Positions 1 through 47,108 of a stretch of DNA of 47,108 bases are shown here, in pieces. The notes beneath the pieces are model-generated. The model had not been told where the DNA came from, did no database searches, and saw only the letters and a program-made list of their open reading frames with translations. The position numbers and the translations under genes are program-made. The DNA is from Acidobacterium sp. (GTDB lineage: Bacteria; Acidobacteriota; Terriglobia; Terriglobales; Acidobacteriaceae), in contig PKVY01000035.1 in the NCBI GenBank assembly GCA_003131625.1, forward strand, positions 1 through 47,108, written 5' to 3'. Within the stretch, counting starts at the first letter, position 1, and every line of letters begins with the position of its first letter.

Positions 1-2417
1 GCGACGAGAACGCGCCGCCGCAGGTCTCCGGACTGGGCGGAGCGATGGAGCCGTTTGGGGAAACAGCGCAGAATGTGCTGGCGCCGTACACCGTTGCCAC
101 GCAGAGCATCCGCACGCGTTTCTGGGACGGGCAGGACAACTTCTTCAGCGACAACCTCTCGCTGCTGAAAGGCAACCACCTGCTCCAGTTCGGCGGACAG
201 TTCCAGCACAACTTCAACTACCACCAGCGCAGCGACAACGGCGGCGGTATCAACTTCACGCCGACCTACCAGCTGGGGGATTCGGCGGGCGCGGGCCTGG
301 TCGACATGAGCGGTCTGGGCGGCGGATTCCCGGTCAACAAGAACTCGAGCCGTGTAGCGGCGGCAGCGCTGGGCATCGTCACCGATGCGCAGGTCGCCTA
401 CACCCGCAGCGGTCCCACCCTGGCACTTAACCCGCCGCTGACCCACGCGTTCGATCAGATGAACATCGACTATTACAACGCGTATCTCAGCGACACCTGG
501 CATATGAAGCCGAGCTTCACGCTCACCTACGGCCTCGGGTACACGCTGGAAATGCCTCCCGCGGAACAGAATGGCAAAGCCACCGTGCTGGTGGATGCCT
601 CCGACGAGCCGGTTGTGGCAGATGACTATCTGACCCAGCGGAAGAACGCCGCGCTGCAGGGACAGCCGTACAACCCGGAGCTCGGGTTTGCGCTGGTCGG
701 CAACGTGGGCGCCGGGGAGAAGTACCCTTACGATCCGTTCTACGGATCGTTCAGCCCGCGTGTGGGCGTGGCGTGGAACCCGAGCTTCTCCAAAGCGACG
801 GTCATCCGCGGTGGATACGGGCGCATCTATGGCCGGTTGAACGGCGTGGACCTGGTGCTGGTGCCGCTGCTCGGCGTCGGCCTGATCCAGCCTGTGCTGT
901 GCCGGACCGCTCTGTCCAACGGGACGTGCGGTTCCAGCAACCCGACGGCCGCCAACGCGTTCCGCGTCGGGGTGGATGGGAACAGCGCTCCGTTACCGGC
1001 AGCGGCTCCCACGCTGCCTCAGCCTGCCTTCACCGGGTATAACCTGGTAGCCGGGTCGGCCAACGAAGCGATGGATCCGCATTTCCGTCCCAACGACGTC
1101 GACTCGTTCGATCTGACGATCCAGCGGCAAATCGGACAAAAGTCGCTGCTGGAGGTCGGGTACATCGGACGCCTGATCCACCACGAATACCAGCCCATCA
1201 ACCTGAACGCTGTGCCGTACATGATGTCGCAGGGCGGGCAGCAGTTCCAGGCGGCCTATGCGAACCTGGAGAAGTATCTGGGATGCGCGACCTCCGCGGC
1301 CGCCTGCGGAGCCAGTGTGCCGGCTTCGGGGACCGCGGCTTATACCAGCTACATCAGCGCAGTTACGGCTCAGCCCTTCCTTGAATCCTCACTGAAGGCG
1401 TCAGGGTACTGCAACGGGTACGCCAGCTGCACAGCGGCGGTGCTGGACCAGGAGCTGGGCAACCTCGAAACGCAGGGTGTCTGGAGCCTGTGGTCGGATC
1501 TGGACAATGGCGGGTTTAACTTCGCGCGCACCATGCAGAACACGCCGATTCCAGGCTCACCCTTTGGGGCCAACGGACAGCAGACCAGCGGCATCGCCGA
1601 GAACGCCAGCGTGGGGTATGGCAACTACAACGGCGTGTTCGTCAGCTTTGGCACGCGCGGCTGGCACGGGCTGACCATGCAGCACAACTTTACCTACAGC
1701 AAGGCGCTGGGCACGGGCGCGTTCGTGCAGGCGTCGAGCGAATACACGCCGAACGATGCCTTCGATCTGGGCAAGATGTACGGCGAGCAGGCGTTCGATC
1801 GCAGAATCGTTTACAACACCTACATCGTGGCCTCAGAGCCGTGGTTCAGGGGACAGAACGGCTTCCTGGGACGCGCGGCGGGTGGGTGGACGTTCGCTCC
1901 GATCTTCACCGCCGGGTCCGGACCGCCGGTCTACTGCAGCACGTGGTCCAACGCTCAGTCGTTTGGATCTGGCGACGGCGCCAGCTATTTCGACAACGAG
2001 CAGTGCGTCTTCACCACGCCGTACAAGGGCGGACATTCCGCAATCTTCGGTGTAGCCGGCGATTCAGCTACCGGGGTGGGAACCGCAACGTCGGTCACAG
2101 CGGTGAATATGTTCAAGAATCCGTTAGCGGTCTACAACCAGGTCCGCGCGCCGATTCTCGGCATCGACACCAAGAACCCCGGCGTGGGCCCGATTATGGG
2201 GCAGCCTTACTGGAACATGGATGGGCAGATCAAGAAGGACGTTCGCATTGCTGAGTCGGCGACCTTCGAGTTCTCGTTCATCGCGACCAACATGCTGAAC
2301 CACCGGCAATTCGGCGATCCATCGCTGGGACTGGGTGAAACTGGCTCATGGGGTGTGCTGAATAGCCAGGCCAACTCGCCTCGCGCGATGGAGTTCGGAG
2401 GACGCATCACCTTCTGA
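1..2417 (+). CDS. TonB-dependent receptor-like outer-membrane beta-barrel protein, C-terminal part
   Basis: The reading frame is open from base 3 with no stop upstream of the first ATG at 45, so the gene starts outside the window and about 800 C-terminal residues are present. The protein is rich in alternating hydrophobic/aromatic strands with Asn, Gly and Tyr. It has typical barrel phrases (FGGQFQHNFNY, PRVGVAWNP, FDLTIQRQIG, MQHNFTYSKALG) and ends in GGRITF with a terminal Phe, the usual C-terminal signature for outer-membrane barrel insertion. This is the architecture of the large acidobacterial TonB-receptor-like proteins with an N-terminal carboxypeptidase-regulatory domain, which would lie upstream. 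Substrate is unknown; these paralogues are often linked to glycan or siderophore uptake. Transcription ends at the terminator directly downstream. Confidence 0.85.
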   Translation, partial: DENAPPQVSGLGGAMEPFGETAQNVLAPYTVATQSIRTRFWDGQDNFFSDNLSLLKGNHLLQFGGQFQHNFNYHQRSDNGGGINFTPTYQLGDSAGAGLVDMSGLGGGFPVNKNSSRVAAAALGIVTDAQVAYTRSGPTLALNPPLTHAFDQMNIDYYNAYLSDTWHMKPSFTLTYGLGYTLEMPPAEQNGKATVLVDASDEPVVADDYLTQRKNAALQGQPYNPELGFALVGNVGAGEKYPYDPFYGSFSPRVGVAWNPSFSKATVIRGGYGRIYGRLNGVDLVLVPLLGVGLIQPVLCRTALSNGTCGSSNPTAANAFRVGVDGNSAPLPAAAPTLPQPAFTGYNLVAGSANEAMDPHFRPNDVDSFDLTIQRQIGQKSLLEVGYIGRLIHHEYQPINLNAVPYMMSQGGQQFQAAYANLEKYLGCATSAAACGASVPASGTAAYTSYISAVTAQPFLESSLKASGYCNGYASCTAAVLDQELGNLETQGVWSLWSDLDNGGFNFARTMQNTPIPGSPFGANGQQTSGIAENASVGYGNYNGVFVSFGTRGWHGLTMQHNFTYSKALGTGAFVQASSEYTPNDAFDLGKMYGEQAFDRRIVYNTYIVASEPWFRGQNGFLGRAAGGWTFAPIFTAGSGPPVYCSTWSNAQSFGSGDGASYFDNEQCVFTTPYKGGHSAIFGVAGDSATGVGTATSVTAVNMFKNPLAVYNQVRAPILGIDTKNPGVGPIMGQPYWNMDGQIKKDVRIAESATFEFSFIATNMLNHRQFGDPSLGLGETGSWGVLNSQANSPRAMEFGGRITF

Positions 2418-2448
2418 GCTACTGAGCCGAAACAAAACACTGTAACGC

Positions 2449-2480
2449 GAAGCGGAGGGGCGACCCTCCGCTTTCGTTTT
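2449..2480 (+). terminator. Rho-independent terminator of the receptor gene
   Basis: A perfect 10-bp stem (AAGCGGAGGG at 2450-2459 with CCCTCCGCTT at 2464-2473) closes a GCGA tetraloop of the GNRA class and is followed by TCGTTTT. It starts 32 bases after the receptor stop codon. Confidence 0.9.
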
Positions 2481-2665
2481 GCCTGCCACTTCGGAATTCC
2501 ACAGGATGGGACGAAAGTGGCATCGATATTCCCTGGCCCGGTCTTGCCCTTTTTGGTAACGGCGGGTAAAAAGGGTTTCCTGGGCCGCTGAAAGGGAATC
2601 TTTTTAGTCAACTTTCTCGCTTTTGTAAGGCAACCTAAATCTCTCTCAAGGAATCCCCCTTTCCA

Positions 2666-3049
2666 ATGATTGCCGACATCCTGCTGGTGGACGACAACTG
2701 CATTCAGGCGACCACCAGAAAAGCCATTCTGGCCCGCGCGGGCGGGAACGTCGCGGTTGCGTGCGATGGAAGACAGGCTCTTGCCATGCTCGATCAGGGG
2801 GGGGTGCTGCGGCCCGTGGGGCTGGTAGTCACCGACCACCTGATGCCGGGGATGAATGGCCCACAGTTTGTTGCCCAACTGAGGGCGAAATATCCGGATC
2901 TGCCGGTGGTGGTGCTGAGCGGGCTGGCGGAAGCCGAGGATGATTATGACGATCTCGACGTCATCTTCCGGGTCAAGCCCTTCCCTCCGGATGAGCTGCT
3001 GGCGCTGGTGCGGTCGCTGCTGACGCAGCCAATCGGCCGGACGGCCTAG
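2666..3049 (+). CDS. Single-domain response regulator (CheY-like receiver)
   Basis: A 127-residue protein consisting only of a receiver domain. The acidic pair D9/D10, phospho-acceptor D57 (VVTDHLMPGMNGP), S85 at the conserved Thr/Ser position and K104 in VKPF are all in place. There is no output domain, so it probably acts through protein-protein contacts or as a phosphorelay intermediate. An AAGGA at 2648-2652 precedes the ATG with a long spacer of 13 bases. No histidine kinase lies beside it. The gene contains a run of eight G residues (2797-2804) coding for Gln-Gly-Gly. It is separated from the receptor by a terminator and from ccmF by 168 bp, so it is likely its own unit. Confidence 0.9.
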   Translation: MIADILLVDDNCIQATTRKAILARAGGNVAVACDGRQALAMLDQGGVLRPVGLVVTDHLMPGMNGPQFVAQLRAKYPDLPVVVLSGLAEAEDDYDDLDVIFRVKPFPPDELLALVRSLLTQPIGRTA

Positions 3050-3102
3050 CCTCCTGACAAGACTCCACGCCTGTCTATCGATTGCCACTTCCGCGGGCTT
3101 AG

Positions 3103-3118
3103 TGTGAGATTTGTCACA
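3103..3118. promoter_or_regulatory. CRP/FNR-family binding site upstream of ccmF
   Basis: TGTGA (3103-3107), six bases, TCACA (3114-3118). This is a perfect match to the two half-sites and the spacing of the CRP consensus, lying in the intergenic region about 100 bp before the ccmF start codon. A chance match to ten fixed bases at fixed spacing is expected about 0.05 times in a window of this size. Which Crp/Fnr family member binds, and whether it activates or represses, cannot be told from the sequence. Confidence 0.5.
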
Positions 3119-3217
3119 GCGCCGCGCGCCGCCGGACGTGAAGATCAGAGTGTTCCCTGGTTGCCGCGTGGCCGTCGCTGATCTCCTGAAAGTGCGACAA
3201 TCAAAAGGTCGATCCCT

Positions 3218-5284
3218 ATGCCTGCATTTGGCAGTTTTGCACTTCTCGTCGCGCTCGCTCTGAGCGGGTACAACCTGCTGGCAGGAGCGGTGGCGCTGCG
3301 CCAGCTGGCCACAGGCAGGCGATCCTGGATTTCCCCCGAAAAGCTCGCCGAAACCGCCCGGCGTGCCGGCATCGCGAGCTTCTTCGCCACGGCCTGCGCG
3401 GCCTTTGCACTGGTATGGGCGGCCTTCACTAACGACTTTTCGGTCGCGTACATTACCGAGCACTCGAATCGCGCCTTGCCGGCGGCCTATAAGTTTGCGG
3501 CTCTGTGGTCCGGGCAGGAGGGATCGCTGCTGCTGTGGGCGTTTCTGCTGTCGGCCTACGGGTTTGTGCTGCGCGCGCGGCACAAGGTCGATGTCAAGCT
3601 AACCGCCTATGCCTCGACGATTCTGGCGGGGATTCAGGTCTTCTTCCTGCTGCTGGTGAACGTGGCGGCGACCCCGTTTTCGCTGGTGACAGGCGCGGTG
3701 CCTCCGGATGGCAACGGACTCAACCCGTTACTGCAGTATCCGGAGATGGTGATTCACCCACCCATGCTCTACCTCGGCTACGTGGGATTCAGCGTGCCGT
3801 TCGCCTTTGCGCTGGGCGCGCTGATGATGCGGTATCCGGGCGAGAAATGGATCCACATCACGCGGCGCTGGACCATGGTGACGTGGCTGTTCCTGACCGT
3901 CGGCATCTTCCTCGGCATGCACTGGGCGTACTCCGTGCTGGGCTGGGGCGGGTACTGGGGCTGGGATCCGGTGGAGAACGCTTCGCTGATGCCGTGGCTG
4001 ACGGGCACGGCCTTCCTGCACTCGGTGATGATGCAGGAAAAGCGCGGCATGATGAAGTCGTGGAACGTGTGGCTGATCTTCTCCACGTTCATGCTGGCGA
4101 TTTTGGGCACGCTGCTGACGCGGTCGGGGCTGGTGAGTTCCGTGCACGCCTTCGCGCAGTCCGCGATCGGCACCTGGTTCTGGGTTTTCCTGGTGATCGT
4201 GCTGGCTGTGTGCCTGTTCACCTACATCCTGCAGCGCGACCATCTGAAAACCGAGCACAAGCTGGAGTCGCTGGTCTCGCGCGAATCGAGCTTCCTGTTC
4301 AATAACCTCGTTCTGCTGGCCGCGTGCTTCACCGTGCTGTGGGGGACGCTGTTCCCGGTGCTGTCGGAGTACGTGCAGGGCAATCGGGTGACGGTCAGCG
4401 CGCCGTTCTATAACCGCGTGGCTGTGCCGATCGGCGTCTTCCTGCTGTTTCTCACCGGCATCGGCCCGCTGCTGGCGTGGCGCTCGACTTCGATGCGAAG
4501 CATCCGGAAGAACTTCGTGCTGCCGGCGACCGTCGGGTTGGTGGTGGCCATCGCGATCATTCCGCTGGGCGTGCATCCGTGGACGATTTTCACGACGGAT
4601 GGGCAGGGCGCGTTCTACGCGTGGATCACGTTTGCCATGGCGGCTGCTGTGCTGACGGCGATCTCCGCGGAGTTTTTCCGGGGCGCGCGGGTGATCCAGG
4701 GGAAATCGGGCCAGAATCTGCTGATGTCGATGGTAGAGCTGACGCGGCGCAACACGCGCCGGTATGGCGGGTACATCGTTCACTTCGGGATTGTGCTGAT
4801 CTTTATCGGGATCAGCGGGCAGGCGTTCAACCAGAGCCACGAGCAGACGATGAACTACAAGCAGAGCTTCATGCTCGGGCCATATCGGGTGGAGTGCCTC
4901 GATTATTCGCAGGATTCGAATCCGAATTACGACACGGAGTTTGCACTGCTGAATGTGTATCGCGGCGACCATTTCGTGACGAAGCTGGCGCCGGAGCTGC
5001 GCGTGTATGCGGCGAGCCAGCAGCCGTCGACGATTGTCGCCAACCACTCCACGCTGGTGGCAGACCTGTACGTCATTTATGCCGGCAAGGATCCGGCCAC
5101 GGGCCAGCCGGTGATCAAGGCGTTCCTGAATCCGCTGGTGGCGTGGATCTGGATTGGGCTGATCGTGACCATCTTCGGCACGGGGATTGCGCTGGCGCCC
5201 AATCTGAGCGCGGCAATTGCGGCGCAGCGGCATCGGGCGGCGGTTCCGGCTGAACCGGTTCCGGCAGGAAGGGCAGGCAACTGA
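3218..5284 (+). CDS. ccmF: Cytochrome c maturation heme lyase subunit CcmF
   Basis: A 688-residue polytopic inner-membrane protein of the CcmF/NrfE family, which works with CcmH to attach heme covalently to apocytochrome c in the periplasm. The tryptophan-rich WWD heme-handling motif WGGYWGWDPVENASLMPWL lies at about residues 243-261. The flanking family motif VIHPPMLYLGYVGF, with H180, is present, as is SGQEGSLLLW near residue 98. Many hydrophobic helices span the protein, and a large periplasmic loop precedes the last helix. Length is close to that of other CcmF proteins. The stop codon overlaps the ccmH start by one base (TGATG), implying translational coupling. No ccmABCDE genes are next to it, so the rest of the system must lie elsewhere. 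Confidence 0.95.
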   Translation: MPAFGSFALLVALALSGYNLLAGAVALRQLATGRRSWISPEKLAETARRAGIASFFATACAAFALVWAAFTNDFSVAYITEHSNRALPAAYKFAALWSGQEGSLLLWAFLLSAYGFVLRARHKVDVKLTAYASTILAGIQVFFLLLVNVAATPFSLVTGAVPPDGNGLNPLLQYPEMVIHPPMLYLGYVGFSVPFAFALGALMMRYPGEKWIHITRRWTMVTWLFLTVGIFLGMHWAYSVLGWGGYWGWDPVENASLMPWLTGTAFLHSVMMQEKRGMMKSWNVWLIFSTFMLAILGTLLTRSGLVSSVHAFAQSAIGTWFWVFLVIVLAVCLFTYILQRDHLKTEHKLESLVSRESSFLFNNLVLLAACFTVLWGTLFPVLSEYVQGNRVTVSAPFYNRVAVPIGVFLLFLTGIGPLLAWRSTSMRSIRKNFVLPATVGLVVAIAIIPLGVHPWTIFTTDGQGAFYAWITFAMAAAVLTAISAEFFRGARVIQGKSGQNLLMSMVELTRRNTRRYGGYIVHFGIVLIFIGISGQAFNQSHEQTMNYKQSFMLGPYRVECLDYSQDSNPNYDTEFALLNVYRGDHFVTKLAPELRVYAASQQPSTIVANHSTLVADLYVIYAGKDPATGQPVIKAFLNPLVAWIWIGLIVTIFGTGIALAPNLSAAIAAQRHRAAVPAEPVPAGRAGN

Positions 5285-5748
5285 TGCGGCAGTTCATGCG
5301 ATTGGCGCTGTTGCCGCTGCTGATAGTTTTGGGAGTGGTCACGCTGGGCTCGGCGGACACCGAGGCGCGCTATAACGATCTCGGCCACAAAATGATGTGT
5401 GTTTGCGGGTGCAGCCAGATTCTCATCGAGTGCAATCATGTGGGCTGCCCGGATTCGGATCGCATGCTGGCCGAGCTGCGGTCGGCTATTGCCGGCGGCG
5501 GCACCAATGACGCGATTCTCACGGCCTTTCAGGACAAATATGGGCCGACGGTTCTTGCCGCCCCCATGCTGACGAAATTCAACATCGTTGCGTGGGTTGT
5601 GCCGCCGGCGCTGCTGGTGCTCGGTCTGGCCGGGACCTTCATGCTGGTGAAGAAATGGCGGCTGCGGGCAGCGACCATGCCGGCGGTCGAGGATGATGCC
5701 GTGTCAAACGAGCTGCGGGAGCGGATCCGCAAGGAGACGGAGGTTTGA
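5284..5748 (+). CDS. ccmH: CcmH-family cytochrome c biogenesis protein with a CxCxC motif
   Basis: A 154-residue protein with an N-terminal signal or anchor helix (about residues 5-22), a small periplasmic domain and a C-terminal membrane helix (about 99-121). CcmH normally reduces apocytochrome c cysteines with an LRCxxC motif. Here the equivalent segment reads MCVCGCSQ, with cysteines at 39, 41 and 43 followed by C50 and C55 (ECNHVGC). The canonical two-residue spacing is thus replaced by CxCxC, with two extra cysteines that may bind metal or form other disulfides. The start overlaps the ccmF stop. Family membership is supported by position and by the RYNDLGHKMMC context. Confidence 0.88.
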   Translation: MRQFMRLALLPLLIVLGVVTLGSADTEARYNDLGHKMMCVCGCSQILIECNHVGCPDSDRMLAELRSAIAGGGTNDAILTAFQDKYGPTVLAAPMLTKFNIVAWVVPPALLVLGLAGTFMLVKKWRLRAATMPAVEDDAVSNELRERIRKETEV

Positions 5749-5750
5749 AC

Positions 5751-6038
5751 ATGACGACGATTGCCTGCGGCTTGTTGCTGATCGGCGCGTTCCTGTATGT
5801 CTTCTGGCCGGAGAAGAACGTGGAGGCTCAGCATCAAAAGACGCGCCTCGAATTTCTGCGCGAGCGCAGAGAAGTGCTGTTCGATAACCTGCGGGACCTG
5901 AATTTCGAATACCGCTCGGGGAAGTATCCGGAAGAGGATTATGCGTCGCAGCGGGCCATGCTGGAAAACGAAGCGGCCGAAACGGTGGCCGAGATCGACC
6001 TGCTGGAGTCGGATGCTTTCGCCCCGCAGCACGGCTGA
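5751..6038 (+). CDS. Short CcmI-like membrane protein
   Basis: 95 residues: one N-terminal transmembrane helix (about residues 3-19) followed by a charged, coiled-coil-prone segment (RLEFLRERREVLFDNLRDLN, then FEYRSGKYPEEDY). This resembles the N-terminal part of CcmI/CycH, the apocytochrome c chaperone, but lacks the TPR region. The ATG at 5751 is chosen because GGAGG at 5739-5743 sits seven bases away; an in-frame TTG at 5745 would leave one base. It follows ccmH by two bases, so its role is probably in the same heme-ligation complex. Confidence 0.75.
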   Translation: MTTIACGLLLIGAFLYVFWPEKNVEAQHQKTRLEFLRERREVLFDNLRDLNFEYRSGKYPEEDYASQRAMLENEAAETVAEIDLLESDAFAPQHG

Positions 6039-6061
6039 ATTTTGAAGAAGACGGGAATCCC

Positions 6062-7453
6062 ATGAAGCTGATTTCTCAATTTGCGCTTTTGGCCGCGGTG
6101 GCGCTGCCCGTTTCACTGAGCGCGGCCACGATTTCCGGCACAGTGACCGACCGGACCACAAACAAGCCTGCGGCCGGCGACACCGCCGTGCTGCTGGACC
6201 TGCAGCAGGGTATGCAGGAGTCGGCGCGGACGACGATCGATGCCAAAGGGCACTACTCCTTTACCGTGCCGGACAACGCCGGCATGCACCTGGTCCAGGT
6301 GGAGCATCAGAAGGCGTCGTACTACGGGCCGGTGCCGCCGAACACGACCGTCGTAAACGTCGACGTCTTCGATGTGGCGCCGAAAGTGGATGGGCTGCAC
6401 CTCTATGCCGACGTCTCGCGCATGGAAACGGACCCGCAGGGGCTGAGCGTGACGGAGAGCTACTTCATCCGTAACGAGTCGAAGCCGCCGAAGACGCAGC
6501 TGAGCACGCATAGCTTCGAGTTCTATCTGCCCCAGGATGCAGTCCTGGAGGGTGCAACGGCGACCGGGCCGGGCGGGATGGCGGTTTCGAACTCGCCGGT
6601 GCCGATGGGCGACAAGGGGCACTATGCGTTTATCTTTCCGCTGCGTCCCGGCGAGACGCGGTTTCAGATCGGCTATCGAGTTCCCTACAGCGGAAGCGCC
6701 ACGCTGAACGCGCGCGTGACCCTGCCGGCGGAGAACATTGCCGTCATGCTGCCAAAGAGCATGAACTTCGACGGCGGAAAGAGTTTTCAGGCGCTTGGCG
6801 GCGAGGCGAGCGGCCCGGGAACGCAGACCTGGCTTGCCAATAATGTGCCGCCGGAGACTTCCGTGGCGTTCACGGTATCCGGCACGGGATCGATGCCGCG
6901 GGAGCAGCAGAATCCGCAGGGCGGCGAGAACCAGGGAATGGGCCAGGGCGGACAAGGCATGGGCATGCCTACTACCGACCAGGGAGCGCAGGGAGGGCAG
7001 GATCAGCCGGCAGCGCAGAGTGGCGGCCCGGGCGGTGGCGTGGCGGGCGCGGTGCCCATCGGCACTCCCGATCCGCTGCAGAAATACAAGTGGTACCTCC
7101 TGAGCGGGCTGGGCCTGGCGCTGGTGATCGCGGCAGCGTTCACGCTCCGCGCCAAGCCCGGACAGGCTATGGCGCCAGCTGCCCCAGAGCCTTCACCGCT
7201 GACGCCGACCCTGCCGCCGGGCGTGAAGGCGACCGCGTATCGGGCGCAAACAGCTCCCGCCGCAGCTACCAACGGGGCGCCTCAGAAGGCTGGGACGACA
7301 TCGGGAACGCTTGCGGCGCTAAAGGAAGAACTGTTCCAGCTTGAGACAGAGCGGCTGGAAGGCAAAATCAGCGACGCGGAATATGCCGAGCATAAGGCGG
7401 CGCTGGAAGTGCTGCTGAAGCGCGCGCTGGCGCGTGTGGCCGCCGCCCGTTGA
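6062..7453 (+). CDS. Exported carboxypeptidase-regulatory-like protein of the ccm operon
   Basis: 463 residues. A signal peptide (about 1-21, ending SLSAA) is followed by a carboxypeptidase-regulatory-like Ig fold (ATISGTVTDRTTNKPAAGDT), a second beta-rich domain, and a Gly/Gln/Met-rich linker (about 280-330). A transmembrane helix follows (YLLSGLGLALVIAAAF, about 344-359), then a cytoplasmic tail. The tail LKEELFQLETERLEGKISDA strongly resembles the helical segment of the CcmI-like protein just upstream. The gene begins 23 bases after that protein, so it is almost certainly co-transcribed. Function is unknown; a scaffold linking the periplasm to the maturation complex is an inference. Confidence 0.75.
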   Translation: MKLISQFALLAAVALPVSLSAATISGTVTDRTTNKPAAGDTAVLLDLQQGMQESARTTIDAKGHYSFTVPDNAGMHLVQVEHQKASYYGPVPPNTTVVNVDVFDVAPKVDGLHLYADVSRMETDPQGLSVTESYFIRNESKPPKTQLSTHSFEFYLPQDAVLEGATATGPGGMAVSNSPVPMGDKGHYAFIFPLRPGETRFQIGYRVPYSGSATLNARVTLPAENIAVMLPKSMNFDGGKSFQALGGEASGPGTQTWLANNVPPETSVAFTVSGTGSMPREQQNPQGGENQGMGQGGQGMGMPTTDQGAQGGQDQPAAQSGGPGGGVAGAVPIGTPDPLQKYKWYLLSGLGLALVIAAAFTLRAKPGQAMAPAAPEPSPLTPTLPPGVKATAYRAQTAPAAATNGAPQKAGTTSGTLAALKEELFQLETERLEGKISDAEYAEHKAALEVLLKRALARVAAAR

Positions 7454-7565
7454 CAGACGCGATGGGGAGTGGAGCCGAGCCAGACGCATCCCGGAAATGG
7501 CGGGAGGGCGTTAGTCTGTTGCTACCACGGTGGGCTTCCTCAACGGCTCATTCATATCTCAGCGT

Positions 7566-7844
7566 ATGAAATTCCGCAAAAAGCCAGTCGTGATCGACGC
7601 CGTCCAGTGGACCGGCGACAACTGGGATGAGCTGTGCCGTTTTGCTCGTGACGGCAGCGGTGCGTCGGTTCTCGATGGGCCGTATCCCAACCAGGATGTT
7701 CGCGTGAGGACGCTGGAAGACGGAGAGGGCAAATCGCAAGTGGCACACGTCGCGAGCCGCGGCGACTGGATCGTCAAGGGTGTACACGGGGAGTTTTACG
7801 CGGTGAAGCCCGACATTTTTGAAGCTACTTACGAGCCGGCATGA
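7566..7844 (+). CDS. Small phage-type conserved protein
   Basis: 92 residues beginning MKFRKKPVVIDAVQWTGDN and ending RGDWIVKGVHGEFYAVKPDI plus FEATYEP. This pattern is typical of a small uncharacterised protein family common in phages and prophages. The ATG at 7566 matches the family N-terminus; an in-frame GTG at 7530 adds twelve unrelated residues. No good ribosome binding site is visible. No other phage gene is next to it, so it is either a lone remnant or a domesticated gene. Function unknown. Confidence 0.7.
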   Translation: MKFRKKPVVIDAVQWTGDNWDELCRFARDGSGASVLDGPYPNQDVRVRTLEDGEGKSQVAHVASRGDWIVKGVHGEFYAVKPDIFEATYEPA

Positions 7845-7911
7845 GTTCAGACTGGCGCGTGGGCTGGAAGCAGCGTCCTGTGCTCGCAGGAGAAGCTGGC
7901 CGTGGCCGCCG

Positions 7912-8028
7912 TCAGGCGGTAAGCCAGGTAAGAAGCAGGAACAGAGCCGCTGCTGCTGCGGCGATGCGATAGGCGTAATCCTGCTTTCGACTTGAGCTCT
8001 TCGGCTCGTTGACGGGGACGGGATTCAT
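7912..8028 (-). CDS. Putative 38-residue single-pass membrane protein
   Basis: A short reading frame that encodes a plausible small membrane protein: a polar, basic N-terminus (MNPVPVNEPKSSSRKQDYAY) followed by a hydrophobic helix of about 18 residues (RIAAAAAALFLLLTWLTA) up to the stop. The ATG at 8028 is preceded on the minus strand by GTGAGG, a possible ribosome binding site. Charge distribution predicts a cytoplasmic N-terminus. The hydrophobic stretch in exactly one frame argues against chance, but there is no homology evidence. It lies convergent to the phage-type gene and divergent from the DUF2393 gene. Confidence 0.45.
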   Translation of the reverse strand: MNPVPVNEPKSSSRKQDYAYRIAAAAAALFLLLTWLTA

Positions 8029-8221
8029 ACGCGGCCTCACGAAAAAAATCTTGTTTGCTTAGACACATTCTTCGGCAATAACGATGCGAAGCTTGAGAAT
8101 TATTTCTTGCGCATCGTGCCAGTGTGCCGCATCAGTTACCTTCGGTTCATGGCAGATCGCTCAGCGCGCGGCGCCAATGCGCCGCAGCCCGGGGGTACAA
8201 TCGCCTCGGAGAGAGCGCGCG

Positions 8222-8761
8222 ATGAGCACACCTGGATCTGAGCCCGGACTGTTTCGCCCTCCGCAGCCAGCGGCGCGCGAACCGCGGTCGCCCATGCCCT
8301 GGATCATCGCTCTCGGCGTGGTAGTGATCGCGATCGGGGTGCTGGTGACCCTCAGTCATCGAGCCGAACCGCCGAATCCCGGCGGCGCGGGACTGGCGCC
8401 CGCCGACCCTTACGCGGCGAGTCTGCCCATCGCCAACATCCAGATGAGCCAGGCCGGCAACATGGCCGGCTCGCAAACCACCTATGTCGACGGCCAGATC
8501 ACCAACCAGGGACAAAAGACGGTCACCGCGATCACCGTGCAGGTGGCATTCCGTGGGTTCACGAATCCCATTGCGAAGAAGGAAACCATGCCGCTGACGC
8601 TGATTCGAACCCGGCAGCCCTATGTGGATACCCAGCCGGTGAGCGCGGCGCCCATCCAGTCCGGGGAGACCCGGGAGTTTCGCCTGATCTTCGATAACAT
8701 CCCGCAGGACTGGAACCAGAACTATCCGGAGATTCGAATCATCCAGGTGGCCGGCCGGTAG
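8222..8761 (+). CDS. DUF2393-type membrane-anchored protein
   Basis: 179 residues: a proline-rich cytoplasmic N-terminus, one transmembrane helix (WIIALGVVVIAIGVLVTL, about residues 27-44), and an extracytoplasmic beta-sandwich domain. Segments such as YVDGQITNQGQKTVTAITVQ and LIRTRQPYVDTQPVSAAPI match the acidobacterial DUF2393 family as I recall it. The ATG at 8222 has GGAGAG eight bases upstream; the open frame further upstream (to 8084) has no such signal. Function unknown. Confidence 0.75.
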   Translation: MSTPGSEPGLFRPPQPAAREPRSPMPWIIALGVVVIAIGVLVTLSHRAEPPNPGGAGLAPADPYAASLPIANIQMSQAGNMAGSQTTYVDGQITNQGQKTVTAITVQVAFRGFTNPIAKKETMPLTLIRTRQPYVDTQPVSAAPIQSGETREFRLIFDNIPQDWNQNYPEIRIIQVAGR

Positions 8762-8999
8762 GCCTCAACCCTGCCCTCCGATGCGCGTAATTTCTTCCCG
8801 ATCCCTGCGGAACGTGCGTTTTTTACAGAGGCCCGGGAGTAACCAGCCGCCTGCCCGTTCCGGTCTAATTATTGATTTAACATGACTTACGGTCCGCCAG
8901 AGCCCCGCCCAGGGGTTTGGCATGGCGAGTGCTCTTTATCTCCGTGCAATACGGGGTGCTGCGCAGCCCACCGAAGCTACAGCTACAGAGAAAAACACT

Positions 9000-9947
9000 A
9001 TGAAAACATGGTTGAATCCCGGTTCCCTTACAGTGCTGCTGGTTGCGGTAGGTCTCGGTTTGCCAGCGGTCGCGCAGTCCACTTCGGATCAACAGCCCCA
9101 GGTCCAAACGGGCGCCTCCACTAACGCACAGGCCCAGGCCCAAACAGCCAACCCGCAGACAGGCACCGGCAAGGCGCCTCTGGCCGAGAAGTCCAATGAG
9201 GGCTTCTGGGGAAAGGTGAACCCCTTTGCCCGCAAGAATTGGGTGAACCGGCAGCTGGACCCTGTGAAGGATCGGCTGAACGAACTGGATCAGTTGCAGG
9301 CCAAGAACGCGGCTGACATCAGGGACGTCGACCAGCGGGCGCAGAACGGTATTCACGCTGCGCAGTCCACCGCCGACCAGGCGAACCAGGTGGCCACCAC
9401 GGCCAACCAGGCAGCCATGCAGGCGCAGCAGACCGCACAGCAGGCCAACGACAAGACGGCTCAGCTGGGCGAGACAGTTTCGAATCTCGATCAGTATCGC
9501 CCCGTCAACAACACCGACATCCGCTTCCGCCCCGGTCAGACCGTGCTGAACGACAAGGCGAAGGACGCGCTGGATCAGGTGGTGAGCCAGCTGCAGGGCC
9601 AGAAGGGTTATGTCGTCGAAGTAGAAGGGTATTCGCGCTCCCACGGTACGGTGGGCATGGAGAATTCGCAGCACATGGCCGAAGCGGTCGTGCGGTATCT
9701 GGCGGAAAAGCAGATTCCGGTGTGGCGGATTCATGAAGTGGCGATGGGAAACACGCCGTTCAGTTCGGATGACAACTCCGAAGCGAAGCCGGGCAGCGTG
9801 GTTCGCGTCAGCCTGATGCAGAACAGTTTAGCGGCCTTGAACTCGCCCTCCAATGGCGGTTCACCGATTGGTGCGACGCAGCAGAATTCCGCGCAGCCCT
9901 CCCCTCAGGGTGCTGCGTCGCAACCAACGGCTCAGCCTCAGCGATAG
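9000..9947 (+). CDS. Exported OmpA-like peptidoglycan-associated protein
   Basis: 315 residues. A signal peptide (about 1-24, cut near AVAQ) is followed by a Gln/Ala/Thr-rich segment. A long Ala/Gln/Asn-rich region predicted to be coiled coil comes next (about 95-155: DVDQRAQNGIHAAQSTADQA). An OmpA/MotB C-terminal domain (about 165-285) carries IRFRPGQTVLN, VEVEGYSRSHGTVGMENSQH and VRYLAEKQIPVWRI. The family binds peptidoglycan and links it to the outer membrane. The tail is low-complexity Gln/Ser/Pro. The ATG at 9000 is preferred because it starts the signal peptide; an in-frame ATG at 8922 would add 26 polar residues in front. The gene ends before a strong terminator. Confidence 0.85.
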   Translation: MKTWLNPGSLTVLLVAVGLGLPAVAQSTSDQQPQVQTGASTNAQAQAQTANPQTGTGKAPLAEKSNEGFWGKVNPFARKNWVNRQLDPVKDRLNELDQLQAKNAADIRDVDQRAQNGIHAAQSTADQANQVATTANQAAMQAQQTAQQANDKTAQLGETVSNLDQYRPVNNTDIRFRPGQTVLNDKAKDALDQVVSQLQGQKGYVVEVEGYSRSHGTVGMENSQHMAEAVVRYLAEKQIPVWRIHEVAMGNTPFSSDDNSEAKPGSVVRVSLMQNSLAALNSPSNGGSPIGATQQNSAQPSPQGAASQPTAQPQR

Positions 9948-9993
9948 GCAAGGTCCAACAAGCTCTCACACAACGAGAGAACCAAGGCAGATT

Positions 9994-10022
9994 GGCCCCT
10001 CACCCCGAGGGGCCCTTTTTTT
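9994..10022 (+). terminator. Rho-independent terminator after the OmpA-like gene
   Basis: Perfect 8-bp stem GGCCCCTC (9994-10001) / GAGGGGCC (10007-10014), five-base loop, then C and seven T (10016-10022). Confidence 0.92.
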
Positions 10023-10063
10023 GGTATTTGCGGGCCTCTTACGCGATCAGCGGGGAGCCAGAA

Positions 10064-10288
10064 TCACTTCCCCATCCGTGACAACAGCCAGAAGACCAGC
10101 GACACCACCACACTGAGCAGGATGGACGTTCCCAGCGGGACGTAAACCGTCGTGTGTCTGCTACGCCAGGAGAAGTCGCCAGGGAGACGGCCGAGGGGCA
10201 CGCCGGCCTTCCCCAGCAGCACGACCACCGCACCGCACGCCACCAGCAGCAGACCCGCTCCGATGAGGATCCGGCCTCCCTTATCCAT
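10064..10288 (-). CDS. DUF2905 family small membrane protein
   Basis: 74 residues with two hydrophobic helices (about 6-25 and 54-70) separated by GRLPGDFSWRSRHTTVYVPL. The arrangement GRLPGD, then an aromatic-rich turn, then PLGTSILLSVVVSLVFW is diagnostic of DUF2905. The gene is convergent with the OmpA-like gene. Function unknown. Confidence 0.88.
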   Translation of the reverse strand: MDKGGRILIGAGLLLVACGAVVVLLGKAGVPLGRLPGDFSWRSRHTTVYVPLGTSILLSVVVSLVFWLLSRMGK

Positions 10289-10390
10289 GCCACCAGTTTA
10301 GGCGGCAATTCGTCACTGCATTACACCAATCCCGCAGTCAATCTGGTAGCCTTGCTGCGCGGCCTGGAGCCGCTCAAGAGGAGAACAACT

Positions 10391-10996
10391 ATGCATCTTC
10401 GCCGGATGACGTGTGCAGTCGTCTGTATCGTGCTTTCAGGCCCCGCCGTGCTGTTCGCGCAGGCACCCGCCGCGCAGGCACCCGCCCCTGCGCCCAGCGG
10501 TCCCATCGCCCCCGCTGACTCGCTCAATGGACTCATGAACGCGCTCGGGTACGAAGTCACCGGCGCCGCCGAAGCCATGCCCGCCGACAAATACGACTTT
10601 GCCCCCGCCGCGACGATGGGGGACTTCAAGGGCGTCCGCACCTTTAGCCAGCAGGTGAAACACCTGGCCGAAGCCAACTATCAGTTCTTTCACGGCTGGA
10701 CCGTTCCTGGCGCCACGGCCGTCGATCCCAAAACCATCGAAGCCCTGACGACCAAGGACGACATCGTGAAGGCGCTCAAGGATTCCTATGTCTACGCCCA
10801 CGCCGCCATCAGCACTATTACCCCGGAAAACGCCTGGGATGCCGCGCCGAGCTTTCTGCCTCCGCAGTTCAAGGTGACCCGGTCATCCACCGCCGCCTTC
10901 TGCATCGCCCACTCCATGGATCACTACGGTCAGATGGTGGAGTATCTCCGCATGAACGGGATCATTCCGCCCGCCAGCCGCCAGGGCGGGATGTAG
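10391..10996 (+). CDS. Exported DinB-superfamily protein
   Basis: 201 residues: a signal peptide (about 1-23, ending LFAQ), a Pro/Ala linker, then a DinB-like four-helix bundle. Candidate metal ligands are the His of QQVKHLAEANYQFF and the two His of AHSMDHYGQMVEYLR, the last matching the typical DinB final-helix HxxxHxGQ pattern. DinB-like proteins are putative metal-dependent thiol transferases or hydrolases; the substrate here is unknown. The ATG at 10391 is supported by GAGGAG at 10378-10383, seven bases away. The following hairpin probably ends transcription. Confidence 0.85.
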   Translation: MHLRRMTCAVVCIVLSGPAVLFAQAPAAQAPAPAPSGPIAPADSLNGLMNALGYEVTGAAEAMPADKYDFAPAATMGDFKGVRTFSQQVKHLAEANYQFFHGWTVPGATAVDPKTIEALTTKDDIVKALKDSYVYAHAAISTITPENAWDAAPSFLPPQFKVTRSSTAAFCIAHSMDHYGQMVEYLRMNGIIPPASRQGGM

Positions 10997-11018
10997 CCAA
11001 TACCAGTAGCCATCAGCG

Positions 11019-11060
11019 AGGCCCCGATTCTTTCCGCGACAGGCGGAATCGTCGGGGCCT
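11019..11060 (+). terminator. Probable terminator after the DinB gene
   Basis: A two-part hairpin: outer 9-bp stem AGGCCCCGA (11019-11027) / TCGGGGCCT (11052-11060), inner 6-bp stem TTCCGC (11032-11037) / GCGGAA (11043-11048), loop GACAG. The T tract after it is weak (TCGTATT). Confidence 0.6.
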
Positions 11061-11122
11061 TCGTATTGCGCCCATGCACCCGCTACCGGCTACCAGCTTG
11101 TTCCTGCGACAATGTTCCCGGG

Positions 11123-13627
11123 ATGAGTCTCGGACGCACTGCGGATGTGGAGGTGGAGCGGCGGCGCCATCCGGTGCTGCGCGTGCTCCTGATCTTTTTT
11201 CTTCTGCTGTTGCTGGCGCTCGCCAGCGCTGTGCTGACCGGCGGCGTGTGGCTGAAGCACAAGATGCGCTCCTCGCTGCCGGAGCTCGACGGCGGCGTTT
11301 CGACGCCGGGCCTGACCGCGCTCGTCCTGGTGCGGCGAGACCAACATGGCGTCCCGCACATTCAGGCGGCCAACCTCGACGATCTGCTCTTTGCCCAGGG
11401 CTATGTGACCGCGCAGGACCGGCTCTGGCAGATGGATATGGCGCGCCGGATGGCAGCCGGCGAGGCGGCGGAGATTTTGGGCCCGAAGCTGGTGGAGCAC
11501 GACCGCATGCAGCGCGTGCTGGCTATGCGCGCGACGGCGGAGCGATTGACTGCGAGCCTCGACGACCGGAACCGGCGCTACTTCGACGATTATGCGCGCG
11601 GGGTGAATGCCTTCATCGGGTCGCATCAGGATCGGCTGCCGCCGGAGTTTCGGCTCCTGATGTACCAGCCGAAGCCGTGGCAGCCCGTGGATTCCATGCT
11701 CGTGGTGATGAGCATGGTGCAGATGCTCGATGAGCATTGGCCGGAGAAGCTGGAGCGGGAGCGCATTACGGCGCGCATCGGCCCGACACTGGCTGCGGAC
11801 CTGTATCCCACGGGGTCGTGGCGCGACCGTCCGCCGATTACGACCGAGCCGCCCATCACCGCGCCGCAGCAAAATATTCCCGATGTGCCGCTGGATGAGA
11901 CGCAGGATGGCGTGCTCAAGGACGATCTTCTGCATGTACGCCAGTTGATCGGAGCCCCGGATTGCCTGGGATGCGCCCCCGGATCGAATCAGTGGGTCGT
12001 GGCGGGGTCACGAACGGCGAGCGGGCACGCAATGCTGTCGAACGACATGCATCTGGAACAGGAGATTCCGAATATCTGGTACGAGAACGATCTGGAGGCA
12101 CCCGGACTGCACGTGGCCGGCGTGACCGTGCCGGGACTGCCGCTGGTGGTGGCGGGGCACAACGAGCACGTGGCGTGGGGACTTACCGCGCTCTATGGCG
12201 ATACGCAGGACATCTATGTGGAGCACGTGAACGGGCAGGACCAATATCAGGGAGCCGATGGCGCGTGGCATGCGGTGGAGCACGAACAAGAGACCATCCA
12301 TGTGCGCGGAGGGCACGACGCAACGGTGGACGTGGCGCGCACGGCGCATGGTGTGGTGATTACGCCGCTCATCCCTGGCGAAAAGCGCGTGTTGACGCTG
12401 AAGTGGACGGTCTACGACCCGAAGGCGAGTGGATATCCGCTGTTGCAGATGAACACGGCGGCGAACTGGACGGATTTTCGCAATGCGCTCGAGCAGTGGT
12501 GGGGCCCGACCCAGAACGTCGTCTACGCCGACGATCAGGGACACATCGGCTACCAGTCGGTGGGGTACATTCCGTATCGCCCCAGCGGCCTCGCGGGCGT
12601 GCCCATCGTGGACCAACAGCACGAGTGGCAGGGAACCATCGCATTCGACCGGATGCCGTCGGCGCTCGATCCGCCTGGTGGCATTCTCGCCACGGCGAAT
12701 GCGCGCGTGACGCCGAACCCGAACTCGCCCACAACGCCGGTGGTCGGCTCGCCGACGCCGTCCGCCGGGGGTGCTCCGGCTCCGGTTGTCGCGCCGCCGG
12801 AACTGACGCTGGAATGGGCCGACCCCTACCGCAACGAACGGATCTGGAAATGGTTGGGAGCGAAAGACAAGCTCACGCAACAGGACATGCTGACCCTCCA
12901 GACCGATGTTTACTCCGAGCTCGACCAGGAGATTGCGCAGCGTCTGGCGTACGGCATCGATCACGCGAGCCGCACCGATGCGCGTCTGCGCCAGGCGGCG
13001 GATCTGCTGCGGACGTGGGATGGCGCGGTGAATGTAGATTCATCGCCGGCGGCGATTGTCGCGTCGGCGAAGGCCGTGTTCTTCCCCATGCTGTTGAAGC
13101 CCAGGCTGGGCGAAGACTGGAGGCTCTACCACTGGGCGGAGAGCCTGTTTGCGGGCGAGCAGATCCTGATGAACGAGCCGGCCGCGTGGCTGCCGCCGCA
13201 GTACGCGAGCTGGGACGATTTTCTGGCGGATCTGGTGAGGCAGGGACTGGCGCAGGGAGGCGCGCCGAGCGACCTGCGGCAGTGGCGTTATGGATACGCG
13301 CATCCTGTCGACGTGGAGCATCCGCTGTTCGGACTGCTGCCGTGGTTTAAGGGATGGACGGGAACCGGCGTGCAACCGCAGTCGGGTGACACATCGACCG
13401 TGAAGCAGGTGGGCCGAACCTTTGGGCCGTCGCAGCGCTTCACCATCGATTGGTCGAATGTGGATGCGGCGACCGAGGACATCACGATGGGCGAATCCGG
13501 CGATCCGCTCAGCCCGTACTATCGCGACCAGTGGCCGTACTGGTCGAGCGGCAGGACCTTTGCGCTGCCCTTCAGCGATCAGGCGGTTGCGGCGCAGACG
13601 GCGCACACGCTGCGGCTGGAGCCCTGA
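11123..13627 (+). CDS. Penicillin acylase family protein (Ntn hydrolase precursor)
   Basis: 834 residues. An N-terminal hydrophobic segment (about residues 20-45) exports the precursor. The alpha region has the usual start (VRRDQHGVPHIQAANLDDLL, then FAQGYVTAQDRLWQMD). The autocatalytic nucleophile is Ser288 in GSNQWVVAGS, where cleavage before the Ser would create the beta subunit. The beta region contains LSNDMHLEQEIPNIWYE and VAGHNEHVAWGLT. The family hydrolyses amide bonds of acylated substrates such as beta-lactams or acyl-homoserine lactones; the true substrate cannot be read here. ATG at 11123 is chosen over an upstream in-frame TTG. The next gene starts six bases after its stop, so the two are probably co-transcribed. 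Confidence 0.9.
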   Translation: MSLGRTADVEVERRRHPVLRVLLIFFLLLLLALASAVLTGGVWLKHKMRSSLPELDGGVSTPGLTALVLVRRDQHGVPHIQAANLDDLLFAQGYVTAQDRLWQMDMARRMAAGEAAEILGPKLVEHDRMQRVLAMRATAERLTASLDDRNRRYFDDYARGVNAFIGSHQDRLPPEFRLLMYQPKPWQPVDSMLVVMSMVQMLDEHWPEKLERERITARIGPTLAADLYPTGSWRDRPPITTEPPITAPQQNIPDVPLDETQDGVLKDDLLHVRQLIGAPDCLGCAPGSNQWVVAGSRTASGHAMLSNDMHLEQEIPNIWYENDLEAPGLHVAGVTVPGLPLVVAGHNEHVAWGLTALYGDTQDIYVEHVNGQDQYQGADGAWHAVEHEQETIHVRGGHDATVDVARTAHGVVITPLIPGEKRVLTLKWTVYDPKASGYPLLQMNTAANWTDFRNALEQWWGPTQNVVYADDQGHIGYQSVGYIPYRPSGLAGVPIVDQQHEWQGTIAFDRMPSALDPPGGILATANARVTPNPNSPTTPVVGSPTPSAGGAPAPVVAPPELTLEWADPYRNERIWKWLGAKDKLTQQDMLTLQTDVYSELDQEIAQRLAYGIDHASRTDARLRQAADLLRTWDGAVNVDSSPAAIVASAKAVFFPMLLKPRLGEDWRLYHWAESLFAGEQILMNEPAAWLPPQYASWDDFLADLVRQGLAQGGAPSDLRQWRYGYAHPVDVEHPLFGLLPWFKGWTGTGVQPQSGDTSTVKQVGRTFGPSQRFTIDWSNVDAATEDITMGESGDPLSPYYRDQWPYWSSGRTFALPFSDQAVAAQTAHTLRLEP

Positions 13628-13633
13628 GGCCCG

Positions 13634-15394
13634 GTGAAGTTCTGGTTTCAGTTTCCGGCGAGCGCGTCGAGCGACGCCACCCGCGCGCAGAGACGCCGGT
13701 CGCTGCTGCTCGCTGTGGTGGGCATTGCCCTGTTGCCCCTGGCGTGGCGCGGCACGTCGTGCGGGCAGGACTTCGATTTTCATCTGCAAAACTGGCAGGA
13801 ATTAGTCGCTCACTGGCAGCACGGCGCGATCTACCCGCACTGGGCTGAATCCGCGAATTATCTGGCCGGCGAGCCGCGCTTCGTCTTCTATCCGCCGCTG
13901 AGCTGGATCGCGGGCGGCCTGCTCGGCGTGATTTTGCCCTGGACCTGGACGCCAGTCGCCTTCACCCTGCTCGCATTGCTGGGAGCAGCGTTCAGCTTCC
14001 GCGCGATGGCGCGCGAATGGATGCCCGAAGACAGCGCGACGGTTGCCGCGTGCCTCTACGTTGTGAATCCCTACATGCTGTTTGTGGCGTATGAGCGCGG
14101 GGCCATGGCCGAGCTCCTGGCGGCGGCGTGGCTCCCGCTGCTGGTGCTCTACGGACTGCGCGCAAAGCGCTCGTTTCTGCCACTGGCTATCACGGTGGCC
14201 GCAATCTGGCTGACGAATGCTCCGGCGGGAGTGATGGGATGCTACATGCTGGCGGTGCTGGTGGCGGTCACGGCCGCGCAGGAGAAGAATGGGCGGCTCA
14301 TTGGACGGGCCGCGGGAGGAGTCGCGCTGGGGCTGGGGCTGGCGGGATTCTGGCTGATTCCTGCGCTCTACGAGCAGCGATGGGTGGAGATCGCGCGCGC
14401 GATCGGGCCGCTGATGCGCGTGGAGGACAGCTTCCTGTTCGGGTATGCGAAGCTGGCTGGGGCTTCCGCGGATGAACGGTTCAACATCGTCTACCACAAC
14501 CAGGTGCTGCGAACCGTCTCGTGGATTGCCGTGGCGCTCATCGTAGGCGCGGTGGTGACAGCATGGCTTGCGCGCAGGAAGCGCAATGCAATCTGGATGC
14601 CGATGGTGGTGGTGGGCGCAGGTGTCTCCATACTGCAGTTGCGATGGAGCGATGGGGTTTGGTGGCTGGCGCCCGAGCTGAAATTTCTGCAGTTTCCCTG
14701 GCGGTGGATGATGGTCCTGGGGTTGGTCTTCGCTGCACTGGCCGGCCTCGCATTACGAGGCGAAGCGGCGACGCGGAGGGCCATCGCCGTGCGGGCTGTG
14801 GTGATGTTGCTGCTGGCGGGCGGTATGGCGGTGCTTTCGTCGATGTTGTTTTGGCAGCCCTGCGATGAAGAGGACAATGTGCAGGCCCAGATCGTCACGT
14901 TCCACGAGGCCGGTTTCGAGGGCTCGGACGAGTACACGCCGCAGGGCGCGGACAACGGCGAGATCCAGCAGGGCCTGCCGCAGGTGCGCTTGTTAATAAC
15001 TCCGAATGCCGAAGAGACTTCCGAGGGCAACAACCCCCAGTGGACGGCGGACCCAACACAGGAGATTTCGGCCGGTGTGACGGTCGACCGCTGGAACCCG
15101 GAGCACAAGTCAGTGACGATCGTGAGCGAACAGCCTGGGTACGCAGTGCTGCGGCTGATGGATTATCCAGCGTGGCGTGTCACGCGCAACGATGCAGAGG
15201 TCAGGGATCGGGTGCGGCGCGCCGATGGACTGATGGCGATCCCCATAGAGGCGGGAACGAATCGCATCGACGTGCAATGGCGCATCACGAACGATCAATG
15301 GGCGGGGATCGGACTTTCGCTGCTCGCGCTGGCAGCTACACTGGCCTGTAGCTGGAAGGGAAGGCGAAGGCTCGATGTCACCGGCTTCAGATAA
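13634..15394 (+). CDS. Polytopic membrane protein, PTPS-related (GT-C-like)
   Basis: 586 residues, GTG start six bases after the preceding gene. About ten transmembrane helices occupy residues 20-420, and a soluble C-terminal domain is followed by a last helix. The first periplasmic loop carries DFDFHLQNWQELVAHWQHGA plus IYPHW, and PRFVFYPPLSW and VNPYMLFVAYERGAMAELLA follow. These are features of the membrane family named after 6-pyruvoyl-tetrahydropterin synthase-related domains, whose fold recalls GT-C glycosyltransferases such as PMT/ArnT. A glycosyl transfer role to an extracytoplasmic target is inference. Its last 20 bases overlap the prenyl synthase gene. Confidence 0.75.
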   Translation: MKFWFQFPASASSDATRAQRRRSLLLAVVGIALLPLAWRGTSCGQDFDFHLQNWQELVAHWQHGAIYPHWAESANYLAGEPRFVFYPPLSWIAGGLLGVILPWTWTPVAFTLLALLGAAFSFRAMAREWMPEDSATVAACLYVVNPYMLFVAYERGAMAELLAAAWLPLLVLYGLRAKRSFLPLAITVAAIWLTNAPAGVMGCYMLAVLVAVTAAQEKNGRLIGRAAGGVALGLGLAGFWLIPALYEQRWVEIARAIGPLMRVEDSFLFGYAKLAGASADERFNIVYHNQVLRTVSWIAVALIVGAVVTAWLARRKRNAIWMPMVVVGAGVSILQLRWSDGVWWLAPELKFLQFPWRWMMVLGLVFAALAGLALRGEAATRRAIAVRAVVMLLLAGGMAVLSSMLFWQPCDEEDNVQAQIVTFHEAGFEGSDEYTPQGADNGEIQQGLPQVRLLITPNAEETSEGNNPQWTADPTQEISAGVTVDRWNPEHKSVTIVSEQPGYAVLRLMDYPAWRVTRNDAEVRDRVRRADGLMAIPIEAGTNRIDVQWRITNDQWAGIGLSLLALAATLACSWKGRRRLDVTGFR

Positions 15395-16310
15395 CATGAT
15401 CGAAATGCAGGTCGATGTTCAGCAGATACTGCGGGACGGGGTGGAGCGCACGGATCGCGCGCTGGAAAGGCTTCTGCCGCCGGTGACCCAGACGCCCGCG
15501 TCAATCCACGGAGCGATGCGGCACAGTGTGTTTGCGGGGGGGAAGCGCCTGCGCCCGGTGCTGGCCATGGAAGCTGCGCGCACCATAGAAACCGCGCACG
15601 GCGGATCGGGACTGCCGGAAGGGAACGAAGACCTCGGTGCGGCCATTGAGATGCTGCATACCTATTCGCTGATCCACGACGATCTCCCCGCCCTGGATAA
15701 CGACGATCTGCGGCGCGGCAAGCCGACCTGCCACGTGGCTTATGGCGAGGCCACCGCAATCCTGGCCGGAGACGCGCTGCAAACGCTGGCCTACCAGACG
15801 CTGGCGGGCATGCATTGCCCGGCGCAGCAAGCCGTGAAAATTGTTGGGCTCATCGCCGAAGCCACCGGCACGGTGGAGGGCATGATCGGCGGACAGGTGC
15901 TGGATCTCGAAGGTGAGCACACGAAGCCGACAGCGGAAAGCGTGCTGGCGATTCATCGCGCGAAGACCGGCGCGCTGATCCGGGTGAGCATTGTTGCTGG
16001 TGGAATTTACGCGGGAGCCGGCGCCGAGGACGCGCGAAGGCTGACGGAATTCGGCACCAAGTCAGGGCTGGCATTCCAGATTGTGGACGATGTCCTTGAC
16101 ATGACGCAGGACTCCCAGCATCTGGGCAAGACCGCCGGCAAAGACGTAGCCAGCGACAAGGCGACGTGGCCAGCTGTATTCGGAATCGAGGCTTCGCGAA
16201 AGGACGCGAATCGCCTGATCAACGAAGCATTCGTGGCACTGGAGCCTTACGGAGAAGCGGCGGCAGGTTTGAAGGCCGTGGCCCGATACCTGGTGGAGCG
16301 GACACACTAG
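15375..16310 (+). CDS. ispA: Polyprenyl (farnesyl/geranylgeranyl) diphosphate synthase
   Basis: 311 residues, class I trans-prenyltransferase that condenses IPP with allylic diphosphates. Seen: GGKRLRPVL (56-64) for IPP binding, the first aspartate-rich motif DDLPALDNDDLRRG (102-115), K197/T198 in HRAKTGALI, and the second aspartate-rich motif FQIVDDVLD (234-242) followed by GKTAGKD. The IspA-type first motif with a two-residue insertion fits short-chain (C15/C20) synthases. Chain length is not proven, so the symbol is tentative. The gene starts inside the 3' end of the membrane protein gene; GAAGG at 15366-15370 precedes ATG 15375, and ATG 15396 is an alternative. Confidence 0.9.
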   Translation: MSPASDNMIEMQVDVQQILRDGVERTDRALERLLPPVTQTPASIHGAMRHSVFAGGKRLRPVLAMEAARTIETAHGGSGLPEGNEDLGAAIEMLHTYSLIHDDLPALDNDDLRRGKPTCHVAYGEATAILAGDALQTLAYQTLAGMHCPAQQAVKIVGLIAEATGTVEGMIGGQVLDLEGEHTKPTAESVLAIHRAKTGALIRVSIVAGGIYAGAGAEDARRLTEFGTKSGLAFQIVDDVLDMTQDSQHLGKTAGKDVASDKATWPAVFGIEASRKDANRLINEAFVALEPYGEAAAGLKAVARYLVERTH

Positions 16311-16349
16311 GACACAGGCGTCTGGGAATCGGGAACAGGCAGCGGGAAG

Positions 16350-16559
16350 CTAGATGCCCACGCCGTATTCAGCGCCGAGTTCTTCGCCCGCGTGGGAGTA
16401 AATATCCGACGGAGTGCGGCGCTTGAACTTGTAGCGAAGGCGCAGCTCCCGGCCCACGAAAAGTCCGAGTGCAGTAACGGCAAGCGCGACCGAGGTCCAT
16501 CCTATGGCGCGCAGCGCACCAGACGACGACTCGGATGATTCGGGAACCAGGGCTTCCAT
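16350..16559 (-). CDS. Small single-pass membrane protein, uncharacterised
   Basis: 69 residues from ATG 16559: an acidic Ser-rich start (MEALVPESSESSSG), one transmembrane helix (IGWTSVALAVTALGLFVG, about 18-35), and a basic juxtamembrane segment (RELRLRYKFKRRTP). The tail is SDIYSHAGEELGAEYGVGI. The frame is open upstream, so a longer start (up to 16694) is possible, but the extra residues look non-coding. It lies downstream of, and in line with, the adenosine deaminase gene on the same strand; no function can be proposed. Confidence 0.55.
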   Translation of the reverse strand: MEALVPESSESSSGALRAIGWTSVALAVTALGLFVGRELRLRYKFKRRTPSDIYSHAGEELGAEYGVGI

Positions 16560-16697
16560 AACGCTGACTTTCTTATTTTTTCTGTGACGGCAGAACATGC
16601 GCGTTTCCCAGGGCGCCATGGCTCCATGATAGCGCAGGTTCGCGCCGGGGCTCATGGTGTCTGCGTTATATATCGGCCCAATTCCGCCGGACATACG

Positions 16698-17702
16698 TCA
16701 TTCGAGTGATTCGATGCGCCGAAGGAGCGTTACCTTTCGTTCGGCCTGCAAAAAACTTGCCTCGATGGAATTCGCCGCCAGCTCGCGGAGTTGCTCCTCG
16801 GTGAAACCAAAGCCCTTCCGCGCAAGGCAGTACTCGTCTTCCAGATCGCTCTGGAACAGTGCCGGGTCATCGGAGTTGAGCGTTACCATCAGGCCCGAAT
16901 CGAAGTAGCGGCGCAGCGGGTGATCCTCGACCCGGGGGCAGCAGCCGGTGCGCAGGTTCGAAGTGACGCAGATTTCCACCGCAATCTGCCGCTCCGCCAG
17001 CAGGTCCATCAATTCGGGATCGTGCACCGCCGAGAGAGCATGGCCAAGGCGTTCCGCGCCGATGTTGATCGCCCCCCAGATGCTTTCCGGACCAACCGTC
17101 TCTCCGGCGTGCGCAGTGAGCCGGAGCCCAGCGTCGCGAGCCTCCGCATAAAGTTCGCGAAACGGCTCTGCCCCAACCCGGCGCTCGTCGCCCCCGATGC
17201 CGATCCCCACGATCGACGGAAACTGCGGGCGCAACTCCGCCGCTTTGCGAAAGACGCGAGCGGCCTCCTCAGGTCCGAAGTGGCGCACGGCGTCGAAGAT
17301 CCAGTAAAGAGAAATCCCCAGCTCGGCCTCAGCTCGCGCGCGCGCACGCTCCATCCCCAGGAACAGCGGCTCGAACTCGCAGCGCCGCCAGTAATAAATC
17401 ACCCCGACGGAAACATAAACCTCGGCATGCACGACTCCCTGGCGCGCCAGGCGCTCCAGCATCCGCCACGTTACGAACTCGTAGTCCTCAGGAGTGCGAA
17501 GGTGCTCGCTCACCGCCTTGAACGCCATCAGGAACCCGGTGAAGTCGGTGTACTCATACAGGGCACGTGCCTGGGCGAGTTCAAGCGGCGGCCCAGAGTG
17601 GCGGGCACTCAACTCGACCAGGGTCTCCGGCGTGACCGTGCCTTCCAGATGCAGATGCAGCTCCGCTTTCGGCAGCCGGCGAATGAAGGAAGATGATCCC
17701 AT
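16698..17702 (-). CDS. add: Adenosine deaminase family protein
   Basis: 334 residues, a Zn-dependent TIM-barrel purine deaminase. Metal and catalytic residues are visible: H16 and H18 (ELHLHLEG), H198 and E201 (HAGE), H221 (ERLGHA) and D278/D279 (NSDDPALF). Length matches bacterial adenosine deaminases. Close relatives deaminate adenine or 6-aminodeoxyfutalosine in menaquinone synthesis, and motif reading alone cannot separate these, so the symbol is tentative. It is transcribed divergently from mutY across a 190-bp gap. Confidence 0.87.
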   Translation of the reverse strand: MGSSSFIRRLPKAELHLHLEGTVTPETLVELSARHSGPPLELAQARALYEYTDFTGFLMAFKAVSEHLRTPEDYEFVTWRMLERLARQGVVHAEVYVSVGVIYYWRRCEFEPLFLGMERARARAEAELGISLYWIFDAVRHFGPEEAARVFRKAAELRPQFPSIVGIGIGGDERRVGAEPFRELYAEARDAGLRLTAHAGETVGPESIWGAINIGAERLGHALSAVHDPELMDLLAERQIAVEICVTSNLRTGCCPRVEDHPLRRYFDSGLMVTLNSDDPALFQSDLEDEYCLARKGFGFTEEQLRELAANSIEASFLQAERKVTLLRRIESLE

Positions 17703-17893
17703 GCGGTAACTGTTCAGGGTACAGGAAGATACGCGGTGAAAGAGGGCTGGGGCGGTGATCCGGTGTGCTGTCCCAAAACAGGTCGAAACTGGAGTAATCG
17801 ATCGGGTGCTCCGCCTTTCGTGGGATTGCCGAATGCTCTAAAAGTGGCTGGAATCAAACTTACAATCTTCGCAGGCCCGAGAGCAGGAGCACG

Positions 17894-18973
17894 GTGGACG
17901 TTCGCCAAAATTTGCTGCAATGGTTCGACGAACATGCGCGGGACCTGCCGTGGAGACAGACCCGCGACCCATACGCGATCTGGGTCTCAGAGACCATGCT
18001 GCAGCAGACCCGCGTGGCTGTCGTGATCGACTACTACACTCGGTTCCTGGCGCGGTTTCCCACGCTCCGGTCGCTGGCGCTGGCCGAGGAAGCCGAAGTG
18101 CTGGCCCTGTGGAGCGGACTTGGCTACTATCGTCGCGCGCGGGCGCTGCACGAGTCGGCGCGAGCCGTGGTTACTGAGCATGGGGGCGAAATTCCAAGGA
18201 CAGCGGCGGCCCTGAGCCGCCTGCCGGGAGTGGGTGTCTATACCGCGGCGGCAGTCGCCAGCATCGCCTTCGGCGAGCCGGTTGCGGCCGTCGACGGCAA
18301 TGTCGAGCGCGTGCTGACCCGCTACTTTGGCCATGAACCAGTCCCGGGTGTCGCCCGCAGCGGAGAGTTGCGGCGCGCCGCCGAACATCTGGTGGATCCC
18401 GAGCGGCCCGGCGATTTCAATCAGGCCATGATGGAGCTGGGCGCGACCGTTTGCCTGCCCAAGGCGCCAATGTGCCTGGCCTGCCCGATACGCGAGGGCT
18501 GCGCCACGCGTGGCGAACATACAGTGCCGCGCACCAAAAAGATGCTGAGCCGGAAGACCGCCCTGGCGCTGGTCCAGCGCCGTCAGTGGCCCAAAGCGGA
18601 GGTGCTGCTGCAGCGCCGTCCGCCCGATGCTTCGCAAATGCCCAACATGTGGGAGCTGCCGTCGATCAAGGAAGGCCAGGAGAGCGAAGACATGCTCCTG
18701 CTCACGGTCCGGCACTCGATCACCAATACGAATTACTACGTGACCGTCTACGGCCTCACCATGAACGAGCAGAAGCTGCTGGCGAAGGACACGGGCGAAC
18801 GCGTCTGGGTTCCGGTTCTGGATCTCCTCGAGCAGCCCCTCACCGGGCTCACGCGGAAGATTCTCAAGCGCCTGAGGGTCATGCCCGGCTACAGCGGCAT
18901 GCGGCCGGTGGTGCTCGGCGATTCAGACCAGGATGTGACCAGGGAGCTGGACGCAGCCGGCGTTCGGCGCTGA
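17894..18973 (+). CDS. mutY: A/G-specific adenine DNA glycosylase MutY
   Basis: 359 residues. Removes adenine mispaired with 8-oxoguanine in base-excision repair. Catalytic Glu33 (SETMLQQTR), the helix-hairpin-helix LPGVGVYTAAAV (110-121), Asp134 (VDGNVERV) and the four iron-sulfur ligands C187-x6-C194-x2-C197-x5-C203 are all present. The C-terminal third corresponds to the NUDIX-like 8-oxoG recognition domain (MWELPSIKEG). Start is GTG with CAGGAG five bases upstream. The gene stands alone. Confidence 0.95.
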   Translation: MDVRQNLLQWFDEHARDLPWRQTRDPYAIWVSETMLQQTRVAVVIDYYTRFLARFPTLRSLALAEEAEVLALWSGLGYYRRARALHESARAVVTEHGGEIPRTAAALSRLPGVGVYTAAAVASIAFGEPVAAVDGNVERVLTRYFGHEPVPGVARSGELRRAAEHLVDPERPGDFNQAMMELGATVCLPKAPMCLACPIREGCATRGEHTVPRTKKMLSRKTALALVQRRQWPKAEVLLQRRPPDASQMPNMWELPSIKEGQESEDMLLLTVRHSITNTNYYVTVYGLTMNEQKLLAKDTGERVWVPVLDLLEQPLTGLTRKILKRLRVMPGYSGMRPVVLGDSDQDVTRELDAAGVRR

Positions 18974-19049
18974 TCACTTCTATAGAAAAATGAGAGCACG
19001 CGAGAGCCGCTGCCTCCTCTGGGGCATCGTGTCGACGGCGCTATCGATT

Positions 19050-19069
19050 CGGCGCTACAAAAAGCGCCG
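19050..19069. other. Intergenic hairpin between mutY and the acyl-CoA dehydrogenase gene
   Basis: Perfect inverted repeat GGCGCT (19051-19056) / AGCGCC (19063-19068), extendable by one C-G pair, with loop ACAAAA. No T tract follows, so it is not a classical terminator; it could slow polymerase or stabilise a 3' end. Confidence 0.35.
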
Positions 19070-19148
19070 CTCCGGGATGGCGTAAGGCCACCCCTCCAGG
19101 ATAGTCTCAGGTTCTGACCAGCCAGCTGCCGTGCTGGAAGGAGTCCTC

Positions 19149-20321
19149 ATGCCCGAAACAGAGCCGGCCGTCGAAACCATTCCACCGCTGACCTCGCTGA
19201 CCGAGGAGGAGGCGATGCTGCGCGACACCGTGCGCCAGTTTGCGCAGCAGGAGATCGCGCCCCGGACGCGCGAGATGGACGAAGCGCAGAAGCTCGATCC
19301 CGGTATCCTGCGGCAGCTCTTCGAGCTGGGGCTGATGGCGATTGAGGCTCCGCTCGATCTGGGCGGCGCCGGGGCGTCGTTCTTCAGCGCGGTCCTGGCC
19401 GTCGAGGAGATCTCGCGCGTCGATCCGGCCGTCGCGGTCATCGTGGACGTGCAAAATACGCTGGCGGTGAATGCCCTGCTGCGCTGGGGCAATGCCGAGC
19501 AGCAGCGGCGCTGGATTCCGCGCATGGCCGAGAAGACCGTCTGCGCCTATGCGTTGAGCGAGGCTGGATCGGGTTCCGATGCATTCTCACTGACGACTCA
19601 GGCGCGCGCCGACGGCGACGGTTTTGTCCTGAACGGTCGAAAACTGTGGATCTCCAACGCCATGGAGGCCGACCTGTTTCTGGTCTTCGCAACGGTGAAT
19701 CCAGAAGCGGGCTATCGGGGCATCACCGCTTTTCTTGTCGAGCGCGGCGCTGCGGGCTTTGCCGTAGGCCACAAGGAAGACAAGATGGGCATTCGCGCCT
19801 CGTCCACCTGCGAGCTGCTCTTCGACGACTGCCGCGTGCCGGCTGAGAATGTGGTCGGCGAGGTCGGCAAGGGATACAAGATTGCCATCGAGACCCTGAA
19901 CGAAGGGCGTATCGGGATCGCAGCGCAGATGCTCGGGCTGGCCGAAGGAGCGTGGTCGCTGGCGGTGAAATACAGCAAAGAGCGCAAGCAGTTCGGCAAG
20001 GCCATCGCGGAATTTCAGGCGGTGCAGTTTACGCTGGCGGAGATGGCCACCCAGATCGAGGCCGCGCGCCTGCTCGTGTACAACGCCGCGCGGATGAAAT
20101 GCGCGGATGTGCCGTTTGTGAAAGAGGCCGCGATTGCGAAGTTGTTCACCTCGCGGGTCGCTGAGGAAGTCGCCAGTAAAGCGGTGGAGATTTACGGCGG
20201 CTACGGTTTCGTCCGCGACTATCCGATGGAGAAGTTCTATCGCGACGCCAAGATCGGATCGATCTACGAAGGCACGTCGAATATGCAGCTGGCAACGATT
20301 GGGAAACTGATTCTGCAGTAG
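19149..20321 (+). CDS. Acyl-CoA dehydrogenase (short/branched-chain type)
   Basis: 390 residues. FAD enzyme that makes the trans-2-enoyl-CoA in beta-oxidation or branched-chain amino acid breakdown. Motifs in order: YALSEAGSGSDAF (FAD/substrate loop), WISNAMEADLFLVFA, GIRASSTCELLFDDCRVP, RKQFGKAIAEFQAVQFTLAE, IYGGYGFVRDYPMEKFYRDA and the catalytic-base motif YEGTSN with Glu374. Start ATG 19149 is fixed by GGAAGGAG at 19136-19143; an in-frame GTG at 19131 lies upstream of that signal. It is convergent with the fadE gene at 20675. Confidence 0.92.
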   Translation: MPETEPAVETIPPLTSLTEEEAMLRDTVRQFAQQEIAPRTREMDEAQKLDPGILRQLFELGLMAIEAPLDLGGAGASFFSAVLAVEEISRVDPAVAVIVDVQNTLAVNALLRWGNAEQQRRWIPRMAEKTVCAYALSEAGSGSDAFSLTTQARADGDGFVLNGRKLWISNAMEADLFLVFATVNPEAGYRGITAFLVERGAAGFAVGHKEDKMGIRASSTCELLFDDCRVPAENVVGEVGKGYKIAIETLNEGRIGIAAQMLGLAEGAWSLAVKYSKERKQFGKAIAEFQAVQFTLAEMATQIEAARLLVYNAARMKCADVPFVKEAAIAKLFTSRVAEEVASKAVEIYGGYGFVRDYPMEKFYRDAKIGSIYEGTSNMQLATIGKLILQ

Positions 20322-20371
20322 GCAGGGCCGCGCAAATGGTATCTTGCCTTCGGGAGAGGCGTCGCTCGATC

Positions 20372-20668
20372 ATGTCGCCGAACGAATTCCAGGCAACGCT
20401 GGTGTTGAACGAACCTCCAAAAAACTTTTCGCCTCCGCTGGCCGCGCTGTGGTGGGACGCCAAAGGCGACTGGCCTCGCGCGCATGATCTCGTCGACGCG
20501 CTCGAAAGCACCGAGGGCATGGCGGTTCACGCCTACCTGCACCGCCGCGAAGGCTCGCTCTCGAACGCGGATTACTGGTATCGACGCGCCGGGCGGCTCT
20601 ATTATCGCGCCGCCCTTGAACAGGAATGGCAGGCGCTGGTCGAAGGGCTCCTGGTTCAGGCGCCCTGA
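20372..20668 (+). CDS. Conserved small protein of unknown function
   Basis: 98 residues. It carries a recognisable but uncharacterised pattern: PPLAALWWDAKGDWPRAHDL, VHAYLHRREGSLSNADYWYR and RAGRLYYRAAL. The repeat-like helices suggest a small TPR/Sel1-like helical protein. ATG 20372 begins just before the conserved part; the upstream frame to 20336 adds twelve unrelated basic residues. It follows the acyl-CoA dehydrogenase gene by 50 bases on the same strand and ends six bases before the convergent fadE stop. Confidence 0.7.
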   Translation: MSPNEFQATLVLNEPPKNFSPPLAALWWDAKGDWPRAHDLVDALESTEGMAVHAYLHRREGSLSNADYWYRRAGRLYYRAALEQEWQALVEGLLVQAP

Positions 20669-20674
20669 GGCCGG

Positions 20675-22444
20675 TTACAGGGTGTAACGCTCGGCGGCGG
20701 CCATCTCTTCAGAGACGGCGCGTCCGATGGCGACAGTATTGATGGGATCGTGCTTCGCGAGACGGCGAAAGATCGCCATCTGGGTGCGCAGCATATCGCC
20801 CTCGGCAATGGCGCCCAGAATGCGCTCGGCGGAATCCTGAATAATGCGGAAGGAACGCGCGGCGCTCAACTGCGCAAGTTGAATCGCGATCGGGCTGCGC
20901 CCCCCAAACTTCTCCGCGCGCAGAATCGCCGACTCCATGACGAGAATTTCGATCAGAATATCGGCCAGCGCTCCCATGATTTCCTGCTGGTCTTGCAGAT
21001 TCGTCGGGTATTTCTGGCTGGCCGCACCTGCGCAGAACAACCCCAGCTTTTTCGCGCTGGCGAGCAGTGCTTTCTCGGCGGCGAGCGGGCCGGAAGCTTC
21101 CTGGCGCGGCGCAGAACCGGCCATCACTTCGTCCATGACTTTGCCGATGGCGGGCAGCAGCGCCAGGCGCCCCTGCATCGCGCGCTTCAGCGTGAAGCCG
21201 GTGATGATCAGGCGGTTGATTTCGTTCGTGCCCTCGAAAATGCGATTGATGCGGGAATCCCGGTAGTTGCGTTCGGCGGGGTACTCTTCAACGTAGCCGT
21301 AGCCGCCGTAGATCTGGACGCAGTGGTCGACGGCGCGCTCCAGCATCTCCGAACACCACACTTTCACAATGGAGCACTCGACGGCGTACTCCTCGATGCG
21401 CTTCTGCACTTCGCTCGCGGGAGCATCGTGCGCGAGCGCGGCGAGCGCCGTATCGATAGCGCCGACCACGCGGTAGACGAGAGCTTCGCCGGCGAAAATT
21501 CCAGCGGCCGTATCGGCGATCTTTTCCTGGATCAGCCCGAAGGACGTGATGGGTTTGCCAAATGCGATGCGTTGCTTCCCGTAGCGAAGGGCGTTGCGAA
21601 GCGTGTTGCGCGCTCCGCCCAAAGTCGCCGCGCCTAATTTGTAACGGCCGACGTTCAGAATGTTGAACGCGATGTGATGGCCTTTGCCGGCCTCTCCAAG
21701 CAGATTCTCAACGGGGATCACGCAATCGGAGAGGACCAGTGGGCAGGTCGAGGAGCCGCGGATGCCAAGCTTATGCTCTTCCGCGCCGATCGTGAGCCCG
21801 GGCGTATTGCGCTCGACCAGGAAAGCGGAAAATTGCTCGCCGTCGATTTTCGCGAACACGATGAAAAGGTCGGCGAAGCCGGCGTTGGAAATCCACATCT
21901 TCTCGCCGTTCAGGATGTACTGCTTGCCGTCGGGCAAAAGCCGCGCCTGAGCGCGAATATTCATGGCATCAGAGCCGGATGTAGATTCGGAAAGCGCGTA
22001 GGCCGCGATCCATTCCCCGGTTGCCAGCTTCGGCAGGTATTTTTCCTTTTGCGCAGGCGTTCCGTACCAGATCACCGGCAGCGTGCCGATGCCCGTGTGA
22101 GCGCTGAAGCTGACCGAAAAGCTGGCGGAGACCGCGATCCGATCGGAGACCAGGGCCGACGTGACCTTGTCCATCGCGAGGCCGCCGTACTCTTCCGGCA
22201 CGTCGACCGACATGAGGCCCAGTCTGCCGGCTTCGAGGAGCAGTTCGCGCGTGACCGGGAAGTTTTTCGCCTCGATTTCGGCAACGCGCGGCAGGATGGA
22301 CTTTTCAGCGAACTCCGCAGTCGTGCGGGCGATTTCCTGCTGCTCTTCGGAGAAGTCTTCAGGCGTGAAGATGTCCTCGGGGGCGGCGTTTGAGAGAAGG
22401 AAGCTGACGCCGACGGCGGGTTTGGGTGCGGCTACAGTGGCCAT
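20675..22444 (-). CDS. fadE: Acyl-CoA dehydrogenase, long/very-long-chain type (FadE-like)
   Basis: 589 residues, longer than the classical 380-residue enzymes because of a C-terminal helical extension, as in VLCAD/ACAD9 and Bacillus FadE. Seen: YALSESTSGSDA (149-160), WISNAGFADLFIVFA (184-198), GIRGSSTCPLVLSDC (227-241), IYGGYGYVEEYPAERNYRD and catalytic Glu404 in IFEGTNEINR. It performs the first oxidation step of fatty acyl-CoA degradation. It is the last gene of the minus-strand array fadB / TA / fadA / TA / fadE. Its start lies 51 bp after the PIN toxin stop codon. Confidence 0.92.
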   Translation of the reverse strand: MATVAAPKPAVGVSFLLSNAAPEDIFTPEDFSEEQQEIARTTAEFAEKSILPRVAEIEAKNFPVTRELLLEAGRLGLMSVDVPEEYGGLAMDKVTSALVSDRIAVSASFSVSFSAHTGIGTLPVIWYGTPAQKEKYLPKLATGEWIAAYALSESTSGSDAMNIRAQARLLPDGKQYILNGEKMWISNAGFADLFIVFAKIDGEQFSAFLVERNTPGLTIGAEEHKLGIRGSSTCPLVLSDCVIPVENLLGEAGKGHHIAFNILNVGRYKLGAATLGGARNTLRNALRYGKQRIAFGKPITSFGLIQEKIADTAAGIFAGEALVYRVVGAIDTALAALAHDAPASEVQKRIEEYAVECSIVKVWCSEMLERAVDHCVQIYGGYGYVEEYPAERNYRDSRINRIFEGTNEINRLIITGFTLKRAMQGRLALLPAIGKVMDEVMAGSAPRQEASGPLAAEKALLASAKKLGLFCAGAASQKYPTNLQDQQEIMGALADILIEILVMESAILRAEKFGGRSPIAIQLAQLSAARSFRIIQDSAERILGAIAEGDMLRTQMAIFRRLAKHDPINTVAIGRAVSEEMAAAERYTL

Positions 22445-22495
22445 AGTGGAGTCTCTGAAAGATCATCCTACGCCGATAGGAATGACGCGACGTGA

Positions 22496-22921
22496 TCAGG
22501 AGGTCTTCAGGCCCGCGGCTTTGGCAAGCTTCGCCTGGCGCTGGTCAAAGGTCCAGAAGCGTTCGGCTTTCAGTTCGAGAGCGCAGGCGACGTGAAGCGT
22601 GTCAAGTGTGCGTGTGCCAAGCGCCGAAACGTGGCGGCGCGCCAAAATAACGCCAGTTTCGAAGGCGGCGGCCGGAACATCGACCACATGCCACAGCCCT
22701 GCATCGCAATCTCGGCCAAGGTCTTTGTAGATCGCATCGGCCGTAGCCGCGGTCATCTGCCGCTGAAAGACGCTGCGGGCGACCGCATGAACGAATTCCA
22801 GTTTGTGAAACGGTGTAAACCAGAGAATCGGATGCGTCGCCATTCGTCGCAGTGCTTCCGGAGTGTGTCCGTCCCGAAGATAAACGGAGACGAAGAAGCT
22901 CGAATCAGCGTAGATACTCAA
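22496..22921 (-). CDS. PIN-domain toxin of a type II toxin-antitoxin module
   Basis: 141 residues from TTG 22921. The four acidic residues of the PIN ribonuclease active site are present: D6 (YADSSFF), E42 (KLEFVHAV), D107 (RTLDTLHVACAL) and D126 (FDQRQ). Family members cut RNA, often tRNA. The TTG overlaps the antitoxin stop codon by four bases (TTGA), the usual coupling in such modules. The frame is open further upstream, but that part is the antitoxin gene read out of frame. It sits between fadA and fadE on the same strand. Confidence 0.85.
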   Translation of the reverse strand: MSIYADSSFFVSVYLRDGHTPEALRRMATHPILWFTPFHKLEFVHAVARSVFQRQMTAATADAIYKDLGRDCDAGLWHVVDVPAAAFETGVILARRHVSALGTRTLDTLHVACALELKAERFWTFDQRQAKLAKAAGLKTS

Positions 22922-23160
22922 TAGCGTCCGTGGCGATTCTTGATAAAGTCGGCAACCGCGTTTAGAACGCGGTTGCCGAAGAGCTTCTTGTGGCGTGCCT
23001 CGAAGTTGGGCCACACCTTTTCCTTTGGTGCAGGCGCAACGATGGGAACGATGCGCGCAACCGGGCGATTGCGCTTCTGGAGTTCGATCGTCTCTCCAGC
23101 CTTTAGCCAGGACTCAAGCTGGCGCGTGTTGCGCAGCTGGCGCATATTCATCGTCGGCAT
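22918..23160 (-). CDS. Phd/YefM-like antitoxin
   Basis: 80 residues from ATG 23160. The N-terminal half NTRQLESWLKAGETIELQKR followed by NRPVARIVPI matches the Phd/prevent-host-death DNA-binding fold. The basic C-terminal half (VWPNFEARHKKLFGNRVLNA) would wrap the toxin. Other in-frame ATGs lie at 23151 and 23145, and no Shine-Dalgarno precedes any of them; the transcript may have a very short leader. It directly abuts a perfect palindrome at 23168-23192, the likely auto-repression site. Confidence 0.8.
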   Translation of the reverse strand: MPTMNMRQLRNTRQLESWLKAGETIELQKRNRPVARIVPIVAPAPKEKVWPNFEARHKKLFGNRVLNAVADFIKNRHGRY

Positions 23161-23167
23161 GTCTATA

Positions 23168-23192
23168 ATGTGACACAATATGTGTCACATTG
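23168..23192. promoter_or_regulatory. Palindromic operator of the Phd-like/PIN module
   Basis: Perfect 11-bp inverted repeat AATGTGACACA (23168-23178) / TGTGTCACATT (23182-23192) around a three-base centre. It occupies the 40-bp gap between the fadA stop and the antitoxin ATG and overlaps possible promoter hexamers (TATAGA just before the ATG, minus strand). Confidence 0.75.
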
Positions 23193-23200
23193 GCAAGGAT

Positions 23201-24382
<1,182 letters not shown>

Positions 24383-24400
24383 GCAAACCTGGGCATCACT

Positions 24401-24751
24401 CTACGATCCATGCGGTTTGGAAATTCCCAGCTGGAGCAAAACCGCCGTTTCCACCTGCTTCATATCTTCTTCCGACAACTGGCCAAGACGAGACCTCAGT
24501 CTCAGCTTGCTCGCCGTGGTGATCTGATCCGCCATGGCTTTGCGCCATTCGCCATTCAGGAATACCCTCGCCTCCCCCGGATAAATCCTCTGGACATTGG
24601 AGGTGACAGGAATCACAACGACCCTGTTCAGTGCCCCGTTAGCCACATCGTTGCTGAGTATGACAGCGGGACGGGTTTTCTGAATTTCGCCACCCATTGA
24701 TGGATCAAATGCAACCCAGTAAACCTCACCGCGCCTCGGATGCGTCGCCAA
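24401..24751 (-). CDS. MazF/PemK-family toxin endoribonuclease
   Basis: 116 residues. The MazF fold is clear: RRGEVYWVAFDPSMGGEIQK, TRPAVILSND, VVVIPVTSNVQRIYPGEARV and ADQITTASKLRLRSRLGQLS, with Arg in TRP and Thr/Ser in PVTS at the catalytic positions. It is a sequence-specific mRNA interferase by family. The start is TTG, supported by a GGAGG on the minus strand (plus positions 24758-24762) six bases away. It overlaps the 3' end of the upstream partner gene by 26 bases. Confidence 0.92.
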   Translation of the reverse strand: MATHPRRGEVYWVAFDPSMGGEIQKTRPAVILSNDVANGALNRVVVIPVTSNVQRIYPGEARVFLNGEWRKAMADQITTASKLRLRSRLGQLSEEDMKQVETAVLLQLGISKPHGS

Positions 24752-25109
24752 TCAGCGCCTCCGACCAATCCATCGCTTCCTGTTCCCGCTCGCGATCCGA
24801 TGCCATGGCGCGGTACCCTTCGGCAAGCCGAGTTTCCTCTGTCTGTCGAAGTCTTCGAGCAGCCTGAAGAACTTCCTCTGCGAGTTGATCCGGGACAATA
24901 AACCACGTGGCATTTCCCCGCGACTGGGGATTACCCTTTCCACTTTCCCCCTCTTCGCCATTCCAGCGGAGCCCGACGCGAGGCTGTTCATTCCATTTCA
25001 GAGTCGCCACAGACCAGCTGCCCTCTGTTCGCCCGGCGTCGTAAACGACACGAACATCTCTGACGCGATCTTTTGGAGAATTCACCTGCGCTGGATCAAT
25101 GTATGGCAT
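24726..25109 (-). CDS. Atypical antitoxin partner of MazF, two-part protein
   Basis: 127 residues from ATG 25109. The C-terminal part (about 85-127, EETRLAEGYRAMASDREREQ then EAMDWSEALIGD) resembles the toxin-wrapping tail of MazE/RHH antitoxins. The N-terminal part (RVRDVRVVYDAGRTEGSWSV, PRVGLRWNGEEG, KGNPQSRGNATWFIVPDQL) is not a ribbon-helix-helix or AbrB domain. It resembles an uncharacterised family I have seen annotated as integron-cassette protein. Its position and its overlap with mazF argue for an antitoxin; DNA binding by the N-terminal domain is inference. SD AAGGTG lies four bases before the start. Confidence 0.65.
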   Translation of the reverse strand: MPYIDPAQVNSPKDRVRDVRVVYDAGRTEGSWSVATLKWNEQPRVGLRWNGEEGESGKGNPQSRGNATWFIVPDQLAEEVLQAARRLRQTEETRLAEGYRAMASDREREQEAMDWSEALIGDASEAR

Positions 25110-25126
25110 CACTCACCTTAGCAGTA

Positions 25127-25155
25127 ATGATGACATACATATGTATGTATGTCAA
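25127..25155 (-). promoter_or_regulatory. Promoter and palindromic operator of the MazF module
   Basis: On the minus strand TTGACA (plus 25150-25155), a 17-base spacer, and CATCAT (plus 25127-25132) form a sigma70-like promoter reading into the antitoxin gene. A perfect 11-bp inverted repeat TGACATACATA (25131-25141) / TATGTATGTCA (25144-25154) covers the spacer and most of the -35 box. The fadB stop codon (25152-25154) lies inside the -35 hexamer. Confidence 0.7.
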
Positions 25156-27590
25156 TTCCTCAGCGGCCTGCCCGTCTTCAGCGTATGCGCGATGCGCTCC
25201 TGCGATTTGCGCTCCCCGCACAGGGAGAGGAAGTGCTCGCGCTCAAGATCAAGCAGATACTGCTCCCTGACCGGCGTCCCGGGTGTGACCTTGCCGCCGC
25301 ACATCACTTCGGCCAGATGCGTCGCGACCGTCACGTCATGATCGCTGGCATATTCACCCTGGCGCAGCATGTAGACGCCGAGGCGCAGCGCCGCAAGAAC
25401 GCTTTCGCCGGGAGCGGGAATGTCGGTGACGGGCAGCGGTGCGCGATAGCCAGCCTCGGCCAGCGCGACGGCGCGCGATTTTGCATCGTGCAGCACGCGG
25501 TCGCGGTTCATCGTGATGCCGTCCGACGGCCGCAGCAGACGCAGGTCACGGGCTTCGAACGCCGACGTGGAAACCTTAGCGAGGGCGATGTTCTCGAAGA
25601 TGGTGCGCATCGCGTGATGCAGTTCGACCGAGTCACTGCGCGATGCTGTGGGTGCGGCAGCGGTGGCGATTTCGAGGACGCGCAGGGTCATCTCCTTGCA
25701 GCCGCCTCCCGCAGGAATGAGCCCGACCCCGGTTTCGACCAGTCCCATGTACAGTTCGAGGTGCGGCTGACGCACAGCCGCGTGCAGCGTCACTTCCGCG
25801 CCGCCGCCTAACGCCAGTCCAAACGGCGCGACGACCACCGGGCAAGGGCAGAACTTGATCGCCTGCGTCATCTCCTGGAATGCGCGAATGTAAATGTCGA
25901 TTTCGTCCCACTCTTCGTCCTGCGCGGCCAGCAGTAACTGGACGAGATTCGCGCCCGCGGAGAAGTTCGCAGCGTCGTTGGTGATCGCAAAGCCGCGGAA
26001 ATTGCGCACAGCGTCGCTGTCGGGATGCAGCGTCTTGCGCACGAAATCGACAATGTCGCCGCCAAGAGCGTTCATCTTGGTGTGAAACTCGATGCAGCCG
26101 ATGCCGTCGCCCACGTCGATCAGCGAGGCGCCCGGATTCTCCGCCACGACGCCGCCGGAACGCTTCGCCCGCGTCAGCGTGACGACAGCCGACGCCGGTT
26201 CGACCGGCACGTATTCCCCCGGTCGCGGATCGAAATATGCCGCGCCATCGTGTCCGTACCAGGACGATCCGCCTGCGGCCAGCAGCTTTTCCAGAGCGGC
26301 CGGCAGCGTGCGGCCCTGAGCCCGCATCTTCGAAGCAGTCTCAGAGACGCCCGCAGCGTCCCACATCTCAAACGGCCCTAGTTCCCAGTTGAAGCCGGTA
26401 CGCATGGCGCGGTCGATGTCGGCGACGCTGTCGCTGATCTCGCCGATGCGGTTCGCGGCGTAGAGCCAAAGATCCGGCAGGATCTGCCAATAGAAAGCCG
26501 CAGCCTTGTCCTTCTCCGGATTGCCGCCAAGCAGCGCGCGAATCCGCTCGGGCAGCGACTCTATGTTCTTCGCGAGGTCCAGTGCTGGGATCCTCGGCTT
26601 CTGCGCAGGCCGGAAGTCGAGAGTGGCCAGGTCAAGTACGAGGCGCTCGTCATTCTCTGCACCCTTCTGCTTCCGATAGAACCCCTGGCCGGTTTTGTCT
26701 CCGAACCATTTGCGTTCGAGCATCTGCTCCAGAAACGAGGGAAGCTGAAGGTCGGAGCGCTCGTCTCTGACATTGGCCGCGAAGTTGCGAACGACGCTGC
26801 CCAGTACATCGAGGCCGACCATATCGGCGAGCCGAAAGGTTCCGGTTTTCGGCCAGCCCATCGGCCTGCCGGTCAGCGCGTCGACTTCCTCGATGCTCAG
26901 GCCGAGGCTCTGCATCACGCGAATCGTGTTGAGGATGGAGAATGCGCCAATGCGGTTAGCGATGAAGTTAGGTCGGTCGTTGGCGGGGACGACAGATTTT
27001 CCGAGTTGAATTTCGGCGAAGCGCGCAACGGATTCGACCGCCGCCGGATCGCTGTCGGGCGTGGCGATGATCTCGATCAGCTGCATGTAGCGCGGCGGAT
27101 TGAAGAAGTGCGTCCCAAACCAGCGGCGGCGCAGTTCCTGCGGGAGAGCCTGTGCGATCTCGCCGACCGGCAGCCCGCTGGTATTCGTGGTCAGGATGGC
27201 ATCCGGACGCAGATGCGCCGCAACGCGAGCCAGCAGACTGCGCTTGATTTCCAGGTTCTCAGCGACGGCTTCGATGATCCAGTCGCAATCCTGCAGCTTC
27301 GCTAGGTCGTCGTCGAAATTGCCGATCGTGATGCGCGCCGCAAACTCGGGCGCGGCCAAAGCCGCAGGTTTGGACTTCTTCAATCCCTCGACAGCCTGCG
27401 CAGCGAGCTTGTTGGGCTCGCCGGGTTGCGCCATGTCCAGCAGAAACACTGGGAACCCGGCGTTCGCGATGTGCGCGGCGATGCGCGAGCCCATGGTGCC
27501 CGCGCCCAGTACAGCGATGCGGCGGATCGGATAAGCCGCCGCCTGCGAAGGGCTAGCGACTGCGGACTCCGCGACCGATGAAGCATGCAT
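25152..27590 (-). CDS. fadB: Bifunctional 3-hydroxyacyl-CoA dehydrogenase / enoyl-CoA hydratase
   Basis: 812 residues from ATG 27590. Domain order is dehydrogenase first: Rossmann motif RRIAVLGAGTMGSRIAAHIA near residues 23-42, then THFFNPPRYMQLIEII, NRPNFIANRIGAF and a second dehydrogenase C-terminal domain. The crotonase domain is in the last third (AITNDAANFSAGANL and VVVAPFGLALGGGAEVTLHA, then VGLIPAGGGCKEM). This order is opposite to E. coli FadB and resembles FadN-type enzymes, so the symbol is by function. It hydrates enoyl-CoA and oxidises the product. An upstream in-frame TTG at 27623 is less likely. It heads the beta-oxidation array, 75 bp after the preceding gene. Confidence 0.93.
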   Translation of the reverse strand: MHASSVAESAVASPSQAAAYPIRRIAVLGAGTMGSRIAAHIANAGFPVFLLDMAQPGEPNKLAAQAVEGLKKSKPAALAAPEFAARITIGNFDDDLAKLQDCDWIIEAVAENLEIKRSLLARVAAHLRPDAILTTNTSGLPVGEIAQALPQELRRRWFGTHFFNPPRYMQLIEIIATPDSDPAAVESVARFAEIQLGKSVVPANDRPNFIANRIGAFSILNTIRVMQSLGLSIEEVDALTGRPMGWPKTGTFRLADMVGLDVLGSVVRNFAANVRDERSDLQLPSFLEQMLERKWFGDKTGQGFYRKQKGAENDERLVLDLATLDFRPAQKPRIPALDLAKNIESLPERIRALLGGNPEKDKAAAFYWQILPDLWLYAANRIGEISDSVADIDRAMRTGFNWELGPFEMWDAAGVSETASKMRAQGRTLPAALEKLLAAGGSSWYGHDGAAYFDPRPGEYVPVEPASAVVTLTRAKRSGGVVAENPGASLIDVGDGIGCIEFHTKMNALGGDIVDFVRKTLHPDSDAVRNFRGFAITNDAANFSAGANLVQLLLAAQDEEWDEIDIYIRAFQEMTQAIKFCPCPVVVAPFGLALGGGAEVTLHAAVRQPHLELYMGLVETGVGLIPAGGGCKEMTLRVLEIATAAAPTASRSDSVELHHAMRTIFENIALAKVSTSAFEARDLRLLRPSDGITMNRDRVLHDAKSRAVALAEAGYRAPLPVTDIPAPGESVLAALRLGVYMLRQGEYASDHDVTVATHLAEVMCGGKVTPGTPVREQYLLDLEREHFLSLCGERKSQERIAHTLKTGRPLRN

Positions 27591-27665
27591 GAAAGGGTTC
27601 TCTCCCTGGCAAAAACTAGCCAACCCAACACCCTATCCGATTCGGGCGTTTGTTGCCGCGTGAAT

Positions 27666-28481
27666 TTAGTGAACCGGCCCCGCTGCATTTTCCAGAACCA
27701 CGTTCGAAAACACCGCCGTATCGGACGTGGTGGGCAGATGCGAGCAGAAGCCGATGCCCACGAAAAAAGGCGCCTCAAGATGAAGCTGGATTGGCGGCCC
27801 GAACTGATGCATCGGCTCGCCTTCGAGGCTCACGAAGAGCGCAAACGAGTCGCCCCGCTTTTCGATCCCAATGCGTTTCGCCATGACCGGCACCAGGCTG
27901 TCAGGCGAAGCGCCGCCTGGTCGCCCGCGACCGCCGATGCGATATTCCATATCCTTCACGCGAACATCTTTCTCGGGCCGCTCGGCCAGGTGGATCATCC
28001 CGAGACCATGCAGCGCGACGATGGCTTCCTGTGAATCGTCGTCGAGGTTTTGGCGGATGACGAGGACAGCGTTGCGATCCCCGTAGCCCTTCGGATCCGG
28101 AAACGCGATGTCAGCTGCCAGCGAGATGTCGCCGGACATCTTCTTCCAGAGGTACCGAAACTCGTCGCGCGTGTACCAGACGTTATAGCCGGCAGAGTTG
28201 ATGGTGTACGCGCCGCTGGTTGCGTCGTAGCTCGCGCTGCCGGGTACGAGTGCGCTGCCGATGTCCGACTGGCCGTCGAAGATGCCGATCGGCGTGGTGA
28301 AATTCGTACTCGGCCGATGGAAGTCAGGCGGCGGCGCAACCTGCGCGTGCGTGGCCGAACCCGGCTGGGCCCAATCCGGCGCCTGCGGAGCGCCCGCGGC
28401 GCTCTGCGCGCCCGCCCACGAGACCCATAGCATCGCGCACACCCCAAAAAGAACGCCCCATCGCCACACAACAGCCTTCAT
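27666..28481 (-). CDS. Secreted concanavalin-like (DUF1349-type) protein
   Basis: 271 residues with a signal peptide (about 1-25, ending AGAQS) and one beta-sandwich domain. Characteristic text: IFDGQSDIGSALVPGSASYD, WYTRDEFRYLWKKMSGDISL and DGLxxx-like SFALFVSLEGEPM. The pattern resembles DUF1349/laminin-G-like domains that acidobacteria often attach to TolB-like proteins. A carbohydrate-binding role is possible. It lies upstream of fadB on the same strand with a 75-bp gap and is divergent from the DUF2141 gene. Confidence 0.6.
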   Translation of the reverse strand: MKAVVWRWGVLFGVCAMLWVSWAGAQSAAGAPQAPDWAQPGSATHAQVAPPPDFHRPSTNFTTPIGIFDGQSDIGSALVPGSASYDATSGAYTINSAGYNVWYTRDEFRYLWKKMSGDISLAADIAFPDPKGYGDRNAVLVIRQNLDDDSQEAIVALHGLGMIHLAERPEKDVRVKDMEYRIGGRGRPGGASPDSLVPVMAKRIGIEKRGDSFALFVSLEGEPMHQFGPPIQLHLEAPFFVGIGFCSHLPTTSDTAVFSNVVLENAAGPVH

Positions 28482-28575
28482 ACCGCGTCTTCCTCGAACC
28501 GGATTGTAGCGCCCTGCAGACCCACGTTTTACAATCGCGTGACGTTCCTGCAGTCACCACAGACGTCCAACCCTT

Positions 28576-29061
28576 GTGATCGCGCAAGTCACCGCCCATT
28601 GGCTGGCCTTACTCCTCGTCCTGTCGACCGCGCAGGTTTCCCCGCAGCGCGACCCGCGAGGTCACTACGCAGCCCCCGTTCCAGGCCAGCCTCTCTGCAC
28701 GCTGCAAGTTCACGTCACCGGGTTTCGCAACAATAAGGGCACCGCAGGCGGTGTGGTTTTTTCCTCTCCTGCCGGATGGCCGAGCGACCGGTCGAAAGCG
28801 GTCGTGCAGGGAGGCTTTCCCATCGCCAATCGACAGGCGACGGAAATCTTTCAGGTGGCTCCAGGCCGCTATGGAGTCGTCGTGATCCACGACGAAAACT
28901 CCAACATGAAGCTGGACCGGAATTTCTTCGGAATCCCCAAAGAGGGATTCGGATTCTCCCATAATCCCGGTGTATTTTGGTCGGCGCCGTCGTTTCAGTC
29001 CGCAGTTGTGCCGGTGGCGTGTCCCGCGACACAGATCGAGATCAGGCTGATTTACAAATGA
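28576..29061 (+). CDS. DUF2141 family exported protein
   Basis: 161 residues, GTG start. An N-terminal signal peptide (about residues 6-20) is followed by a DUF2141 domain: LQVHVTGFRNNKGTAGGVVF, VAPGRYGVVVIHDENSNMKL, and FFGIPKEGFGFSHNP. The Asp/Asn-rich DENSNMKLDRN loop suggests calcium binding. No convincing ribosome binding site precedes the GTG, so the exact start is uncertain. The DUF2141 family is periplasmic and of unknown function. Confidence 0.82.
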   Translation: MIAQVTAHWLALLLVLSTAQVSPQRDPRGHYAAPVPGQPLCTLQVHVTGFRNNKGTAGGVVFSSPAGWPSDRSKAVVQGGFPIANRQATEIFQVAPGRYGVVVIHDENSNMKLDRNFFGIPKEGFGFSHNPGVFWSAPSFQSAVVPVACPATQIEIRLIYK

Positions 29062-29085
29062 CGCGCCGCAAGGTCCGCGAGCGAA

Positions 29086-29403
29086 TCAGGCTGCCGTACC
29101 GCCTGCACTGGTGGCCTGCGTGTTGCCGCTGGGATTCACCAGGTCGCGCAATTCTTTGCTGGGCTTGAAGTAGGGAACCTTCTTGGCCGGAACCTCGACC
29201 TTGGTGCCGGTTTTGGGATTGCGTCCAATGCGCGGCTTGCGCTGACGAATGCGGAAGCTGCCAAAGCCGCGAATCTCGATTTTGTCGCCGGACTTGAGCG
29301 CTCCGATGACCGAATCGAAAATGGTCTCCACAATGGTTTCACTGTCGCGTCGCGTCAGATCGCCCAGTTTCGTCACTTCCTCAACAAGATCGGCTTTCGT
29401 CAT
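29086..29403 (-). CDS. HU/IHF-family nucleoid DNA-binding protein
   Basis: 105 residues from ATG 29403: MTKADLVEEVTKLGDLTRRD, GDKIEIRGFGSFRIRQRKPR and GRNPKTGTKVEVPAKKVPYF. The beta-arm RNPKTG carries the DNA-intercalating proline; the length and the IRGFGSF/RKPR residues are closer to IHF than to HU. The tail after residue 91 is an extra Ser/Thr/Ala extension. The open frame extends upstream to 29478 but overlaps the promoter. It bends DNA by family. Confidence 0.92.
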   Translation of the reverse strand: MTKADLVEEVTKLGDLTRRDSETIVETIFDSVIGALKSGDKIEIRGFGSFRIRQRKPRIGRNPKTGTKVEVPAKKVPYFKPSKELRDLVNPSGNTQATSAGGTAA

Positions 29404-29443
29404 AGTGGGGGTTGCTCCGATTTGGGTTTGCCCTCTGTCCAAC

Positions 29444-29472
29444 ATAGTAGATGCAATCTCTTTGGCTTGCAA
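29444..29472 (-). promoter_or_regulatory. Sigma70-like promoter of the HU/IHF gene
   Basis: On the minus strand TTGCAA (29467-29472), a 17-base spacer and TACTAT (29444-29449). The start point would be about 34 bases before the ATG at 29403. Confidence 0.55.
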
Positions 29473-29568
29473 AGTCAAGGATTTGCGGGATTTTTAGCCG
29501 GACCTCGCCCCAGCCCGTAACCCCGCCCCTTCCCCCTGCGAAACCCGCTGGAAGCCTCGCCAACCCCT

Positions 29569-30540
29569 TCAGCGCCACAGGAAATAGAACCCGGCGTGCC
29601 GCTCCACCAGTTTGCTCGGCTGGTGGATGAGATCGTCGGTGTTCGAAACGAGATCCCAAAAGGTCTTGTGACGAATCTGCGGTTTCACCACGCTGGGCTC
29701 GCCCGAAATTCCCACTGATTTCGCAGTTTCGAGCAGCGCAACGCGAAACCCGCCCTCTTTGTCGATCAGGTGCAGCGGCACCGCCTGCTCGCCGGTCCAA
29801 ACCTGTCCTGTAGCCAGCGTCTTGATATCGCCGGCTGGCAGATGACGGCCATTCGCGACATCCGCGATGAACTGGCCGTACATGTTGTCCACCAGTCCCT
29901 GGAAATAGACCCGTTCCTCCGGCGTCATTGCGTGCGATGGATCACCGGCGTCCTTCAGCGTGCCGGCATGGATGACTTCAGGCTTCAGTTTGGCCCACGT
30001 CAACAGATCGCCGTAGTTGGTCCACTCCATGATGACCCCGACGGAACCGACCACGCTGGCGTCGTTGGCGTAGATTTTGCTGGTGGCCGATGCAATGTAG
30101 TAAGCGCCGCTGGCGCCGACGCTCTCAATCGACGCCACGATCGGCTTCTTCTTCTCGTCGCGAATGCGCAGGACCTCGTGGTAAATCTCCTGCGAAGGCG
30201 CGGCCGCGCCGCCTGGCGAGTCGATGTGCAGGATGATGGCCTTGATGGAGCTATCCTGGTCGTACTTGCGCAGTTGGTCGACGGTGGTATCGGCGGAGAG
30301 GATTTCACCATCGATGTCGATAACGCCGATGTTGTCGTCGCCGAGGGAAGAGAAGCCGTCGTCCTCGCCGCCGAGTGCCCGCGCCGCCGTATACATGAGC
30401 AGCGAGGCGACCAGCACAAAGGCCAGCACGAGGCCGCCGCCGACTACGAACCAGATCCAAACGCGTCGTCGGCGAGGCGCAGGGACCACGGTGGCAGAGG
30501 GTTGCGGAGCGCTGGGAACGGGTGTAAGTGGCTCTTCCAT
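29569..30540 (-). CDS. sppA: Signal peptide peptidase SppA, short (36K) type
   Basis: 323 residues from ATG 30540. A Pro-rich, basic cytoplasmic start precedes one transmembrane helix (about 28-52) and the S49 serine protease domain. The catalytic dyad is visible: Ser144 in SVGASGAYYIA and Lys196 in GTLKDAGDPSHAMTPEER. HIDSPGGAAAPSQEIY (105-120) is the usual nucleotide-like SPGG strand. It degrades cleaved signal peptides in the membrane. The Ser-Lys spacing matches the single-domain Bacillus/archaeal enzyme and not the double-length E. coli enzyme. It is divergent from the glycosyltransferase gene. Confidence 0.93.
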   Translation of the reverse strand: MEEPLTPVPSAPQPSATVVPAPRRRRVWIWFVVGGGLVLAFVLVASLLMYTAARALGGEDDGFSSLGDDNIGVIDIDGEILSADTTVDQLRKYDQDSSIKAIILHIDSPGGAAAPSQEIYHEVLRIRDEKKKPIVASIESVGASGAYYIASATSKIYANDASVVGSVGVIMEWTNYGDLLTWAKLKPEVIHAGTLKDAGDPSHAMTPEERVYFQGLVDNMYGQFIADVANGRHLPAGDIKTLATGQVWTGEQAVPLHLIDKEGGFRVALLETAKSVGISGEPSVVKPQIRHKTFWDLVSNTDDLIHQPSKLVERHAGFYFLWR

Positions 30541-30686
30541 AAGGGCGAGTTTAGCACTGGCCTCACCCTGATTGGGTGCTGGCCGCTGCGAGGGGAATCG
30601 GCGTATGATTATCAATACATTCCCCTGTATAGTCTGAGTCTTTTTGCGACTACGGCGTTTTTGCCGGGTCTAATACGCAGTGGTTT

Positions 30687-31475
30687 GTGTGGCAAAATAA
30701 AACGATTGAGCCAAACGTGGCACCTCAATACACCATCGTGATTCCGGCGTATAACGAAAGCGCTCGCATCGGGCGCGCGCTCGCTGAAGTTCTGCGCACC
30801 CTCGACGAGAAGCACTGGAACGCCGAAGTGCTGGTGGTGAACGACGGCTCGACCGATAACACCGCGGCCATCGTCGCATCGTTCGTGGCGAAAGACCCTC
30901 GCGTGCGGCTGCTCCAGAACGGCGCCAATCGCGGCAAGGGCTACAGCGTGCGCAATGGGCTGCTGCACGGCAGCGGCAACATCGTCATGTTCACCGACGC
31001 CGACCTTTCTTCGCCCATGCCCGAAGCGGAGCGGCTGTTCGCGGCCATCCGCGACGGCGCCGATGTGGCCATCGGCTCGCGGTGGCTCGGGACAAGCCGG
31101 CAGACCATCCATCAGCCCCTCTACCGGCAGTTTTTTGGGCGCTGCTTCAACCTCGTCACCCGGATGATTATGCGGCTGCCGTTCGCCGACACGCAGTGCG
31201 GCTTCAAGGCCTTCCGGCGCGGCGCGGCCCTGACCATCTTCCGGCTGCAGCGCATCGAGCGCTGGGGCTTCGATCCCGAGATTCTCTTCATCGCCCTCAA
31301 GCGCGGCTACAACATCAAAGAGGTTCCGGTCACCTGGGGCCACGACGAGCGGTCCCGCATCAGCTACCTCCGCGACGGCCTCAAGATGCTGGAAGAGCTG
31401 GTGTACGTCCGCTGGAACTCGCTGGTCGGTGTCTACAACCGCGACGTGTCCGATCTGGCCCCCGAACGCGGATAG
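30687..31475 (+). CDS. Family 2 glycosyltransferase, dolichyl/polyprenyl-phosphate sugar synthase-like
   Basis: 262 residues, GTG start. GT-A fold motifs: YTIVIPAYNESARIGRAL, VVNDGSTDNT, NRGKGYSVRNG and the metal-binding FTDADLSSPMPEAERL. QCGFKAFRRGAA and WGFDPEIL belong to the DPM1/ALG5-like GT2 subgroup, which moves a sugar from a nucleotide to polyprenyl phosphate on the cytoplasmic face. No C-terminal membrane helix is present, so it is a peripheral enzyme. The exact sugar is unknown. Confidence 0.9.
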   Translation: MWQNKTIEPNVAPQYTIVIPAYNESARIGRALAEVLRTLDEKHWNAEVLVVNDGSTDNTAAIVASFVAKDPRVRLLQNGANRGKGYSVRNGLLHGSGNIVMFTDADLSSPMPEAERLFAAIRDGADVAIGSRWLGTSRQTIHQPLYRQFFGRCFNLVTRMIMRLPFADTQCGFKAFRRGAALTIFRLQRIERWGFDPEILFIALKRGYNIKEVPVTWGHDERSRISYLRDGLKMLEELVYVRWNSLVGVYNRDVSDLAPERG

Positions 31476-32085
31476 CTGCACAGCCCCCAGAGCACCGAGA
31501 ATCAGCCATCCCGGGGGTTTCCGCTATTCCCGCCAAATGTGGAAAAATTGTCAAGCTTTTCGCGCACGGTACGAAAGTGTTCTCTCTGATTCCACACGGC
31601 CTCCATCCTTATACCCTCAAAGAATTTTGGCCGATTTTTAGGCTGGACTTGGTATTCTGATAATAGAGGGTAAGAACAAAAAAGGCTCAGCCACACGGCT
31701 GGGCCTTTCTCTTTCTGGCACGCATGAACACGCTTCGCTTCAATCCGCTGCTGGCTACTGGCTCCCGGCTACACGCTCCCTGCGATCGTTCCATCCCAGG
31801 CCCTCTTCCGCCGAAGTACTTTCGATCCAAATGCGTAGACAGTTCCTGGTTTGCTTTCAGATACATCCATGCCACTTCCTGGCCAACCCGCCGATACCCA
31901 GCCGACCCCCCGCCCAAAAGCCCGCGGCAAGTCGTTTGTCTTCAGGAGGATGCCACAGTCCAAAACAGCCCTCCTGCAAACCACGCAGATGCAACAACTT
32001 GCCACAGTCCCATACCCTGGGGGGCGTGGCCTCCTGAACGGGGGAAGCGCCATGCCAGTTCAGGCGCGCGAGCGGGAGCCGAGAA
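31476..32085. other. 610-bp gene-free region
   Basis: No reading frame here looks protein-coding. It holds a GATAAT box (31659-31664), a hairpin terminator at 31683-31706, a GCTAC/GGCTCCCGGCTAC-like tract near 31750, and three copies of the word TGCCAC(A/T) near 31870, 31953 and 32001. It may contain a short RNA or be decayed intergenic sequence. Confidence 0.5.
31683..31706. terminator. Bidirectional terminator
   Basis: Stem AGGCTCAGCC (31683-31692) / GGCTGGGCCT (31697-31706) with loop ACAC and one G-T pair. T-rich tracts follow on both sides: TTCTCTTTCT on the plus strand and TTTTTTGTTCTT on the minus strand. Confidence 0.8.
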
Positions 32086-33468
32086 TCAGTTCATATTCCC
32101 GGAAATCGGCCGTGCGTCAAGGTTCAGCGGATGGGCCTCGGTGTTGAAGACGGTTTTGTGCAAATCGATGCGGTCGGGGTCGGCGAGAAGCAGGTAGAGG
32201 TACTTGAGAGTTTCGGCGAAGAAGAAACTCTCCATGTCGTCGCGCTGGGCCTTCGTTTCGACGCTGGAGAGCGCGGCGAATGCTGATGGAGTGCGGCAGT
32301 ATTGGACGATGCTGGAGTAGAAGGTCATGCCCATCTGGCGGTACTTGGGGTCGCGGGTGAAGTAGTAAAGGTAGTAGGCCGATTCGATGTTTTCGGGCCG
32401 GAGTTCGTAACCGGGACTGAGATCTTTCATGGTGGAGTAGTCGATCAGCTCGGGCTCGATGCCAAAGGCGGTCCACATTTTGTAGTTGGAATCCTGGAGG
32501 CGGCGGGCGCGATCGAGATCGCCGGAAAGCGCGAGTTCAGCGGGGAAGAAGGCAGCAAGGGCTCCGTATTCGGTGCCGGTGCGAGCGCCGGTGGTGCGGT
32601 CAGCTTCGCCGTACCAGAAGCTGGTCGTGCCGTCGGCATTTGTCACAGTCTGGGCGACGTATTGGTTGAGAGCGGCTACGCTCTGCTCCCACATGCGATG
32701 GCAGTCCTCATCGCCGAAGAGCTTCCAGGCTTTGAGCATGTATTCGTAGAAGGAGTCGGAGCCGCCGTTGATGTTGGCGGTGTTGCCGGTCCATTGGCCG
32801 GTGCGGACGTTAATCTCGTCGCCGAAAAGCCCGATAGCGGAGCGGCGGTTGTAGAGCTCGACCATGGCGCGCTTGGCCTTGTCGTAGTAAATGGGCTTGT
32901 GGGTGAGCTTGCTGAGCGTGCCGAACTCGAGCAGAAGCGTGCCGATTTCCGCAGGATTAGTGTCTTCGCCGCGAACCGCGCCGGTTTTCAGGTTGACGTT
33001 GACATACGGCATGCCGGTGGGCGAGTTGAAGGCGGGCAGAAGCCGGGTGCCGAGGTCATCGGCGAGCGCGAGCAGGAGTGGATCGCCGGTGAGCTCATAG
33101 GAACTCTGCAGTGCACCGAGCAGGCGAATGGTGATCTCGAAGTTCTTGACGTAGATGTCTTTGTCGAAGGAAAGATGGGTGTCGATGTAGCGGCGGTCTT
33201 CGTCAGCCTGCTGGTTGAGGCCCACCAGGATCATGGTGTCGAGCGCGTCGACGGGGGTCATGAGAAGGGACGAGCCGTACCAGTCGAAGGGCTGGTTGGT
33301 GAGAGGGCGGAGCTCGTCGTGACCCCAGGCGTATTGGCGGTAGCTGTTCCAGGCGTGCAGGAACTGCTCGCGGATCTGAGTAGCCATTTCCGGCTGCGAG
33401 GGGACGGGGGTGGTTTGGGGAATGGCGAGGGCGGGAAGGAGGAGCAGGAAGAGAACAAATTTGAACAT
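32086..33468 (-). CDS. Glycoside hydrolase family 47 (class I alpha-mannosidase)
   Basis: 460 residues with a signal peptide (about 1-18). The fold is the GH47 (alpha/alpha)7 barrel: FLHAWNSYRQYAWGHDELRP, DALDTMILVGL, PRxx-like NFEITIRLLGAL, GGSDSFYEYMLKAWKLFGDE, ELRPENIESAYYLYYFTRDP, ETLKYLYLLLADPD, and the calcium-binding Thr of TEAHPLNLD near the C-terminus. Family members trim alpha-1,2-mannose and are mainly eukaryotic (ER/Golgi); bacterial copies are uncommon. Here the enzyme is probably periplasmic or secreted and acts on mannose-rich glycans. It lies 45 bp downstream of the DUF2442 gene. Confidence 0.9.
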   Translation of the reverse strand: MFKFVLFLLLLPALAIPQTTPVPSQPEMATQIREQFLHAWNSYRQYAWGHDELRPLTNQPFDWYGSSLLMTPVDALDTMILVGLNQQADEDRRYIDTHLSFDKDIYVKNFEITIRLLGALQSSYELTGDPLLLALADDLGTRLLPAFNSPTGMPYVNVNLKTGAVRGEDTNPAEIGTLLLEFGTLSKLTHKPIYYDKAKRAMVELYNRRSAIGLFGDEINVRTGQWTGNTANINGGSDSFYEYMLKAWKLFGDEDCHRMWEQSVAALNQYVAQTVTNADGTTSFWYGEADRTTGARTGTEYGALAAFFPAELALSGDLDRARRLQDSNYKMWTAFGIEPELIDYSTMKDLSPGYELRPENIESAYYLYYFTRDPKYRQMGMTFYSSIVQYCRTPSAFAALSSVETKAQRDDMESFFFAETLKYLYLLLADPDRIDLHKTVFNTEAHPLNLDARPISGNMN

Positions 33469-33513
33469 GGCGGTCTGAGGGAGATGGTAGCGGAAGCGGT
33501 GAATGATGCGAGT

Positions 33514-33948
33514 TCAGCTGGCGATGGCGAGTTTGCGGGGGCGTCCGCCTTTGCGTCCATTAACGCGCGCAGATTTGCGCTTGGCGGGGCTGGTCGCAAC
33601 GCCGCCGCGTCGGCCGATCTCGGCCATCCATTGCCGGGTGCCGTAGATGTCACGGAGAAGGTTGGGGACGTAGTGGTCGAGATCGAGAGCGGGCCACTGG
33701 AGTCCTGTTCCTCTGCCGGTGATCCTGACCTGGGCGATTTGGGTGCGGCTGGCGTGCTGGAGTCCCTGGATGTTTTCGATGGGGATGGCGCGGCGCTGGC
33801 CATTGCTCAGTTTGAGAATGAGCAGGTTCAGGCCGGGACCGGGCTTGTAATCTGCCGCGATGACGCGGGGTTCGTCGGAGAGTTTTGCGGCGAAGGCGAT
33901 AGCTCGGTCGATTTCGGCGTCGGTGGTGACGACTTTATGTTTGGCCAT
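33514..33948 (-). CDS. DUF2442 domain protein with AT-hook-like tail
   Basis: 144 residues. The first 85 residues match the DUF2442 pattern (ITDAEIDRAIAFA-type start, LLILKLSNGQRRAIPIENIQ, VRITGRGTGLQWPALDLDHY). The C-terminus is basic: AEIGRRGGVATSPAKRKSAR then VNGRKGGRPRKLA, whose GGRPRK core looks like an AT-hook and suggests DNA binding. The gene overlaps the upstream DUF4160 gene by 14 bases. DUF4160 and DUF2442 genes often occur as a pair and have been suggested to be toxin-antitoxin-like; this is not proven. Confidence 0.8.
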   Translation of the reverse strand: MAKHKVVTTDAEIDRAIAFAAKLSDEPRVIAADYKPGPGLNLLILKLSNGQRRAIPIENIQGLQHASRTQIAQVRITGRGTGLQWPALDLDHYVPNLLRDIYGTRQWMAEIGRRGGVATSPAKRKSARVNGRKGGRPRKLAIAS

Positions 33949-34210
33949 GAATTGACTCCCGGAGCGCGACGAGTTCTTCGAAATGAGCCGCCGCGGTATT
34001 CAATATCTTCCTTACGTCGGATCGTTTGGCCGTGGCCGGTCGAACAGGGTCCTTTCGATCGGCGAGGGCGACATTGCCATCACCGCGAAGATCGACGACG
34101 GCCTCCGTTTCGCCCATAAAGCCATGAGTGTGGCGAGGGGGATGGTCGTTGGAATAAACGACGAATCGGACACTATCGAAGTCAGCGAGCTCACGGTCCG
34201 AATAACCCAA
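33935..34210 (-). CDS. DUF4160 domain protein
   Basis: 91 residues from TTG 34210. DUF4160 hallmarks: VRFVVYSNDHPPRHTHGF, EAVVDLRGDGNVALADRKDP and RSDVRKILNTAAAHFEELVA. No ATG lies before the conserved part, so TTG, 11 bp after the recN stop, is the best start; no ribosome binding site is visible, and coupling to recN translation is possible. The frame stays open further upstream but overlaps recN. The stop overlaps the DUF2442 start by 14 bases. Confidence 0.7.
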   Translation of the reverse strand: MGYSDRELADFDSVRFVVYSNDHPPRHTHGFMGETEAVVDLRGDGNVALADRKDPVRPATAKRSDVRKILNTAAAHFEELVALRESIHGQT

Positions 34211-34221
34211 GCAGCATGGGT

Positions 34222-35919
34222 TTAGGATACCACATTTGCGCTGCTTTTCAGCATTTGTTCGGCGTGGCGGAGAGAGGTTTCGGTGACGGTGGCGCCGGAG
34301 ATCATGCGGGCGATCTCTTCGGCGCGTTCCTGGGGGGTGAGCAGGCGGATGGAGGTTTGGGTGCGGCGCTGCTTCTCCTGCTTCTCGATGAGGAGGTGCT
34401 GATCGGCGAAGGCAGCGATCTGCGGAAGGTGGGTGACGCAGAGGACCTGCTGGACGCGCGAGAGGGCTTTGAGTTTCTGGCCGACGGCTTCGGCGGCGCG
34501 GCCTCCGATGCCAATGTCGATTTCGTCGAAAACCAGCGTGCGAGGGATCTGAGTTTTGCGGGAGCGGCCACGATTCGCGCCTTCTTCGACGCTGACTTTG
34601 AGCGCGAGCAACACGCGGGACATTTCGCCGCCGGAAGCGATCTGATCGAGAGGCTGGATCGGCTCGCCTGGATTGGTGGCGATGCGGCACTCGACTGTGT
34701 CCCAACCGTGCGCAGTCCAGGCGGCAGGTTCTTCACTGGGCGTGACCGCGATAGAGAAGCGGGCCTTCATGGCGAGGTCGTTGATCTGGGATTCAGCGAG
34801 CTTCTCGAGCTTTTTAGCGGCGGCGGCACGGTCGGCGGTGACGGCGCGAGCGGCGGTCCGATAAGAGGCAGCCGCCTTTTCGAGGTCCGCACGAAGTGCC
34901 TTGAGGATTTCGTCGCGATTCTCGATTTCGGCGAGCTTGCGCGCGGCTTCTTCGCCGAAAGCGATGACTTCGGCCAGGGTCGAGCCGTATTTGCGCTTGA
35001 GGCGGTCGAGGAGGGCGAGGCGGTTTTCGATTTCGGCGAGGCGCTCTGGCGAAGCGTCGATCCGATCGGCGTAATCGCGGACGGTGGCGCTGATGTCCTG
35101 GACGATGGCGCGAGTGGAGGCGAGCTGCTGGGCTGGTTCGGCAAAGGCCACGTCGTAGCGGGCGAGTTCTTCGAGGTGCTTTTGCGCGGCCTGGAGTGTG
35201 GATTCGGCCGAGATGTCGTCATCGTAGAGGACGTTGTTGACGCTGGTGGCGGCGGCGTGGAGCTTTTCCGCATTGGCGAGAACGCGCTTCTCGGTTTCGA
35301 GGGCTTCGTCTTCGCCGGCTTCGGGTGCGGCGGACTGGATTTCACGGGCCTGGAAGCTCCAGAGGTCGGCGAGGCGGAGGCGATCCTGCTCGTCATGCTC
35401 GAGTTCGGTGAGGCGGTTCTGGATATCGCGCCAGCGGGAGAAGGCGTCGGAGGCGGCGTCAGTGGAGACAGCGCCGAAGCGGTCGAGGAGGATGCGCTGC
35501 TGGGCGGGATCGAAGCCGGAGACGGTTTCTGACTGCGCGTGGACGAGGGCGAGCTCGGGAGCGAGAGCGCGAAGGACGGCGACGGTGGCGGGCTGGTTGT
35601 TGACGTAGACGCGACCCTTGCCGTCAGCGAGGATTTCGCGGCGGAGGATGACCTGGTCGGCATCCATGTCGATGCCGTTGGCTTCGAGGATGAGCTCGGC
35701 GCCTGGCGTGGATTCGAAGACGCAGGAGAGGACGGCGCGATCGGATCCGTGGCGGATGACGCCGGTAGAGGCTTTCTGGCCCATGAGGAGGGCGAGGGCG
35801 TCGACGAGGATGGATTTGCCGGCGCCGGTTTCTCCCGTGAGGAGATTGAGGCCGGGACCAAAGCCGGCGATGGCGTGATCGATGACGGCGTAGTTCTCGG
35901 CTCGGAGTTCGAGCAGCAT
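34222..35919 (-). CDS. recN: DNA repair protein RecN
   Basis: 565 residues, an SMC-like ATPase acting at double-strand breaks. Walker A GETGAGKS (29-36) with the RecN start MLLELRAENYAVIDHA, central coiled coil (about 150-360), signature SGGEMSRVLLALK, Walker B LVFDEIDIGIGG and the D-loop/His switch VTHLPQIAAFAD. It is full length. The ATG is preceded on the coding strand by a C-rich repeat (complement of GGGTACAG copies) with no purine-rich ribosome binding site. Confidence 0.95.
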   Translation of the reverse strand: MLLELRAENYAVIDHAIAGFGPGLNLLTGETGAGKSILVDALALLMGQKASTGVIRHGSDRAVLSCVFESTPGAELILEANGIDMDADQVILRREILADGKGRVYVNNQPATVAVLRALAPELALVHAQSETVSGFDPAQQRILLDRFGAVSTDAASDAFSRWRDIQNRLTELEHDEQDRLRLADLWSFQAREIQSAAPEAGEDEALETEKRVLANAEKLHAAATSVNNVLYDDDISAESTLQAAQKHLEELARYDVAFAEPAQQLASTRAIVQDISATVRDYADRIDASPERLAEIENRLALLDRLKRKYGSTLAEVIAFGEEAARKLAEIENRDEILKALRADLEKAAASYRTAARAVTADRAAAAKKLEKLAESQINDLAMKARFSIAVTPSEEPAAWTAHGWDTVECRIATNPGEPIQPLDQIASGGEMSRVLLALKVSVEEGANRGRSRKTQIPRTLVFDEIDIGIGGRAAEAVGQKLKALSRVQQVLCVTHLPQIAAFADQHLLIEKQEKQRRTQTSIRLLTPQERAEEIARMISGATVTETSLRHAEQMLKSSANVVS

Positions 35920-35961
35920 GGGAGTACAGGGTACAGGGTACAGAGGGCAGGGTACAGAGGG
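35920..35961 (+). repeat. G-rich repeat (GGGTACAG type), predicted G-quadruplex
   Basis: Six GGG tracts (35920, 35929, 35936, 35945, 35950, 35959) with loops of 6, 4, 6, 2 and 6 bases, meeting the usual G3-loop1-7 quadruplex rule. Repeat unit GGGTACAG or GGGTACAGA. It directly abuts the recN start codon. Confidence 0.7.
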
Positions 35962-36071
35962 TGGAAGACGGGCACAGAGCCCCGGGTGAAGGCACCGAGT
36001 ACAGGGCCGGGTGCGTTCGGCAATGACAAGTTTATGCGGGCGGTTGCTGTTTTGGGGTTAGTAACGGTCTA

Positions 36072-37145
36072 ATGCTGGTTATGCAGGAACCGATTCGGGT
36101 GGGAGTGGTTGGTTTTGGGTTGGCGGGGAAGGTCTTTCACACCGCCGTGATTCGGGCAACGCCGGGGCTGGAGCTGGCCAGCGTGGTGGAGCGCAGCGGC
36201 GACGAGGCGGCGAAGCTCTATCCGCGGATTCGCGTGGCGCGGTCGGTGGAGGAGATGCTGTGCGACGTGGGCATCCAGCTGGTGGCGATCGCGACGCCGA
36301 GCTATTCGCATTACGAGCTGGCGCAGCAGTGCCTGCGGGAGCAGCGGCACGTGGTGATCGACAAGCCGTTCGCGCTGAAGTCAGAGGAAGCGGCGGAGCT
36401 GATCAGAATGGCGCGAGAGCGAAAGCTGGTGCTGGCGCCGTTTCAGAATCGGCGCTGGGACGGGGATTACCAGACAGTGCGCCAGGTGATCGCGAGCGGG
36501 GAGCTGGGGCGGCTGGTGACGTTCGAGTCGCACTTCGATCGCTTTCGGCCGCAGCCGCGTCATGAGGTGTGGCGGGAGAGCGGCGGACCGGGGAGCGGAA
36601 TCCTTTTCGACCTGGGGCCACACCTGATCGATCAGGCGCTGGGGTTGTTTGGGCCGCCGACGATTCTGTACGCCGATGTACGCATCGATCGCGAGAACGG
36701 GGCAGCCGACGACGCGTTCGATCTGCGGCTGGAGTACATGGCAGGGCGCCGGGTGACGGTGGTGCTGCGGTCGACGCTGACGGCGTGCATTCCGGGGCCG
36801 CGATTCCTTCTGCACGGGACGCGGGGGAGCTTTGTGAAATGGGGTCTGGACCCGCAGGAGGATCAGCTGAAAGCGGGGATGGGCTACGATGCGTCGGAGA
36901 TGGGCCAGGATCCAGAGAGCGCGTGGGGTGAGCTGCGCTCAGTGGAAGGCGGAGTGCGGAGGATTCCGACGCTGCGCGGCGACTATCGCGGATTCTACGA
37001 GAACGTGCGCGATGCGGTGGAGGGCAACGCGGAGCTGACGGTGAAGCCGGAGCAGGCGTGGCGGACGACGCGGCTGATCGAACTGGCGCGCGAGAGCAGC
37101 GGGCAGGGTCGCCGGCTGAAGGTGGACCTGAGCGGACAGCCGTAG
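36072..37145 (+). CDS. Gfo/Idh/MocA family NAD(P)-dependent oxidoreductase
   Basis: 357 residues. N-terminal Rossmann fold RVGVVGFGLAGKVFHTAVI (about 9-27), the family's Lys motif HVVIDKPFALKSEEA (catalytic EKP-type region, here DKP), and a C-terminal beta-sheet domain with SGGPGSGILFDLGPHLIDQA carrying the catalytic His in GPHLIDQ. The sequence resembles NADP-dependent scyllo-inositol dehydrogenase-type proteins (IolW/YdgJ), but the substrate is not certain. ATG at 36072 or 36081 could be used. The gene is flanked by G-rich repeats on both sides. Confidence 0.88.
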   Translation: MLVMQEPIRVGVVGFGLAGKVFHTAVIRATPGLELASVVERSGDEAAKLYPRIRVARSVEEMLCDVGIQLVAIATPSYSHYELAQQCLREQRHVVIDKPFALKSEEAAELIRMARERKLVLAPFQNRRWDGDYQTVRQVIASGELGRLVTFESHFDRFRPQPRHEVWRESGGPGSGILFDLGPHLIDQALGLFGPPTILYADVRIDRENGAADDAFDLRLEYMAGRRVTVVLRSTLTACIPGPRFLLHGTRGSFVKWGLDPQEDQLKAGMGYDASEMGQDPESAWGELRSVEGGVRRIPTLRGDYRGFYENVRDAVEGNAELTVKPEQAWRTTRLIELARESSGQGRRLKVDLSGQP

Positions 37146-37166
37146 GGCAGGGTACAGGGGATAGGG
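37145..37166 (+). repeat. G-rich repeat copy after the oxidoreductase gene
   Basis: GGG tracts at 37145, 37150, 37157 and 37164 with loops CA, TACA and ATA, a canonical quadruplex pattern of the same GGGTACAG/GGGATAG family. Confidence 0.65.
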
Positions 37167-37209
37167 TGCAGGCGGGCGCTCTCTCTCAAGGCGGGGCTAG
37201 CCGTGAGGT

Positions 37210-37605
37210 TCAGGGTAGAGCGGAAGCGACGTCGGTACGAGAGAAGTCGTCGCCTTTGAACAGGAGAGGCTCACCCCAGTCCTTCGCCAGCGCGTACGCG
37301 AAGCAATCGCCAAAATTCAGCTGCGCAGGATGGCCGCTGCCTTTTCCAAAGTCGCGATATGCCTGCCGCGCAATATGTGCCTGCTCTTCGGTGACCGGCT
37401 CGATGATCAAATCCGCCTGGCGAATCAATTTGTCGAAACGGCGGCTGTCGAGGGGGTCGCGGCGGGCGTCGACGACAACCGCAGACTCGACATAATTTAC
37501 TGCCGAGATTCGGCAGGATTCCGCGTTTTCGACGATTGCGGAGAATTGTGAGGCTTCCGGTTCCTGGCGAAGAATCGCAATCAATGCCGACGAGTCAAGG
37601 ATCAT
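37210..37605 (-). CDS. vapC: VapC-type PIN-domain toxin
   Basis: 131 residues. PIN catalytic acids: D4 (MILDSSALIAIL), E40 (VNYVESAVV), D100 (NFGDCFAYALAK) and D119/D120 (FKGDDF). The NFGDCFAYALAK and PLLFKGDDF strings are typical of the VapC subgroup paired with PSK/Rv0623-type antitoxins. It overlaps vapB by four bases (ATGA). Confidence 0.93.
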   Translation of the reverse strand: MILDSSALIAILRQEPEASQFSAIVENAESCRISAVNYVESAVVVDARRDPLDSRRFDKLIRQADLIIEPVTEEQAHIARQAYRDFGKGSGHPAQLNFGDCFAYALAKDWGEPLLFKGDDFSRTDVASALP

Positions 37606-37856
37606 TTCGGCAGACCTTTTTCGTCGAACAGCAATTCGTCAGGATTGAGGGAGCGCCAGGGCTCCGGGAGGTTGGCGGCGTATTCTTTGCCGATCGCCAT
37701 CAGGCGGGCGGCCATGCCTTTTCTGCTTCGCTGCTGCAAGCGTTCGAGGCGCTCTCGAACGGCCACGGTGACCGCACCGGTGATGCTTTCGCCAGTGATT
37801 TCCGCCAATTCGCGGGCTAAGGCGTGCGTTTGCTCATTTTTGATGTTGAGACTCAT
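37602..37856 (-). CDS. vapB: VapB antitoxin, PSK/Rv0623-like
   Basis: 84 residues. N-terminal MSLNIKNEQTHALARELAEI plus TGESITGAVTVAVRERLERL is the PSK-transcription-factor (ribbon-helix-helix-like) DNA-binding region. The acidic-hydrophobic tail WRSLNPDELLFDEKGLPK neutralises the toxin. An AAGGTGG (rc of plus 37867-37873) is a possible ribosome binding site. It is preceded by two near-identical 10-bp direct repeats. Confidence 0.9.
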   Translation of the reverse strand: MSLNIKNEQTHALARELAEITGESITGAVTVAVRERLERLQQRSRKGMAARLMAIGKEYAANLPEPWRSLNPDELLFDEKGLPK

Positions 37857-37862
37857 TTTCTA

Positions 37863-37893
37863 CCATTCCACCTTACTTCGGTTCCATTCTACC
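37863..37893. promoter_or_regulatory. Direct-repeat operator of vapBC
   Basis: CCATTCCACC (37863-37872) and CCATTCTACC (37884-37893) are spaced 21 bp start to start, two helical turns, directly upstream of vapB. A TAGAAT box on the minus strand falls inside the second copy. Confidence 0.5.
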
Positions 37894-37916
37894 ACAATGG
37901 AAGGTGATGGGGAATA

Positions 37917-40376
37917 TCACTCATTCCGAAGGACCTGCATGGGTTCGACCTGGGCGGCGCGGCGGGCCGGAATGAGAGCGGCGAGCAGAGCGGCAACCAC
38001 GAGCAGAGCGATGCTGCCGGCAATGGCGGCCGGATCAGAGGCGCTGGTTTCATAGAGCAGGCTGTGGACGTAGCGGCTGGCGGCGAAGGCCAGCGCGAGG
38101 CCGGCGAGGATGCCACCGGCGACGGGCCATGCGGCCTGGCGGGCGACAAGGGACATCAGGGCGGATTTCTCGCAGCCGAGGGCGATGCGAATGCCGAACT
38201 CCTGCTGACGCAGGGAGACGGAGTAGGCCAGCACGCCATAAATTCCGAGAAGAGCCAGCAGCAAAGCGGCGGCGCCGAAGCTGGAGAGCAGGAGGGTCTG
38301 GAAGCGCTCGGTGGAAACCGAATCAGAGACCTGCTGGTCGAGAGATTTGAGGGTGGGGATGGCGACCTGGGGGTCGACGTTCCAGATAGCGCGGCGAATA
38401 GAAGGCGCGAGGCCGGCGGTGGCCTGGGCGCTGCGGACGAGGAAGGTGACGCGCCACCAGGGACTCTGCCAGTAGGGGATGTAGATCATAGGCGAGGCGT
38501 GGTCCAACTGGTTGATGCGGGCGTCGGCGAGGATGCCAACGACGGTGAATTTTACTGACGGGTCGTTGGTGGTGAAGACGTGGCCGATGGGATTGTTGGT
38601 ATCGGGAAAGATGGTGCGGGCGGCTTCCTGGGAGATGAGGACGTTGGTGGAGTGGTTCTTGTCGTCGAGCGTGAGGTCGCGGCCGGCGAGGAGCGGGATG
38701 CGGAGGGTGGTGGCGTAGCTGGGGCTGATCCAGCGGATGTTGGCGGTGGGCTCGTGGCCAGCGGGAACGGGGTGGTCAGGGCGCAGGACATCGTCGACCC
38801 AGGTGTCGCCGCCAAGGGGAAGCTCAGAGATGGTGGCGACTGACTGCACGCCGGGGATCTGGGCGAGGGCGGCGAGGGTGCGGTCACTGAAGGCGGCGCG
38901 CGCGGTGCCGGTTTTGTCGGTGGTGTCGCCATATTGGGGCGCGTAGAGAAAAGCGCGGGCCATGGTGATGCGGCTGGAGTCGAAATTACGGTTCTGGTTG
39001 AGCAGTGTGGAGAAGCTGCGGACGAGCAGGCCGGTGACGACGAGCAGCGCGACGGTGCAGGCGACTTCGGCGGCGACAAGGAGATGGCGGGTGCGCTGGC
39101 TTTCGCGTCCGGTGGAGATGCGGGCGGAACTGGTTTGCATGGCCGACAGGGGATCGACGCGCATGGAGCGCAGGGCGGGCAACAGGCCGAAGAAGAGCGC
39201 GGTGAGGATAGAGAGTCCGGCGGCGGCGAGGAGGACGGGCCAACTGACGTGGATGCTGCTGAGGCGCGGCAGATCTTGCGGTGCGGATGCGATAAAGAGG
39301 CGGACGCCGGCGAAGGAGAGCAGGATGCCGAGTGTGCCTCCGATGAGGGCGAGGACGAGGGAGTCAGCGAGAGCGGACCCGACGAGGCGGTCGCGTCCCG
39401 CGCCGAGAGCGGCGCGGACGGCGAGTTCGCGCTCGCGGGAAACGGCGCGGGCGAGCTGCAGGTTGGCGAGGTTGACGCAGCCGATGAGCAGGATGGCTCC
39501 GACGGCGGCGAGGAGCAGCCAGAGCGCAGTGCTGACGTGTCCGGCGACGTCGACGATGAGTGGAATGACCAACACGGTGGGATTGGTGGAGAGGTGGCGA
39601 GCCTTGTTGAAGGCGGCCTGGATGGTGGCCAGCTCGGTTTGCGCGTGTTGCGGGGAGACGCCGACGCGGAGGCGGCCGATCGCCATGAAGTTGTAATCGC
39701 CTTCTTCATCTAACTGGCTGGGCGGGATGACCAGGGGGGCGAAGATCTCGTAGGGCTTTCCGGAGCTTTGCGCTGTGGGCGAGTACATTTCCGTGACGAG
39801 GGGGAAGGAGAAACCCTGGGGCATGACGCCGACGACGGTAGCCGGCATGCCACCAGCGCGGAGGGTCTGGCCGATGGCGACGGGATCGCCGTGGAAATAG
39901 CGTTGCCACGCGCTCCAGGAGAGGATGACTTCACTGTCGTGGCCGTCGGTGGCTTCGATGGGGAGAAAGGAGCGGCCGAGGACGGGGTGAATGCCGAGGA
40001 CGTCGAAGAAGTTGGGTTCGACATCGAGGCCGCTGACGATTTCAGGGTGGTCAGTGGTCGCGGAGAGGCTGTAGGCGTGGTTTTGGATGAGGGAGATGCC
40101 GGAGAAGGTCTTCGTGTTGCTTTGCCAGTTGAGGAAGTGTTTGGGATTGTCGGGCAGAGGGCTCGAAGCGAGCTCGGGCTCGTATTCGCGCAGCATGACG
40201 AGGCGGTCGGGGCTCGCGAAGGCGAAGGGCTTGAGCAGGACCGAGTTGACCACCGAGAAGATGGAAGTGACGGCGCCGATGCCGAGAGCGAGGGTGAGGA
40301 TGGCGGTGATCGCGAATCCCGGCGACTTGCGGAGGGTGCGGGCGCTGAAGCGCAGGTCCTGCAGAAAGCTTTGCAT
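37917..40376 (-). CDS. ADOP-type ABC transporter permease (FtsX/MacB-like, duplicated)
   Basis: 819 residues. Begins DLRFSARTLRKSPGFAITAI, LTLALGIGAVTSIFSVVNSV, then a MacB-like periplasmic domain, a first FtsX domain with three helices (about 280-400), a second periplasmic domain and a second FtsX domain ending VEPMQVLRNE. This fused double permease without an ATPase is the acidobacterial duplicated orphan permease pattern. LLIGCVNLANLQLARAVSRE and PLGxDTW-type segments are family features. Substrate unknown; MacB relatives export peptides or lipoproteins by mechanotransmission. No ATPase gene is adjacent. Confidence 0.93.
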   Translation of the reverse strand: MQSFLQDLRFSARTLRKSPGFAITAILTLALGIGAVTSIFSVVNSVLLKPFAFASPDRLVMLREYEPELASSPLPDNPKHFLNWQSNTKTFSGISLIQNHAYSLSATTDHPEIVSGLDVEPNFFDVLGIHPVLGRSFLPIEATDGHDSEVILSWSAWQRYFHGDPVAIGQTLRAGGMPATVVGVMPQGFSFPLVTEMYSPTAQSSGKPYEIFAPLVIPPSQLDEEGDYNFMAIGRLRVGVSPQHAQTELATIQAAFNKARHLSTNPTVLVIPLIVDVAGHVSTALWLLLAAVGAILLIGCVNLANLQLARAVSRERELAVRAALGAGRDRLVGSALADSLVLALIGGTLGILLSFAGVRLFIASAPQDLPRLSSIHVSWPVLLAAAGLSILTALFFGLLPALRSMRVDPLSAMQTSSARISTGRESQRTRHLLVAAEVACTVALLVVTGLLVRSFSTLLNQNRNFDSSRITMARAFLYAPQYGDTTDKTGTARAAFSDRTLAALAQIPGVQSVATISELPLGGDTWVDDVLRPDHPVPAGHEPTANIRWISPSYATTLRIPLLAGRDLTLDDKNHSTNVLISQEAARTIFPDTNNPIGHVFTTNDPSVKFTVVGILADARINQLDHASPMIYIPYWQSPWWRVTFLVRSAQATAGLAPSIRRAIWNVDPQVAIPTLKSLDQQVSDSVSTERFQTLLLSSFGAAALLLALLGIYGVLAYSVSLRQQEFGIRIALGCEKSALMSLVARQAAWPVAGGILAGLALAFAASRYVHSLLYETSASDPAAIAGSIALLVVAALLAALIPARRAAQVEPMQVLRNE

Positions 40377-40423
40377 GGAGGCCTCGTCGTGGTGTCAGTG
40401 AAGTATGGAGCACATGATGGGCC

Positions 40424-40480
40424 AAAGGGCAGGGATCAGGCAACAGGGAATAGGGAACAGCGACCGGGAATAGTGTTCGG
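40424..40480 (+). repeat. Degenerate G-rich repeat upstream of the ADOP gene
   Basis: GGG-containing units (GGGCCAAA, GGGCA, GGGATCAGG, GGGAATA, GGGAACAG, GGGAATAG) in the 202-bp gap between the divergent ADOP and YciI-like genes. It is the same style as the copies at 35920 and 37145 but with longer loops. Confidence 0.5.
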
Positions 40481-40578
40481 GATCGGACGAGAGTGTTCGG
40501 TCGTGAACAGGCTACAGGCTCTGAGCGCAGGGCTCTACGGTCAAGGAAGTGGGGCGATCAACGCGCTAGAATGCGGAG

Positions 40579-40887
40579 ATGCCGAAACAGCATTTTCACT
40601 TCAAGCTGATTCCGCCGCGGCCGACCTTTGCCCAGGATGCGAGTGCGGAGGAATTGGCGATCATGAAGAAGCACTCGGATTATTTCGATGAGCAGTTCCG
40701 GGCGGGAAAGTTGTTGCTGTATGGCCTGGTGCTGGCGCAGGAGGGGGCGTTCGGGATCGGCATTCTCGAAGTGGAGAACGAAGCCGAGGCGCGGGAGTTT
40801 GGGGAGAACGATCCCTCCGTGCTGGCTGGGCTGAACCGTTTCGAGATTGCCCCGATGAAGGTCACGAATGCGAGAAGCAGGGTATAG
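40579..40887 (+). CDS. YciI-like (YCII-related) protein
   Basis: 102 residues with the YCII ferredoxin-like fold: PKQHFHFKLIPPRPTFAQDA, HSDYFDEQFRAGKLLLYGLV, and FGENDPSVLAGLNRFEIAPM. The HxxY/F-D pattern at MKKHSDYF and the ENDP motif are the family's conserved polar positions. Function unknown; relatives are candidate small catalytic or sensing proteins. The stop lies next to another G-rich tract (40884-40899). Confidence 0.83.
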   Translation: MPKQHFHFKLIPPRPTFAQDASAEELAIMKKHSDYFDEQFRAGKLLLYGLVLAQEGAFGIGILEVENEAEAREFGENDPSVLAGLNRFEIAPMKVTNARSRV

Positions 40888-40899
40888 GGTTTAGGGGAT
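40884..40899 (+). repeat. Short G-rich repeat copy after the YciI-like gene
   Basis: GGGTATA, GGGTTTA and GGGG units overlapping and following the YciI-like stop codon; a degenerate member of the same repeat family. Confidence 0.45.
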
Positions 40900-40936
40900 A
40901 GAGCTCCGCTGGGTGCGGGTCTCGGGGCACCGACGG

Positions 40937-41752
40937 CTAGGGCTTGGCGGCGGGTTTATCCTTCGCGATCAGATCGCAGACAGCTTGCGGCGGCGCGAAG
41001 ACCGCGGGATCGACATCGTTGAAGGTGTACGACGAATAGGTGATGACCCGGAAAATCTTCCAGTCACCCTCTTTCGATTTGACCTTCACGGTCTGCTTCA
41101 TGGAGACGAGGACGCCGTCTACTTTTTGCCAATCGGAGAAGATTTCGTGAACGAGCCCTGGGTCGGCCTGGAATTCATAGGCGGTGAGCAGGCGGGTTTC
41201 GCGGTCGTAGTAGTGGTCGTTCGACTTGCCCCAGTTGTTGACGCCGTGGAGGTGGTAGCAGGGGCGGCCTTCGAAGTCTTCGACGCCGGCCGTCTCCATC
41301 GACTTAAACCAGGTGAGCTCGTCGAGCGGGTAGTAGAAATCCGCGTCGCGCTTCGCCGACTGCACATCGTCGCCGGAATCGACCTGGGGACCGGTGCGCG
41401 GATCCAGGCCCCAGGAAATTGTGCCATCGAAGCCGTTGAGGTTGTCGCCGGCGCCGCTGGGCAGCGTGACCTTTTCCACGCGCAGGTAGGGAGCTGCGGC
41501 GAAATAGACAAACGGCAACTGGACTACGCCGGAGGGCTGAGGAATGTCGACGGTGCCGCGCATGGTGGTGGAGGTGTGCCGGAGGATCGCTTCGCGCCCG
41601 CCGAGCGCCTTGTCGTAGCGCGCGACGATATCCGTAGCTTTGGGCAGAGGAGAATCGGCCGCGAGGAGCGGGGAGCCGCAGATACCCGCGAGTAGCAGAG
41701 CGATTGCGGCGCGCAGATGGGACGCTGCGATGACAGAGGACGAGTGGTTCAT
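40937..41752 (-). CDS. Exported LolA-like fold protein
   Basis: 271 residues with a signal peptide (about 1-31, ending LLAAD). The mature protein starts PLPKATDIVARYDKALGGRE, a common start of LolA/LolB-like lipoprotein-sorting folds in acidobacteria. It continues with beta strands such as YLRVEKVTLPSGAGDNLNGF and DGTISWGLDPRTG. No lipobox is visible. A periplasmic lipid- or substrate-binding role is inferred only from fold resemblance. It is downstream of, and on the same strand as, the reductase at 41941, 188 bp away. Confidence 0.6.
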   Translation of the reverse strand: MNHSSSVIAASHLRAAIALLLAGICGSPLLAADSPLPKATDIVARYDKALGGREAILRHTSTTMRGTVDIPQPSGVVQLPFVYFAAAPYLRVEKVTLPSGAGDNLNGFDGTISWGLDPRTGPQVDSGDDVQSAKRDADFYYPLDELTWFKSMETAGVEDFEGRPCYHLHGVNNWGKSNDHYYDRETRLLTAYEFQADPGLVHEIFSDWQKVDGVLVSMKQTVKVKSKEGDWKIFRVITYSSYTFNDVDPAVFAPPQAVCDLIAKDKPAAKP

Positions 41753-41940
41753 GGGTTGGCCTCCGGGGATTAGGCGGGGAAGGGCGCCGGCAATGAAAGC
41801 AGCAAACGGCTCGCCATTGGCGCTGCTGCGCTAAGTGAACGGTTTCAGGGAAGGTCGAAGGGCGGTTCTGGAGAACTGACGACGGCCGGGTGTTCGTTTC
41901 CGGAAGAAATTGGCCGAAAGCGGACAGCGGCGCGCATCGA

Positions 41941-42897
41941 CTACGGCTGGAAGACGAGGCGGGCGTCTTCTGGGGTGTTCCAGAGCCGTTCGACGTCGCG
42001 GAGGGGCGCGGTGACGATTTTGATCTGGAACGGGCTTTTTGCGGCCTCCTGAAGGATGCTGCGAAGAGACTCAAAGATTTTCTCCATAGAGACGCTGCCG
42101 AATCCGCTGCCGATGAGCTCGAGGCCGGAGCTGCGGAGAGTAGCGGCGTTCAGGCTGATGGTGGGGCCGGCGCTGTTGCCGATCTGGATGTAGCGGAGAC
42201 GCCCGGCGTCGTGGTCGAGGCCTTTTTGGACGATGGCGGCGAGCAGCGCTTCGGCTGGTGCGCCCCAGAGGTAGTCGAGGACGACGTCCAGCCCCAGATT
42301 GATTTCGGCACGGAAGGCGGCGATAAGGGCTTCGCGATCCTGGTTGAGGGAGATGACGGCGTCGGCGCCGAGGGATATGGTTTCTTCGAGAGCGCGAGGA
42401 TTGCGGCCGACGGCGACGACGCGTTTCGCGCCGAGACGGCGAGCGATCTGCACGGCGAGGTGGCCGGCGGAGCCAGTAGCGCCGAGGATGAGAATGCTCT
42501 CGCCGGCGACGAAATGGGCGCGATGCGCGAGCGCGGCCCAGGAGGACATGGCGGGGTTGATCATGGCGGCGACGGTGGCGTCGTCGAGGTTGTCAGGGAG
42601 AGGCGTACACATGGCGCGTCTGGTAATGGAGCGCTCGGCGAAGGTTCCGTACGGAGGGTGCGATGAACCGAAGAGGACGCGGGCGCCGTCGTCGGTGCGG
42701 CCGACCCCGTCGACGCCAGGAATCAATGGCAGTTGGCCGGTGCTGCCGTAGTGGGCTCCTTTGGCCAGGGCTCTGACGATGGGGTGGAGTCCGGCGGCGG
42801 TGACGGTGACGAGGATTTCATCGGCGGCCGGGACGGGGTCGCGGAAGGCCTCGTAGCGGGGCGGTTGGTCGTACGAGTGGACGACGGCAGCGTTCAT
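41941..42897 (-). CDS. Medium-chain dehydrogenase/reductase, quinone-reductase-like, zinc-independent
   Basis: 318 residues from ATG 42897, with GGAG eight bases upstream. N-terminal GroES-like domain (YEAFRDPVPAADEILVTVTA, LIPGVDGVGRT) and NADP-binding Rossmann domain (ESILILGATGSAGHLAVQIA, RRLGAKRVVAVGRNPR). No structural or catalytic zinc ligands (Cys/His) are seen in the first domain, as in quinone oxidoreductases. The open frame extends upstream to 43119 but overlaps the promoter and the divergent gene. Substrate unknown. Confidence 0.85.
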   Translation of the reverse strand: MNAAVVHSYDQPPRYEAFRDPVPAADEILVTVTAAGLHPIVRALAKGAHYGSTGQLPLIPGVDGVGRTDDGARVLFGSSHPPYGTFAERSITRRAMCTPLPDNLDDATVAAMINPAMSSWAALAHRAHFVAGESILILGATGSAGHLAVQIARRLGAKRVVAVGRNPRALEETISLGADAVISLNQDREALIAAFRAEINLGLDVVLDYLWGAPAEALLAAIVQKGLDHDAGRLRYIQIGNSAGPTISLNAATLRSSGLELIGSGFGSVSMEKIFESLRSILQEAAKSPFQIKIVTAPLRDVERLWNTPEDARLVFQP

Positions 42898-42915
42898 ATT
42901 GAGGTCTCCAAAAAT

Positions 42916-42943
42916 ACTGTATTGGATTCTGCGCCTGGCGCAA
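42916..42943 (-). promoter_or_regulatory. Possible promoter of the reductase gene
   Basis: On the minus strand TTGCGC (42938-42943), a 16-base spacer and TACAGT (42916-42921). The -10 box lies inside a small palindrome AATACtGTATT (42913-42923), a possible repressor site. Confidence 0.35.
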
Positions 42944-42986
42944 TGCTGCAGAGCGCGGCGGCGGAAAATGGCTTTAAGCTTGGCAC

Positions 42987-44165
42987 ATGACCAAAAAGCG
43001 AATGGATGCGAAAGCGGCGGCGCGGGAACGGTTTGACGCGGAGCGGGCGGGGCTGATCGAGCTGAGTCATCGGATTTATGCGGATCCCGAGCTGGGGTTT
43101 GAAGAGGAGCGGGCCTCAACGTGGCTGTGCGAGTCGCTGGATGCGGTGGGGTTCGCAGTGGATCAGGGAATCTGCGATTTGCCGACGGCGTTTCGCGCGA
43201 CGGTGGGATCGGGGCCGTTGCACATCGGAATCTGCGCGGAATACGACTCGTTGCCGGGGATTGGGCATGCGTGCGGGCACAACATCATTGCCGCGTCGGC
43301 GGTGGGCGCGGCGCTGGCCGCGGCGAAGGTGGCGGATGAGGTGGGGCTGACGATCAGCGTGATCGGGACGCCTGCGGAAGAAGTGGGCAACGCGAGCGGA
43401 AAGATTCTGATGCTGGAGCGCGGCGGCTTCGACGGGATTCATGCGGCGATGATGGTTCACCCGGCGCCGTTCGACATGCTGCGGGCGAAAATTATCGCGG
43501 CATCGATGTTCGAAGTGCAGTGCACCGGGAAGGAATCGCACGCGTCGGCGTTTCCGGAGTTGGGCGTGAACGCGGCGGACGCACTGACCATCGCGCAGAC
43601 GGCGCTGGGATTGCTGCGGCAGCATATTCGGTCAACGGATCGGATTCATGGGATCGTAACGAACGGCGGGGCCGCGCCGAATGTGGTTCCGGCGCATACT
43701 TCGGCGCGGTACATCATCCGGTCGGAGACGCTGGACCAGCTGGCGGAGCTGCGGCCGAAGGTGTACCGGTGCTTTGAGGCGGGAGGGTTGGCGACGGGCG
43801 CGAAGGTACAGATAACGGGCGGGGACAAACCGTATGCCGAAATGCTGCACGATAACGATATGGCGGCGCTGTATCGCGCGAATTCGGAGGCGCTGGGGCG
43901 GCCATTTCCGAATCTTGGGGAGTGGGAGACGCGGCCGACGGGATCGACGGATATGGGGAACGTTTCGCGGGCGATGCCGTCGATTCATCCGATGATCGGG
44001 ATCAATTCGCTGCCCGCGGTGAATCATCAGCCGGAGTTCACCGCGCACTGCGTGACGGCGGATGCGGATAAGGCGCTCATCGATGGAGCGCTGGCGATGG
44101 CGTGGACGTGCGTGGATCTGGCGACGAATAAGGCAGTGCAGAAGAGGCTGATCGCAGGGCGGTGA
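42987..44165 (+). CDS. M20 family metallopeptidase / amidohydrolase
   Basis: 392 residues. Metal-site motifs: ICAEYDSLPGIGHACGHNII (HACGHN), TPAEEVGN with the catalytic Glu pair, MMVHPAPF, and the dimerisation-domain CTGKESHASAFPELGVNAAD. The GHACGH and SHAS patterns place it in the M20D aminoacylase/AbgB-like group that cleaves N-acyl or p-aminobenzoyl-glutamate bonds. Active-site ligands are complete. It is transcribed divergently from the reductase. Confidence 0.9.
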   Translation: MTKKRMDAKAAARERFDAERAGLIELSHRIYADPELGFEEERASTWLCESLDAVGFAVDQGICDLPTAFRATVGSGPLHIGICAEYDSLPGIGHACGHNIIAASAVGAALAAAKVADEVGLTISVIGTPAEEVGNASGKILMLERGGFDGIHAAMMVHPAPFDMLRAKIIAASMFEVQCTGKESHASAFPELGVNAADALTIAQTALGLLRQHIRSTDRIHGIVTNGGAAPNVVPAHTSARYIIRSETLDQLAELRPKVYRCFEAGGLATGAKVQITGGDKPYAEMLHDNDMAALYRANSEALGRPFPNLGEWETRPTGSTDMGNVSRAMPSIHPMIGINSLPAVNHQPEFTAHCVTADADKALIDGALAMAWTCVDLATNKAVQKRLIAGR

Positions 44166-44242
44166 CGAGTCCGGGACCGGTGCGATTCAATGCATCGGAG
44201 GCCCATTCGAACGCCCATCACTGCGGTTCCCCGCCGGTGGAG

Positions 44243-44271
44243 TTGCGTCCCCGGGGCGGGTGTGGTATCAC
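44243..44271 (+). promoter_or_regulatory. Possible promoter of the riboswitch operon
   Basis: TTGCGT (44243-44248), 17-base spacer, TATCAC (44266-44271); a start near 44278 would place the riboswitch about 27 bases into the transcript. The boxes match the consensus only weakly. Confidence 0.35.
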
Positions 44272-44304
44272 AGAAACAGTTCAAGTTTGCTCCTCAAGAG
44301 CGAG

Positions 44305-44426
44305 CCTGAATTTCATGCAGAGTGGCTGAGGGACGGGCCCTGTGACGCCACGACAACCGGCCTGAGCAATTCGGGACAACGGTGTCAACTCTCGCTCGCC
44401 GTGAGGCGGGGAACATGAGATTCGGG
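44305..44426 (+). ncRNA. SAM-I (S-box) riboswitch
   Basis: P1: CCTGAATTTCATG (44305-44317) pairs with CATGAGATTCGGG (44414-44426) over 13 bp with two wobbles. P2: GTGGC (about 44323-44326) with GCCAC (44347-44351), containing the kink-turn and the core blocks CTGAGGGACGGGCCC and TGTGACGCC. The junction has CGACAACC (44351-44358), and P3 is CCG...CGG with an inner CCTGA/TCGGG stem. The core GGTGTCAA lies at 44381-44388, and P4 is CTCGCC-GTGA-GGCGGG (44395-44410). These elements and their order match the S-box class that binds S-adenosylmethionine and shuts off methionine genes. The downstream gene is a threonine-synthase-like enzyme. Confidence 0.92.
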
Positions 44427-44514
44427 GTGCAGGCTGTATCGCATCTCGCGCAATCCTCAGTAGTGCCGAAGTTAGCGAAGTACGACGTCACGTGCCCGTA
44501 TATTTGCCGACGCC

Positions 44515-44532
44515 GCTCTCGAAAACGAGGGC
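44515..44532 (+). promoter_or_regulatory. Hairpin sequestering the ribosome binding site
   Basis: GCTCTCG (44515-44521) pairs with CGAGGGC (44526-44532) around an AAAA loop, burying the GAGGG ribosome binding site four to nine bases before the ATG at 44537. No T-tract terminator lies between the riboswitch and the gene, so this is the likely translational expression platform. Confidence 0.55.
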
Positions 44533-44536
44533 TGGA

Positions 44537-45808
44537 ATGGCTGCTGCTTACGAACTGCGATGCCGGGAATGCGGGAAGCGTTACGAGAACGCTCCGCTGT
44601 CCATCTGTGACGAGTGTTTTTCTCCGCTGGAAGTGGTTGTCGATCTGGAGGCCGCGCGGCACACCTTTACGCGCGAGACCATCGCGGCCGGGCCGTCGAG
44701 CATGTGGCGCTATCAGGCGCTGCTGCCGGTTCCGGACGACTATGTTCCGACGACGCCGGCGGGCTGGACTCCGCTGCTGCGGGCGCCGCGGCTCGCAGAG
44801 CGGATTGGCGCGCGGAATCTGTGGATCAAAAATGACGCGGTGTGCCTGCCGACGCTGAGCTTCAAGGATCGCGTGGTGGCGGTGGCCCTGGCGAACGCGC
44901 AGACGTTTGGGTTCGACACGGTTGGCTGCTCGTCGACGGGGAACCTGGCGAATGCGGTGGCAGCGCAGGCGGCGCGGCTGGGGCTGAAGTCGTACATCCT
45001 GGTTCCGGCAGATCTGGAAGCGGCGAAGATTCTGAACACGCAGGTGTACGGCGCGACGCTGGTGCGGATCAACGGCAACTACGACCACGTGAACCGGCTG
45101 TGCTCGCAGATTGCGGATCGCTACAACTGGGGATTTGTGAATGTGAACCTGCGGCCGTACTACGCGGAGGGATCGAAGACGGTGGGCTTCGAGATCGCTG
45201 AGCAGCTGGGCTGGAGGCTGCCGGACAACGTGGTGGTCCCGATGGCGGGCGGATCGCTGATCGTGAAAATTCGCAAGGCGTTCAAGGAGCTGATCGCGCT
45301 GGGGCTGGTCGAAGAGAAGGAAGTGCGGTTCTTCGGCGCGCAGGCGACGGGGTGCTCGCCGATTTCGACGGCGGTGAAGAACGGAGCGGACACGATCGAG
45401 CCGCAGCGGCCGGCGACGATTGCTCGGTCCCTGGCGATCGGGAATCCGGCGGACGGGATCTATGCGACGCGGGCGATTCGCGAGAGCCGCGGCTGGGCCG
45501 AAGACGTGTCGGATGTGGAGATTGTCTCGGCGATCCAGGAGCTGGCGGAGACCGAAGGCGTGTTTACCGAAACGGCGGGCGGCGTGACGACTGCGGTGAC
45601 GGCGCGGCTGTACGCGCACGGGCGGATTCATCCCGACGAGCTGACCGTGGCGTGCATCACCGGCAATGGGCTGAAGACGACGGACGTGCTGCAGGGAGCG
45701 TACGAGCAGCATGCGGCGATTCGTCCGCGGCTGGGGGATTTCGAAACGTACCTTGCCGAGCGGAACGAAGAGAGCGAACTGGAGCTGGGAGGGGCCTATG
45801 TCAGTTAG
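44537..45808 (+). CDS. thrC: Threonine-synthase-like PLP enzyme
   Basis: 423 residues from ATG 44537. N-terminal zinc ribbon with C9, C12, C24 and C27 (RCRECGKRYENAPLSICDEC). Fold-type II PLP core with the Schiff-base Lys110 in PTLSFKDRVV, the phosphate/substrate loop CSSTGNLANAVAA, GGSLIVKIRKAF and the distal ETAGGVTTAVTARL. By family it converts O-phosphohomoserine to threonine. It sits behind a SAM-I riboswitch and overlaps a sulfur-carrier gene by 11 bases, which would fit a homocysteine-forming variant better. The symbol is therefore only by homology. Confidence 0.85.
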   Translation: MAAAYELRCRECGKRYENAPLSICDECFSPLEVVVDLEAARHTFTRETIAAGPSSMWRYQALLPVPDDYVPTTPAGWTPLLRAPRLAERIGARNLWIKNDAVCLPTLSFKDRVVAVALANAQTFGFDTVGCSSTGNLANAVAAQAARLGLKSYILVPADLEAAKILNTQVYGATLVRINGNYDHVNRLCSQIADRYNWGFVNVNLRPYYAEGSKTVGFEIAEQLGWRLPDNVVVPMAGGSLIVKIRKAFKELIALGLVEEKEVRFFGAQATGCSPISTAVKNGADTIEPQRPATIARSLAIGNPADGIYATRAIRESRGWAEDVSDVEIVSAIQELAETEGVFTETAGGVTTAVTARLYAHGRIHPDELTVACITGNGLKTTDVLQGAYEQHAAIRPRLGDFETYLAERNEESELELGGAYVS

Positions 45809-46175
45809 GGTTTTGCTGCCAGGAGCGTTTCAGAAGCACACCAACGGGACGCGGGAGATTCAGTCGAGCGCGGGGAATTTGCCGGCGCTGATCACGGAGA
45901 TCGAGACCACGTTTCCGGCGCTGAAGACGCATTTGCGCGACGAGAGCGGTCAGGTGCGGAAGTTCATCAACTTTTACGTGAACGAGGAAGACATCCGGTT
46001 TCTGGGGAACGAGAAATATGCGTTCCAGGATGGGGATGAAGTATTAGTTATCCCCTCCATCGCCGGGGGCTGCGCGCCCCGCGACACGCCCTTCGGGCAA
46101 ATGCAAATGCAAAACTGGGGCGTGTGTAGTTGCTGCTCGTATTGCGGGCAGGAAGAGTGCATCTGCGGGGACTAG
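45798..46175 (+). CDS. MoaD/ThiS-like sulfur-carrier protein with Cys-rich C-terminal tail
   Basis: 125 residues from ATG 45798, with GGAGG at 45788-45792 five bases away; the gene overlaps the thrC-like stop. Residues 1-91 form a ubiquitin-like MoaD fold (SVRVLLPGAFQKHTNGTREI, INFYVNEEDIRFL, DGDEVLVIPSIAGG). The di-glycine at 90-91, where the thiocarboxylate should form, is not at the end: 34 residues follow, with seven cysteines (GGC, VCSCCSYCGQEECICGD). Carriers such as QbsE and HcyS are known to be made with extra residues after GG and trimmed by a JAMM protease. No such protease gene is in view. Confidence 0.85.
   Translation: MSVRVLLPGAFQKHTNGTREIQSSAGNLPALITEIETTFPALKTHLRDESGQVRKFINFYVNEEDIRFLGNEKYAFQDGDEVLVIPSIAGGCAPRDTPFGQMQMQNWGVCSCCSYCGQEECICGD
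46065..46125 (+). repeat. Palindrome-rich element inside the MoaD-like 3' coding region
   Basis: GGGGC (46066-46070)/GCCCC (46076-46080), GCCC (46088-46091)/GGGC (46095-46098), an outer pair ACACGCCC (46084-46091)/GGGCGTGT (46118-46125), and a tandem AAATGC (46099-46110). It begins exactly at the GG codons and is read in frame. It has the look of a REP-like intergenic element. Confidence 0.45.
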
Positions 46176-46206
46176 CCTGGATTCGCAGGTCCCGTTCCGA
46201 AATCGC

Positions 46207-47108
46207 TCATTTCTTCGTGAGGCTGATCGCGGGAATCTTCTCATCCCGCACCAGCTTGTTGAACTGCTCAATGCCCGTCGTCTCGATCTGGTGGAGATGG
46301 TCCAGCTGGACCTGCAGCTGACCCGACAGCTCATCGAAAACCTGGTGTGACTGCGCGGTAGGCGCAACGTCCGTGTCCTCGACAACGTTCTCCACTGAGG
46401 CGAGCTTGTTGTTCAGCTTGATGGGGAAGTTGAGGGCATCCTCACCGGCCTTCAGTTTCGTCTGGTAGATGCTCTCTTCGATCGCCGTTAGCTCGTCGGT
46501 CAGCTGCTTGGCGCTGTTCTTCACCTTCTCGTTCGAACTGGTCAGATAAGGCTTCAGCTGCTCGGTCGCCGCGCGAATGCCGACCACGCTGCTGTTCGCC
46601 TCCGAAACACGGTCGCGGATTTTCAGCGCCAGCTCCAACTGCTTGTCGAAGTCCTCCGGAGTCGTAGGAACGCGCGGATCCTTGACCAGGGTGAAATCCT
46701 GCGATTCGGTTTTGCCGTCGACTACCACCTCGACTTTGTAATTTCCAGGGGCCGCAAGCGGCCCGCGCAGCGAGCCATCCCACATCAGCAGTCCCGAAAA
46801 ACCGGTAGCGTCGTTGTAGCGCAAATCCCACACGTAGCGATTCAGTCCCTCCGTGGCCGGAGCCAATTGCACGGGACGTCGATCTTCCTCGTCGGGGTCT
46901 GGCTTCTCCTGCTCCGGCTTGGGCTTGCTGGAAACTTCGCGTACCAGCTTGCCGGACGCGGTGAGGAAACGCAGCTTCACTTCGCCTTCAGGCTTGGTTT
47001 TCAGGTAGTAGAAGAGCGTCGCACCCCTCGCAGGATTCTGCCCGGCAGATGGATTGCGCCCGCCTCCAAACCCGCCGCCGCCCGAAATGCGAATCGCGCG
47101 CTTCACGG
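46207..47108 (-). CDS. C-terminal part of a large exported BNR/sortilin-type repeat protein
   Basis: About 300 C-terminal residues; the frame is open to the right edge, so the start lies outside. The visible part holds an Ig/FlgD-like beta domain (VKLRFLTASGKLVREVSS, RYVWDLRYNDATGFSGLLMW, GPLAAPGNYKVEVVVDGK), then a long helical tail (about 70 to 280: KQLELALKIRDRVSEANSS, QVQLDHLHQIETTGIEQFN). This tail follows the BNR/VPS10-like beta-propeller in large secreted proteins of acidobacteria and Bacteroidota. The propeller, expected upstream, is not seen here, so the assignment rests on the tail alone. Confidence 0.65.
   Translation of the reverse strand, partial: VKRAIRISGGGGFGGGRNPSAGQNPARGATLFYYLKTKPEGEVKLRFLTASGKLVREVSSKPKPEQEKPDPDEEDRRPVQLAPATEGLNRYVWDLRYNDATGFSGLLMWDGSLRGPLAAPGNYKVEVVVDGKTESQDFTLVKDPRVPTTPEDFDKQLELALKIRDRVSEANSSVVGIRAATEQLKPYLTSSNEKVKNSAKQLTDELTAIEESIYQTKLKAGEDALNFPIKLNNKLASVENVVEDTDVAPTAQSHQVFDELSGQLQVQLDHLHQIETTGIEQFNKLVRDEKIPAISLTKK

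Follow-up and report, generated by a model that had tools for sequence, protein, structure and literature searches.

The riboswitch-led gene pair

The window analysed here, a stretch of 47,108 nucleotides from an Acidobacterium genome, carries near its end a SAM-I (S-box) riboswitch aptamer, a gene for a PLP-dependent enzyme and a gene for a small sulfur carrier, all on the + strand. The aptamer (44310–44421) belongs to the SAM-I family by a full-length covariance match to RF00162 (model positions 1–108 of 108) at 79.1 bits, above the gathering score of 44.4 (E 4.4e-17); it is the sole SAM-I match in the 5.39 Mb assembly among the 150 of 401 first-look candidates that were scored. The enzyme gene begins with the ATG at 44537 and ends at 45808; its 423-residue product is a member of the threonine synthase superfamily (PALP match 2.5e-69) and is termed MetM-like here. 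The carrier gene (45798–46175) overlaps it by 11 nt and encodes a MetO-like protein of 125 residues with a match to the ThiS family (1.1e-9). The preliminary description had recognized all three elements, and these matches bear it out.

When the final 75 nt of the leader are folded to minimum energy, the ribosome-binding site GAGGG (44527–44531) is buried in a hairpin, CUCUCG-AAAA-CGAGGG (44516–44531, + strand), which might possibly serve as a translational expression platform. Among 21 leaders folded and read by eye, a hairpin enclosing the ribosome-binding site is present in six (L043, which is that of the window, L077, L078, L079, L132, and L133); all six are from close relatives, with the letters of the stem differing in L078 and L079. 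The window leader also contains a competing terminator-like site of five pairs at 44480–44495 (one found vs. 0.2 expected).

The best solved relative of the carrier is 3dwg chain C (E 1.3e-17), CysO of Mycobacterium tuberculosis. Alignment to this chain, which ends at Gly-Gly, and to orthologues indicates that the mature carrier would end in Gly90-Gly91 (46065–46070, + strand) if the tail behind them is cut away. That tail (46071–46172, + strand), absent from the preliminary description, is Cys-rich and bears the motif CCSYCGQE[ED]C-x-C, which was found in five genomes (that of the window, G087, G212, L131, and L132). Because its 34 residues lie after Gly-Gly, they would have to be removed before the carrier could be thiocarboxylated. 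It is conceivable, if rather doubtful, that a small acidobacterial subclade possesses a MetO pro-protein whose conserved tail binds metal or sulfur, and that a JAMM protease cuts it only when sulfur is available, which would place a second, post-translational gate on homocysteine formation beneath the SAM switch.

Relation of the enzyme to threonine synthase

The enzyme passes the thrC equivalog model TIGR00260 with 285.2 bits (cut-off 167.1). Since the canonical ThrC of the same genome also receives 285.2 bits, the model cannot tell the two apart. The enzyme has the PLP lysine (K110) and the invariant cysteines C9, C12, C24, and C27, which resemble a zinc ribbon. In the pocket, T88, S155, N157, R160, and N188 (Thermus thermophilus numbering), which have roles in phosphate binding, are kept in eight of eight ThrC proteins; the clade of the window enzyme instead has L88, R157, and Y160 in 45 of 45 members and N155 in 44 of 45, with position 188 being G in 38 and S in seven. 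These positions are partly altered also in five other threonine-synthase-like sequences outside the clade.

The preliminary description had suggested testing by a tree whether riboswitch- and carrier-linked members of the family form a clade of their own. In the tree, the enzyme clade, which includes cyanobacterial sequences and the actinobacterial L211, falls apart from nine ThrC sequences with support of 100/98; with every row counted, the branch that unites its 44 members reaches no more than 95/76. A further branch (100/100) splits CysM and CysK from the enzyme clade plus ThrC, so the window enzyme is not on the cysteine synthase branch. Orthology to MetM as distinct from ThrC is thereby indicated, the tie to MetM of Streptomyces albulus being indirect, via a Microcystis relative that is 51.6% identical to MetM. 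The enzyme, which passes a threonine synthase model yet belongs to the MetM-type group, is therefore likely to be misannotated. This group is present also in Cyanobacteria, Nitrospinota, Nitrospirota, an actinobacterium, and others.

Gene content of the genome

In favour of the preliminary description, which had asked for a search for a second, canonical thrC, such a gene followed by thrB lies on another contig, and the window gene is thus not the only thrC of its genome. The absence of a standard homocysteine route, likewise expected, was found in part: neither MetX (best match 5.1e-23, full-length MetX matches counted in other genomes being 2.5e-103 or better) nor MetA was detected, but one cystathionine-γ-synthase/lyase-like gene is present. 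The search covered MetX and MetA as the acylhomoserine route, and as the genome is 93.7% complete the absent MetX could be a gap. Genes for the predicted sulfur-transfer partners were also there to be found; the genome encodes JAMM, CysO, and E1-rhodanese proteins, which are accompanied by a CysM fragment.

Distribution and gene neighbourhoods

Of the 250 genomes surveyed in the class, 140 were counted as having the enzyme, 80 MetX, 10 both, and 40 neither; this pattern, together with the lack of detected MetX and MetA in the window genome, is that of a stand-in for the missing acylhomoserine route. A Fisher value of 2e-22 from the survey ignores kinship and is not taken as a probability. MetX was counted by TIGR01392 matches between E 8.5e-148 and 2.8e-51, of which the weakest two (4.6e-76 and 2.8e-51) are fragments, and weaker, hydrolase-like matches from 1.8e-47 on were dropped as not MetX; in none of the 250 genomes does a match exceed the model's own cut-off, despite full-length matches of up to 493 bits. 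Co-occurrence with E1 was considered as a discriminating test and dropped, because the E1 query matches 247 of the 250 genomes and is not diagnostic.

At 97 places or more, the orthologous enzyme gene is preceded by an aptamer at a distance of 85–282 nt (97 of the 134 SAM-I elements among the matches listed); the Rfam scan of the class ran with stricter filters, which makes the riboswitch counts lower bounds, and under these filters no SAM-I was detected directly upstream at 45 of 142 enzyme places. Measured from the end of the enzyme match, a carrier match is situated between −7 and +779 nt at no fewer than 98 of the 142, the other 44 having no carrier among the 150 places listed, so that carrier presence, too, is an at-least count. 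Given these numbers, the arrangement seen in the window goes beyond chance. In one genus (g51) the carrier is split from the enzyme and has its own SAM-I element 120–184 nt upstream in four of five genomes.

Of 81 further loci, 77 likewise have the carrier downstream of the enzyme: 32 of the 34 titled acidobacterial and 45 of the 47 others. In the actinobacterium Nonomuraea (L211), a SAM-I element (68.7 bits), an enzyme 53.6% identical to that of the window, and a carrier follow one another in the same order. Several clusters contain further genes beside the pair: one holds the enzyme, E1, a desulfurase-family gene, Asd, and the carrier (L118), another the enzyme, E1, and Asd with the carrier within the locus (L117), a third the enzyme, carrier, CysH, a siroheme-type gene, Asd, and LysC (L083), and a fourth the enzyme, carrier, E1, ThrB, LysC, and Asd (L165). 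One genome (G174) encodes the carrier fused to homoserine kinase (ThrB). Both this fusion and the carrier that has a SAM switch to itself back the published chemistry with independent evidence from genomes.

Proposed pathway and alternatives

Gene order, riboswitch, paralogy, gene content, and phyletic pattern are in place for a SAM-I-controlled metM-metO pair, which very probably makes homocysteine from O-phosphohomoserine and carrier sulfur. The preliminary description had arrived at the same reaction, and the separate thrC-thrB, the undetected MetX and MetA, and the tree all favour it at the level of sequence. Against it speak the passing score on the thrC model, the threonine made in vitro by the Microcystis relative, the ten genomes that have MetX beside the enzyme, the clusters that also contain MetX and MetY, the enzyme-bearing genomes in which no close canonical ThrC was found, the enzyme places at which no SAM-I was detected upstream, the cystathionine-γ-synthase/lyase-like gene, the partly altered pockets outside the clade, and the 95/76 support of the clade's branch. 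The chemistry and the processing of the carrier would follow those published for MetM/MetO and CysM/CysO, and the direction of the switch (pair expressed when SAM is scarce, off when it is plentiful) is modelled on the same systems. At low SAM, the RNA would allow expression of the pair; the MetO-like carrier would be trimmed after Gly-Gly, probably by a JAMM protease, adenylated by an E1 enzyme, and then thiocarboxylated by a sulfurtransferase. The MetM-like enzyme would take O-phosphohomoserine made by ThrB, eliminate phosphate, and add the carrier sulfur, yielding homocysteine, the precursor of methionine. At high SAM, the switch would be off and O-phosphohomoserine would go to the separate canonical ThrC. 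Such a pathway may explain methionine synthesis in many acidobacteria in which neither MetX nor MetA was detected.

It is unlikely that the enzyme is bifunctional in the cell, yielding threonine as well as homocysteine, the presence or absence of carrier setting the product. The Microcystis relative is reported to form threonine from O-phosphohomoserine in vitro (PMC12172450), and a close canonical ThrC was not found in 32 of the 140 enzyme-bearing genomes, 27 of which belong to family f6; in those lineages the enzyme may take part in threonine synthesis. The count refers to ThrC types close to the query. Yet a close canonical ThrC is present in the window genome and in 107 others of the 140, and it should be costly to have SAM repress the only supply of threonine.

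Less probable still is a synthesis of homocysteine from O-phosphohomoserine and free sulfide (or CysO), the adjoining carrier serving some other sulfur transfer. Three loci of family f4 speak for it, in which no adjoining carrier was seen: L107 and L108, each a riboswitch-led cluster of the enzyme, MetY, MetX, a MetW-like gene, and ThrB, and L119, where thrB directly follows the enzyme gene; their genomes have one carrier each among the matches listed, at a level typical of CysO (1.6e-15 to 5.3e-15). The close linkage of carrier and enzyme in the class and in the further loci, the co-regulation of the carrier even where it is split off, and its fusion to ThrB in one genome argue against it. 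An ordinary second threonine synthase, turned down by SAM and next to a carrier by happenstance, is very improbable: the TIGR00260 score, the in vitro activity of the Microcystis enzyme (PMC12172450), and thrB behind the enzyme gene in L119 would fit, but against them stand the canonical thrC-thrB of the window genome, the altered pocket, the carrier retained in nearly all loci not titled acidobacterial, the rare co-occurrence with MetX, and the lone carrier under SAM-I control in four genomes of one genus.

Comparison with known systems

The metM-metO reading shares the logic of a PLP enzyme and a carrier with CysM/CysO/Mec of M. tuberculosis, and the window carrier has its best solved relative there; the window enzyme, in contrast, is on the threonine synthase side rather than the cysteine synthase side, and its product would be homocysteine. 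In Wolinella, HcyS/HcyD/HcyF and MetY use a protein thiocarboxylate as the sulfur source for homocysteine, and the tail of the carrier is trimmed by a JAMM protease. A tailed carrier and, as proposed for the window pair, this sulfur source are common to both, whereas in Wolinella a sulfhydrylase of the MetY type uses O-acetylhomoserine. With class I ThrC the window enzyme shares the family, the PLP lysine motif SFKD, and a passing score on the thrC model; the clade differs by T88L, S155N, N157R, R160Y, Q164S, N188 to G or S, and N191 to L or Q (T. thermophilus numbering).

Homocysteine synthesis by MetM/MetO in Streptomyces was reportedly described by Hasebe et al. in 2024 in Appl Environ Microbiol. 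S. albulus MetM is described as a homocysteine synthase with a SAM riboswitch upstream and metO in a paper whose authors are doubtful that the Microcystis relative fully acts as MetM in vivo (PMC12172450). The Streptomyces and window systems are alike in the threonine-synthase-like PLP enzyme, the adjoining carrier, which in the window lies at 45798–46175, the upstream SAM riboswitch, and O-phosphohomoserine as the probable substrate; they are unlike in that the window pair is acidobacterial and known here from its sequence, and that its carrier extends 34 residues past Gly-Gly. As the reaction is already in print for MetM/MetO, the pathway and the main idea are not new; the window pair is most likely an acidobacterial copy, and this occurrence would add a new member to the system.

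The Gene Pair and Its Leader

The preliminary description had claimed a complete S-box aptamer, a PLP enzyme of the threonine synthase family, and an overlapping gene for a MoaD/ThiS-like protein, and all three are present. The aptamer lies at 44310–44421 on the forward strand (RF00162, 79.1 bits, E 4.4e-17) and is the only SAM-I match found when 150 of 401 candidates from the 5.39 Mb assembly were scored. The enzyme gene (44537–45808, 423 residues; PALP 2.5e-69, thrC model 285 bits), whose product is 90% identical to its nearest named relatives, which come from acidobacterial genome bins and point to an acidobacterial host, overlaps by 11 nt the gene of a ThiS/CysO-like carrier of 125 residues (45798–46175). 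In the folded leader, a forward-strand hairpin (44516–44531) holds the ribosome-binding site GAGGG; such enclosure was seen, by eye and without a shuffle control, in 6 of 21 folded leaders, all from close relatives. A terminator-like site of five pairs occurs at 44480–44495 (1 found, 0.2 expected). For the window leader, translational control seems the likelier mode.

The closest solved structure for the carrier is 3dwg chain C (E 1.3e-17), CysO of M. tuberculosis; that chain stops at Gly-Gly, equivalent to residues 90–91 of the window carrier, after which comes a Cys-rich tail of 34 residues (46071–46172). The conserved tail motif CCSYCGQE[ED]C-x-C is common to five genomes (the window's, G087, G212, and those of L131 and L132), being encoded, besides the window, at loci L044, L047, L131, and L132. 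Among 43 carriers from 42 genomes of the class, adjoining the enzyme or split from it in the fetched loci, Gly-Gly is terminal in 3, followed by 1–5 residues in 33, and by more than 5 in 7, one of these being a ThrB fusion; cysteine is the first tail residue in 22. Loci not titled acidobacterial have a terminal Gly-Gly in 34 of 45 carriers. Cleavage by a JAMM protein would be the simplest route to freeing the carrier glycines.

Relation to Threonine Synthase

An alignment set 45 members of the enzyme clade beside eight canonical threonine synthases (ThrC), four of which have solved structures, together with one plant ThrC and five further threonine-synthase-like rows. At positions invariant in the eight ThrC, all 45 members carry T88L, N157R, R160Y, and Q164S; S155 is replaced by N in 44, N191 by L in 43 and Q in 2, and N188 by G in 38 and S in 7, with the PLP lysine K61 and N154 being retained. 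In the T. thermophilus ThrC, several of these residues serve to bind the phosphate of the substrate. Change at such pocket positions is not unique to the clade: the five other rows have A88 in four, E157 in three, and G188 in three, and L88, R157, and Y160 are absent from all five. The threonine synthase tree that had been suggested (61 rows) set 44 clade members apart from nine ThrC with support 100/98; among all rows the clade branch has support 95/76. Clade members having been picked by similarity, the informative part is where canonical ThrC falls, and those of the same genomes and of the solved structures lie on the opposite side.

Gene Content of the Genome

The window is one contig (C79) of a 148-contig assembly with a completeness of 93.7%. 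The search for a second, canonical thrC found one on C124, with thrB (homoserine kinase) behind it; a third, more distant threonine-synthase-like gene lies on C70. JAMM and ThiF/MoeB-like genes, also sought, are on C100, which groups a CysM fragment, a JAMM gene, CysO, and an E1-rhodanese gene (short N runs in JAMM and CysO); a carrier-processing and charging system is therefore present. Of the standard homocysteine genes, neither MetX (best match 5.1e-23) nor MetA was found in this 93.7% complete genome, and there is one full-length cystathionine gamma-synthase/lyase-like gene, scoring below every curated cut-off among the models listed.

Distribution

Among 250 genomes of the class, 140 have an enzyme orthologue, 80 MetX, 10 both, and 40 neither. 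By family, in counts that are non-independent events, f1 (58 genomes) has the enzyme in 45, MetX in 16, and both in 5; f5 (53) has the enzyme in 0 and MetX in 51; f6 (55) has the enzyme in 33 and MetX in 0; and the remaining families (84) have 62, 13, and 5. A point against the homocysteine pathway is that, of the 140 genomes with the enzyme, 32 (27 from f6) gave no match at E 1e-70 to the window genome's canonical ThrC; threonine in these lineages may come from the enzyme as well, or from a synthase of another type. In four f6 genomes counted for neither enzyme nor MetX, and lacking a MetA match, SAM-I precedes a cystathionine gamma-synthase-like gene (L110:1379–2849, L111:3429–6935, L112:1345–4780, L113:1366–2838); a short aspartate-kinase-like protein lies between the two in L111–L113, Asd follows in L111 and L112, and the L113 sequence stops inside the gene.

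The 134 SAM-I matches listed came from 125 class genomes, and 97 of them (96 genomes) precede the enzyme gene by 85–282 nt in the same orientation; none was detected upstream at 45 of 142 enzyme places. The carrier is closely behind the enzyme at no fewer than (at least) 98 of the 142, and in four of five genomes of genus g51 it stands apart, with a SAM-I match 120–184 nt upstream of the carrier itself.

When 25 class sequences were aligned and used to search GTDB genomes, 586 loci resulted, the best 80 of which were kept; by record title these are from acidobacteria, Cyanobacteria, Nitrospinota, Nitrospirota, Neomarinimicrobiota, Omnitrophota, and others. Together with Nonomuraea, a carrier is downstream in 77 of 81 (32 of 34 titled acidobacterial, 45 of 47 others) and was not found in L159, L180, L186, and L194. 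The Nonomuraea gerenzanensis locus (L211) has SAM-I (68.7 bits), an enzyme 53.6% identical, and a carrier with terminal Gly-Gly. An RNA-family scan of nine loci (L161, L165, L168, L170, L177, L180, L194, L196, L208) found SAM-I in L168 only; the riboswitch is therefore no fixed part of the enzyme-carrier pair.

A NIL domain is fused to the carrier at L168:7275–7787. Short putative NIL-like proteins ("putative" denoting, here and below, names given from sequence) adjoin the carrier in L170 and follow E1 in L208, where putative JAMM-like, sulfite-reductase-like, TusA-like, enzyme, carrier, E1, and NIL-like genes cluster and 4641–5744 is an apparent, putative ThiS domain-cysteine synthase fusion.

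Gene Neighborhoods

Several orders speak for the pathway in that they unite the making of O-phosphohomoserine with carrier charging: enzyme, carrier, CysH, putative siroheme-type gene, Asd, putative LysC (L083); enzyme, ThiS-ThrB fusion, putative LysC, canonical ThrC, putative Asd (L084); SAM-I, enzyme, E1, cysteine-desulfurase-family protein, Asd, carrier (L118); and, in Neomarinimicrobiota, enzyme, carrier, putative E1, ThrB, putative LysC, putative Asd (L165). The L084 fusion is one reading frame (4836–6062; ThiS 1.7e-13, TIGR00191 238 versus 168 bits). Also on the supporting side, L117 has SAM-I, enzyme, E1, and Asd, with a 91-residue carrier within the locus, and L116 has SAM-I, enzyme, and E1; the E1 was checked for L116 only among these and L118. 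As further support, SAM-I also leads a desulfurase-kind class-V-aminotransferase gene, followed by an E1-like gene in L124 (4746–7471) and by cysteine-synthase-like and acetyltransferase-like genes in L122 (1465–4950). Against the pathway count L107 and L108 (SAM-I, enzyme, MetY, MetX, MetW-like gene, ThrB, of which MetY, MetX, and ThrB of L107 were checked and the rest are putative), which apparently hold two homocysteine routes together; no carrier adjoins, and a single carrier match, a weaker one, turned up in each of their genomes (5.3e-15 and 1.6e-15).

Comparison with Known Systems

Genes, neighbors, distribution, and clade support what was first proposed, and the window pair very probably serves SAM-I-controlled synthesis of homocysteine from O-phosphohomoserine and the carrier thiocarboxylate; the pathway itself is already published. 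MetM, studied by Hasebe et al., reportedly converts O-phosphohomoserine to homocysteine using thiocarboxylated MetO. Another article, which cites Hasebe et al., places a SAM riboswitch upstream of S. albulus MetM, and describes its own Microcystis thrC, which adjoins a carrier gene resembling S. albulus metO and whose product, 51.6% identical to MetM, made threonine in vitro (PMC12172450). Iyer et al. (2006) described carrier operons with cysteine synthase, the main text having 0 occurrences of "threonine synthase" (PMC1779556). Our literature search, in which a single query named Acidobacteria and subscription papers lay mostly outside reach, recognized no report of the pair in Acidobacteriota. 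The acidobacterial pair adds useful new genomic support to the published MetM/MetO pathway.
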